Part shown: piece after piece, positions 1 to 38,630 of the stretch
How the letters are laid out: every line of letters begins with the position of its first letter
Position numbering within the stretch: position 1 is the first letter of the stretch
IMG/VR virus record: IMGVR_UViG_3300031857_000525
Span: 1-38,630 of that record
DNA: 38,630 nucleotides
From: a virus
Reading direction: 5' to 3' (one strand)
Notes under the pieces: generated by a model
The model's input: the letters and a program-made list of their open reading frames with translations, nothing else
What the model was told of the DNA's origin: nothing
Database searches by the model: none
Position numbers and translations under genes: made by a program

Positions 1-127
1 TATCATCTAAGTCGCTATTCCCACACACGGGGCAGTAGCAATCTCCATAATCACCTGTGTCAGCAATCTGTCCACCTCCGTCTAATAGTTTTGAGCTGCC
101 CCACCAACCGCACTTATCACATTCTGC
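1..127. repeat. Left copy of 127-bp terminal direct repeat (contig closure)
   Basis: Bases 1-127 are identical to 38504-38630. A length of exactly 127 matches a common largest assembly k-mer, so this is most likely the overlap of a circular contig and not a biological terminal repeat. The zinc-ribbon gene reads in frame across the join, which supports a circular (or circularly permuted) genome of about 38,503 bp. Confidence 0.95.
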
Positions 128-310
128 GGTATAAAAGTTGCTTTCGGGAGGGCAAAACCTAAAGCTAACAGGGGCTATACGCAAATTTTTTACTAACCTA
201 TCAAGGCATTCAATCTTATTTGCAATTTCCCAGCTAAACTCTAAGTTTAGTTTTTCATTTAGCATTTCCTTAATGCTTTCTACTTGTTTAATATCTGTTT
301 CTGTAATCAT
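1..310 (-). CDS. Zinc-ribbon protein, 5' part (gene crosses the contig join)
   Basis: ATG at 310 opens a frame that runs off the left edge and continues in frame at 38503, ending at a TAA at 38490-38492. The full product is 107 residues. The N-terminal half is helical and charged. The C-terminal half has two CxxC pairs (C64/C67 and C93/C96) framing a glycine-rich stretch around residues 76-88, the layout of a small zinc ribbon. Small zinc-ribbon proteins of this kind are frequent in phage and plasmid accessory regions but have no assigned role. It sits between attC-like palindromes, and its start lies in the loop of the palindrome at 164-365. Whether ATG 310 is the native start is therefore uncertain. 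Confidence 0.75.
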   Translation of the reverse strand, partial: MITETDIKQVESIKEMLNEKLNLEFSWEIANKIECLDRLVKNLRIAPVSFRFCPPESNFYTAECDKCGWWGSSKLLDGGGQIADTGDYGDCYCPVCGNSDLDD

Positions 311-365
311 AGTTTATCGTTTTTAATCCGTAAAAAATCAGACGTATAGCCCCGAACCGTTAGCG
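164..365 (-). repeat. attC-like palindrome g (long loop)
   Basis: On the plus strand the left arm is GCTAAC (164-169), GGGGCTATACG (171-181) and TTTTTTAC (186-193). The right arm is GTAAAAAA (330-337), CGTATAGCCCC (343-353) and GTTAGC (359-364). The blocks pair in order with unequal spacers, as in integron attC sites. The loop of about 136 nt is longer than usual and contains the start of the zinc-ribbon gene. The right end lies 7 bases from the stop of the 87-residue gene. The right arm shares CGTATAGCCCCGA..CGTTA with the site at 665-796. Confidence 0.6.
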
Positions 366-371
366 GCAACC

Positions 372-635
372 CTAAGAAACCAACATTGCCCCTTTTAAAG
401 CGTAAATAATTGCATCTCTTACGGTGTGTAAATCTTGGTAGGTTTGGACATCGTACATACCTGTTTTAATATCAACCACATCAATTAAAAACCTTTTTAA
501 GTGGTCGTATTGTGGTTTGCCAAATCCGTGGTCGGTTGAAATATAAATACGCTTGCCCTTGTAATTTGCATTAAAAAGGTTTTCTGTGTGGTCAATTATT
601 TGACGCTTTTGAATGATACATCCTGATACTTTCAT
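372..635 (-). CDS. Hypothetical cassette protein, 87 aa
   Basis: I do not recognise a family. The product is 87 residues, soluble, basic near the N-terminus, and ends in a mixed helical stretch. No signal peptide or membrane helix is visible. The gene fills the space between two attC-like sites: a GTTAGCG core box lies 30 bases before the ATG and a CGCTAAC box 6 bases after the TAG. That is the geometry of a single-gene integron cassette. No promoter box is obvious ahead of it, so it probably depends on transcription from upstream. Confidence 0.65.
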   Translation of the reverse strand: MKVSGCIIQKRQIIDHTENLFNANYKGKRIYISTDHGFGKPQYDHLKRFLIDVVDIKTGMYDVQTYQDLHTVRDAIIYALKGAMLVS

Positions 636-664
636 TTTATTATTGATTTGTAAAGAAGGGCAGC

Positions 665-796
665 CGCTAACAAGTGTTATACAATATGGCGGCTGACGTG
701 CTTCGATTAAACATTTATTTTCAATTCAACTTTGGTGCTTCGTATCGGGCTTTCTGCTGAAAATCCGCCACATCGTATAGCCCCGATGCGTTATAT
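665..796 (-). repeat. attC-like site b (132 bp)
   Basis: The ends on the plus strand are CGCTAAC (665-671) and GTTATAT (790-796). The inner arms are 678-692 and 765-779: 15 nt pairing with only two wobble-type differences (TATACAATATGGCGG against CCGCCACATCGTATA). The size, end boxes and imperfect inner stem match an integron attC site. It separates the Tad2-like gene from the 87-residue gene. Confidence 0.75.
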
Positions 797-834
797 GAAA
801 TAGGGCGGTAGAGCTTCGATTGAATATTTCGTTT

Positions 835-854
835 AGAAATTTAAAATAAAAGCC
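835..854. repeat. 20-bp inverted repeat, left copy, flanking the Tad2-like gene
   Basis: Bases 835-854 are the exact reverse complement of 1209-1228. A further 10-bp match (790-799 against 1269-1278) lies outside at similar spacing. The repeats therefore flank the Tad2-like gene as imperfect ends of about 65-70 bp. Confidence 0.8.
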
Positions 855-871
855 CCACCGCACACATTCAA

Positions 872-1174
872 TTAGTCAAGTATGCACCAATCATTTTCCA
901 ACACATCGGATGGACTTGCTACCCAACCGTAAACCGTATTGTCAGGATATACCATTGCTAATTGGTTTTTGTAGCGGATACTTCCACCGCGTTTAGCAAA
1001 TTCATCCTTTACGGTTTGCGGAAGTGATTGCATTTTTGGCACAATCTCTTCGTTAATCTCTGATGGCACTTGTTGGAAAATGAACATTCCTTTTCCGTTC
1101 CATCCTTGTCTTGCTACTCTCTTACCTTCTTTTAAGGCTTCAATAGCTTGTCCGAAATTTTGGTTTTCTACCAT
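872..1174 (-). CDS. Tad2-like Thoeris anti-defence protein (DUF2829)
   Basis: The product is 100 residues, the usual size for DUF2829. It has the family pattern: an N-terminal NFGQAIEALKEGKRVARQGW block (residues 5-24), a central hydrophobic MFIF strand, and a C-terminal W-x-A-S-P-S-D-x-L-x-x-D-W block (about 85-97). Known members include Tad2, a phage protein that sequesters the cyclic ADP-ribose-type signal made by Thoeris TIR enzymes and so prevents cell suicide. Assignment to the family rests on these motifs; anti-Thoeris activity is inferred. The gene lies alone between two attC-like sites and is flanked by inverted repeats (835-854 and 1209-1228), so it appears to be a mobile cassette. 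Confidence 0.8.
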   Translation of the reverse strand: MVENQNFGQAIEALKEGKRVARQGWNGKGMFIFQQVPSEINEEIVPKMQSLPQTVKDEFAKRGGSIRYKNQLAMVYPDNTVYGWVASPSDVLENDWCILD

Positions 1175-1208
1175 TTTACTTTTTGTGGGTTTTACGAAGC
1201 CCGCCCAA

Positions 1209-1228
1209 GGCTTTTATTTTAAATTTCT
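1209..1228. repeat. 20-bp inverted repeat, right copy, flanking the Tad2-like gene
   Basis: Reverse complement of 835-854, placed about 35 bases before the Tad2-like start codon. The transcript could close a stem around the whole gene. Confidence 0.8.
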
Positions 1229-1271
1229 TTTCGTGTTCCAAATGAAGTTTCTACTAAATAATCCCTACTTC

Positions 1272-1350
1272 ATATAACAGCACCTAACCAAAAGGCGCAC
1301 AAACGAACCGCTTAAAAATGCGCCCTTCGGTTAGCTGCAATCCGTTATGC
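1272..1350 (-). repeat. attC-like site c (79 bp)
   Basis: The end boxes are ATATAAC (1272-1278) and GTTATGC (1344-1350). The inner arms are CCTAACC (83-89 of the 1200s) with GGTTAG (1329-1334), and GGCGCA (1294-1299) with TGCGCC (1319-1324). The right end, including TTAGCTGCAATCCGTTATGC, closely matches the right end of site d, as expected of related attC sites in one array. Confidence 0.8.
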
Positions 1351-1356
1351 CTAATG

Positions 1357-1488
1357 CTATTTAGGCACCTTCACAACTTTGATTTCGTATTCCTCACCTT
1401 TATAATTAAACAGCATTTTTTGGTCTAATTGCAAAAGATGTTGAGCAACCGCACGGGTTAGTTTACCAAATACAGATACTTGTTCCAT
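1357..1488 (-). CDS. Hypothetical cassette protein, 43 aa
   Basis: A short gene overlaps the end of the 68-residue gene in another frame: ATG at 1488, TAG at 1357-1359, 43 residues. The product starts MEQVSVFGKLTRAV and ends in a strand-rich EYEIKVVKV segment. The 31-nt overlap suggests translational coupling. The stop lies 7 bases before the attC-like site c, so it closes the cassette. No family is recognised. Confidence 0.55.
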   Translation of the reverse strand: MEQVSVFGKLTRAVAQHLLQLDQKMLFNYKGEEYEIKVVKVPK

Positions 1489-1664
1489 CCGGCATTTTTT
1501 TGGTCAACTTCCAAAGTAAAACTCATTCCCTTTATAAATTCCTTTTTCATTCTTGCTTCATCCTTTATTTTAGCCAATTCAAACGCTGGCAATTCACTTT
1601 CAAATTCAAATGAATCATACCATTTACCTGTGTATTTGAAAAATTCTACTTTTACTTTTGTCAT
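1458..1664 (-). CDS. Hypothetical cassette protein, 68 aa
   Basis: A small acidic-basic protein with a strand-helix-strand look: an N-terminal KVKVEFFKYTG strand, a charged helix in the middle and aromatic residues at the end. I do not recognise a family. It is the first gene after the GTTAGGC box of site d (1708-1714) and overlaps the 43-residue gene. The two form one two-gene cassette. Confidence 0.6.
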   Translation of the reverse strand: MTKVKVEFFKYTGKWYDSFEFESELPAFELAKIKDEARMKKEFIKGMSFTLEVDQKNAGWNKYLYLVN

Positions 1665-1707
1665 TGTTTTATATTTTTAGTTAATAATTCCTCGCTGTGC
1701 TACTGAT

Positions 1708-1789
1708 GCCTAACAGCACCTACCAGCAATAGCCGCACAAGCTACCGCACTACCAAAGCTACTGCAATGGTAGCTGCAATCCGTTATGC
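1708..1789 (-). repeat. attC-like site d (82 bp)
   Basis: The left end box GCCTAAC (1708-1714) fits the RYYYAAC consensus, so the minus strand reads a consensus GTTAGGC core. The right end is GTTATGC (1783-1789) and overlaps the TAA of the 111-residue gene. The inner arms CTACCA (1720-1725) and TGGTAG (1768-1773) pair. Both ends resemble those of site c. Confidence 0.8.
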
Positions 1790-2119
1790 CTCCTTTTTCT
1801 GAAAACTCCCATGCGGCTCTCCGCAAAACTCACAATTTTTAAATCCTGACTCGGTAGATGGGAAATAATGGTCGCAAAGTTGGTGTTGTGGTTTTTCATT
1901 GTGTTCAGAAACGCTACTACGTGCAACATAGCTTTGTATAAATTCACAAAGGTTTTTAAGTGTTGCGTTTGAAACGTCTTTTTCACCTGAATTATCAAAC
2001 TTTTCAGCATCTCGCAAAAGTTCAAGCATTGTTTGAAAATCCTTTTTTGGCGGTGGCTGAATTTGCAACAATGGGCCTACAGGGCTGTATGTTATCGTTT
2101 TTTCTCTTTTCCAAAACAT
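1784..2119 (-). CDS. Hypothetical protein with possible C-terminal zinc site, 111 aa
   Basis: Residues 1-25 are basic and proline-rich and the middle is helical. The last 35 residues hold Cys and His in a C-D-H...N-C-x-x-C-G-x-x-H order that could bind zinc. I do not recognise the family. It begins 22 bases after the rhomboid stop with no attC core box ahead of it, and its stop overlaps attC-like site d. It is either the last native phage gene before the cassette array or a cassette that lost its leading core site. Confidence 0.6.
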   Translation of the reverse strand: MFWKREKTITYSPVGPLLQIQPPPKKDFQTMLELLRDAEKFDNSGEKDVSNATLKNLCEFIQSYVARSSVSEHNEKPQHQLCDHYFPSTESGFKNCEFCGEPHGSFQKKEA

Positions 2120-2141
2120 ACTTATCGATTTTCGGTTTATA

Positions 2142-2723
2142 CTACTTTTTATCGAAATTACTCGTATGGATGTACGTCATGCTACCCCTCTTCCTATAAG
2201 CATAAAGCAACCCGAGAGATAAGCCGATTAAATGGCTAATGTGAGCGATAGGAGTTAGATCAAGTATAAGGTTAGCAGCAAACAAACCGGCCTCGACTCC
2301 GAAAATCGTAAAGAAAACGAGCCTAACCGGGAAGGAGGTTTTTACAAATAGCACACTAACCGAGATATAAGGGAAAAATCCGGTAAAAGCTGCGAAAACG
2401 AAATAAACCACTCCGGAGAAACCAATCAACGGTAATTCGGAAAGCGGGAAAATCCAATAAGGTAAGGAGGTAATAAAAGCGGAAAGTATTAAAACTTGAG
2501 GAAATTCTCTTTTCCCGATAGCGCTTTCGACTACCTGGCCGAAGGAGTAAAAAACCAATACGTTAATAAGTAAATGGAAAATGTTTTGGTGAAAAAAGGC
2601 GTAAGCGAAAAGGCTCCACCATTCGGAGGAGGTTGTTACCGATACGGCTTTAATGGTTTCCGGGTAAAATAACCCGACGAAGTAAAGAGCGATAAGGATC
2701 GCTGAGGTGATTTTTGTTAGCAT
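2142..2723 (-). CDS. Rhomboid-family intramembrane serine protease
   Basis: The product is 193 residues with about six hydrophobic segments. All rhomboid signatures are present: H-x-N-I-F-H-L-L-I-N in the second segment (H50, N54 matching the oxyanion His/Asn of GlpG), the G-x-S-G nucleophile motif at 101-104 (Ser103), and a late S-H-L-I-G-L-S-L-G segment in which H164 fits the catalytic His. Rhomboids cut transmembrane helices of other proteins in the plane of the membrane. The gene has its own promoter with the shared 17-nt operator (2739-2755). Its neighbour two genes upstream is a superinfection-immunity-like membrane protein. The substrate is unknown; an exclusion or lysis-control role is inference. 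Rhomboids are uncommon in phages. Confidence 0.85.
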   Translation of the reverse strand: MLTKITSAILIALYFVGLFYPETIKAVSVTTSSEWWSLFAYAFFHQNIFHLLINVLVFYSFGQVVESAIGKREFPQVLILSAFITSLPYWIFPLSELPLIGFSGVVYFVFAAFTGFFPYISVSVLFVKTSFPVRLVFFTIFGVEAGLFAANLILDLTPIAHISHLIGLSLGLLYAYRKRGSMTYIHTSNFDKK

Positions 2724-2738
2724 GATTTTTCGGTTTAT

Positions 2739-2755
2739 GTATAGTGCGAATATAC
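2739..2755 (-). promoter_or_regulatory. Promoter with 17-nt operator-like element (site 4), ahead of rhomboid
   Basis: The plus strand reads GTATA-GTGCGAA-TATAC. The reverse strand gives a -7 box TATATTCG (2747-2754), one base off the Bacteroidota TAnnTTTG, after an AT-rich TTAATTAATTTG. It drives the rhomboid gene 16 bases downstream. Confidence 0.7.
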
Positions 2756-2758
2756 AAA

Positions 2759-2956
2759 TTAATTAATAAAGTCAAAATATTGTTTATCTCTTCTACGGTG
2801 TAAATCCGACCACAAAACAGGGTGTAGTACTCTAAACCTATAAGAGGCATCTCTGTTTAGAGTGATTATTTTGGGACAAGGTATAATAACGTAACTTTTA
2901 TTAGTCAGGCAAACCTTAAACCCGTTTCTCCTGATTATTCCGCTTGCTGTTTTCAT
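2759..2956 (-). CDS. Hypothetical protein, 65 aa
   Basis: A small basic protein (many Arg) with two Cys (residues 16 and 27) and no membrane helix. The start ATG overlaps the previous stop as ATGA, so the gene belongs to the operon from the coiled-coil gene down. Its stop lies inside the AT-rich upstream part of the rhomboid promoter. No family is recognised. Confidence 0.6.
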   Translation of the reverse strand: MKTASGIIRRNGFKVCLTNKSYVIIPCPKIITLNRDASYRFRVLHPVLWSDLHRRRDKQYFDFIN

Positions 2957-3153
2957 CCTTTTGGAAATTTTTGGTTAAAAATCCACTCCTGAATGTCTAT
3001 TGACTTATCCCGAGCGTTTACTCTGAATGTAGATACCGGCAACCAAACTTTGTCGCCGTCAACATCAACGAGGGCCGAAGTTCCTTTTTCAAGGCATACA
3101 TGGCCGTTTACCCTTATGGCTGTTTTGCCGTTTACGTTAATTACTTGGCTCAT
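2953..3153 (-). CDS. Hypothetical protein, 66 aa
   Basis: A strand-rich small protein starting MSQVINVNGKTAIRVNG, with alternating Val and charged residues suggesting a small beta-barrel. It overlaps both neighbours by ATGA, which argues for translational coupling with the Imm-like gene. Function unknown. Confidence 0.65.
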   Translation of the reverse strand: MSQVINVNGKTAIRVNGHVCLEKGTSALVDVDGDKVWLPVSTFRVNARDKSIDIQEWIFNQKFPKG

Positions 3154-3410
3154 TTATTAAACCTCCTCAAACGCTTTTTATACCTGTTTTTATTAAAATA
3201 CTCCTGATTTTGCGCCGTGTTATGCTCCGAAGAGTATTTGTAAGCGAGAGCCAAGGCGATAACCCATCCGATAAAGGTCCAACCTAAAAAGAGGTTTAAA
3301 ACGAAAACAAAGCCCCGTTGAGGTGTTTCGTAAGCTACCGCCGTCGGCCAAAAATAAACTGCAGCCAAAAAGAGGAGGAAGATAATTTGTAAAATGTCCG
3401 TGCTTGTCAT
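3150..3410 (-). CDS. Superinfection immunity (Imm-like) membrane protein
   Basis: The product is 86 residues with two hydrophobic segments (about 7-25 and 34-54) and a basic tail. The second segment contains the family-typical string L-N-L-F-L-G-W-T-x-I-G-W-V-I-A-L-A-L-A, and a W-P-T-A-V-A element precedes it. This matches the small proteins grouped with phage T4 Imm, which block DNA entry of superinfecting phages at the inner membrane. Assignment is by motif; activity is inferred. It is coupled by ATGA to genes on both sides and lies downstream of the repressor gene, as expected of an early exclusion function. Confidence 0.75.
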   Translation of the reverse strand: MTSTDILQIIFLLFLAAVYFWPTAVAYETPQRGFVFVLNLFLGWTFIGWVIALALAYKYSSEHNTAQNQEYFNKNRYKKRLRRFNK

Positions 3411-3544
3411 TTTTTTGAGGTTTTTGGTTTATTGATTACTTTCTCTATTCGGGCGCGTTGCTCCTTATACCGAGGATCGTCGAGAAATAGCCCATACTCG
3501 TCGAATTTGAGCGCAAACTTTATGCGTGTTGCTTCTTTTCCCAT
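3407..3544 (-). CDS. Hypothetical small basic protein, 45 aa
   Basis: ATG at 3544 and TGA at 3407-3409 give 45 residues, strongly basic at the C-terminus. The start overlaps the end of the 123-residue gene by 25 bases, and the stop overlaps the Imm-like start as ATGA. These couplings on both sides, together with the lack of any other use of the interval, support a real gene. No family is recognised. Confidence 0.6.
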   Translation of the reverse strand: MGKEATRIKFALKFDEYGLFLDDPRYKEQRARIEKVINKPKTSKK

Positions 3545-3891
3545 AACTGTCTCTCGAGTGATTTCTTTACCTCGAGAATAGCATTTGAACGCTGCTCGAG
3601 ACTTTGGATATACTTTTCGATTTCCTGTATGTCGTTTTCCACGTAATAACCTTTTGAGGTAGCCACGAGGAAAGGGACCAAATTATTCACCCGGATATGG
3701 TTTACCACTTTACGGAACCTTGGGCCGGTAAGTTGGATTTCTCTTTTCTCGGCAATTCGGATAACGTGATCCGATTTTACCGCTTTTTCCTTACCGATTT
3801 TTTTCGATAGCCCGTCCACGAGAAACGGGAGCACAACGTCCCGCTCGTAATCCGATAGCGGAGCCGTTTCCTCTTCAAATCCGTTCACCAT
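3520..3891 (-). CDS. Conserved-type phage protein, probable winged helix
   Basis: The product is 123 residues. A central block of about residues 45-85 (ITGPRFRK-like start, VNHIRVNNLVPFLVATSKGYYV) has the helix-turn-helix-wing look of small phage DNA-binding proteins. A C-terminal coiled coil (about 88-118) could mediate dimers. It starts one base after the XRE repressor stop, so the two are co-transcribed. The DNA-binding role is inferred from the pattern only. Confidence 0.65.
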   Translation of the reverse strand: MVNGFEEETAPLSDYERDVVLPFLVDGLSKKIGKEKAVKSDHVIRIAEKREIQLTGPRFRKVVNHIRVNNLVPFLVATSKGYYVENDIQEIEKYIQSLEQRSNAILEVKKSLERQLWEKKQHA

Positions 3892-3892
3892 G

Positions 3893-4219
3893 TTATTTAC
3901 GATCTAAGAAAATACACATTTCAACGCCGAGAGCGTCGCAAATTTTCTCGAGCATCGAGATTTTTAACTCAAATTTACCGGTCTCGATGTGAGAAATAGT
4001 AATCCGAGTAACGCCGATGGCCTCTGCGAGTTGCGCTTGAGTAAGCCCGGCGCGTTGGCGTTCGTGCCGGATCTTCTCAAGGACTTTTTTTGTAGTGTTA
4101 AGTTTCATTTTCAGTTGGATTTTACCTTTTTTCCGCATTTTACGCACCTCCATGTGGAAACGCCGCTTTTTTTCCCTGAGTCTTTTATGACCCGAAAGCG
4201 ACATTTCCCAGGAGGACAT
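3893..4219 (-). CDS. XRE-family helix-turn-helix regulator
   Basis: The C-terminal 70 residues are a complete XRE/Cro-type domain: R-x-x-A-G-L-T-Q-A-Q-L-A-E-A-I-G-V, then T-R-I-T-I-S-H-I-E-T-G-K, then a hydrophobic closing helix. Residues 1-37 are very basic and may be an extension, or the true start may be the ATG at 4108 (71 residues). I list the upstream ATG because it leaves only 16 bases to the preceding gene and lies beside a palindrome (4223-4236) that could be its operator. It is the only obvious repressor in the genome, so it is the best candidate to bind the four 17-nt promoter elements. Confidence 0.85.
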   Translation of the reverse strand: MSSWEMSLSGHKRLREKKRRFHMEVRKMRKKGKIQLKMKLNTTKKVLEKIRHERQRAGLTQAQLAEAIGVTRITISHIETGKFELKISMLEKICDALGVEMCIFLDRK

Positions 4220-4222
4220 TTT

Positions 4223-4236
4223 AAGCGTGGACGCTT
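4223..4236. promoter_or_regulatory. 14-bp palindrome just ahead of the XRE gene
   Basis: AAGCGT-GG-ACGCTT is a perfect 6+2+6 palindrome four bases before the ATG at 4219. It could be an autoregulatory operator or a small hairpin masking the start. It does not resemble the 17-nt promoter element. Confidence 0.4.
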
Positions 4237-4421
4237 CAAAATAGGTTTGTTTGGTTAGACAAAATTTTAGCTGTAAGCTCGTCGACTTTAGCCTCGAGTC
4301 TTTTGGATTTATCCAAATACTCCCTTTTTTCTGGAGTATTCGGAACGGCTGAGAAATAGCCTTTTTGTGCTTTACGCATATCGCTCACGATAGCGGCAAA
4401 CTCTTTTAACTCTTTATTCAT
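4236..4421 (-). CDS. Hypothetical helical protein, 61 aa
   Basis: I chose ATG 4421 because it overlaps the previous stop (ATGAATAA); an upstream start at 4448 would lie deep inside the preceding gene. The product is 61 residues, highly charged and all-helical, with a tyrosine-containing middle. The likely partner is the coiled-coil protein it is coupled to. No family is recognised. Confidence 0.6.
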   Translation of the reverse strand: MNKELKEFAAIVSDMRKAQKGYFSAVPNTPEKREYLDKSKRLEAKVDELTAKILSNQTNLF

Positions 4422-5730
4422 GTTGGGCGAGTTTTTCTTTGATTTCAACTCCGAGGGAAAGCAAACGGGTTCGGTAAAATGCGTAAATACCGGCCATTTT
4501 CTCGGATTTAAAGGTCCCGGTAGGTACCGTCGATGCCTCGTTAATTGCTTCGATCAAACTAAGCATTTTTTCCGATTCAGGGCGCATAGCCTCTTTTTCG
4601 GCTTGTCGGCGTTTCTCTTCCTCCTCTTTAGCTTTAGCGGCTGCCTCTTCGGCTGCTTTCGCCTCTTGGTATGCTTTTTCTTTGCGGTCTGCTTCCTCTT
4701 GCGCCTCTTTACGGGCCTTCTCTTCGATTTCAGCCTTTTCCTGTGCTTCGAGTGTTGCTTGTTCCGCTTTGGCTTTCTCGATTTTTTCTGAATAGTCAAA
4801 AACAATGGTCTCGAAAGTGTCGTCGGTAGATAAAAAGGCTTGTTCAGGTGTAATAGACAACCCGTAAACTCTATTTTTGAAAACAAAAACGTCCCCGTTA
4901 AACAGTAACCCGATCGAAGCAAGTCGACGTGTGCGGATTTCCTCCTTTGCCTTTTTAGCGGCTTGTTCTGCCTGTTTTTTAGCCTCCTCTGCCTCTCTCT
5001 GCATGCGCTCAATTTCGGCTTTTTGTCTCGCGATCTCTGCCTCTTGTGCCTCTTTCTGCTTACGCAAAGCCTCCGCCTGAGCTTCCATTTGTCGCTTTTG
5101 CTCCTCCATAGCTTCCTGTTCGGCTTTCAATCTCGCTGCCTCCTGCTCTTGTTTTTTACGCTCCATTTCGGCCTCGAAAGCGATTGCCTCGGCTTTTTCC
5201 TTGCATTCCTTTAAAAAATCATCAAAAACTTCATCGCAAAGCACCTCAATAGATTCGTCGCTTATGCAGCGGTAAGTGCTTTCGTGGTGATTTCCCGGAA
5301 AGCGATAAACTACTCCGTCGAAAATCATCCCGAGGTCGATTAATGCGGCTTTTCTTTTGGCGATCATTTCGCGATGAATGCGCTCGGCCTCTTCCTTGGC
5401 GCGTTGCTTCTCTTCGTCGACTTCCTTCCACGCTTTATAGAGTCTATCCTCTTCCGGGCAAAGGATGGACAAAAGTTCCTTTTCTCCTTGGGAAATAGTT
5501 TCCTGCAAAGGCTTAACGTAAGCGCGGAGAGCTTTGGCTTGTTTTTCTACCGAAATACGCTCGTGTTGGAGTTCCCTCCATGCGTTTTTTGCAGCCTCGT
5601 AACCCTCTTTGTCGGTAACTCCTTCGACGGTTACGCCTTTGTGTTTTTCGACAAGTTGCTGATACTCGATTTTTTTGGACTGCAGTACCTCGAGTCCTGA
5701 CTTTACACTTTCAATTTCAAAAGTTTCCAT
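4414..5730 (-). CDS. Large coiled-coil phage protein with duplicated small domain
   Basis: The product is 438 residues. The N-terminal 120 residues are helical. Two long Ala/Glu/Lys/Gln-rich coiled coils follow (about 178-265 and 318-385), and a short C-terminal domain ends the protein. Two similar globular units sit at the coil boundaries: residues 125-175 (RKAALIDLGMIFDGVVYRF...) and 266-318 (RTRRLASIGLLFNGDVFVF...), which look like an internal duplication. The N-terminal part resembles DUF1351-type phage proteins found near recombination genes, with low certainty. It is first in an operon behind operator site 3 and leads into the repressor and immunity genes. Confidence 0.75.
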   Translation of the reverse strand: METFEIESVKSGLEVLQSKKIEYQQLVEKHKGVTVEGVTDKEGYEAAKNAWRELQHERISVEKQAKALRAYVKPLQETISQGEKELLSILCPEEDRLYKAWKEVDEEKQRAKEEAERIHREMIAKRKAALIDLGMIFDGVVYRFPGNHHESTYRCISDESIEVLCDEVFDDFLKECKEKAEAIAFEAEMERKKQEQEAARLKAEQEAMEEQKRQMEAQAEALRKQKEAQEAEIARQKAEIERMQREAEEAKKQAEQAAKKAKEEIRTRRLASIGLLFNGDVFVFKNRVYGLSITPEQAFLSTDDTFETIVFDYSEKIEKAKAEQATLEAQEKAEIEEKARKEAQEEADRKEKAYQEAKAAEEAAAKAKEEEEKRRQAEKEAMRPESEKMLSLIEAINEASTVPTGTFKSEKMAGIYAFYRTRLLSLGVEIKEKLAQHE

Positions 5731-5755
5731 GCGATTTACTATTTATCGGTTATTT

Positions 5756-5772
5756 GTATAACGCAAATATAC
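5756..5772 (-). promoter_or_regulatory. Promoter with 17-nt operator-like element (site 3)
   Basis: The plus strand reads GTATA-ACGCAAA-TATAC. The minus strand contains the -7 box TATATTTG (5764-5771) and an upstream TTTG about 21 bases before it. It drives the coiled-coil/repressor/immunity operon starting at 5730. Confidence 0.75.
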
Positions 5773-5810
5773 TAATTAATTAATACCAAAAACAAAAAAG
5801 TTAATTTTTT

Positions 5811-6176
5811 TTACTCTCCCGCGTCCGGTAGGTATATCCCGAGGTTTTGAGCTGCAATCCTCTTGGTAAACTCTATTTTTCTCGAGAATTGCTCAACGGT
5901 AAGAGGCTCCGGGATATTTTCGAGCATAAACTCAACGAGGTAAAGGCTTGTAAATAGTTCGTCGCTTTCCTTCGGGGTAAGTCCTGTATGGTCCGATATT
6001 TCGGTCATAAGGAAACGCCAATAAGCCTCTTGGGATAAAGACCTCATATCCTCAATAATTAGCCTTAGCCTTTTGCCTTTTCTTTCGCCCAAAAATGATT
6101 TTATCCGGTTTGAGTCGAGCATTACAAATTCGCCGTTTTGGCTTGCTACCTCGATATACGTAGAGATTGAACTCAT
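5811..6176 (-). CDS. Hypothetical protein, weakly NinB-like
   Basis: The product is 121 residues, with an N-terminal strand region and a helical block, L-S-Q-E-A-Y-W-R-F-L-M-T-E-I-S-D-H-T-G-L-T-P-K-E in pieces. The layout of basic strands followed by Q-x-x-Y-W and a D-H-x-G-x-T-P element recalls phage recombination mediators of the NinB/Orf type. The similarity is weak and I rate the function as unproven. It overlaps the glucosaminidase stop by ATGA. Confidence 0.55.
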   Translation of the reverse strand: MSSISTYIEVASQNGEFVMLDSNRIKSFLGERKGKRLRLIIEDMRSLSQEAYWRFLMTEISDHTGLTPKESDELFTSLYLVEFMLENIPEPLTVEQFSRKIEFTKRIAAQNLGIYLPDAGE

Positions 6177-6592
6177 TTTGTCCTTGTTATTACTGATTTT
6201 AATTTGCGAATGTAGAGGGGCATATCAGGAGCGCCCCAACTCCTTGAAAGAAACTCGAAATAATCCCCGCCTTTGTAGTACTTGTTCTGCCATAATCGAT
6301 AAAACCTTATTGAGCTACGCCAATTCGAAAACCTGATAAATCCGAGAGATGTAGTAAACCCGAACACGTTGTTAAACTTATCGAGAGCGCAATTTTGGCA
6401 TTTACTCCATCCGGTCTCGAGAATAGCCTGGGCAAATACAACCTCCGGAAACTTTATATCCTGTTGGATTATCTCCTCTTTGATTATCCACAATGGGAGA
6501 GCATTAGACTCCTTGGTAAAGAGTAAAGCGAAAAAAAGGAAAAGGACGAAAAGCAAAAACCGGAGGTCGGTATTATCGAGGATATTTCTCAT
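6173..6592 (-). CDS. Membrane-anchored glucosaminidase-like peptidoglycan hydrolase
   Basis: The product is 139 residues. A membrane segment (11-26) is followed by a glucosaminidase-type domain: F-P-E-V-V-F-A-Q-A-I-L-E-T-G-W (residues 48-62) with E59 as the likely catalytic acid, then C65 and C68, N-N-V-F-G-F, and repeated aromatic F-S-N-W/Y-Y-K-G-G-D-Y elements. This fold cuts the glycan backbone of peptidoglycan. With an N-terminal anchor it would face the periplasm. It is encoded among replication genes, far from the CHAP lysis block, so a role in host-wall remodelling or timing of lysis is possible. Confidence 0.75.
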   Translation of the reverse strand: MRNILDNTDLRFLLFVLFLFFALLFTKESNALPLWIIKEEIIQQDIKFPEVVFAQAILETGWSKCQNCALDKFNNVFGFTTSLGFIRFSNWRSSIRFYRLWQNKYYKGGDYFEFLSRSWGAPDMPLYIRKLKSVITRTK

Positions 6593-6595
6593 TTT

Positions 6596-7174
6596 TTAGA
6601 ATTTTGATAGGTCAATGATACCACGGTCGACCATTGCAAAGAAACATTTTGCCGTTGCCTTAACGTCCGCGAGAGCGTCGTGCGCATTTTCAAAGCCGTG
6701 AGAGAAAAGTTTATAGTGAAGCTCCTCGAGTTTCGGCCATTTCATTCTCGGAAGGTTACAGAATTGGGTTCCTTCTCGCATGGTACAGATTTTTTTGGAC
6801 TCGAAAATCGGAGGATTTGGATAACTCCTCAAAAATTCAGCACGAACAATTTTTGAGTCGAAAGCGATATTGTGAGCAATACGGTATTTTGAATTATTTT
6901 CGCAAACCTGAAACATTGCGAGCATTTCGTCGATGTCAACTCCTTTTTCCTCGTTTTTTTCGGTAGAGTAACCGTTGTCGATCCAAAATTTCTCATTTGG
7001 GATAGTCCATCCGTTTGGTTTAATTAATTCGCAACTCTCGTAAATTACATTTCGATTTTCATTGTAAAGTACAAACGCAAATTGTATAATCCTTGGCCAG
7101 TTATCCAGGTCCTCAGCCGGAGCGTTCCAATTTTTAGGCAACCCGGTTGTTTCTGTGTCAAAAAATAAATACAT
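6596..7174 (-). CDS. DnaQ-like 3'-5' exonuclease (DEDDh)
   Basis: The product is 192 residues. Exo I is F-D-T-E-T-T-G-L-P (D6, E8), Exo II is A-H-N-I-A-F-D (D106), and Exo III is H-D-A-L-A-D (H165, D170). This is a complete DEDDh active site with two-metal catalysis. It may serve proofreading, end processing or recombination. It lies 20 bases after the 270-residue gene of the replication operon. Confidence 0.85.
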   Translation of the reverse strand: MYLFFDTETTGLPKNWNAPAEDLDNWPRIIQFAFVLYNENRNVIYESCELIKPNGWTIPNEKFWIDNGYSTEKNEEKGVDIDEMLAMFQVCENNSKYRIAHNIAFDSKIVRAEFLRSYPNPPIFESKKICTMREGTQFCNLPRMKWPKLEELHYKLFSHGFENAHDALADVKATAKCFFAMVDRGIIDLSKF

Positions 7175-7193
7175 GATATTCGGTTTTTATTGG

Positions 7194-8006
7194 TTACAAA
7201 TTTTCAGGTTTAACACCTAATTTCATTAACTTTTGAAAAGTAATCTCAATGGCTTTGTGTTGGCATATCCTGTTCCATCGCTTATTTTCATCCTCCTTGC
7301 GACCTTGTTTCTCTCTAAGTACGTCGGACATTGTTTTAAATGCCTTTTCCGCTTCAATATGGTTAATATAAATCTCCTCTGATTGATTTTTAATATCCTG
7401 TTTTTCTTGCTCGCTAAGATTAATATGGCCAAGTTTTTTAAGCCTTGAATAAACAAGCTCTACCGAGTGAATTGGAATATTAAAATCACAACCTTTTGAG
7501 GTAACAAATTTCTGATAAGGCTTTACAACCATTTCTGCGTGAAACTCAGCCTCAGCCTTTTCAGGATCAACATTTGAACCCTCTGATTTCAGTCTTTCTT
7601 TTTCTTGAATGCGTGCAAATTCAATCATTGCCTTTTGTTTTTTCTTTTCGTAGGCTTTCATTACCTGGGCAAAGTAAAGAGTTGAAAACGTCTGAAAATG
7701 CCTTAAATCCACATCGAGTTCACCTTTTACGGCCAAATCAAAGGCTATTTTTATTTCCTCTACCGTTATTGCTGCGTAGTTCTGAGCTATAAACTGACGT
7801 ATAACCATTGCCTCAGCTTCGGTAGGTAGATTTTCTCTTTTTAGACCAACCAAAACAAAAACATATCTCATAACCTCCGACAAAGGAGTTATGTTTTGGC
7901 CTAAGTTTGCTATCCTCGTTCCAAAATTTGCAGATATAATATTCCGAGTCTCAGAGGCTCCAATTTGCGAGAGCATCGTCTCTCTGATCGCGAGGGATTT
8001 GTCCAT
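7194..8006 (-). CDS. Replication-module protein, possible helicase loader
   Basis: ATG at 8006 gives 270 residues and overlaps the end of the replication initiator gene by 56 bases. A longer frame from 8054 seems unlikely, and ATG 7976 is an alternative. The protein is all-helical with hydrophobic N-terminal helices, a H-F-Q-T-F-S-T-L-Y-F-A-Q-V-M-K-A-Y element near residue 105, and a charged C-terminal half. No P-loop is visible. The position straight after a wHTH initiator suggests a partner in loading the host helicase, but I see no diagnostic motif. Confidence 0.6.
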   Translation of the reverse strand: MDKSLAIRETMLSQIGASETRNIISANFGTRIANLGQNITPLSEVMRYVFVLVGLKRENLPTEAEAMVIRQFIAQNYAAITVEEIKIAFDLAVKGELDVDLRHFQTFSTLYFAQVMKAYEKKKQKAMIEFARIQEKERLKSEGSNVDPEKAEAEFHAEMVVKPYQKFVTSKGCDFNIPIHSVELVYSRLKKLGHINLSEQEKQDIKNQSEEIYINHIEAEKAFKTMSDVLREKQGRKEDENKRWNRICQHKAIEITFQKLMKLGVKPENL

Positions 8007-8739
8007 TTGAGTTAGTTGTTTGGTTTGTTTGAATTTTTTGAGGGAAAATACCACTCCAATTTTGACTCATTGAAAAGCGCACTGCAGCCACGAACTTCTC
8101 CTCTGTGGGGTAATCCTTCGCCCAAAGAGAGAAAGCCGTTTCTAAGCCTCTCTGAGTGTATCTCTGACCCTTTTCGGCTTTGTAAGGCAACCAAAGCTCA
8201 AGACCTTTTCTCAAATGATCCGGACAATGGTCGAGGATCAAATCCGATTTTTTCGGCTTTTTGGCTTTTTCCTTTTTTTCCCATTCAACCCCTTTTTTTT
8301 CTTTTAAAGAGTTAGAGTTAGAGTTAGAATAAGAGTAAGAGACTCGGTTATCCGTTCGGTTATCCGAATCGGATAACCGATTTTCATTTTTTTTCAATAA
8401 AGGATTTCCACCTTTCTTAGCATTTTCGCGGTTTTTTAAAGAAATAGAAAACTCCTTAACTATCTTTCTCGAAATTATTACACTCTCACCGGCCGCGTTT
8501 TTTTCAAACGAAAGGATAGCGAATTTTTCAATTTCGCTCAAATTTCGGATAACCGTTTCGGTTAACTCACCGGTTAACCGACTTATTAAAATTGGATCGT
8601 TTGGCATTTCCCCTGAGTTCTCAGGACGACGCATATAAATAATTAACTCGATAAGCAAACCTCTCGCGGAAAGAGAAAGCGGCTTAACGTCGTTAGCCCA
8701 ATCCTTAAAATTGAACTTAAACCAAAAATCGTTAGACAT
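7951..8739 (-). CDS. Phage replication initiator (wHTH, lambda O/DnaD type)
   Basis: ATG 8739 is the start (a TTG at 8745 is in frame), giving 262 residues. Residues 5-95 form an N-terminal winged-helix-like domain, starting F-W-F-K-F-N-F-K-D-W as in phage replication proteins. A low-complexity linker (about 118-150, Ser/Asn/Asp/Arg repeats) follows, and then a C-terminal helical domain with W-x-P-Y-K and W-A-K-D-Y-P-T elements. The linker DNA holds repeats of CGGTTATCCG that look like iterons, the same arrangement as the lambda origin inside gene O. The initiator likely binds its own gene and recruits the host helicase. A strong structured element precedes it (8741-8840). Confidence 0.75.
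   Translation of the reverse strand: MSNDFWFKFNFKDWANDVKPLSLSARGLLIELIIYMRRPENSGEMPNDPILISRLTGELTETVIRNLSEIEKFAILSFEKNAAGESVIISRKIVKEFSISLKNRENAKKGGNPLLKKNENRLSDSDNRTDNRVSYSYSNSNSNSLKEKKGVEWEKKEKAKKPKKSDLILDHCPDHLRKGLELWLPYKAEKGQRYTQRGLETAFSLWAKDYPTEEKFVAAVRFSMSQNWSGIFPQKIQTNQTTNSNGQIPRDQRDDALANWSL
8311..8340. repeat. 6-bp tandem repeat in initiator gene
   Basis: Five hexamers run in tandem: GTTAGA three times, then ATAAGA and GTAAGA. They encode the Ser/Asn/Tyr run in the linker. They abut the iteron cluster and could be an unwinding or spacing element. Confidence 0.8.
8345..8379. other. Iteron cluster, probable replication origin (core)
   Basis: The decamer CGGTTATCCG occurs at 8345-8354 and 8357-8366 in direct orientation and at 8370-8379 inverted. 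The last two form a TCGGTTATCCG-AAT-CGGATAACCGA palindrome. An A/T-rich run follows (8381-8400). More copies lie at 8546-8580. Repeated initiator sites within the initiator gene are typical of lambda-like origins. Confidence 0.65.
8546..8580. other. Second iteron group in initiator gene
   Basis: CGGATAACCG (8546-8555) is a fourth copy of the decamer in inverted orientation. CGGTTAACCG (8571-8580) is a one-base variant and a perfect palindrome, with a partial CGGTTAAC between (8559-8566). Confidence 0.55.
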
Positions 8740-8740
8740 A

Positions 8741-8840
8741 AACAAAAAACCCGTTATCAGAAAGGCTACCCATGTGCGTGCCCTTGGCGCACGTTTGGCA
8801 ATCTGATAACGGGAGTTTAAATTTCATAATACAGGGTAGC
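8741..8840 (-). ncRNA. Structured leader / terminator with possible pseudoknot
   Basis: On the minus strand a 12-bp stem (8813-8802 with 8761-8750) encloses a loop of about 40 nt with an inner GTGCG/CGCAC stem. It ends in TTTTTTG, two codons before the ATG at 8739. The loop also carries GGGTAGC (8771-8765), which is complementary to GCTACCC lying upstream of the stem (8840-8834) and would make a pseudoknot or an alternative pairing. The position fits a terminator-based attenuator controlling the replication initiator. The alternative is a plain strong terminator after the nuclease gene. Confidence 0.55.
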
Positions 8841-8853
8841 GATGTAAAATTAA

Positions 8854-9534
8854 TTAATTTTTTAACTCAACCAAATGCAATAAACCTCTTTTTTCAAGGA
8901 AAAAAATAAGCTCTTTCATCCAATGCTCGACGTAAGACTTATCCCGGACCTCTGCGTAAAACTCAAAACTATCCGGTTTCATATCCTCGATAATCCGAGC
9001 GTTTGTTTTCGATTTCTCGACCTTAAAAATCGTGTATTTCACCGCAAAAGCTCCCGTAACGAGGCAATACATTCGCCATTGAACCGAGTCGTAAAACTTT
9101 TCCCGGTCGATCGGAAAAGTCGAAGAGGTTGTTTTTACCTCATGGAGTAAAAGTCCCTGCGCTCCGTCTATACGCAAATTTGAAACAACCTCGTAATTTT
9201 CAATTTGAGTAATCAACTGACCTGGGATTTCGTGAATTAAAGGAGAATATTCTCGGCGGTAAACCAAAGCCCTTAAAACTGCTGCTTTTTTAAATAACCA
9301 AGTAACGCCAAGTTCAGGCTCAAAAACAAGCTGCGACCCCGGATCCAATTCCGGAGCGGGATAAACGTCTCCGTTTTCGATTATCGCGTGAAAGGCAGAG
9401 CCGAGACTCATGGCCTCGGTTTTTTGCCTTTCTCTTTTCAAATCCGCGATAAAGTCAAGGTCTGTTTTGTTGAACAAACCCAAACGGCACACCCGGAAAT
9501 TTTCGAGTGTGCTCGGGGAAATTCTCAACTTCAT
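8854..9534 (-). CDS. PD-(D/E)XK exonuclease (RecB/Cas4-like)
   Basis: The product is 226 residues. An N-terminal S-P-S-T-L-E-N-F-R-V-C helix is followed by G-S-A-F-H (45-49), a core D123 ... E132-V-K134 (I-D-G-A-Q-G-L-L-L-H-E-V-K), and Q-W-R-M-Y (152-156). This is the order of catalytic elements of the PDDEXK_1 nucleases. With SSB and the Sak4-like ATPase encoded just upstream it likely forms a phage recombination set. There is a 4-base overlap with the ATPase gene. Confidence 0.8.
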   Translation of the reverse strand: MKLRISPSTLENFRVCRLGLFNKTDLDFIADLKRERQKTEAMSLGSAFHAIIENGDVYPAPELDPGSQLVFEPELGVTWLFKKAAVLRALVYRREYSPLIHEIPGQLITQIENYEVVSNLRIDGAQGLLLHEVKTTSSTFPIDREKFYDSVQWRMYCLVTGAFAVKYTIFKVEKSKTNARIIEDMKPDSFEFYAEVRDKSYVEHWMKELIFFLEKRGLLHLVELKN

Positions 9535-10613
9535 GCTTGAGGTTTTTGGATGAATTTTTTAACCTTTCCATCGTAAACGAGACCAACCTCAGCGGCCTTG
9601 GATTTCATCGCCTCGAAAATAGGTAAACGGAAATCGGCGGAAACCTCGGAAACTTTTGAAACTACCTCGTTAAACGCGGAATCAGTTTTTTTGTCTGCTA
9701 AGTGCATTTCGGTATAAAGAAATGCGTAACGAGAGGAAATCAGTTTTTTGATTTGCATCGAAATCGCTTTCGAAAGTTTTTTAAGCGGTTCCGAGTTGTT
9801 AAGCGCTTCGAGTTCGTCGAGGCTCTTACAGGCGTCCACCTTATCGCTATACTCCTGAAGGTCTGCAATAGCCTTGGACTGAGCGTCCGAAAGCTCTGCC
9901 ATTTTCTCGTAGGTCTTGTCGATAACCTCCTGCAGAAAAAAGTCATATTCCGGAGTAATTGCGCTCGGAATGGTAAGCGCCGGCAATTGTGCGGTGTTTT
10001 TCCCCACCTGGTAATCGGTAGGCTCGAAATCGAGAGTGCGCTGCTTTTGGCGCATGGAAACAAAGCCAAGGAGGTCTGCCTTACGCATGATAATTTCGTT
10101 GCTTCCTCCCTTTACGGCAAGCCTCAACTGTTTTGGACCGTCGTCCCCTTCCTCTTTAGCGTGGCACACCCCTACAACTGTCAGGTTAAGTGAGAAAAAT
10201 CTCTCCAAAAGCTGATTGAACTCATTTTGGAGCGATCCCCAACCTTGCAAAGATAATCCGCCGGCACGAGCGTTTTTCGAGTCTGCCGACATAAGGTAAG
10301 GAGAAATCGAGTCCTCGAGCAAAGCCCCAACGGTATCGATTGCCACGGCTTTAATTTCGCGCTGCAAAACATAATCCTCGAATGGTTTGGACATTACGTA
10401 GGCTTTAAAATCGCCATACTTTGTGATCCTTACGGATAAAGGACGTTTTTTTTGGATTGCACGCTCAATGCCTTTGTCGACGTCGATATGCAGCACGTTG
10501 TTAACGGTAAACGAGATACTTGTTTTCCCGAGACCGGGATAACCTCCTATAACTACGAAGAGAGGTTTTTTCGGAATAGAGTCCGACGGCTCAATAAAAG
10601 AAAATCCTGTCAT
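9531..10613 (-). CDS. Sak4-like RecA-fold ATPase (AAA_24)
   Basis: The product is 360 residues. The P-loop G-G-Y-P-G-L-G-K-T-S is at 23-32 and the Walker B strand A-V-A-I-D at 89-93. A G-V-C-H-A-K sensor strand is followed by the R-L-A-V-K-G-G-S segment typical of phage Sak4-type recombinases. The C-terminal third is helical. Sak4-type proteins promote single-strand annealing with phage SSB. The gene has its own promoter with operator site 2 and is followed by the nuclease gene. Confidence 0.8.
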   Translation of the reverse strand: MTGFSFIEPSDSIPKKPLFVVIGGYPGLGKTSISFTVNNVLHIDVDKGIERAIQKKRPLSVRITKYGDFKAYVMSKPFEDYVLQREIKAVAIDTVGALLEDSISPYLMSADSKNARAGGLSLQGWGSLQNEFNQLLERFFSLNLTVVGVCHAKEEGDDGPKQLRLAVKGGSNEIIMRKADLLGFVSMRQKQRTLDFEPTDYQVGKNTAQLPALTIPSAITPEYDFFLQEVIDKTYEKMAELSDAQSKAIADLQEYSDKVDACKSLDELEALNNSEPLKKLSKAISMQIKKLISSRYAFLYTEMHLADKKTDSAFNEVVSKVSEVSADFRLPIFEAMKSKAAEVGLVYDGKVKKFIQKPQA

Positions 10614-10652
10614 TTTGTTTTTTAATTAAGTTAAACACTATTTCGGTTTTTT

Positions 10653-10669
10653 GTATAGTGCAAATATAC
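10653..10669 (-). promoter_or_regulatory. Promoter with 17-nt operator-like element (site 2)
   Basis: The plus strand reads GTATA-GTGCAAA-TATAC. The minus strand gives the -7 box TATATTTG after TTAATTAATTAG. It lies between SSB and the Sak4-like gene and drives the recombination/replication operon from 10613. Confidence 0.75.
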
Positions 10670-10705
10670 TAATTAATTAATATGAATTAATAAAAAAGGA
10701 AAAAA

Positions 10706-11140
10706 TTAAAACGGAAGATCGTCGGCATCGCCCATGGATGTCCCGAAATCTTGAGGCTCCTCTTTGTATGTCGGGTAATCTGTTCGAGGCTCGTTTTGCC
10801 CTTGGCTTTTCCCGGAGGATAAAAGTTGGATTTCCTTAACCCTTACCGATAAGGCTGTTTTAACCTCTCCGGCATCCGTTAACCAACCTCGAGCCATTGG
10901 CTCCCCTTCGATATAAATTTCGTTGCCTTTTCGGATATACTGAGCAACCGTAGCTTTTCCGGAGTTATCCCAAAGGTCGCAGTCTATCCGCTTGGTTTTT
11001 TCCTTTTTCTCTCCGTTTTTGTCCTTCCATTTTTCGGTAACGGCCACTGAGAATTTAATTACTGCTTTACCTCCATCGAGTTGTTTTACCTCGGCATCCT
11101 TCCCAAGTCTGCCGATAAATTGATACCTGTCGAGTGTCAT
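10706..11140 (-). CDS. ssb: Single-stranded DNA-binding protein
   Basis: The product is 144 residues. The OB-fold pattern runs from F-I-G-R-L-G-K-D through K-F-S-V-A-V-T-E-K-W, D-C-D-L-W and Y-I-R-K-G-N-E-I-Y-I-E-G-E-P. A disordered linker ends in the acidic tip D-A-D-D-L-P-F, which in bacterial SSBs recruits partner proteins. The start overlaps the previous stop as ATGA. It probably coats ssDNA for the Sak4-like annealer and nuclease. Confidence 0.95.
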   Translation of the reverse strand: MTLDRYQFIGRLGKDAEVKQLDGGKAVIKFSVAVTEKWKDKNGEKKEKTKRIDCDLWDNSGKATVAQYIRKGNEIYIEGEPMARGWLTDAGEVKTALSVRVKEIQLLSSGKSQGQNEPRTDYPTYKEEPQDFGTSMGDADDLPF

Positions 11141-11403
11141 TTTAAAAATCCTTCTTTTAATAAATATTCATTTAATTGTTTTTCGAGATCGTTAATTATG
11201 ATCTCTTTAATTATTTTCTTGGTAGAGGGAGATAAATAAGACGATAAATCGCTATAATCTTTATTTGAAAAAGTTATTTCAGCATATTCATTAACACTCA
11301 ATAGCCTGTTAGACATTTTTACATATTTTTCAGCTACTTTGCATTCGCGGTTTAATTCTTCTTTTATTTTTTCCACGATTTCGAATTTATCTTTATTGTT
11401 CAT
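11137..11403 (-). CDS. Hypothetical protein, 88 aa
   Basis: An all-helical, charged protein with a central Ser-rich loop (D-Y-S-D-L-S-S-Y-L-S-P-S). It overlaps its upstream neighbour by 11 bases and SSB by ATGA. Its DNA is AT-richer than that of the surrounding genes. No family is recognised. Confidence 0.65.
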   Translation of the reverse strand: MNNKDKFEIVEKIKEELNRECKVAEKYVKMSNRLLSVNEYAEITFSNKDYSDLSSYLSPSTKKIIKEIIINDLEKQLNEYLLKEGFLK

Positions 11404-12043
11404 TTTTCTGCTTATTTAAGTTAATGATTTCCGTTAAGTTTTTACCGGTTAAAAGCGTGCAAAGAAAGTCAGCCCCGTTGAGCTGTAGTTTCGCGGTTTC
11501 GCTTACAGATGCCGCGTTGAGAAAATTAGATATTTCCTTGTCGATATGAATAAAACGCTCCTCCGATTTGTCGATATTATCGATTAAAGTCTCCAAAATA
11601 CTTTCTTGGTCCGGCTTGTAAACCGATAACTTTTCGAGCGTTACAAAATTCGCCTTGGTGTCTACACCGTTATACGGGATATCCGTCTGCATTTCGCTCG
11701 ATACCATGAAGGAAAAAACCAACTCGGAAAGAAAATCGTCCGAAAGAGTTAATCCGATTACCTTAAATTCCTTAGTCAACTCTCGGAGAGAATAAACTAA
11801 AACAACACGAGCGCCAACCATTACCTTTACGCCTTGGCGCAAAGCCATTACAAAATGATCGTCGGCCTTGATAGAGTCGTCCGCATCGGTTTTAAACCTG
11901 TTAGGCTCGAGGTATTTAATGCACCTCGAAAGGTTTAATGTAGATAGTCCGAGTTCGTTAATGCGTAAAGCAACGTAGTTTTCCGTAGCTACCTGTCCGG
12001 TCCTGAACGGACCAAAGTTTTGAGTGAATTTTACAAGTTTCAT
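11393..12043 (-). CDS. Hypothetical early phage protein, 216 aa
   Basis: A mixed alpha/beta protein beginning MKLVKFTQNFGPFRTG with a basic, aromatic N-terminal strand region. The C-terminal 80 residues are helical. No nuclease, P-loop or zinc motif is visible. It is in the early operon behind operator site 1, upstream of SSB. Function unknown. Confidence 0.65.
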   Translation of the reverse strand: MKLVKFTQNFGPFRTGQVATENYVALRINELGLSTLNLSRCIKYLEPNRFKTDADDSIKADDHFVMALRQGVKVMVGARVVLVYSLRELTKEFKVIGLTLSDDFLSELVFSFMVSSEMQTDIPYNGVDTKANFVTLEKLSVYKPDQESILETLIDNIDKSEERFIHIDKEISNFLNAASVSETAKLQLNGADFLCTLLTGKNLTEIINLNKQKNEQ

Positions 12044-12062
12044 TTATCGTCGGTTTTAAAAT

Positions 12063-12329
12063 TTAGTAATCAATTCCCCTGCGTAAATCGTCCGCGTGAT
12101 CCTCCCATGGAATAATATCGACGTATTGCTCAATATTGTTTAAGTGAGTATTTATTTCCTCTTGGAATTTTTCCACCAACTTTTTGAGGTACTTTTCCGA
12201 TACATCCCTTTTATTGCTTTCGCTGTAAATTGTAGCCCCGTCGAGTTTAAGACGTGAATCGAAGTGAAAAACGATGTCGATTTGTTTTCGTTTTCCGAGG
12301 CATTCAATTGGAAGATCAAAATCTATCAT
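12063..12329 (-). CDS. Hypothetical protein, 88 aa
   Basis: An N-terminal strand region (residues 1-35) is followed by a helix rich in Lys, Glu and Asn and an acidic tail. The start overlaps the 53-residue gene stop as ATGA. Function unknown. Confidence 0.65.
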   Translation of the reverse strand: MIDFDLPIECLGKRKQIDIVFHFDSRLKLDGATIYSESNKRDVSEKYLKKLVEKFQEEINTHLNNIEQYVDIIPWEDHADDLRRGIDY

Positions 12330-12487
12330 GCTTTTTTCGCTATTATTTTGTGAAGGTTATTTAAAAGAGATTCCGCAAGCTCCATTTTAGCCCATTTTCG
12401 AGCTCCTTTAATGCTTAGGCATTCCACGTTTTTCCTTTTGATTTCATTGCCTTTTTTGTCCAAATAAATTAATACGTAAGTTTTCAT
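12326..12487 (-). CDS. Hypothetical protein, 53 aa
   Basis: A short gene with ATG 12487 and TGA 12326-12328. The basic product begins MKTYVLIYLDKKGNEIKRKN, with a strand then a helix, reminiscent of a small RNA- or DNA-binding fold. The stop overlaps the next ATG. It fills the gap between the 99-residue and 88-residue genes, which supports that it is real. Confidence 0.65.
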   Translation of the reverse strand: MKTYVLIYLDKKGNEIKRKNVECLSIKGARKWAKMELAESLLNNLHKIIAKKA

Positions 12488-12505
12488 CGTTCTTTTTTTA
12501 TAGGG

Positions 12506-12805
12506 TTAAACCATTGCCATAAATGCTGTACCTTGATATTTTGCAACCAAAGCCTCTTGTTGCTTGTCGATAGCCTCAACTTTGCTGTTGTTTACCACAA
12601 CTTGACTAACCATGTGAGATAAAAGGCTGTCAGCTCTTTTTTCTGACTTAGGATTATTCACCGCCATAAGGTTGTAAACCTGTACCATGAAGGCTTTAAG
12701 CGTTACTCCATTAAAGAATTTGTGGGTAGTCAATTTGTTATACTCAGCGATAACCATTTCGCGGTTATTTGTCATGTATTCCTTGAGTTCAAATTTAGTT
12801 GCCAT
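12506..12805 (-). CDS. Hypothetical early protein, 99 aa
   Basis: ATG 12805 (MATKFELKEYM) is chosen because an earlier in-frame ATG (12841) would lie upstream of the -7 box at 12823-12839. The product is helical with N-N-R-E and T-H-K-F-F-N-G-V-T-L-K-A-F-M-V-Q-V-Y elements and has no recognised family. It is the first gene behind operator site 1 and so probably one of the earliest expressed. Confidence 0.65.
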   Translation of the reverse strand: MATKFELKEYMTNNREMVIAEYNKLTTHKFFNGVTLKAFMVQVYNLMAVNNPKSEKRADSLLSHMVSQVVVNNSKVEAIDKQQEALVAKYQGTAFMAMV

Positions 12806-12822
12806 GGTTGTGTTGTTTATTT

Positions 12823-12839
12823 GTATAGCACAAATATAC
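12823..12839 (-). promoter_or_regulatory. Promoter with 17-nt operator-like element (site 1)
   Basis: The plus strand reads GTATA-GCACAAA-TATAC. The minus strand carries the -7 box TATATTTG. It drives the early operon from 12805 through SSB. Confidence 0.75.
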
Positions 12840-12913
12840 ATTTTTATTAATTACGCCCTAACTTTTTTGTAGATTTTTTTCTCGTAAAAGCGAAAAACCG
12901 TATTTATACCAAC

Positions 12914-12937
12914 AAAAAACCCCGTATTTCTACGGGG
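12914..12937 (-). terminator. Rho-independent terminator
   Basis: On the minus strand CCCCGTA-GAAA-TACGGGG (stem 12937-12931 with 12926-12920) is followed by TTTTTTG. It ends the transcript of the 67-residue gene before operator site 1. Confidence 0.85.
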
Positions 12938-12998
12938 CTTCCTCATCTACATAGGCCTTACATCCTTTCGGAACGCCTCTACGGGTTGTTATTGTGGC

Positions 12999-13202
12999 TT
13001 AACAAGCCAATGACTGATCCACCTTAACGATGGAAATTTTCTCTTCGTGCTTGTTATACTTGGTCTTTACGGTAACACCCAAAGCCTTAGCCTCTTTGCT
13101 TAATATTACCCGGAAGGAGTTTACACCATCCTTTATGACATCAAATATCGTTGATTCCAAGTCTGATTTTAGGAAATCCTGTATTTTCTTTTTCGTGCTC
13201 AT
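12999..13202 (-). CDS. Hypothetical protein, 67 aa
   Basis: A small basic protein with an N-terminal helix, then strands (F-R-V-I-L-S-K-E-A-K-A-L-G-V-T-V). It is bracketed by terminators at 13237-13262 and 12914-12937, so it forms its own short unit. After the TAA the same frame stays open for 22 codons, to a TAG in the terminator stem. No family is recognised. Confidence 0.65.
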   Translation of the reverse strand: MSTKKKIQDFLKSDLESTIFDVIKDGVNSFRVILSKEAKALGVTVKTKYNKHEEKISIVKVDQSLAC

Positions 13203-13231
13203 GATGCGAAAATAATAAAATTAATTAACAA

Positions 13232-13262
13232 ACAAAAAAGCCCGAGAAAATTCCCGGGCTTT
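13232..13262 (-). terminator. Terminator (possibly bidirectional)
   Basis: The minus strand AGCCCG...CGGGCT stem (13260-13251 with 13248-13239) is followed by TTTTTTG. The plus strand also ends in TTTT. It closes the short transcript that would start near 13304. Confidence 0.8.
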
Positions 13263-13304
13263 TCCGCGCATAGCGATACAAGGTAAGTTGAAAAGAACGT
13301 CTGT
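13239..13304 (-). ncRNA. Possible small RNA or attenuated leader, about 65 nt
   Basis: A perfect -7 box TATATTTG (13309-13316 on the minus strand) is followed after about 45 nt by the terminator at 13232-13262. A terminator for the upstream operon (13317-13343) lies just before the promoter. The unit would make a short free RNA unless read-through into the 67-residue gene occurs. Confidence 0.4.
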
Positions 13305-13308
13305 GCTG

Positions 13309-13316
13309 CAAATATA
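13309..13316 (-). promoter_or_regulatory. Promoter -7 box without the 17-nt element
   Basis: TATATTTG on the minus strand matches Bacteroidota TAnnTTTG. A TTTG lies upstream within the terminator loop at a spacing slightly shorter than ideal. The flanking GTATA/TATAC arms of the four operator-bearing promoters are absent. Confidence 0.5.
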
Positions 13317-13343
13317 AAAAAAACCTCGGAACAAAGTCCGAGG
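13316..13343 (-). terminator. Terminator at end of the late/lysis operon
   Basis: On the minus strand CCTCGGA-CTTTGT-TCCGAGG (13343-13337 with 13330-13324) is followed by a run of T. It lies about 47 bases after the spanin-like gene and ends the virion/lysis transcript. Confidence 0.85.
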
Positions 13344-13389
13344 CAGGGGAGTAAAACCGAAAACTCCCCAACCGTAGCAAAGGCGACGG

Positions 13390-13836
13390 CTAAGATTTTT
13401 TCTTTAATCTATCGTAAACCGTAGAAATCAAAAGCAAAAACACTAATAAATTAAGAAGAGGAAAAAATATTTTCGATGGGATAATTTCATCGCTTGCCTC
13501 GATAACCTTAACCGGGACCTTTCTCTCAATTACTACGGTATCTCCGGCGCATTTTCCGAAAACATAAATAGAGTCTTGATGCCTAATAACCTGAACCGTA
13601 AGCCTGTCCCGGTTAACAATAAACGTGTCGTAGGTATTCATTACTTGCATGGTGTCCACGCTTACCGATTTGGTTATTACCGTGTCAATGATTTTAACGC
13701 TATCCACGCGGACTAATTCCGGATGCTTACGGATTAATCGATCAAGTCGCTTTTGAGGCGTGCACGATGAAAAAAACACCAAAAGCAATACCCAAAAAAG
13801 TATTACGGTAATTCCCTTTTTTGCTTCGATCGTCAT
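13390..13836 (-). CDS. Candidate u-spanin: lipoprotein with C-terminal membrane helix
   Basis: The product is 148 residues. The N-terminus is a lipoprotein signal (hydrophobic 9-22, then F-F-S-S-C with Cys25). A 90-residue strand-rich periplasmic part has repeated D-T/D-S-V elements. A hydrophobic segment near 122-140 and the basic end D-R-L-K-K-K-S follow. Anchoring by a lipid at one end and a helix at the other is the layout of unimolecular spanins, which fuse inner and outer membranes at the last step of lysis. Its place right after endolysin and holin-like genes fits. The function is inferred from topology and context. Confidence 0.6.
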   Translation of the reverse strand: MTIEAKKGITVILFWVLLLVFFSSCTPQKRLDRLIRKHPELVRVDSVKIIDTVITKSVSVDTMQVMNTYDTFIVNRDRLTVQVIRHQDSIYVFGKCAGDTVVIERKVPVKVIEASDEIIPSKIFFPLLNLLVFLLLISTVYDRLKKKS

Positions 13837-14174
13837 GGTAAAGTCTCCTCGTTGTTATCTCCGGTTTTCGGCTCCTCTTTTTCCTCCCGACGTTTTTTCT
13901 CCACCTGGGTTTGTGCCATTGAGTAACCCGCAAAAACAAACAACGGACCGGTAAGTAATAAAACTTGCTCAGGCGTTAACGTCGTTCTGTGCGTGTAGAA
14001 ATAAAGAGCGTGCAAGGAAAGAGCAACCAAAAAAAGGAGTGCACGCTCAATCCTCTTACTCGAGTAATACGATGGCTTATTTGAGAATGTCGCAGCGATT
14101 TCTCTTAAATGCCACTTAAAAGACTCCCACCCGAAAAAGCCTTTAATCGCGTATTTGTTCCAAAGTTGTTTCAT
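13833..14174 (-). CDS. Holin-like membrane protein
   Basis: The product is 113 residues. An N-terminal amphipathic region (1-40) is followed by two hydrophobic segments (about 46-60 and 70-86, L-L-F-L-V-A-L-S-L and V-L-L-L-T-G-P-L-F-V-F-A-G-Y) and a highly charged tail. Size, two helices and charged C-terminus suit a class II holin. It lies between the CHAP enzyme and the spanin candidate and overlaps the latter by ATGA. Confidence 0.6.
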   Translation of the reverse strand: MKQLWNKYAIKGFFGWESFKWHLREIAATFSNKPSYYSSKRIERALLFLVALSLHALYFYTHRTTLTPEQVLLLTGPLFVFAGYSMAQTQVEKKRREEKEEPKTGDNNEETLP

Positions 14175-14176
14175 GT

Positions 14177-14662
14177 TTAATCGATTACGTTGATAAATAC
14201 AGCGTCCGAGTAAAATCGGCGCTTAATAGCTACCTCTCCGCCGTTGTCTTGCGATCCGGTTTCCGTGGCCGAGGTATTTCCCTCTATGCTGATAAATTGA
14301 TTTTCGGAGTGTTTCGAAACAAATAGCCCGACGTGAGTTGGTTTTCCTCCCCACATAAAAACGACAATATCTCCGGGCTTTGGATCATCCGTAACCTTAT
14401 TGTTTTTCTTTGCCCATTTAAGCAAATTCGGTACCGAGCAAAATCCTGAATCGTAGTCGATAGTGTCAAGCCCCCATCCGCAAAACGAGTAAACGTAGGA
14501 AACGAAGGTACCGCACCACGGCCAATTCGCAGGGCTTTTGTGGTAAGGATGCAAAGTCGGGTAGAACCAATCGTTATATTTTACCTTGTTGGATTTCGGA
14601 GGATTTTCCGAAATACCTATTTCCTGTCGAGCCATATCGACGATTTTCTCGCGTGTTGTCAT
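14177..14662 (-). CDS. CHAP-domain endolysin
   Basis: The product is 161 residues. The Cys/His pattern of a CHAP amidase/peptidase is complete: W-P-W-C-G-T-F-V-S (Cys50), K-P-G-D-I-V-V-F-M-W-G-G-K-P-T-H-V-G (His110) and I-E-G-N-T (Glu127/Asn129). There is no signal peptide, so export would need the neighbouring holin. It overlaps the VRR-NUC gene by ATGA. Confidence 0.85.
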   Translation of the reverse strand: MTTREKIVDMARQEIGISENPPKSNKVKYNDWFYPTLHPYHKSPANWPWCGTFVSYVYSFCGWGLDTIDYDSGFCSVPNLLKWAKKNNKVTDDPKPGDIVVFMWGGKPTHVGLFVSKHSENQFISIEGNTSATETGSQDNGGEVAIKRRFYSDAVFINVID

Positions 14663-15063
14663 TTGCCGAGGTATTGTTTTATTAGTGTTGTAAATTCATC
14701 GAAAGAGCGGAAAACATCAACTTTAAAACCTTGCTTTTTTAAAGCCTCGATAACTTCCTTTTGGTTTGAGGTCAATTTTCCATCGTCTGTTTTTCCCTCT
14801 AAAAAATAACCATGGTAGCCATTTCTCGGAACCGCAAGGAAAAGGTCAGGAACACCAGACAAAACTCCCTCTTGTTTCATTAAAGCCGCTTCTCGAGCGT
14901 TTCTTTTACCTCCGTTTGGAGTTGCCCAAAACAACTTTGAAAACTCCGGGTAAGCAAGGTGAAACCACCGCACGCATGCCCTTTGCTGTTGAGCTTCATG
15001 TTGCACGGCTTTTTTCTTTGGCTTTCCGTTTGCCTTATCGAGTAAAAATTGCAAATCGTTCAT
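14659..15063 (-). CDS. VRR-NUC domain nuclease
   Basis: ATG 15063 is chosen because it overlaps the previous stop as ATGA, giving 134 residues. The VRR-NUC pattern is clear: Q-H-E-A-Q-Q-Q near the start, A-T-P-N-G-G-K-R, G-V-L-S-G-V-P-D-L-F-L and G-Y-F-L-E-G-K with L-T-S-N-Q-K-E. The family (PD-(D/E)XK fold) includes stand-alone phage enzymes thought to cut branched DNA. Its location in the lysis block suggests a late role such as resolving branches before packaging. Confidence 0.85.
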   Translation of the reverse strand: MNDLQFLLDKANGKPKKKAVQHEAQQQRACVRWFHLAYPEFSKLFWATPNGGKRNAREAALMKQEGVLSGVPDLFLAVPRNGYHGYFLEGKTDDGKLTSNQKEVIEALKKQGFKVDVFRSFDEFTTLIKQYLGK

Positions 15064-15350
15064 GGCCCAATGATAAGCGATTTTAACCAAGCAACCAAAC
15101 CGCCCGAGGCTGCCGATATTCCGATAATTACTCCCGCTCGTTTAGACTCGGTTAATCGATGCTTGATAATGAAATCCTCATGCTCCTGAACCTTCGCGAA
15201 AACACCTTTTTGGCTGTAATCCTTGTCGCCAACGAGTGAGCGCTCGAGCCTTTTCGTTCTAACCGAAACTGAATAAACGGCCTTTTTTAGAGCCTCCTGC
15301 TCGGACCTCATAAGCCGGATCTCCTCGAGTATTTTATCCTCGTTCGTCAT
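15060..15350 (-). CDS. Coiled-coil protein with C-terminal membrane helix (XhlA-like)
   Basis: ATG 15350 overlaps the previous stop (ATGA) and gives 96 residues. The N-terminal half is a charged coiled coil. Residues about 72-92 (A-G-V-I-I-G-I-S-A-A-S-G-G-L-V-A-W-L) form a single membrane helix. The layout resembles XhlA-type lysis accessory proteins or a second holin component. It opens the lysis block. Confidence 0.6.
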   Translation of the reverse strand: MTNEDKILEEIRLMRSEQEALKKAVYSVSVRTKRLERSLVGDKDYSQKGVFAKVQEHEDFIIKHRLTESKRAGVIIGISAASGGLVAWLKSLIIGP

Positions 15351-15577
15351 TTTTCCGCGTGCTTTTCGAGTTCTGTTTTTACCCATTTATCGATGTCGGA
15401 ATCTTCCCAAGTGTCTGAGTAGGTAAACCCGTCAAGCGTGATGCTGAACGAAGCGGATTCAACTGATAACAATACCTCAACTGAGCAGGTCTTTTCCGCT
15501 ATGTTATCCACCACCTTTTCGATATGAACAGTCGGGTCAGTTATTTGCGTTTTAAATTGGTCAAATGCGTATATCAT
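15347..15577 (-). CDS. Hypothetical protein, 76 aa
   Basis: An acidic protein, strand-rich in the middle (S-V-E-V-L-L-S-V-E-S-A-S-F-S-I-T-L) with a charged helical end. It overlaps the fibre gene stop as ATGA and the next gene likewise. It might be a chaperone or small tip protein of the fibre. No family is recognised. Confidence 0.6.
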   Translation of the reverse strand: MIYAFDQFKTQITDPTVHIEKVVDNIAEKTCSVEVLLSVESASFSITLDGFTYSDTWEDSDIDKWVKTELEKHAEK

Positions 15578-17463
15578 AATCCTAAATCTGAAAGTGAGAA
15601 AATTCTACAGTACATATAGTTTGCTGTTACAGACTTCCCTGTTTGTGAAATACCCCCTGCTGTTGTTGCCCCTGTGGTTAGCATCCTGTATGCGTTGGTA
15701 GTGGTATCAGGTGATGTAGTACTTGTCCACATGGAGGCAAACGATAGATTGAAAGGCGTGTAATTCAGCATACCTCCTGAGTTACCGTAGTTCATTATAC
15801 TTTGCGCCTGTTGCACGTTAGGGATATGCCAATCTGTGAACCCTCCAGTAGTTGCAGCCTCGGCAGCGTCAATAGAAGTGTTCCAGTTGGCTGTTGTCGA
15901 TGGGTTGTACCACATCAACCTACGCGACCAATCTACGATTATTCCATCGGCATAAGTTTGACCACCTAAAGTGTCGGTGAATCGGTTTGAGTTGCCGTAA
16001 GGGTTCTGTGCAGACAATACAACGAACGAAAGTAACGAACCTTGCTCGATGTCCCCATCGTCGCCAGTACGGTAGGATATTGTCTGACCTGTTTTAATAT
16101 CCAATAACGCGCTTAAGCTGTCCTTTTGGGTAAAGGTTAACCCATTGTCAACATCGTTCAACTGCGCTGCTGACAACGCGGGAATAAGTGTTGCGCTAAA
16201 GTTTACCCCTGCTGCCTTGCTTGAAGTGGTGTTATCTGTGTCTGTAAAGGTGATGTCGTTTAGGTTTGTAGTTACGTTTTTCAACGCAGGACTTGTCTCG
16301 CTTTTTACAGTAGTGTTTTCGCTATTTTTTACAGTTACAGTAATATCACTCAACACCCTTGTTACTCCTTGCACAATATCCGATACAGTTACACTTGCGT
16401 CCGAATTTGTTACAGCATCGTTTGGAATAATCCAATCAGAACCAACTTTAGAACCGACTTGAGTCCCCGCAGTATTTCTTACCGGAATATTTCCAGTTCC
16501 TCCGGATGGGATAGTGCCCCACGCTGAGCCATTAACAGTTACTGTAGCATCCGAACAAGGACCTCCCGAAGGATCCGGAATAATTACCTCATTTCCCACG
16601 ATTGTACCGATAGGCCCGAGCGTGTCGTAACGCACAACCACATCGATAGTCCCTCCGTTGGCTGCCTCTTCAAAAGCATCCCCGTTAACCGTTACGTAAG
16701 TAGGATTTATCGTTCTGCAAGAGGTAAACCTTAACTCGGGCTTGCGGTATTTGCACGGAGACCATGCACGGCTCATGGGTATATCCATGACCAACTCAAC
16801 CGCAGAAAGTTTGTCGTTAAAAATATTGGTGGTTTTCCCCTTGTCGACTATCTCAAGCCCCCATTTTGGGTGATCTATACGGTCGAATGTTCCGACTTGC
16901 TTCCAAAATACGGAGCCGGAAAACTTTAATGTCGTGATAAAATTATCGACGTAAATATTTAGAGGATCGATAATCTCATCGTAAAAATCTTCCGTAAGCA
17001 TATTCTCGTAATCGCCAAGCGCACAAAAGAACAGTCTCGCGGAATAAGTCTCGCGCACCTGTGCGGTCTCGCTCGCATCCTCCCTTCGGTTTATACTTTC
17101 GTTCAGAAAAACGAGAGGATATTTTTTCCACCCATTAAAAGTTTGACGAAGCTCTGCGTCTACCGCTAAAGCCGTTCCGTGCAAGTAATATGGATGGGCA
17201 CATTTTACGACGTAATCTCCGGGAGCTGCAGTAGCTTCGATGTCGAATGTAGAGTTATTCGAGTCGATCGAAATAACCTTATATTCCGTACCGTCAATAA
17301 TCACAAAAGAACCCGCCTCGAGGTCCATAAGCCCCGGAACGGAAACGGTAAAAGTCCCATCTCCGTTATCCGTAAAAGCGGTGGCCGTTACTCTTTGGCG
17401 GATATTATCCACCACATCGGCAATAAAATCGGTAAATCTCATGGTTATGGGATTATTTTCCAA
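15574..17463 (-). CDS. Modular tail fibre / receptor-binding protein with DUF1566 C-terminus
   Basis: The product is 629 residues. The N-terminal part (1-250) has structural tail-protein character. Two similar beta units follow (about 258-302 and 306-350: T-V-N-G ... G-G-T ... V-G ... I-I-P). A Ser/Thr/Asn-rich region (350-500) and a C-terminal domain (about 505-629) come next, with I-V-D-W-S-R-R-L-M-W-Y-N and G-F-T-D-W-H-I-P-N typical of DUF1566/Lcl-like, C-type-lectin-related domains. This is the best candidate for host recognition. The DNA of the last two-thirds lacks the TCGAG words common in the N-terminal part, pointing to a swapped-in module. Confidence 0.75.
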   Translation of the reverse strand: MENNPITMRFTDFIADVVDNIRQRVTATAFTDNGDGTFTVSVPGLMDLEAGSFVIIDGTEYKVISIDSNNSTFDIEATAAPGDYVVKCAHPYYLHGTALAVDAELRQTFNGWKKYPLVFLNESINRREDASETAQVRETYSARLFFCALGDYENMLTEDFYDEIIDPLNIYVDNFITTLKFSGSVFWKQVGTFDRIDHPKWGLEIVDKGKTTNIFNDKLSAVELVMDIPMSRAWSPCKYRKPELRFTSCRTINPTYVTVNGDAFEEAANGGTIDVVVRYDTLGPIGTIVGNEVIIPDPSGGPCSDATVTVNGSAWGTIPSGGTGNIPVRNTAGTQVGSKVGSDWIIPNDAVTNSDASVTVSDIVQGVTRVLSDITVTVKNSENTTVKSETSPALKNVTTNLNDITFTDTDNTTSSKAAGVNFSATLIPALSAAQLNDVDNGLTFTQKDSLSALLDIKTGQTISYRTGDDGDIEQGSLLSFVVLSAQNPYGNSNRFTDTLGGQTYADGIIVDWSRRLMWYNPSTTANWNTSIDAAEAATTGGFTDWHIPNVQQAQSIMNYGNSGGMLNYTPFNLSFASMWTSTTSPDTTTNAYRMLTTGATTAGGISQTGKSVTANYMYCRIFSLSDLGL

Positions 17464-17954
17464 TATACCTCAATGGTAGCTCTGAGGGTGGTATAACCCG
17501 TCCCGGACGTAACCTCAACGCTTAACGCATTTGACGATACATCGAGCCTCTTTAATGTGGATTGAAGAGGGATAGAAAAAACCTCGTCCACGGCTCCCGC
17601 CGCTACCGATGTCGAAGGAGTCCACTCTTTGTAAATACCGGCAGACGTACCGAAATTCACTTGCGGAGAGGTTCCCGCACTACCCGTTAACGTCTCGATC
17701 GTTACCGTAGGTCTCGCGACCGGGATAACTTTCGCGGATGATCCTGCGCTTAAAATAGCCGTAACTCCGGAGGATAAAAGGTTTACATTGTTTATTCGCG
17801 TACAAAAAACCGTATTCTCAGCCATTTCTCGAATGGTGAGCTTTTTAACCGCGTAAACACCTGGTGAAACATACTCGTTAACAATTATTTCGTCGTCAAG
17901 CGAAAAAGCCGTGGTTTTCGCCGTGAGGTCGTTTATGTAAATTTCGTCTGCCAT
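17445..17954 (-). CDS. Virion-associated beta-rich protein, 169 aa
   Basis: An N-terminal D-L-T-A-K-T-T-A-F-S-L-D-D-E-I-I-V-N-E block, as seen at the start of phage fibre-attachment proteins, is followed by a Ser/Thr/Val-rich beta region. It overlaps the fibre gene by 19 bases. It likely belongs to the tail tip or fibre base. Assignment is by context and composition. Confidence 0.6.
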   Translation of the reverse strand: MADEIYINDLTAKTTAFSLDDEIIVNEYVSPGVYAVKKLTIREMAENTVFCTRINNVNLLSSGVTAILSAGSSAKVIPVARPTVTIETLTGSAGTSPQVNFGTSAGIYKEWTPSTSVAAGAVDEVFSIPLQSTLKRLDVSSNALSVEVTSGTGYTTLRATIEVYWKIIP

Positions 17955-17955
17955 T

Positions 17956-18861
17956 TTATATGAAATTACGTTTTAAAATATTTTGCTTTTTGTCGGTAAA
18001 TTTAAACCTACCAAGCCCGTTTGGAGTTCTGCGAAAGGTAGAAAAATCGTCTATACTTTCGGGATAAACCTCGAGTTTTTGGTAACGCTCAAATGTACAT
18101 AAGTTGTAGTCGGTAATCAAAATCCGGTTACTCAACAAACCGTCGTAAGTTATCCAATTCAATAACGACTCCGGCAGCAATTCTGTTTCGAGAGTGTAAA
18201 CATTTCTGATAGAGTCCTGAATTTGCGAAATCTCTCTATCTCCCTTAAGGTAGTTATCCGTTTCAAAGGTCGGTTTTTTATCCCCAAACCAACCCGGTAA
18301 ACGGTGTTGCTGATACCAATTTAATCCCGTGTAATCGGTTCCGGAAAGGATATATCCGTTTTGGTAGGTCTCAATCCTCACGGTTCCGTCGGCTCGGTCG
18401 TCGGTATATTCGCATAACTCGAAGTAATCCGACTCGATGTCGATAGCTGTTCCAATGCTCGTTAACGAGGTAATGATTTGGTAAACTCCGTAACCGTGCA
18501 AGTCGTAAACCTCATCCCAATGAAGCAAACAACCATTTAAATATGGATCGGCAAGGTCTCCGAAGTCGTAAAAATCCCCGTAAGTCGAGTCCAAATTATC
18601 GAGAAAAACCCCATCTTTATACAGCTTGAAAACTACCGTGTCGGTAGCAATGGTTTTGCGTTGCAAAAATGCTGTTTTGTCGTTTTTAAATTCGTTTCCC
18701 GAGTCGTGAGCGAACACCCGTAAAACAACAGGACAAGCGCAAAGGCATCGGCAATAGTCGATAAACGACTCCTCCAAAGGCTTTACCATTGTCGTCTCTT
18801 GCTTTACGGCCATTAACCCCATGCTTGCGGGCCTCGTGTTTGAAAATGTCGTCGTTATCAT
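17956..18861 (-). CDS. Distal tail protein, 301 aa
   Basis: A strand-rich protein with many Tyr/Asp and several Cys (C-R-C-L-C-A-C-P near residue 37). No enzyme motif is visible. It lies between two other tail-tip genes, with overlapping ends (ATGA with the 810-residue gene). A baseplate or tip role is inferred from position. Confidence 0.65.
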   Translation of the reverse strand: MITTTFSNTRPASMGLMAVKQETTMVKPLEESFIDYCRCLCACPVVLRVFAHDSGNEFKNDKTAFLQRKTIATDTVVFKLYKDGVFLDNLDSTYGDFYDFGDLADPYLNGCLLHWDEVYDLHGYGVYQIITSLTSIGTAIDIESDYFELCEYTDDRADGTVRIETYQNGYILSGTDYTGLNWYQQHRLPGWFGDKKPTFETDNYLKGDREISQIQDSIRNVYTLETELLPESLLNWITYDGLLSNRILITDYNLCTFERYQKLEVYPESIDDFSTFRRTPNGLGRFKFTDKKQNILKRNFI

Positions 18862-21290
18862 GGCTCTTTTACGATTACTTTACCGTCTCCGGTGATAAAT
18901 ATTACGTCGCTGCTACCCATTCGCCCCTTTATGGACTCTGTGGCCGCAGCAAGTTTCTCGAGACCTCCGAAACGAGCCGATAAAACATAAGTTTTCGTCG
19001 GATCGAGCTGAGTAAAATCAATTTCGCAGGACAAAGTTACGGTGTTGGTACCTGAGGTTATTTTTGTCGCAGTCTCCCCACTTTCCGGTACCAAAATATT
19101 ATTTGAAGGAGCGGGCCAAATACTCGAAAGCTCTCGGATTGCGTTTTGCCCTCCGTTAAGTTCCTCTATCCGGATAACTCCCCAGGCGTTGTTTACGTTT
19201 ATCGCTGCCGTGTAATGGGTAAATACAGCCTTTACGAGCGTGTTTGCCGTCTCCAAAATAGCCCCTCCGAGGTTCGTTCCGCCTCCCGAGGTGAAAGTCT
19301 GAATTTCAGCCGTCCAATGCGCCGGAGTATTTCCATCATCTTCGTAATCGTAAACCTCAAAATCAGGCATTACCGCGCGATAGGGTGTTATTTCCCCGTC
19401 GCCGTTATCCATTCCGACCTCGAAAACCACAACGATATTAAAATCCTCTTGACCGTTTGAATAGTTTGATGCCTTGTAGTTTAGATTGTTTTTCGGTTCC
19501 GCAGAATTGAAAAACTCCGTGGCAGCGTTTACGTTTGCGATCCAATCCTCATATCGCATTTTGAATGGGATATAAATATCGTAAACCTGAGCGGTCAAAG
19601 TACCCGTGCCCATTTCAATCCGAGCATCGAGAAACTGATCTCCGGAAGCAAGTTTATACTGCCTTGGTTGTGTTATATTTATTTGTTGAACACCTCCAAC
19701 TGTTACGACCTGGGATAAATCGAAGTTGAAAGCGTCGAGTTCAAACTCGGTCTCGTCTGTTGTGTTTATCGCAATAATTTTTCCGCGAACAAAATTAATC
19801 GCAGCATCCGGATAAGGAGAGTATTTTACCACGGCCTGAGTGTAAGCGAGAAAACCGTCCTCAATCCATCCCTTAAAATTTGTCCTTCCGGACCCTACAC
19901 TCGAGTCTTGGTAATGATGCCAAATTCGAACCTGTTCGAACGTCAAAAGCCCGGAAGTGTCAGCGAATTTGTCGAAGTTTTTAACGTCGACCAAAAGAGC
20001 TACGTGGTCGCTTATCGGCGTGCTCGTGCTAAACTCTTGACAAATAACAAATAGGCCGTATTTCTCATTTTCCGTAACGGTAACACCCGATAAATCTATT
20101 TCGGCGCTTAAAGTAACGGCGGAGGCGCTATTTAATACAATAGATAAGTTTCTGATAATCGTCCCGCTTACCGGAGAATCGTCTACAACTTGCCTTAAAG
20201 TCTCGTAAATAAAATTTGCATCTCCCTCGTTGCTTGCGCTTGGCTCGTATTGGCTTTCGGTAGATAAGCGGAAAAGCCCTAAAACAAAAGCCGTATCTCC
20301 GGAGGAAAAAACTCCTGTTCCTGAATATAACTCAAGCTCAACGAGCGTGTTTCCGCCAACGAGTAAACCGTCGCAGCTATCGCCGCTCGTTACCTCTTGA
20401 TAAATCGGAGCGGTATATGAATATTCAAGGTTTTGTAACCCGTTAAATCGCTCATTAAACCACGATACCTCTCCGAGCGTTTGACTATCGGTAAACGTGT
20501 GGATAGTGTTCGGGTTACTGATTGCGGAGCTTAACTCTACTTTGAAAACGTGCTTTAGGGAGTTTGCTCCGCTTAAATAACTCGGAGCGATACCGGCCTC
20601 CATGTCTGCCTCTTGCCCGTCAAGGTAAAAAGGCAGGATAACAAACTCATGTGTTAATGTGAAAAGCTGCGTATATCCCGAAGTCCCTGTCCGATCAATG
20701 GTAACGATGTCGCCAAATTGCCAAGAGACAATATTTCCGAGTTCATCGAGTGTAACCGGTCCGGAGTCAAATCCTTGACCGTAAAATCCTTGGTCGCTTC
20801 CTTCGATCGCACTCGAAAAGGTGGCCGAGTCGTTGTTTCCGACTATTCCGTAGTAATATTTTCCGGCTGTTAACGCGGTAGTTCCATGGATTTCTGCATC
20901 GTAGAAAAAACCATAATTCGCATAAGAGTAAGTCCCGGTAATATAAATAACCGTATCGCTTATGTAGGTGATTGTTCCTCCCGTGCAAATCATTAAAGCA
21001 TGGTCGTATGAGTAAAAATCGGTAGTGTCTCCGATTTTCAATCCATCGTCCAAAAATGACCCATAATTCCGGGTAACAGAAAAAGCTCCTCCGCCGAGGT
21101 TTGCGGTAGTGAAAACAACTCCGTCGACGGCTCGAGCTGACCAAGCTACCGAGAAATCGATAACGCATTTAACTCTTTCGCCAACGGACCCAAGCAAATG
21201 GGTTGCGTAGTTTGATCCGTTCGCGGAGAAATTATTTCCGTTATGTATTTGATTGAAATATTTACGGGCGCTTACTACTATCGTCTCCAT
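18858..21290 (-). CDS. Large distal tail / tip protein, 810 aa
   Basis: A long beta-rich protein with repeated aromatic-Gly-Ser units and no catalytic motif that I can identify. A small number of Cys and regular S/T-rich strands suggest several stacked beta domains, possibly carbohydrate-binding. The size and place after the hub-like protein fit a tail-tip or central fibre component. Confidence 0.65.
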   Translation of the reverse strand: METIVVSARKYFNQIHNGNNFSANGSNYATHLLGSVGERVKCVIDFSVAWSARAVDGVVFTTANLGGGAFSVTRNYGSFLDDGLKIGDTTDFYSYDHALMICTGGTITYISDTVIYITGTYSYANYGFFYDAEIHGTTALTAGKYYYGIVGNNDSATFSSAIEGSDQGFYGQGFDSGPVTLDELGNIVSWQFGDIVTIDRTGTSGYTQLFTLTHEFVILPFYLDGQEADMEAGIAPSYLSGANSLKHVFKVELSSAISNPNTIHTFTDSQTLGEVSWFNERFNGLQNLEYSYTAPIYQEVTSGDSCDGLLVGGNTLVELELYSGTGVFSSGDTAFVLGLFRLSTESQYEPSASNEGDANFIYETLRQVVDDSPVSGTIIRNLSIVLNSASAVTLSAEIDLSGVTVTENEKYGLFVICQEFSTSTPISDHVALLVDVKNFDKFADTSGLLTFEQVRIWHHYQDSSVGSGRTNFKGWIEDGFLAYTQAVVKYSPYPDAAINFVRGKIIAINTTDETEFELDAFNFDLSQVVTVGGVQQINITQPRQYKLASGDQFLDARIEMGTGTLTAQVYDIYIPFKMRYEDWIANVNAATEFFNSAEPKNNLNYKASNYSNGQEDFNIVVVFEVGMDNGDGEITPYRAVMPDFEVYDYEDDGNTPAHWTAEIQTFTSGGGTNLGGAILETANTLVKAVFTHYTAAINVNNAWGVIRIEELNGGQNAIRELSSIWPAPSNNILVPESGETATKITSGTNTVTLSCEIDFTQLDPTKTYVLSARFGGLEKLAAATESIKGRMGSSDVIFITGDGKVIVKEP

Positions 21291-21537
21291 TCGGTTTTGT
21301 GTTAAATGTTTTCATGAAATCGGCGCGGATTTTTTCAACCTTGGAAGAGTCTCCCTCTTGCATGGCTTTAATCAAATCTGCGTGCATTTGCTGATACTTG
21401 GCACGATCTTTAGGAGGTAAATCATTGAGTCTTTCCCTTAAAATACGGTCGCTTTGTTCCATTTGCTTTTGCAAAGTTTTTAAAGCTCCTTGAAGTTGCT
21501 CGAGTTGTTTTAACCCGTCGATGGACCTGGCTCTCAT
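21262..21537 (-). CDS. Hypothetical coiled-coil protein, 91 aa
   Basis: Charged and helical throughout (heptads about 5-45), with no membrane segment. It starts next to the stop of the 583-residue gene and overlaps the next gene by 29 bases. It may be a tail-assembly chaperone or linker. Confidence 0.55.
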   Translation of the reverse strand: MRARSIDGLKQLEQLQGALKTLQKQMEQSDRILRERLNDLPPKDRAKYQQMHADLIKAMQEGDSSKVEKIRADFMKTFNTKPNGDDSSKRP

Positions 21538-23289
21538 TTATTGCTCCTCCCTAAAGGTTTCTTTTAAATTTTTGGTGTAAATCTCTTGGACTCGATAATC
21601 TGCAGTTGCGAAATCGCTCGAGAAATTCCACTTTATACTCATGACCTGAGCGCTTGCACCGTTTAACGTCGTGCAATAGGAGTTTTCTATCAATGCGAGG
21701 AAATCGCTAAAGCCCATCGGGATTTTTTTCTCTTTAAAAATACGATATTGACCGCCAAAATTGTTACTTACAAAACTACGGTAATTGATATAGTTATCCC
21801 ACAAATATTTTGCACTCCAAATTGTTCGGTGATTTGCCGGTAACTTTCCGCCGGATAATTTCGCCAAAACCGGTATTTGCCACTCGTGGGAAGATACTTT
21901 TAACATCCCAATCCTTGCCGTTATTTGCGAAGCATAAGAGGAGTTTCCTCCAAAGAAATTAATAACATTATCGACTACCTGAGCAACACCCAACAAAGCT
22001 GTTTCGGCATCGTTTAGGCCGTCCTTTCTTACCGGTAAAGCTACCGGTAGACGTAATTCGGAAAGCCCCTTAACTGTTTTGTGTTTTTGGTTCACGGTTA
22101 CAATTTGATCGGTAGTTATCTCGTAAGAGGTACCGCGCCAATTTTTTAAAGTCCATGCGTTATTCAAGTCAGGAGTAAATGAAATCAAAATATTTGCCTT
22201 TAGCTCCTCTGTGTTATACTCTGTAACCTCGTCCAAAACGTCCGGGAGTTGGTAGGCCGATTGCTGTACCCAAAAAGCCGAGTTGTTTAAAGGCTCCAAA
22301 TAAACCGTTTGCTGACCGTTTACATCCTTAATGGTAAACTTTGCCTCGAAAGCGTCTTGAGCGAGTTTGAACTGTTCAAAAACCGTATATCCGAAGTCCT
22401 GAGACCTCGGCAAACCATTTCCGGAAGTTCCCGAGCTTGTCGATCCCGGTTCCGTGCTTGTCGGAATATACCAAACGCTATCCAAATCCGAAATGGAAGA
22501 GGAAAAACCGTAACCGAGATAATTACAAGCCTTGGTAAAAAGTTTCCGCCATTGGATGCCTTTTTTGTACCGCACAGGTTGAAATATTTGCGCGATCAAC
22601 TGCTCGATAAGCTGCTTAATGTAGATAATCAACAAGACGGCATAAGCCAAATTTAACACCGCCGAGGCGACCGAGAAAGCTATCCCGGCAGCCGGACCGG
22701 TTGCTCCTCCCGCCGTATGCGCGATAATATTTGCAATGTCTTTAGCGAGGTCCTTCGTTACCGACGCGAGTTCCTTGGCCATCAAAAACGTGGTTACGGA
22801 AAGCATGGTAAACTGCCAAAAATCAAACTCCTCCTGCAAAATGTACGGGATAGAGGTAAAATCGTTATTCGTGTAAATACCTTGGTCGTAAAGACTTTGG
22901 TAAGTAACTCCCTCGGTCCGTTCCGAAAAAGAAACAAGCCCCGACTCTTTTTGAATGGTCGCCGATACCGATACCGGGGAATTTATTTTAAGCCCTTCAG
23001 CAAGGTTTACAAAACCCTTAAAAGCGTCGTATTGCCCCGAGTTTGAGTTTATGGCTATCGTAAAGGCAGGACCCTCGAAAATACCCACACCGGTACCATT
23101 TATCCCGGCGTTAATCCAATCGCGAAGCATTTTAGCCTCTTCGTTCACGAAGTTGATCGACTCGGTTGTGATATTCGCCTGCGGATTATTTCTCTCGAAT
23201 GTGGCCAAAATCTCAAAATCGAGCCATTCGCGAGGAGGGTTTACCGTCTGACCCGCAAGCTGAAAAGTTATATCGGGGAAATTACCCAT
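21538..23289 (-). CDS. Tail hub / baseplate-like protein, 583 aa
   Basis: N- and C-terminal parts are strand-rich, typical of a tail hub. An unusual hydrophobic, Ala-rich stretch (about 158-245) holds two or three potential membrane or fusion-like helices (A-G-I-A-F-S-V-A-S-A-V-L-N-L-A-Y-A-V-L-L-I-I-Y-I in pieces). It could insert into the host membrane during DNA entry. It follows the 43-residue gene with an 8-base overlap. Function is inferred. Confidence 0.65.
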   Translation of the reverse strand: MGNFPDITFQLAGQTVNPPREWLDFEILATFERNNPQANITTESINFVNEEAKMLRDWINAGINGTGVGIFEGPAFTIAINSNSGQYDAFKGFVNLAEGLKINSPVSVSATIQKESGLVSFSERTEGVTYQSLYDQGIYTNNDFTSIPYILQEEFDFWQFTMLSVTTFLMAKELASVTKDLAKDIANIIAHTAGGATGPAAGIAFSVASAVLNLAYAVLLIIYIKQLIEQLIAQIFQPVRYKKGIQWRKLFTKACNYLGYGFSSSISDLDSVWYIPTSTEPGSTSSGTSGNGLPRSQDFGYTVFEQFKLAQDAFEAKFTIKDVNGQQTVYLEPLNNSAFWVQQSAYQLPDVLDEVTEYNTEELKANILISFTPDLNNAWTLKNWRGTSYEITTDQIVTVNQKHKTVKGLSELRLPVALPVRKDGLNDAETALLGVAQVVDNVINFFGGNSSYASQITARIGMLKVSSHEWQIPVLAKLSGGKLPANHRTIWSAKYLWDNYINYRSFVSNNFGGQYRIFKEKKIPMGFSDFLALIENSYCTTLNGASAQVMSIKWNFSSDFATADYRVQEIYTKNLKETFREEQ

Positions 23290-23413
23290 GTATTTCGGTT
23301 TTTAAAACGCAAATTCCATTACCATTATCGTCGACAAGGTGATAAACCTCCTCCTCTACGATCATTACCGTGTAATTTACGCCGTTAATTTCTATTTTAT
23401 CGCCCTGGTTCAT
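23282..23413 (-). CDS. Hypothetical protein, 43 aa
   Basis: ATG 23413, one base after the previous stop, gives 43 residues. It is a small strand-rich acidic protein (K-I-E-I-N-G-V-N-Y-T-V-M-I-V-E-E-E-V-Y) resembling a tiny beta-barrel. A longer frame from 23488 would lie inside the upstream gene and is less likely. Confidence 0.55.
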   Translation of the reverse strand: MNQGDKIEINGVNYTVMIVEEEVYHLVDDNGNGICVLKTEIHG

Positions 23414-23414
23414 T

Positions 23415-24263
23415 TTACAAAACTTGTTGGTAATAAACCGTTGATCCCGCAAGCGCAACAATAGCCGAAGCGGCAACCTCGGAAGCAAAACGAGCGATTA
23501 CATTTCCGTTAGCGCTCGGGGTAATATACCCCTCAATTATTGCAATATTTGACCCTGTGGCCGCGCTTGAAGCATTTGAAGCCGCAGGCGTATCGTATGC
23601 GGAAAGACCGTCGTTTATTGTCCTCGATGTCGTCGTGAGAGAATATTCCGAACGGTAACGCATGGCCGTTGCAGCCGGGCCGTTTATCGTCCACCTCGAC
23701 CCCGTTGTGGTTGCCGCAGCCGTGTAATGTATTGTAAATCGAAAGAAATATGTATTTCCTGCTGTTACCGGAAAAGATAAACCGGTAACATCCTGAATAG
23801 TATTTGCAATGGCGTTATTATTCGTTTGGTTTGAACCAAGAACAGCTGAGGAAAAACTCGCTGAAACCGCGTTGTTTCCTTGGTTCTGCGAAGTCTTTAC
23901 AGCTCCCGAAGAGGTGTAAACTTTAAACGATCCGTCGGCATATTCGAGGCGCTCACCTGTTCCGATCGTTATTTTACAGAGGATAAACTCGGTACCGCTA
24001 TTATCGACTTTAACCGTAACCTCGGCATTTACCGTGTCCCGGTTGTAAATCGAAAAACTTTCCACCTCGATAATCTCTCCCTCTTCGGCAGGCAAAGCGA
24101 GGTTAACATCCGTAGTCGAGTTGGTGTTTGTCGCTGTTTTATCCGGGACTCTCCCGTTTTTTGATACACGCCAAAACGAACAAACGCAAGGCAGTTGATT
24201 TGTTGTAATGGCCGAGGTCAAAACAACCTGTAGCTTTTCGCTTGCAAATCTCAATGGTATCAT
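23415..24263 (-). CDS. Virion surface / tail protein, 282 aa
   Basis: Gly/Ser/Thr/Ala-rich beta protein. The C-terminal 90 residues (G-Y-I-T-P-S-A-N-G-N-V-I-A-R-F-A-S-E-V) have a pattern I associate with the C-terminal domain of phage tail proteins. It overlaps the tape measure gene stop by ATGA. Its exact place in the tail is unknown. Confidence 0.65.
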   Translation of the reverse strand: MIPLRFASEKLQVVLTSAITTNQLPCVCSFWRVSKNGRVPDKTATNTNSTTDVNLALPAEEGEIIEVESFSIYNRDTVNAEVTVKVDNSGTEFILCKITIGTGERLEYADGSFKVYTSSGAVKTSQNQGNNAVSASFSSAVLGSNQTNNNAIANTIQDVTGLSFPVTAGNTYFFRFTIHYTAAATTTGSRWTINGPAATAMRYRSEYSLTTTSRTINDGLSAYDTPAASNASSAATGSNIAIIEGYITPSANGNVIARFASEVAASAIVALAGSTVYYQQVL

Positions 24264-27200
24264 AATAAGTTCCTTTTATAGTGATTTCTCACGATTTTAT
24301 CGCCCTGCTTGATATTCTCGACGACCTCTTTTTTAAATCCGTCAATATCTATCCATTGTACCGGTTTTTCCCTTTGTTCCTGCCTTAAAGCCCTTATCTC
24401 TTCAGCAACCTCCCTTCCGCTATCCTGAACAGAAATAGGCAATACAGCGCTTGCAAAAGCGGCTTTTTTGTTATGCCCTTCGACGATACGGGTAAGCATT
24501 TCGTTGGATAAATTACCGATACGTGCGTTTTGTTCCGCAGTCAATACCCGCTCCCCTTCGTCCAAACGAACGAGGAAACGATCTCGACCGGACACTTTAA
24601 ACGGTGTCGCGTTATTTTCCCCAATGCTTTCGGTACCGGTATAAAACCCAGGTAAGGACTCAATAAATGCACGCAGGGCCACAATATCCTTAATGGTCGA
24701 TGCCAACGGATTTGGATCTCCCGCCTCAACGTGTCCGGTATACGACTGAAATACTGCGTTTGCCTGCTCTATACGTTGCCTGCGTCGCTCCTCCTCGATT
24801 TTCTTTTTCTCAAACTCAGCGATTTTTTTATCCTCCGCAGCCAAAGATTGTTCGGCATCTAAAACACCTTGATCGGCAAGTTCGCGGAGCCTCTCTTGTC
24901 GTTTCTCTGCGGCCGAAATCTCCTTATCGATAGCTGCCTCTCGCTCCTCTGATTTCTTTATCAGGTAATCGGTAAGCATATCGGCAAGTTCAGACGCTGC
25001 ATCGGCGTACTGTTGGGCTATTCTGAGCCTTTCCGCTGCTTCCTCTTCCGCGTTTTTAGTCTTTTGATCCTCGATATTTTTATCGTGCTCGAGTTCCTGC
25101 TCTTTCAGTTTTTCCTTATGTGCACGCTCAAGTTCGGCAAGTTTTAACCTTTCGTCGGTTGCGTCCTTGTCGTATTTCTCCTTTATAGCGATTTGCTCGA
25201 GCAACTGATTTCTTTCGAGTTGGTAAAGCTCTTCCCGGAGTTGCTCCTCGTCCTGAACGTTTTTGATAAGCTCTGTTTTTCTCCTCTTCGATTGCTCTTC
25301 GAGAAAATCAAGCTCGAGTTTCATTTTTTCATCCGGAGTAAGATCTCTTTCGAGTTCTAAAGCCTTTGCCTCTTGCAGTTTTTTAATCTCTTTCGTTTGT
25401 CGGCTATAAGCCCCGGTTAACTCTTCCGTTGTGTCCTTGGTGGCCTTTTGTTTTTCAGACAAAAGAGCCTCAGCGTCGATAATTGTTTGTTGACCCCTCT
25501 TAATTTCGGCAAGTATATTATTTCTTTCCGCGAGACCGAGGTTTGCATCTTTTAAAAGCTCCTTATTTTGATTAAGCCAAATTGTCTCCGCTCTTATTAC
25601 GTTTCGGATAACATCCTCGTAAGCCCCTTCCATTCGCTTCGCTCCCTCTTCGACGGTTATCGCTCCTTTTTGCACGAGATCGTCGATAATTTTTTGCCTT
25701 TCGGCCACGGTTTGCTCGATGGAAGTTTTTGAGACCCTCGTCTCGATACCGGTTAATTTAAAAGTATATCCGGTAAGCATATCGAGCAAGTCGGCAAGTA
25801 CCAACAAAGATCCCCTAACAAACCTTGCGATTACACCGTCCCCGTTTTCGATCGATAAAACAAAAGCATCCCAAGCGGCTCCGAGTTTCGCGGTAACTCC
25901 CGAAAGTGTGTCGCTATTATTCTCCGCTTGTTCTAAAGCCGCTCCCTGCTCGTTTAATGCCCCGTTAAGGTCTTTTACCACGTCCCTTTGATTGATAAGC
26001 GTAAGGGCTGCCGCTGCGGCCTCCTCGCCGAACATTTTTTGAGCACTCGTAACGTCCGGGATTTCCTTGGCCAAAGTGTTAAGGATGTCGCTCATGTCGG
26101 TAACGGCAGGGTTTAAATCCTGTCGACCTGTTTTCGCTAACCTCAAAAGGATAGTTCTCAACTTTGTTCCGGCCTCTGCCCCTTCTAAACCTCCTTTTGC
26201 AAGGGCTTGAAGTAAGGCATTGGTAGCCTCGAAGTCTACTCCCGAGGCTTTAGCTACGGATCCAACATTTTTAAGAGCCTCGGAAAGCGAAGCAATCGAC
26301 GCGGTTCCCTTTTGCTGAGAAACGGCTAAAATATCCGTGTATTTTGTCGCCTCCGTGGAGCTTGCACCGTATTGGTTCATAGCCTTGGTAAGAGCGTCCG
26401 CAGCTTCCGGAAGAGAAATCCCTGCGGCCTTAGCCAAAATATCGGCCTGTTCGGTTACGCTCGCCAAAGCGTCTGCGTTGTTCAATAAGTCGGGTTTTTT
26501 TGACCCAATTAAAGCCATACCCTTTGAAACCTCGATAGCCGAAGTTCCGAAGCGCTTACTCATTTCAATAGCTTTCTCGCCAAGTTCGTCAATTACCTCA
26601 TCCGATAACCCGGTAATGGTTTGAAGCTCCGCCATTGCTTGGTCAAACTCGGTAACGGTCTTTATTGCATCCCGCAAAACGGCAACACCTCCGACAAACC
26701 CGGTTAACTGCATGATACCACTACCTAAGCCACGGAAAGCTGAGGAGTAGTTTCCGACGTTTCGCTGATACTGACCTACCGAAGCGTCGACATCCTTCAA
26801 TTTTTTATCGAGCGCCGTAATTTCCTTGAGCATATTACGGGCCTCTTTGCTATTCTCTTGGTTAGCTAAAGCCAAATCCTTGTAACGCTTTCTAAGGTCA
26901 TTTAAACGAGCCGACTCCTGAGCGTAAAGGCTATTTTTCTTTTCCGCCTCCTTAGCGAGTTTCGCGTCGATCCTTGCCTTATCCTGTTGTAATTTTAATT
27001 GCTCACGCTGCAAACGAGTATTTAGTACAAGGGCTTTTTGCTCTTTCTCCATGGCCTTACCCAACTCCTGTTTTGCCTTACCAAGTAAAGCCTCGAGTTT
27101 GGCCTCGTCCTGCTTTATTTTAAGCGCTCTTTGCGTTGCTTTATCCACATCCGCAACGGCTTTCTGTTGGTTGCGTAAATCCGTAACCGAGGAAACGGAT

Positions 27201-27355
27201 TTTATCTCCGTGAGGATTTTCTTTTGATCCTTTAGCGAGTCATTGATAACACCTCGCATTTGCTTTAATACCTCGAGCATCTCGGTTGCCTTTTGGATCG
27301 TTGGATCGAAAAGGTTTTCCGCAAAGAGTTGGTCGTTAGTTATTTTTTTTGCCAT
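24260..27355 (-). CDS. Tape measure protein (TP901 family)
   Basis: The product is 1031 residues. Coiled coils occupy about 1-200 and 600-880. A core of 220-500 has the TP901-type pattern, with F-D-Q-A-M-A-E-L, G-A-S-S-T-E-A-T-K-Y and A-S-G-V-D-F-E-A-T-N-A-L-L-Q-A-L-A-K-G-G. A hydrophobic stretch around 213-232 could be a membrane segment used during ejection. At roughly 1.5 angstrom per residue it predicts a tail of about 150 nm (siphovirus). Confidence 0.9.
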   Translation of the reverse strand: MAKKITNDQLFAENLFDPTIQKATEMLEVLKQMRGVINDSLKDQKKILTEIKSVSSVTDLRNQQKAVADVDKATQRALKIKQDEAKLEALLGKAKQELGKAMEKEQKALVLNTRLQREQLKLQQDKARIDAKLAKEAEKKNSLYAQESARLNDLRKRYKDLALANQENSKEARNMLKEITALDKKLKDVDASVGQYQRNVGNYSSAFRGLGSGIMQLTGFVGGVAVLRDAIKTVTEFDQAMAELQTITGLSDEVIDELGEKAIEMSKRFGTSAIEVSKGMALIGSKKPDLLNNADALASVTEQADILAKAAGISLPEAADALTKAMNQYGASSTEATKYTDILAVSQQKGTASIASLSEALKNVGSVAKASGVDFEATNALLQALAKGGLEGAEAGTKLRTILLRLAKTGRQDLNPAVTDMSDILNTLAKEIPDVTSAQKMFGEEAAAAALTLINQRDVVKDLNGALNEQGAALEQAENNSDTLSGVTAKLGAAWDAFVLSIENGDGVIARFVRGSLLVLADLLDMLTGYTFKLTGIETRVSKTSIEQTVAERQKIIDDLVQKGAITVEEGAKRMEGAYEDVIRNVIRAETIWLNQNKELLKDANLGLAERNNILAEIKRGQQTIIDAEALLSEKQKATKDTTEELTGAYSRQTKEIKKLQEAKALELERDLTPDEKMKLELDFLEEQSKRRKTELIKNVQDEEQLREELYQLERNQLLEQIAIKEKYDKDATDERLKLAELERAHKEKLKEQELEHDKNIEDQKTKNAEEEAAERLRIAQQYADAASELADMLTDYLIKKSEEREAAIDKEISAAEKRQERLRELADQGVLDAEQSLAAEDKKIAEFEKKKIEEERRRQRIEQANAVFQSYTGHVEAGDPNPLASTIKDIVALRAFIESLPGFYTGTESIGENNATPFKVSGRDRFLVRLDEGERVLTAEQNARIGNLSNEMLTRIVEGHNKKAAFASAVLPISVQDSGREVAEEIRALRQEQREKPVQWIDIDGFKKEVVENIKQGDKIVRNHYKRNLL

Positions 27356-27857
27356 TTGCTCGGTTTTTTATGGTTTGCTTTCGCATGATCTCGAGGTAAG
27401 TATAAAACCTCTTTGTACTTACTTTGTGCGTGTCGAGGGATATTTTAAAAAACTGCTCGATATACGCCAACACCTCCTCGAATTTGCTTTTTTCTCCGGA
27501 AGAGGATTTAAAAAGTTGCTGCAGTTTAGAGTTTTCAATCTCAATGGCTGCACGCATGGACCATTGGTTTTTTGTAACCATTTGGATTTTGAGCATTGCG
27601 ATTTTACGCTGTAGGTTCAGGACCTTTACAAAATCCTCGGAAAGCCCAAACTCCGCGATATACTCGTCAAAAATCTTATCCCATACGGAGGATAAGTTTA
27701 CCGAGTCGTGGAGTTTTACCTCGTCCATATCAAAGAAATCAGGCAATTTCAGGAGGTATCGGTAGTCTCTTTTCTCCATGATTTTGGAGAAATTCCACGC
27801 CGGTAACTCCTCAATACTGCGGTAATGCTTATAGGATATTTTCGAGGATTTGCTCAT
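27336..27857 (-). CDS. Tail assembly chaperone-like protein, 173 aa
   Basis: A helical, basic protein directly upstream of the tape measure gene (20-base overlap), the usual place of tail assembly chaperones. No slippery site joining it to a neighbour is evident. No motif is recognised; the assignment is positional. Confidence 0.55.
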   Translation of the reverse strand: MSKSSKISYKHYRSIEELPAWNFSKIMEKRDYRYLLKLPDFFDMDEVKLHDSVNLSSVWDKIFDEYIAEFGLSEDFVKVLNLQRKIAMLKIQMVTKNQWSMRAAIEIENSKLQQLFKSSSGEKSKFEEVLAYIEQFFKISLDTHKVSTKRFYTYLEIMRKQTIKNRANGKKNN

Positions 27858-28266
27858 GCAATTTTGATACTAAAATATGGGAAAATTGAAGTTGAGAAAC
27901 GTCGTCCATACCCAAAATATCTACACCGTAACGGTAATATAAATCGGGTTTGCCAGGAGCCTTAGCGTCTATTGTAAATCCGTCCTTGTTTACCCTTATC
28001 CGGAAAGACTTGTAAAATCTTCCGGTATCTTTAAGCGTAACGTGGTCGTATCGCTGCCCTTTTTTCTTTTTAATTTCTATCGTGTAATCAGAATAACCTG
28101 GGCGACCAAGGTCTTTTCCTTCGCTGTCCACTCCCCTATCGTATAGCTGTTCTTGGTTCAACTCGATTATGTAGTTTTTCAGCCTTTCATCGCGCAGCAA
28201 TTCGCTCATTAAGGTATTTATCCTTAACCTAATTACCTTTTTAAGCATAATCTCGAGCGCTTCCAT
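27829..28266 (-). CDS. Tail completion-like protein, 145 aa
   Basis: N-terminal helices are followed by a strand region with R-G-V-D-S-E-G-K-D-L-G, G-Q-R-Y-D-H-V-T-L-K-D-T-G-R-F-Y and a late R-Y-G-V-D-I-L-G-M. The pattern suggests a small head-tail or tail completion protein. It begins after an intergenic terminator hairpin (28275-28304). Confidence 0.6.
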   Translation of the reverse strand: MEALEIMLKKVIRLRINTLMSELLRDERLKNYIIELNQEQLYDRGVDSEGKDLGRPGYSDYTIEIKKKKGQRYDHVTLKDTGRFYKSFRIRVNKDGFTIDAKAPGKPDLYYRYGVDILGMDDVSQLQFSHILVSKLHEQILENIL

Positions 28267-28274
28267 TTACGATA

Positions 28275-28304
28275 GAAAAAACCCCTCGGCGATTAACCGA
28301 GGGG
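28275..28304 (-). terminator. Intra-operon terminator-like hairpin
   Basis: On the minus strand CCCCTCGG-TTAATCG-CCGAGGGG (28304-28297 with 28289-28282) is followed by seven T. It lies between the 74-residue gene and the 145-residue gene, so it likely lowers expression of the downstream tail genes. Confidence 0.8.
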
Positions 28305-28311
28305 CTGAGGT

Positions 28312-28536
28312 TTATTCGCCTTTAAATTCCTGCGGACCGGTGAGGTTTTCGGCCTCCTCCTTCGCTTTTGGTTGCCGCTTTGGCTTTTCCTTCTCAGGGG
28401 CTTTCCCTGTTACAAAGGTGTAAGCCTCACGAATATCAACGCCGGATAATTTTCCCGCGAAGTTTTCTTTAAACTCCTCAAAGCTCATGCCTTTGCACGC
28501 TTCGGGGTTAAATGATAGGTTTCCGATTTTACTCAT
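28312..28536 (-). CDS. Hypothetical small tail protein, 74 aa
   Basis: An N-terminal globular segment (1-45) is followed by a Lys/Pro/Glu-rich tail. It follows the putative tail tube gene by 11 bases, a common site for small tail chaperones. No family is recognised. Confidence 0.6.
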   Translation of the reverse strand: MSKIGNLSFNPEACKGMSFEEFKENFAGKLSGVDIREAYTFVTGKAPEKEKPKRQPKAKEEAENLTGPQEFKGE

Positions 28537-28547
28537 GGTCCAAAAAA

Positions 28548-29477
28548 TTAAGCGATAGTAATTACCACATCCTCGAGGGCATCCTCAGAGGTGTAACGGT
28601 CTTTGTTGGTCGTTAAGCGCAACACATCCGCAGAGGTCTGCGAAGCGTAAGTAAACACATAACGTCCCGGAATTGTTGAAGATTCAACGCAGGTTGAAAT
28701 GGTTACAGATGCTGAGTCTGTTACGTTGTACAAAGCGAAATCGGCAGCGACGAAATCGGTTACAGGCACGTTATCCGAGGTCGAGTTTCTCGCAAAAACA
28801 TCGATTGTAAACGTGGTAGCCGCAGGAGATCCCACTACGGTACCGAAAACAGGAACAAGTCCGTAAATGTCGTCGATAGTCCAATCGAGTTCGCTCGCGG
28901 GGATCATACGCAAATATTCGTCTTTCTCCGCCAAGTCCACCTGGAAGGTAACTTTAAGCATTTGCACCTCTGAATAGGTCCCGGTCATTAACTGAACGTC
29001 CAAGGTGTTTTTTGCGATACGGATAGGATATGCGTAAGTATCATTTGTTCCGCGACTCGAGTAAACGAAATTTCCGTCGAGGTCAATGATATAAACACCT
29101 TTACCGGCACACTCAGCCTGTTTTAAACGGCCAAGGAGTTCTGTATCTCCGTTCGGCACGTACATGGTAATATTTCGCGCACCTTCTTTGATACGCACGC
29201 GGTCGCCCGAGTTAAGGGTTTGGTAAACGGTGTCGTCCTTTACATTCTCGACATTATCAACGATAGGCCAAGGGTAAAGGCGTGATTTTGGAGCCGTACC
29301 GGCGTTCAACATCGGTTCGAGCGTTGAGAAAGCCTTTAGATCGGCAATAGATTTGCGGAAAGTCGCTCCGGTTGCGTCGAGGTCATGCGTAAAAATAGGC
29401 ATACGGGCGACGCTGAAAATAGACGGACATCCAAGGGACCCCGTGTTATTCAATGTTGCATTACAACTGCAGCTCAT
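28548..29477 (-). CDS. Probable major tail tube protein, 309 aa
   Basis: A beta-rich protein with an odd Cys-rich start (MSCSCNATLNNTGSLGC). The body has I-F-T-H-D-L-D-A-T-G-A-T-F and a strand-rich C-terminal domain of Ig-like character (about 215-309). Size and position between connector and tape measure genes suit a tail tube protein with an added surface domain. The N-terminal cysteines may be structural. Confidence 0.6.
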   Translation of the reverse strand: MSCSCNATLNNTGSLGCPSIFSVARMPIFTHDLDATGATFRKSIADLKAFSTLEPMLNAGTAPKSRLYPWPIVDNVENVKDDTVYQTLNSGDRVRIKEGARNITMYVPNGDTELLGRLKQAECAGKGVYIIDLDGNFVYSSRGTNDTYAYPIRIAKNTLDVQLMTGTYSEVQMLKVTFQVDLAEKDEYLRMIPASELDWTIDDIYGLVPVFGTVVGSPAATTFTIDVFARNSTSDNVPVTDFVAADFALYNVTDSASVTISTCVESSTIPGRYVFTYASQTSADVLRLTTNKDRYTSEDALEDVVITIA

Positions 29478-29546
29478 GGTTAGAGTTTTTTAGGTTCAAA
29501 ATTTATTTATTTGGTCGCCTCCCTGCAGAGGCTGTGCCTGCCATTT

Positions 29547-30239
29547 TTAAAAATCGGAAAACTCGAGAGCCTCTTGTTCGAAGTCTCCGAAAATTTCCCA
29601 TGTTACCGTAACATTTGTCCCGGAAATATCCGAGGCAGAGGTAACGGTAAACGAGGTATTTGTAGTAACATTTCCGATAACGTAATCGACATCGTTAATC
29701 GTTACCGTGTCGCCGTTACTCAGGTAAGAGGTATTGGTTATCGTAACGAGGTAAGTCGTTCCGGTTTGTAACGCAATACTTGTAGCCACTTGCTCGTTGT
29801 CCGGAAATTCGGAAATAAAAGCGTGCACGCCTTGTGCCGCTTCCGCTCCCGTGTTATACCGGTTACGTAATACCCTGCGAAGCTCTCCGGTACTTAAAGC
29901 GGTAGAGTTTTCCGTTTGGCTATCCGAAGTTCCTGCAGAATTATTGAAGGTATTTCCGTCCCGGACATACTCTACCCAAATTAAATAACGGAGGGCTTTT
30001 TTTAAGCCGTCGAAAGTAACGGTATCGCCCTCCGAATTTACGTATGTTGCTCCATTGGCGATAGCTGCATATTTGGCCTTTGAGATAGCGAAATCAGCCG
30101 CGAGATAACTCCCGAGGATCTTACGCATATAAAGAGTCTCAAACTCGTCGATATACTCTTGGATTTTGTCCGAGGTATATTTGTCTTGGCCGAGCCTTAA
30201 TTGCCCGGTTTCAAAATCCGATATTACAACTATCGCCAT
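29547..30239 (-). CDS. Head-tail connector-like protein, 230 aa
   Basis: The N-terminal 130 residues are helical (Y-T-S-D-K-I-Q-E-Y-I-D-E-F-E-T-L-Y), as in head-completion/adaptor proteins. The C-terminal 80 residues form a T/S/V-rich beta domain (T-V-T-I-N-D-V-D-Y-V-I-G). Positioned after capsid genes and before the tail tube. The assignment is by layout. Confidence 0.6.
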   Translation of the reverse strand: MAIVVISDFETGQLRLGQDKYTSDKIQEYIDEFETLYMRKILGSYLAADFAISKAKYAAIANGATYVNSEGDTVTFDGLKKALRYLIWVEYVRDGNTFNNSAGTSDSQTENSTALSTGELRRVLRNRYNTGAEAAQGVHAFISEFPDNEQVATSIALQTGTTYLVTITNTSYLSNGDTVTINDVDYVIGNVTTNTSFTVTSASDISGTNVTVTWEIFGDFEQEALEFSDF

Positions 30240-30244
30240 TTAGA

Positions 30245-30709
30245 TTACTTTTTTTCTTTGGTAAGGATTTCGACCTTTCCTTGTGCTTCGAGCGCCTTAG
30301 CTACCTCTTTACGGCACAAAACAACATCTCCGGGATTTGGTGCCGTTTTGTTTTTACGCAGCGAAGAGTGGTTAAGATACTGAACCACCACAAATTTACC
30401 GACCTTCTCTTTGGGAATGCCGATTTCTGAGGCTTTACGCTTCTCGATGCAAATAGCCTTAAACTCTTCGTCGGAAAGTTCATACGCTTCCGCTTTAGCG
30501 GCCTCTGAGGCTTTCTTTTGCTCGTTGCGCTTTACCGCTTCGTCGGCGTAGATTTTTAGGTTTTTGTTAGCCTCTTCGAGTTTTTCCTCGAGGGCTTTCT
30601 TTTCCTCGGTCAAAATATCAACCTCGGCTTGCAAGTCGGAAATGATTTGCTCAGGAGTCTTTTCCTGTTCGGTTTTTTTAGCGTCCTGGGACGGCTTGTT
30701 AGTACTCAT
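30245..30709 (-). CDS. Hypothetical coiled-coil protein with C-terminal domain, 154 aa
   Basis: ATG 30709 (MSTNKPSQ) is preferred over 30781, because the latter would start inside the terminator hairpin. The N-terminal 75 residues are a Glu/Lys/Ala coiled coil. The C-terminal 60 residues form a compact basic domain (V-G-K-F-V-V-V-Q-Y-L-N ... G-D-V-V-L-C-R-K-E-V-A). It may be a head-associated or scaffolding-type protein. Confidence 0.6.
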   Translation of the reverse strand: MSTNKPSQDAKKTEQEKTPEQIISDLQAEVDILTEEKKALEEKLEEANKNLKIYADEAVKRNEQKKASEAAKAEAYELSDEEFKAICIEKRKASEIGIPKEKVGKFVVVQYLNHSSLRKNKTAPNPGDVVLCRKEVAKALEAQGKVEILTKEKK

Positions 30710-30741
30710 GATCGGTCTTTTAAATGAAATTTTTTTCACCC

Positions 30742-30770
30742 AAAAACCCCGCTTAGCGAACCAAGCGGGG
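30742..30770 (-). terminator. Intra-operon terminator-like hairpin
   Basis: On the minus strand CCCCGCTT-GGTTCGCT-AAGCGGGG (30770-30763 with 30754-30747) is followed by TTTTTGGG. It comes directly after the 139-residue secreted-like gene. Confidence 0.8.
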
Positions 30771-30790
30771 CATAAAATCAATGGGTAAAT

Positions 30791-31210
30791 TTAAGGCTTT
30801 CTGTACATGATCTTCGCCGAGATAATCGCGGCCATTGTACCGGTTCCTGTAGCCAAAACCCTGTAATAAAGGTAAGGAGAATTGGAGTAATACCATAAAT
30901 AACCTTGGCTTGTTACGTTGGTAGCCGTCAAAGAGCCTGAACTTGGGATAGTAACGTAGTTAGTCCCGTCGTTTGAGCCTTGCAAAACAACCGATCCGCC
31001 AACTGTTCCGGAAATCTTAGTCATGGTAAGCTGAATGCTTACACCGTAATAACCGGTAACTTTCAAAGAAAGGTAAGCGGTTCCGGTATTTGTAACCGTA
31101 TCGGTTGTGAAATTGTCCGAGGAGGTCATATCCCACACCTGAGCATTAACCACGGGAGCGGAACAAATCAACGCAACCGAAGCAATAAGGGAGAAAATTA
31201 AATTTTTCAC
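30791..31210 (-). CDS. Signal-peptide-bearing protein, possible capsid decoration
   Basis: The product is 139 residues. Residues 1-23 form a Sec signal peptide: positive start, hydrophobic core L-I-F-S-L-I-A-S-V-A-L-I-C, and a V-N-A/Q cleavage site. The rest is Ser/Thr/Gly-rich beta, with G-S-V-V-L-Q-G-S-N-D-G-T-N-Y-V-T-I-P, as in capsid-decoration or fibre domains. A signal peptide on a gene placed right after the major capsid gene is unusual. It is bracketed by hairpins at 31242-31267 and 30742-30770, which suggests independent high expression. It could be a secreted decoy or a decoration protein. Confidence 0.65.
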   Translation of the reverse strand: MKNLIFSLIASVALICSAPVVNAQVWDMTSSDNFTTDTVTNTGTAYLSLKVTGYYGVSIQLTMTKISGTVGGSVVLQGSNDGTNYVTIPSSGSLTATNVTSQGYLWYYSNSPYLYYRVLATGTGTMAAIISAKIMYRKP

Positions 31211-31238
31211 GTTTTGAGTTTTTGAGTTTTACAATTGG

Positions 31239-31267
31239 AAAATCCCTCCCGTTACCGAGAGGGATTG
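31239..31267 (-). terminator. Terminator-like hairpin after the major capsid gene
   Basis: On the minus strand AATCCCTC-TCGGTAACGG-GAGGGATT (31267-31260 with 31249-31242) is followed by TTCC, so it is a weak terminator or an RNA-stabilising end for the capsid message. Confidence 0.65.
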
Positions 31268-31277
31268 ACCTTTAAAA

Positions 31278-32612
31278 TTATGGAGTTTCGAGGGCTGCCT
31301 TATCCGTAGCAAAGTCTCCGGTAACAAACGCTCCGGTGTTGTTTTCAGAGATATACAGGTTTCCACGCATCTCTCCGAGGATCGTAACGAGGTTCTTACG
31401 GAAGTCGTCATTTTCCCAACCAACCGAAATACTGATTCCTTCGCGAAGGTAGAAAGACCCTTTAGAAAAGTCTCCGATCAAATAATCTCCCGCAGTCATT
31501 CCAGGGTTTTCGATTACACGAACACCCGCGATAACCTGACCGTTTACGGTAGAGAAAGGAGGCATAATGTAATGACCGTCGGTTCCTTTGGTAAGATCCA
31601 TCGCAGCCGCATCGTAAGGGTTTAAGCAAACAAAATTCGGGATGAAATTAGCGTTAACGATCTGAGCAACCGCAGCGCGAATAACGTCGAAATTGTTTGC
31701 GTTATCTACCGTGGAAGCAAGCGAACCGGCAGAGAAAGCCGTGGCCTTGTCGAGAACACCTTGCAGATTAGCGCCTGAGTCGTCTCCGCTCAAAAGCTGT
31801 TCGTCCAAAGTAAGATTAAGCTCGGTAATAAGCTCCTCGTTGATAGCAGAACGCATAAACGCGATATCGTCGAGCATCTCGGTTGAAACCTTAATAGCCG
31901 CAGGGATTTTTTTCATGTCGACTTTTACCTCGACAAAATCGAAATCGATAAGCGGTTTAGTTCCTCCCTCAGCGGTAGGTGCTGCGGAACCATCGCGGTT
32001 GCGCTTGTCTACCAAGTGAACGGTTTTTGAGGTTGTACCGCGACGATTAAACAACTGCAAAAGATAAGGACGACGAGTCGCAATGTCTGTGTAACCCGGC
32101 TCAAGTTGAGCGGCTAACATTTCGCGACCTGTTACATTCGAAAACGTAATGGTTCCTGCAGCCTTAACATCGAAAGAAACAAACCCGGATTTTTTAGAGG
32201 TAAACATCTCTTTAATTTCCTCGTGTTTCTCTTGCAACGCATTGTAAATAGCTGTTTTGAAGTCGATAATCCTTTGTTCAGCGCCTTTCTTTTTCATTAA
32301 TTCAAGCTCTTCGCCTTGTTTCTTTAGAACATCCTCGAGACCTTGCAGACGCTTAATCTCATTGGTAAGTTCGTCGTACTTTTTCAAGTCGTTCGCTTTT
32401 TCAGCCTCGATAGCTGCTTTTGTTTTTTCCTCGATGGTTTGTTTCAACTCAGAAAGCTGTTTTTCATCGAGAGTAACAACCGCGACATTAGCGATTAAAA
32501 ACGCCGTCGCAATGCTATTTTCACCGGAGGCAAAGCCATAAGCTGCCCCGATGGTGAACATTACCGCAAGCAAAAAGCGCAGCACGTTCAGGGATTTGTG
32601 ATTCCTTTTCAT
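31278..32612 (-). CDS. HK97-type major capsid protein
   Basis: The product is 444 residues. The N-terminal ~115 residues hold a long Glu/Lys coiled coil (about 50-105), the delta/scaffold domain expected upstream of the mature shell. The rest has HK97-fold features (L-Q-G-V-L-D-K-A, N-P-G-M-T-A-G-D-Y-L-I-G-D-F, S-V-G-W-E-N-D-D-F). Unusually, residues 9-47 hold two hydrophobic stretches (V-L-R-F-L-L-A-V-M-F-T-I-G-A-A-Y and A-T-A-F-L-I-A-N-V-A-V-V), and no later ATG could avoid them. It follows the prohead protease with a 4-base overlap, so the N-terminus is probably cut off in maturation. Confidence 0.9.
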   Translation of the reverse strand: MKRNHKSLNVLRFLLAVMFTIGAAYGFASGENSIATAFLIANVAVVTLDEKQLSELKQTIEEKTKAAIEAEKANDLKKYDELTNEIKRLQGLEDVLKKQGEELELMKKKGAEQRIIDFKTAIYNALQEKHEEIKEMFTSKKSGFVSFDVKAAGTITFSNVTGREMLAAQLEPGYTDIATRRPYLLQLFNRRGTTSKTVHLVDKRNRDGSAAPTAEGGTKPLIDFDFVEVKVDMKKIPAAIKVSTEMLDDIAFMRSAINEELITELNLTLDEQLLSGDDSGANLQGVLDKATAFSAGSLASTVDNANNFDVIRAAVAQIVNANFIPNFVCLNPYDAAAMDLTKGTDGHYIMPPFSTVNGQVIAGVRVIENPGMTAGDYLIGDFSKGSFYLREGISISVGWENDDFRKNLVTILGEMRGNLYISENNTGAFVTGDFATDKAALETP

Positions 32613-33400
32613 AGGAGTTTTTTGATTTGGTTAAACATTTGATTTTTTGCCTCTTCCATGTCGATTTCACTTTTCGGCTCCTCAGCTCTTGGAGTGTTTG
32701 CAGGCGACGGCTCCTGCTTTTGGAGTGTTTCGATCATTGACCGGTATAAGGACTTTAGTTTAGCATGACGTACCTCGAGCGAGCTGTAAGTTTCATCGCT
32801 CAAGCTCTTAATACGTAACGCTGAAAAGATTTTATCCGCTTCCTCGTCGATTTCTTTAAGTTGGTCGATTACCGACTCGCTTTTAAAACCACGGAAAGGC
32901 GTGTTATCATTCATCCCCCAAAGCACGGTAGAACCTTCCCAAAGTTTAAGCTCGTTAAGCTCCCAATGGAAATCGTTTTCGTCGTTTGGATTTTGAACGA
33001 ATGTATATTTAATAGTTTTGTAACCGATAGAATGCTCCTTGTAAACACCGGCCTCATAAAGCCTCAAAACGTCCTCAACGTATTGAATGCCCAATGTTGC
33101 TTTTGTTTCGAAGTAAAGCCCAAAAACATCCTCTTTCAATGTCTGAATTTGACCGAGCGGGAAATCCTGATTGTGCTGTTTTATGTGCTTAATTTGGTTT
33201 GATCCTGCGGGACCTCTTTCGGCGATTGTTTTGGTAAATGCACCTGGTATAATCATATCCCGTCCGGCATCCACATTTCCGAAAGCGGCAAAATAACCGG
33301 TAATAACTCCGGTTTTAACGTCCACATCCTTAACGAGCGCGGAAATACCCTCTTTCTTTTCCCACTCAAGGGCCGGGCGGTTTTTATTTAGTGTTGCCAT
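32609..33400 (-). CDS. Prohead protease (HK97 U35 family)
   Basis: The product is 263 residues. The N-terminal G-Y-F-A-A-F-G-N-V-D-A-G-R-D (35-48) and I-I-P-G-A-F are followed by an active-site His (I-K-H-I-K-Q-H-N) and the Ser of E-H-S-I-G-Y (about 124). This is the usual order for the serine protease that removes the capsid delta domain. The C-terminal part is helical. It overlaps portal (17 bases) and capsid (4 bases) genes. Confidence 0.9.
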   Translation of the reverse strand: MATLNKNRPALEWEKKEGISALVKDVDVKTGVITGYFAAFGNVDAGRDMIIPGAFTKTIAERGPAGSNQIKHIKQHNQDFPLGQIQTLKEDVFGLYFETKATLGIQYVEDVLRLYEAGVYKEHSIGYKTIKYTFVQNPNDENDFHWELNELKLWEGSTVLWGMNDNTPFRGFKSESVIDQLKEIDEEADKIFSALRIKSLSDETYSSLEVRHAKLKSLYRSMIETLQKQEPSPANTPRAEEPKSEIDMEEAKNQMFNQIKKLL

Positions 33401-34784
33401 CCTGTTTAGGTTTTAATTTGTTTGGTGTCCAATGTACGTTCAAATCCGGATCATTTATCTCGCTCATGTCGTGTCCGGCCAAAATACGGTATTGCGCTCC
33501 TGTCAATAGTCCGAGTTCAAACTCCTTACGATAACGCTCGGATTGTTTTGTTAACGACTCCTGCAGCGAAGGGATGGCCCTTAAATCGTAATCGATATAA
33601 AGCTCTCTACCATTCTTTTTCGATGCGGGAACAGAAATAGACTCGTTTAACATTCTGCGTAAACTATCGAGCTGCGGGATAATCGTATCGGAGTATAAAG
33701 TCGCTTTAGCCTCTTGCATATTGTTATACGTGGTCGATTCTGTTGAGTTCATCAACTGAACAGGCACGCCGTAAACATTGCAAAGCCCTGTTAGGTCCCA
33801 TTTTTCGCTCTCGATAATGTTCAAATCGACCGCAGAAAGTCCAATGTCCTGCCAATTTATTGCGGCAGAGGTAGCGAAAATCTTTCCAAATTTTCCCTTA
33901 CCCATTGTTTTCTCGTCGAATTTCGCTTGAAGTCTTTTCGACTCCTCCGGAGTTAAAAATCCTCCATCCTCGTCCTTGGTGGTTCCTTGAGATACGATAC
34001 CACGGATCCCGCGGTTTTGCATTAATTCCGTCGAGGCATCTATCCCATCGTTTGAACGCTGCACGAGGCGTTTCGCGGCTCTTAAAGGGGAAAGTCCGTA
34101 AATAAAATCCTGTTCTCTGATTGCCGGGTTCCAATATTTTCGATGATAAACCTCGTTCCCGAGAAACTCAACCGACTGATTAAAATTTAATACGTACTTG
34201 CGATCCGCAGTATTGAAATAATCCGTGCCCTGCTCGAGTTTAATCGTGACAAAATGAGCCGGCAAATTGAATAGTTGGGATGGGATAGTAAACCCCGTCG
34301 GTATAAGTTTGTAAGCGTAAGCGTTCCCGGTAATAAGCTGATAACCGATATTCTCCTCGATAAACTCGGAAAGCGATTGCAGTTCGTTTGGTTTCTCGAG
34401 AATTGGGGAAATATCCCGATGCTCGATCATTTCCCAAGCCTTAACGTGAAATTCAGCCGCGAGTCCATACTCTTTAGCGTGCATGGCCGCAACGTATCGT
34501 TTTTGCGCTTTCTTATCCCGCAACTCGTAAACCGACCAAGGGATAACAGAAGCGGAACGAGCGATTCGGTTTACGATAGAGTAAACGTCGTGGTTGTCTG
34601 CATAGCCTTTTGATACATAGGTCCGAGCGTCGTCGCTCATGGTTTGCAAACCGGATCCGATTACTTGTAAAATAGCCTCATTTAAACGGTTTGCGTCGGA
34701 TGTCGGAGTTAAATTAAGCGGCGTTTTAGCTGCTTTTTCATCTACGCCGAGAAAGGCGTTTTTTAGGTTTCTCCAATATCCCAT
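33384..34784 (-). CDS. Phage portal protein (HK97 type)
   Basis: ATG 34784 (MGYWRNLKNAFLG) gives 466 residues. An ATG at 34802 is in frame but overlaps the predicted -7 box. Typical portal elements are present: S-R-A-K-like D-V-Y-S-I-V-N-R-I-A, I-T-G-N-A-Y-A-Y-K-L, I-Y-G-L-S-P-L-R-A-A, and L-C-N-V-Y-G-V-P-V-Q-L-M. It forms the dodecameric DNA gate. It is followed by the protease and capsid genes. Confidence 0.9.
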   Translation of the reverse strand: MGYWRNLKNAFLGVDEKAAKTPLNLTPTSDANRLNEAILQVIGSGLQTMSDDARTYVSKGYADNHDVYSIVNRIARSASVIPWSVYELRDKKAQKRYVAAMHAKEYGLAAEFHVKAWEMIEHRDISPILEKPNELQSLSEFIEENIGYQLITGNAYAYKLIPTGFTIPSQLFNLPAHFVTIKLEQGTDYFNTADRKYVLNFNQSVEFLGNEVYHRKYWNPAIREQDFIYGLSPLRAAKRLVQRSNDGIDASTELMQNRGIRGIVSQGTTKDEDGGFLTPEESKRLQAKFDEKTMGKGKFGKIFATSAAINWQDIGLSAVDLNIIESEKWDLTGLCNVYGVPVQLMNSTESTTYNNMQEAKATLYSDTIIPQLDSLRRMLNESISVPASKKNGRELYIDYDLRAIPSLQESLTKQSERYRKEFELGLLTGAQYRILAGHDMSEINDPDLNVHWTPNKLKPKQDGNTK

Positions 34785-34788
34785 AAAC

Positions 34789-34817
34789 CAAAAATAGAAC
34801 ATTTACGGAAACACAAA
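34789..34817 (-). promoter_or_regulatory. Possible promoter for the head operon
   Basis: On the minus strand TATTTTTG (34796-34789) fits TAnnTTTG, with TTTG (34817-34814) 17 bases upstream, slightly short. The start would fall at or next to the portal ATG 34784, giving a leaderless message. It lies in the 98-bp gap after TerL. Confidence 0.35.
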
Positions 34818-34900
34818 AAAAATGTTTTTTTAACCCGAAAGTGTTTATTTATAGCTGAGATTTACCTCGTTCGCGGAGTTGTTAAAGATAAGCTATACAA

Positions 34901-36340
34901 TTATCCCGCGAAAAATTCCCGTTTTTTCTTTTGATGAAACTCGATTAAGCACGCATACGCGAGGTTATCGACACATTCATCGTGCGCTCCGTTTGGAAAA
35001 GCGGTACACTCCTCGACAAATGCTTTGGTCCATCCTCCAGACTCGAGTTCGACTCTTTCACCAACCATGTACGGCTGTACGGTCTCGACTCTATCCTCCT
35101 TGGACCACGACGGAAACTCTCCCTCGATAAGTTTTACGTTGTAGCCCGAGTTTTTTAAATGCGATTTTAAACCATGACCGGAGGCTTTCGGTTCGATGTA
35201 AATAATCGTGTCGCTCGGTAGTGCATGGGTGCGGTAAATTGTCTCGATGCGCTTTAAAAGTTCATACTCTTCGAGATACGCTCCTTCGTGGAATGTAATG
35301 GTAATTTTTTCCCCTCTTCGGGCATAAATGGTAATACCGGTAGGATCGTTTTTGGTGTTTTTGGTGAACGCGCCATCGATTACCATTCTCCACTTTACGC
35401 CTTTCTCCGCACGATGGAAAGCCGGAACGACTTGTAGCCACTCGGCTTTTATCATATCGCCCTCCTGAGCGCTTGGCCTTTGTTGGTATAGCGATATAAA
35501 AGTCCTTGGCGTTTTATCCCTTACGGCCTCGAGTTTCTTTCTCCCGTGCCTGTTTGGCCAAAGCTCCTCTCCGAGTTCCCGAGGATCCTCTGCGTCGGTC
35601 ATATCCTCACGTAACGCGGGGAGTTTAATAACGTCCCATTCGTCGTGTTCCTGCCTTAGGAGTCGTCCTGCGAGGTCGTCCTCATGCCAACGGGTAAAGA
35701 GTAAAAGCTGTTTCCCGGAGTCGGGTAAGCGGGTTAGAAAAACATCGTTGTACCAATCCCAAACATTATCTCGGATAGTCTTTGAGTTCGCGTCCTTGCG
35801 GTCCTTAAATGGGTCGTCGATAATGCCGAAATCAACAGAAGTACCTGTCAGGGCTTGACCTATCCCTACTGTTTTAAAAAAGCCATTTTTACCTACTATC
35901 TCGAAAACCTCTGAGTTGCGCAGAACGCCGCTACGAGAATCAAAAGAAACATTTTTAGAGTTTAGTTTTGTTTCCGGAAATATGTTTTTGTAAAGCTGAG
36001 AATCGATATACTGTTGAGCTTTTTGATTAAATTTCGAGGATAACTTTGGAGAAAATGACGCAAGGGCTATTTTGGCGTCCGGATTTTTACCGAGGAGCCA
36101 AGCCGGGAATAACCTCGACGCAAGTTCTGATTTACCGTGTTGCGGAGGCACGAATATCATTTTTTTAGGCTTTCCTACCCCGTAGTATAAATCAGAAAGG
36201 GCCTGAGCTATCCGAAGGTGAAACCAACAAAGCTCATACCCAGGATAAACGTAAGGCACGAAATCGGCAAAGTGTCTACGGGCAAGCTCCCGTTTCGCAA
36301 GTTCAGCCCTCGCCTTTATCGCTATCTCCTGCTTGTTCAT
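34901..36340 (-). CDS. terL: Terminase large subunit
   Basis: The product is 479 residues. ATPase: Walker A V-P-P-Q-H-G-K-S (64-71), Walker B G-I-I-D-D (172-176), and a coupling motif T-R-W-H-E-D-D-L-A-G-R-L (216-227). Nuclease: R-M-V-I-D-G-A-F (first acidic site) and later I-E-P-K-A-S-G-H-G-L with a C-terminal H-D-E-C-V-D-N. It packages and cuts the phage DNA. It overlaps TerS by 38 bases. Confidence 0.95.
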   Translation of the reverse strand: MNKQEIAIKARAELAKRELARRHFADFVPYVYPGYELCWFHLRIAQALSDLYYGVGKPKKMIFVPPQHGKSELASRLFPAWLLGKNPDAKIALASFSPKLSSKFNQKAQQYIDSQLYKNIFPETKLNSKNVSFDSRSGVLRNSEVFEIVGKNGFFKTVGIGQALTGTSVDFGIIDDPFKDRKDANSKTIRDNVWDWYNDVFLTRLPDSGKQLLLFTRWHEDDLAGRLLRQEHDEWDVIKLPALREDMTDAEDPRELGEELWPNRHGRKKLEAVRDKTPRTFISLYQQRPSAQEGDMIKAEWLQVVPAFHRAEKGVKWRMVIDGAFTKNTKNDPTGITIYARRGEKITITFHEGAYLEEYELLKRIETIYRTHALPSDTIIYIEPKASGHGLKSHLKNSGYNVKLIEGEFPSWSKEDRVETVQPYMVGERVELESGGWTKAFVEECTAFPNGAHDECVDNLAYACLIEFHQKKKREFFAG

Positions 36341-36833
36341 TTGCTTGCTCGATAACCCGGCGAAGATCCTCGTCGGATGCTTTGGTTAAGTCGGTTAACT
36401 CCTTCCCTTTGGAGGTTAAATCGATGTGTTGCTGATTTCTCCACTTCTCGGGTTGGCGGTTATTAAGCCACATCTGAGCGGCTCGAGTGTCCGGAGGGTA
36501 AACCTCTGTATATTCCTCATGGACTATTTTGGAGCCTAATCCTTCGCCATTGCTTACTGCCATTATTTTTACGGCTTTATGTTTGTAACCCAAAGCTCTA
36601 CGGTAAAGGGCTTTGGCGACTTTAGCGTCTGCCTCTTCGCGTCCTGCCTTAATTGCCCCCAAAAACTCGGGGTATTGTTTCATCCAGTTTTCGATTGTGG
36701 TTTCTGAAACCTCAAGGTATTTGGCGATTTCAGGGTTTGTGGCACCGAGTAAGCAGTAATTTTTAACACGCTTACAAAAACTTGGGTCGTACTTGGTAGG
36801 TCTACCTCCGGGATGTTTGCTTTCCTCTTCCAT
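36303..36833 (-). CDS. terS: Terminase small subunit
   Basis: The product is 176 residues. The start G-G-R-P-T-K-Y-D-P and a helix-turn-helix (N-P-E-I-A-K-Y-L-E-V-S-E-T-T-I-E-N-W) are characteristic. A-L-Y-R-R-A-L-G-Y-K-H and a charged C-terminus follow. It recognises the packaging site and recruits TerL. The site itself (cos or pac) is not identified. Confidence 0.9.
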   Translation of the reverse strand: MEEESKHPGGRPTKYDPSFCKRVKNYCLLGATNPEIAKYLEVSETTIENWMKQYPEFLGAIKAGREEADAKVAKALYRRALGYKHKAVKIMAVSNGEGLGSKIVHEEYTEVYPPDTRAAQMWLNNRQPEKWRNQQHIDLTSKGKELTDLTKASDEDLRRVIEQANEQAGDSDKGEG

Positions 36834-36850
36834 GGTTCAAATTTAATAAA

Positions 36851-37048
36851 TTAAACGTCGAAAATCGAAAGTTGGTTATCATTGCATACTTGGATGCCTG
36901 TTGAGGTGTTTATTAAGTCAACAAAAACGTTATCGGTACACCAATGGCCACACTCGAAATGGAAGCAATACCCGCAAACCTTTTTGAGTTTAAATAGCTT
37001 TTTTGAACTTGGATATCGGTATGTTTGGCCTATTGTGTACTTAATCAT
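36851..37048 (-). CDS. Hypothetical Cys/His protein, 65 aa
   Basis: Four Cys and two His in the middle (K-V-C-G-Y-C-F-H-F-E-C-G-H-W-C, residues 23-37) suggest a small zinc site. The start overlaps the previous stop as ATGA. It lies 17 bases before TerS. Function unknown. Confidence 0.6.
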   Translation of the reverse strand: MIKYTIGQTYRYPSSKKLFKLKKVCGYCFHFECGHWCTDNVFVDLINTSTGIQVCNDNQLSIFDV

Positions 37049-37362
37049 TTTGTGGTTTGCGTTTCAGTTGTGGGCGGTAAGGATAAAAACATCATACGAA
37101 GAGATTCAACAACTTCGGAAGCGGAAAAACCTGCCTTTGACATTTCTTTGGAAGCGAAAATAACACCTTCCTTTATTTCTTCATCTGACATATCATTTAT
37201 ATCAAATCCGAAAAACAAAGCAAGTGACCGAAATTCAATCAATACCAACTTATCCTGCTCATCCTTGTTAAGCAAGTACGGTCGTAGCCATTTAATTTTT
37301 ATGGCTAAGAAAATTCTGATTTTGCGATATGCTTTCCAGTTTTCTTTGATTTTGTTTTTCAT
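37045..37362 (-). CDS. Hypothetical protein, 105 aa
   Basis: Helical and basic in the first 35 residues (W-K-A-Y-R-K-I-R-I-F-L-A-I-K-I-K-W), acidic in the middle, with a Thr-rich end. No family is recognised. It is the first gene after the broken attC-like end at 37402-37441, so it marks the return from the cassette array to the native phage operon. Confidence 0.6.
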   Translation of the reverse strand: MKNKIKENWKAYRKIRIFLAIKIKWLRPYLLNKDEQDKLVLIEFRSLALFFGFDINDMSDEEIKEGVIFASKEMSKAGFSASEVVESLRMMFLSLPPTTETQTTK

Positions 37363-37401
37363 TATGCCTTGTTTTTATAGTCCTTATTATATTATTTAGA
37401 T

Positions 37402-37441
37402 CGCTATGTCTGACTGAATCAGACTTAGCGGGGAGTTAGGC
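37402..37441 (-). repeat. Half attC-like site e after the methyltransferase
   Basis: GTTAGGC (37435-37441) is the reverse complement of a consensus GCCTAAC box, placed 6 bases after the methyltransferase stop. A stem CGCTA-T-GTCTGA / TCAGAC-T-TAGCG (37402-37430) follows. No matching second end box is found before the next gene, so the site looks truncated or decayed at the array border. Confidence 0.55.
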
Positions 37442-37447
37442 GTAATG

Positions 37448-38401
37448 CTAAGACAGCCCTCCGAAAATATGAGCGATGACATCAACAGTCCAGCCATTTC
37501 CTATCATTTTTCTAATTTGGTTTTCGGTAGCCACGCCATCAAAGTAATTTTCAGGCACGGTTTGTAATCTGCAATATTCCTTTATTGTGTAGTAGCGGAA
37601 AGGCAAATTGTTTTTGAATGCGTCAGGGTGTCGTCCTATTGGCCTTGTTGTTAAAACATTGTCTTTTGCTACTGTGGTTAAACAGTTGCTTTTATCTCTG
37701 TTTGTGGCTCTCACTTCCAGGCATTGAGTAATCGGTATTTCTTTATTGTAATCCTCTCGTTTGCCTTTGTCGTTTAATCTTCTGCCCAAAATAGTAGCTT
37801 TGTTCAATCTTTGTCCTCTTATTGCACTTGGTCCAATCATTTCAGTATCTTCTAAAATATCAATCAACTTTATGCCTTTATCGGTTGGCTGTTCAATCGG
37901 AAAGTTTGCCCAGTATAATCGTTCTCTATTTTGGGCAGATACCAAAGCACTGTTTATCTTCACAGGTTCAACTCCTAAATGTTCGGTTATCACTTGCTCA
38001 AATTCCTTTTTCATAACTACATTTTCCAAAAGCCAATATTTCGGTTTGCATTCTTTAATCAGCCTTACAAATTCAAAAAACAATTTGCTTCTTGGGTCGT
38101 CAAAGTTTAGTTGCTTTCCGCTAAAACTAAATCCTTGGCAAGGACTTCCACCTATCAATAAATCAATTTGCGGTAAATCCGTGCCTTTAATATCGGTAAC
38201 ACTTCCAAGTTGTATTGTATTAGGGTAGTTGTGTTGTGTTACTTTGATGGCGTGTTTATCAATCTCCGAAGCATAATATTTGCCATAGGAAATGCCTGCC
38301 CTGTTGAGTGCAATCTGTCCGCAACTCATACCATCGAATAACGAAAGCACTACGCCTAACACGGGTTTGGCAAAATTGCCGTTTTGTTCTTCTATCAACA
38401 T
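37448..38401 (-). CDS. DNA cytosine-C5 methyltransferase
   Basis: The motifs are complete: I (L-S-L-F-D-G-M-S-C-G, 19-28), IV (G-G-S-P-C-Q-G-F-S-F-S-G with Cys88), VI (L-L-E-N-V, 124-128), VIII (Q-N-R-E-R-L-Y-W, 157-164), IX (C-R-L-Q-x-V-P) and X (I-G-N-G-W-T-V-D-V-I). It methylates cytosine in a short target to shield phage DNA from restriction. The frame has 317 residues from ATG 38401, but the first 17 codons lie inside attC-like site f. GTG 38350, directly after the core box, gives 300 residues and a start close to the family's usual V-L-S-L-F-D-G. No partner endonuclease is present. Confidence 0.9.
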   Translation of the reverse strand: MLIEEQNGNFAKPVLGVVLSLFDGMSCGQIALNRAGISYGKYYASEIDKHAIKVTQHNYPNTIQLGSVTDIKGTDLPQIDLLIGGSPCQGFSFSGKQLNFDDPRSKLFFEFVRLIKECKPKYWLLENVVMKKEFEQVITEHLGVEPVKINSALVSAQNRERLYWANFPIEQPTDKGIKLIDILEDTEMIGPSAIRGQRLNKATILGRRLNDKGKREDYNKEIPITQCLEVRATNRDKSNCLTTVAKDNVLTTRPIGRHPDAFKNNLPFRYYTIKEYCRLQTVPENYFDGVATENQIRKMIGNGWTVDVIAHIFGGLS

Positions 38402-38478
38402 TTGTTCTTAATTATTAAGTTTAGTTTTTCAATTTGGCTTTCGGTTCGGCAACTTCGCCAAGCCCGAAACCGTTAGCT
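38354..38478 (-). repeat. attC-like site f (125 bp)
   Basis: The end boxes are GCCTAAC (38354-38360, full RYYYAAC match) and GTTAGCT (38472-38478). The inner arms are 19 nt long, 38362-38380 and 38448-38466, pairing throughout with three wobble positions. An extra GGTT on the right arm would bulge out, as extrahelical bases do in attC. It separates the zinc-ribbon gene from the methyltransferase gene. This is the best-formed site of the array. Confidence 0.85.
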
Positions 38479-38489
38479 TCAAGTTTTGC

Positions 38490-38630
38490 TTATTCGGGTT
38501 CTTTATCATCTAAGTCGCTATTCCCACACACGGGGCAGTAGCAATCTCCATAATCACCTGTGTCAGCAATCTGTCCACCTCCGTCTAATAGTTTTGAGCT
38601 GCCCCACCAACCGCACTTATCACATTCTGC
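38490..38630 (-). CDS. Zinc-ribbon protein, 3' part (same gene as at 1-310)
   Basis: This is the C-terminal end of the 107-residue zinc-ribbon gene. Bases 38504-38630 duplicate the left edge, and only 38490-38503 are new, adding the last codons and the TAA stop. The second CxxC pair lies in this piece. The stop is followed 11 bases later by the end box of the attC-like palindrome at 38354-38478. Confidence 0.75.
   Translation of the reverse strand, partial: AECDKCGWWGSSKLLDGGGQIADTGDYGDCYCPVCGNSDLDDKEPE
38504..38630. repeat. Right copy of 127-bp terminal direct repeat (contig closure)
   Basis: Exact copy of bases 1-127. See the left copy: it is best read as assembly overlap of a circular molecule. 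Confidence 0.95.

Follow-up and report, generated by a model that had tools for sequence, protein, structure and literature searches.

Why should one small phage gene lie between two nested pairs of inverted repeats? The question arises in IMG/VR virus record IMGVR_UViG_3300031857_000525, analysed here over its whole length of 38,630 nt (the window), in which a Tad2-like gene is framed in this way. We put a probability of about 0.8 on the answer that the gene is cargo of a mobile cassette, belonging to an integron-like system mostly of Bacteroidota viruses. The system is apparently an undescribed, virus-borne relative of bacterial integrons.

The Tad2-like gene and its inverted repeats

The gene (872-1174, minus strand; 100 aa) had been named a Tad2-like DUF2829 gene in the initial annotation, and the profile search bears this out, as PF11195 matches the protein with 74.6 bits (E=9.6e-21) against a curated cut-off of 25. 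The protein also matches SptTad2 (8wjd; E=2.9e-24), its nearest solved relatives include AcrIIA7 as well as SptTad2/Tad2, and it has the domain and overall sequence of the Tad2/AcrIIA7 family (PF11195). Anti-Thoeris activity of the protein is plausible, and the cargo is probably a sponge for nucleotide signals that works against host immunity.

The inner repeat (835-854 and 1209-1228) matches at 20 of 20 positions, as first described. The 10-bp outer repeat reported with it is present as the first 10 nt of a longer, 16-nt repeat, which matches at 15 of 16 positions between the distal end of the gene (790-805) and the proximal end (1263-1278), with a G.T pair at position 11. Measured from the 15-nt outer arms, the 20-nt inner arms lie 30 nt inside on the distal side and 35 nt inside on the proximal side. 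Both repeats are beyond chance; in 1000 dinucleotide-preserving shuffles of both flanks, the longest repeat reached at most 15 nt, compared with the 20 observed. The repeats had been placed inside the attC boundaries, but the outer arms start with the attC R boxes (TAAC/GTTA) and so are part of the sites.

When the neighbourhoods of related genes are compared, as the initial annotation had proposed, the end repeats recur around some genes only. The closest homologue, 93% identical, sits in another phage genome (L008) with neither repeats nor attC beside it, and the repeats therefore belong to the cassette, not to the gene. The Tad2-like genes in two other viral contigs (L013 and L017) are flanked by the same kind of end repeats, which brings the Tad2-like cargo genes to three with that of the window.

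The cassette array of the phage genome

The ends of the window overlap by 127 bases (1-127 = 38504-38630), and the record is therefore complete and circular, with a genome of about 38.5 kb. Its genes include those for a terminase, portal, capsid, tape measure and Sak4-like annealing protein, and the virus is therefore a tailed phage. From the relatives of its array, we infer that its host belongs to the Bacteroidota.

A simple detector of our own (AAC-N5-stem...stem-N1-GTT) finds five attC-like sites in the window, all on the minus strand, with AAC/GTT R boxes and paired L boxes, and shuffled DNA scores lower. They lie at 1712-1785 (the far array end), at 1276-1346 (upstream of the Tad2-like gene; score 17.4, shuffles at most 8), at 669-792 (the long site of the next cassette), at 167-361 (195 nt, with an ORF start inside) and at 38358-38474 near the contig join, with the start of a methyltransferase ORF inside. 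Because the genome is circular, the five sites form one array that wraps round the contig ends and is continuous across the join. The exact attC patterns have no match in the genome contigs, and the exact pattern of the long site has none in the viral contigs.

The array carries the Tad2-like gene, two hypothetical genes, a DNA methyltransferase gene and, spanning the join, one short unit. Cassettes with 15-nt end pairs lie on the minus strand at 359-671 (ORF 372-635) and at 37435-38360 (the DNA methyltransferase; ORF 37448-38401), while the cassette with the minus-strand ORF at 1458-1664 has poor end pairing, against the shared rule. With five sites by our detector and no recombinase, the array fits the definition of a CALIN, set by at least two attC sites with no integrase nearby. 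The kinds of tyrosine recombinase searched for are absent from the window genome, so the array probably moves in trans, and the window likewise has no putative attI beside a recombinase. A search for close relatives with the small terminase returned distant phages only, none with an array, so that neither an empty nor a filled copy of the window locus was seen.

Private ends in related cassettes

About 330 related cassettes each have their own private 15-nt end pair. We profiled the end pairing of 156 units beside attC-like sites at 63 loci. Within a unit, the match between the two ends is about 1.0 over positions 1-9 and loosens at position 10. At position 11 a G faces a T in 150 of the 156 units, and over positions 12-14 the match is about 0.95 or more; pairing extends through position 15 and is random after it. 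The arm sequences vary from cassette to cassette, and pairing between ends of different cassettes is at background. The same pattern, again with cross-pairing at background, is seen in 92 cassettes chosen without any end requirement, and the cassettes of the Polaribacter phage P12002L carry the same end signature.

We had considered private end pairing as unique to the virus group and rejected this, as a shorter form is found in both bacterial controls. In the Vibrio integron control, private pairing fades after about 9-12 bases and lacks the G.T pair, and two class 1 cassettes show private pairing of 12. Private ends are therefore general, whereas arms of 15 nt in which position 11 is nearly always a G.T pair are special to the virus group.

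Boundaries and orientation of the predicted mobile unit

Seven pairs of units that are at least 94% identical occur at different loci, some of them in related contigs. The members of a pair have the upstream core, the two arms and the gene in common, and their similarity ends with the terminal TAAC. The downstream core is common to none of the seven, so that in 7/7 informative pairs the core is upstream, and not in the order of gene and then own attC that defines integron cassettes. ORFs cross from the core into the unit in 34 cases and from the unit into the next core in 8, and genes are reversed relative to attC in 129 of 141 clear cases (129:12), compared with 25 canonical and 3 reverse in the Vibrio integron control. 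The comparisons show that units in these relatives have moved as entire blocks with the attC ahead of the gene, opposite to the arrangement in ordinary integrons.

From the shared upstream core, the divergence after TAAC and the counts of crossing ORFs and orientations, the Tad2 unit is predicted to be the 554 bp at 791-1344, which reads G^TTA...TAAC-attC-G^TTA in the canonical integron orientation on the plus strand, with the Tad2-like gene antisense to it. The site at 1275-1346 is thus taken as the travelling attC on two grounds, the detector score and the 5' core common to copies of related units. The downstream site at 669-792 had also been a candidate for the attC of this cassette and was ruled out by the unit-boundary comparison, which favours the upstream site.

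A minority of the cassette genes could be named. DNA methyltransferases dominate these, and the other named cargo includes single examples of Mom, a TAGT glycosyltransferase and an RNA ligase, among others.

Inner arms and the pseudoknot leader

Of the 245 cassettes that measure 260 nt or more, 18% carry their own inner pair of at least 12 nt, compared with 0.4% when ends are exchanged between cassettes, and 9.4% carry one of at least 16 nt, compared with 0% after exchange. In many double-arm cassettes a gap of about 34-38 nt separates outer from inner arm on the gene-start side and one of 29-33 nt on the other, a clustered spacing that the 35/30 of the window fits. Double-arm cassettes also exceed the others in length (medians of 787 and 397 nt, p = 8e-6), and DNA methylases are what many of their ORFs resemble. 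The segments between outer and inner arms look similar by eye in many of them; a regular expression caught only part of this inter-arm motif, which is therefore a lead.

The Tad2-like gene is preceded by a 27-nt leader (1186-1212, minus strand; AGCCTTGGGCGGGCTTCGTAAAACCCA) predicted to form an H-type pseudoknot with AGCC/GGCU and GGG/CCC stems, which overlaps the inner arm by 4 nt. Relatives of the leader, at L015, L017, L088-L106 and L160, are found in Bacteroidota-type phages upstream of a wide variety of small genes, at a distance of 7-12 nt from the start codon. Stem 2 is intact in 24/24 of them with GGG/CCC, GAG/CTC or GGA/TCC, and so covaries, and Rfam holds no match. The leader may serve to control translation or to sense a small molecule.

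This overlap bears on the possibility that the 20-nt inner pair is mainly an RNA stem, which would join the leader to the mRNA 3' end, hide the pseudoknot and set expression. The 5' arm does run into the AGCC strand of the pseudoknot, and both repeat pairs are joined in the mRNA fold. We nevertheless consider a mainly RNA role unlikely, because inner arms occur at similar end offsets in other cassettes with unrelated genes and the closest homologue has no such arms; such a role also leaves the fixed geometry and the private sequences unexplained.

A tyrosine recombinase at the array end

In viral contigs, the arrays end beside a gene for a small tyrosine recombinase (about 264-289 aa in complete copies), which is oriented as the cassette genes are. 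With the recombinase as the sole query, 332 relatives were obtained, of which 80 were kept, and around these 80 there are 186 signature units upstream, 1 downstream and 0 on the other strand. Where at least 1 kb of sequence is available upstream of the recombinase, units are found at 55 of 61 loci and units or attC at 59 of 61, compared with a background of 1 signature unit in 626 kb of unrelated viral loci. The commonest gap from the last arm to the recombinase ATG is 51-53 nt. Relatives have a TATATGTA-type motif where the array ends, commonly at this same distance before the ATG, and after TAAC the array-end sequence often reads TACTATATGTA. An attI-like TAAC followed by TACTATATGTA stands just before the recombinase start codon at L225-L229 and L240-L317.

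The linked recombinase is nearest to archaeal XerA and XerD. It resembles IntI (VchIntIA/IntI4, PDB 2a3v) in being a tyrosine recombinase with a C-terminal SPL motif and significant similarity, but the alignment with VchIntIA lacks about 43 residues where the IntI-specific insertion lies. No IntI scores over the TIGR02249 cut-off in the 43 array-bearing records, and an IntI-type integrase with the IntI-specific insertion is found neither in these records nor among the linked recombinases. In several recombinase contigs, hmmscan of the flanking genes identifies TerL, capsid, helicase and primase, and hallmark scans with PF03237 and phrog_9 give few matches. As the models tried detect TerL in only some of these contigs, a part of them could belong to other elements.

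Recombinases on Bacteroidota chromosomes were set aside as probably IS91-associated. One example is L116, where a chromosomal XerA/IntI-like recombinase (1525-2376) lies beside an IS91-like transposase and attC; this locus is possibly a related but separate element.

Relation to integrons and proposed mechanism

The same array might instead be an ordinary attC cluster from a bacterial-chromosome integron, moved by a classical IntI, with the virus-linked recombinase unrelated to it. Vibrio and class 1 cassettes also show private end pairing beyond 7 nt, attC clusters are already known in phages, including P12002L, with methylase cargo and no integrase reported (Qi et al. 2023, PMC9892861), and the same paper describes recombination of one P12002L attC with IntI1. 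This origin is quite improbable, since the array-bearing records searched hold no IntI above the cut-off, a different recombinase adjoins the arrays in fixed orientation and often at a fixed distance, and gene orientation and arm architecture differ. It is hardly tenable that a small transposon-like or MITE-like element carries the Tad2 gene, with the repeats as its termini: perfect inverted repeats do flank the gene, but each cassette has private ends that do not match those of other cassettes, on which ground we rejected this reading, and the units join through attC cores under a common end rule (GTTA, G.T at 11).

The cassette reading keeps much of what is known of class 1 and Vibrio integron cassettes, namely tandem single genes between palindromic AAC...GTT sites, private complementarity of a unit's own ends, movement of whole units, and a recombinase with a putative insertion site at one array end. 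The virus units differ from them in a 5/1-nt asymmetry beside the arms, in the attC upstream of the gene and in an optional second arm pair at fixed spacing.

We propose that the unit would be excised as a circle, in which the gene-sense strand would fold into a single long hairpin made up of the core and of the outer and inner arms from both ends. The predicted fold of this strand of the excised circle scores -53.4, compared with -43.1 +/- 2.7 when the inner flanks are shuffled and -41.8 for the other strand. By analogy with IntI and attC, the recombinase would use the folded strand, bind the two stem arms that flank the 5/1-nt bulge, and carry out insertion of the strand at GTTA, beside TATATGTA-type attI sequences. 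Private arms would keep the site foldable for any cargo, and the G.T pair, a C.A mismatch on the other strand, would mark the strand to use. The recombinase being absent from the window phage, its array may have been filled or rearranged in trans, or may be a relic. The mobile-looking frame of the initial annotation is thus supported in the form of an integron-type cassette, whose repeats would extend the attC hairpin of the excised circle. In PMC9892861, one attC site of P12002L recombined with IntI1 as the bottom strand, which, with the same ends in P12002L, gives indirect support to a folded-strand mechanism.

On balance we favour the wider proposal that Bacteroidota viruses own a platform for gene capture that is a sister to integrons and combines a non-IntI recombinase with reversed cassettes and strand-marked private hairpin arms, and that they use it to trade counter-defence genes such as methylases and Tad2-like sponges between virus genomes. 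The available part of PMC9892861 gives no account of private 15-nt arms, reversed orientation or a linked non-IntI recombinase, and the recombinase-linked, reversed-cassette type was not found in the open literature; as the search covered open papers, with subscription papers outside its scope, its novelty is provisional. If the proposal is right, these viruses would own an integron-like library and would not merely borrow bacterial attC sites. They would also offer a natural test of folded-DNA recombination evolving from Xer-type recombinases, because the linked enzymes do without the insertion that IntI is thought to need for reading folded attC. The arrays would further help to trace how phages acquire anti-defence genes, with any hypothetical array ORF a counter-defence candidate.

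Other features at the locus

A phage-encoded rhomboid-type membrane protease (PF01694; 2142-2723, minus strand) adjoins the array. An imperfect 34-nt inverted repeat at 8347-8578 starts with GTTA and lies outside the array, without the cassette signature. Some cassette proteins start inside an attC core, at 38401 and 308 in the window and at L140, L142 and L259, so that the attC stem and the arm encode the first residues of these proteins (for example ...FAKPVL).
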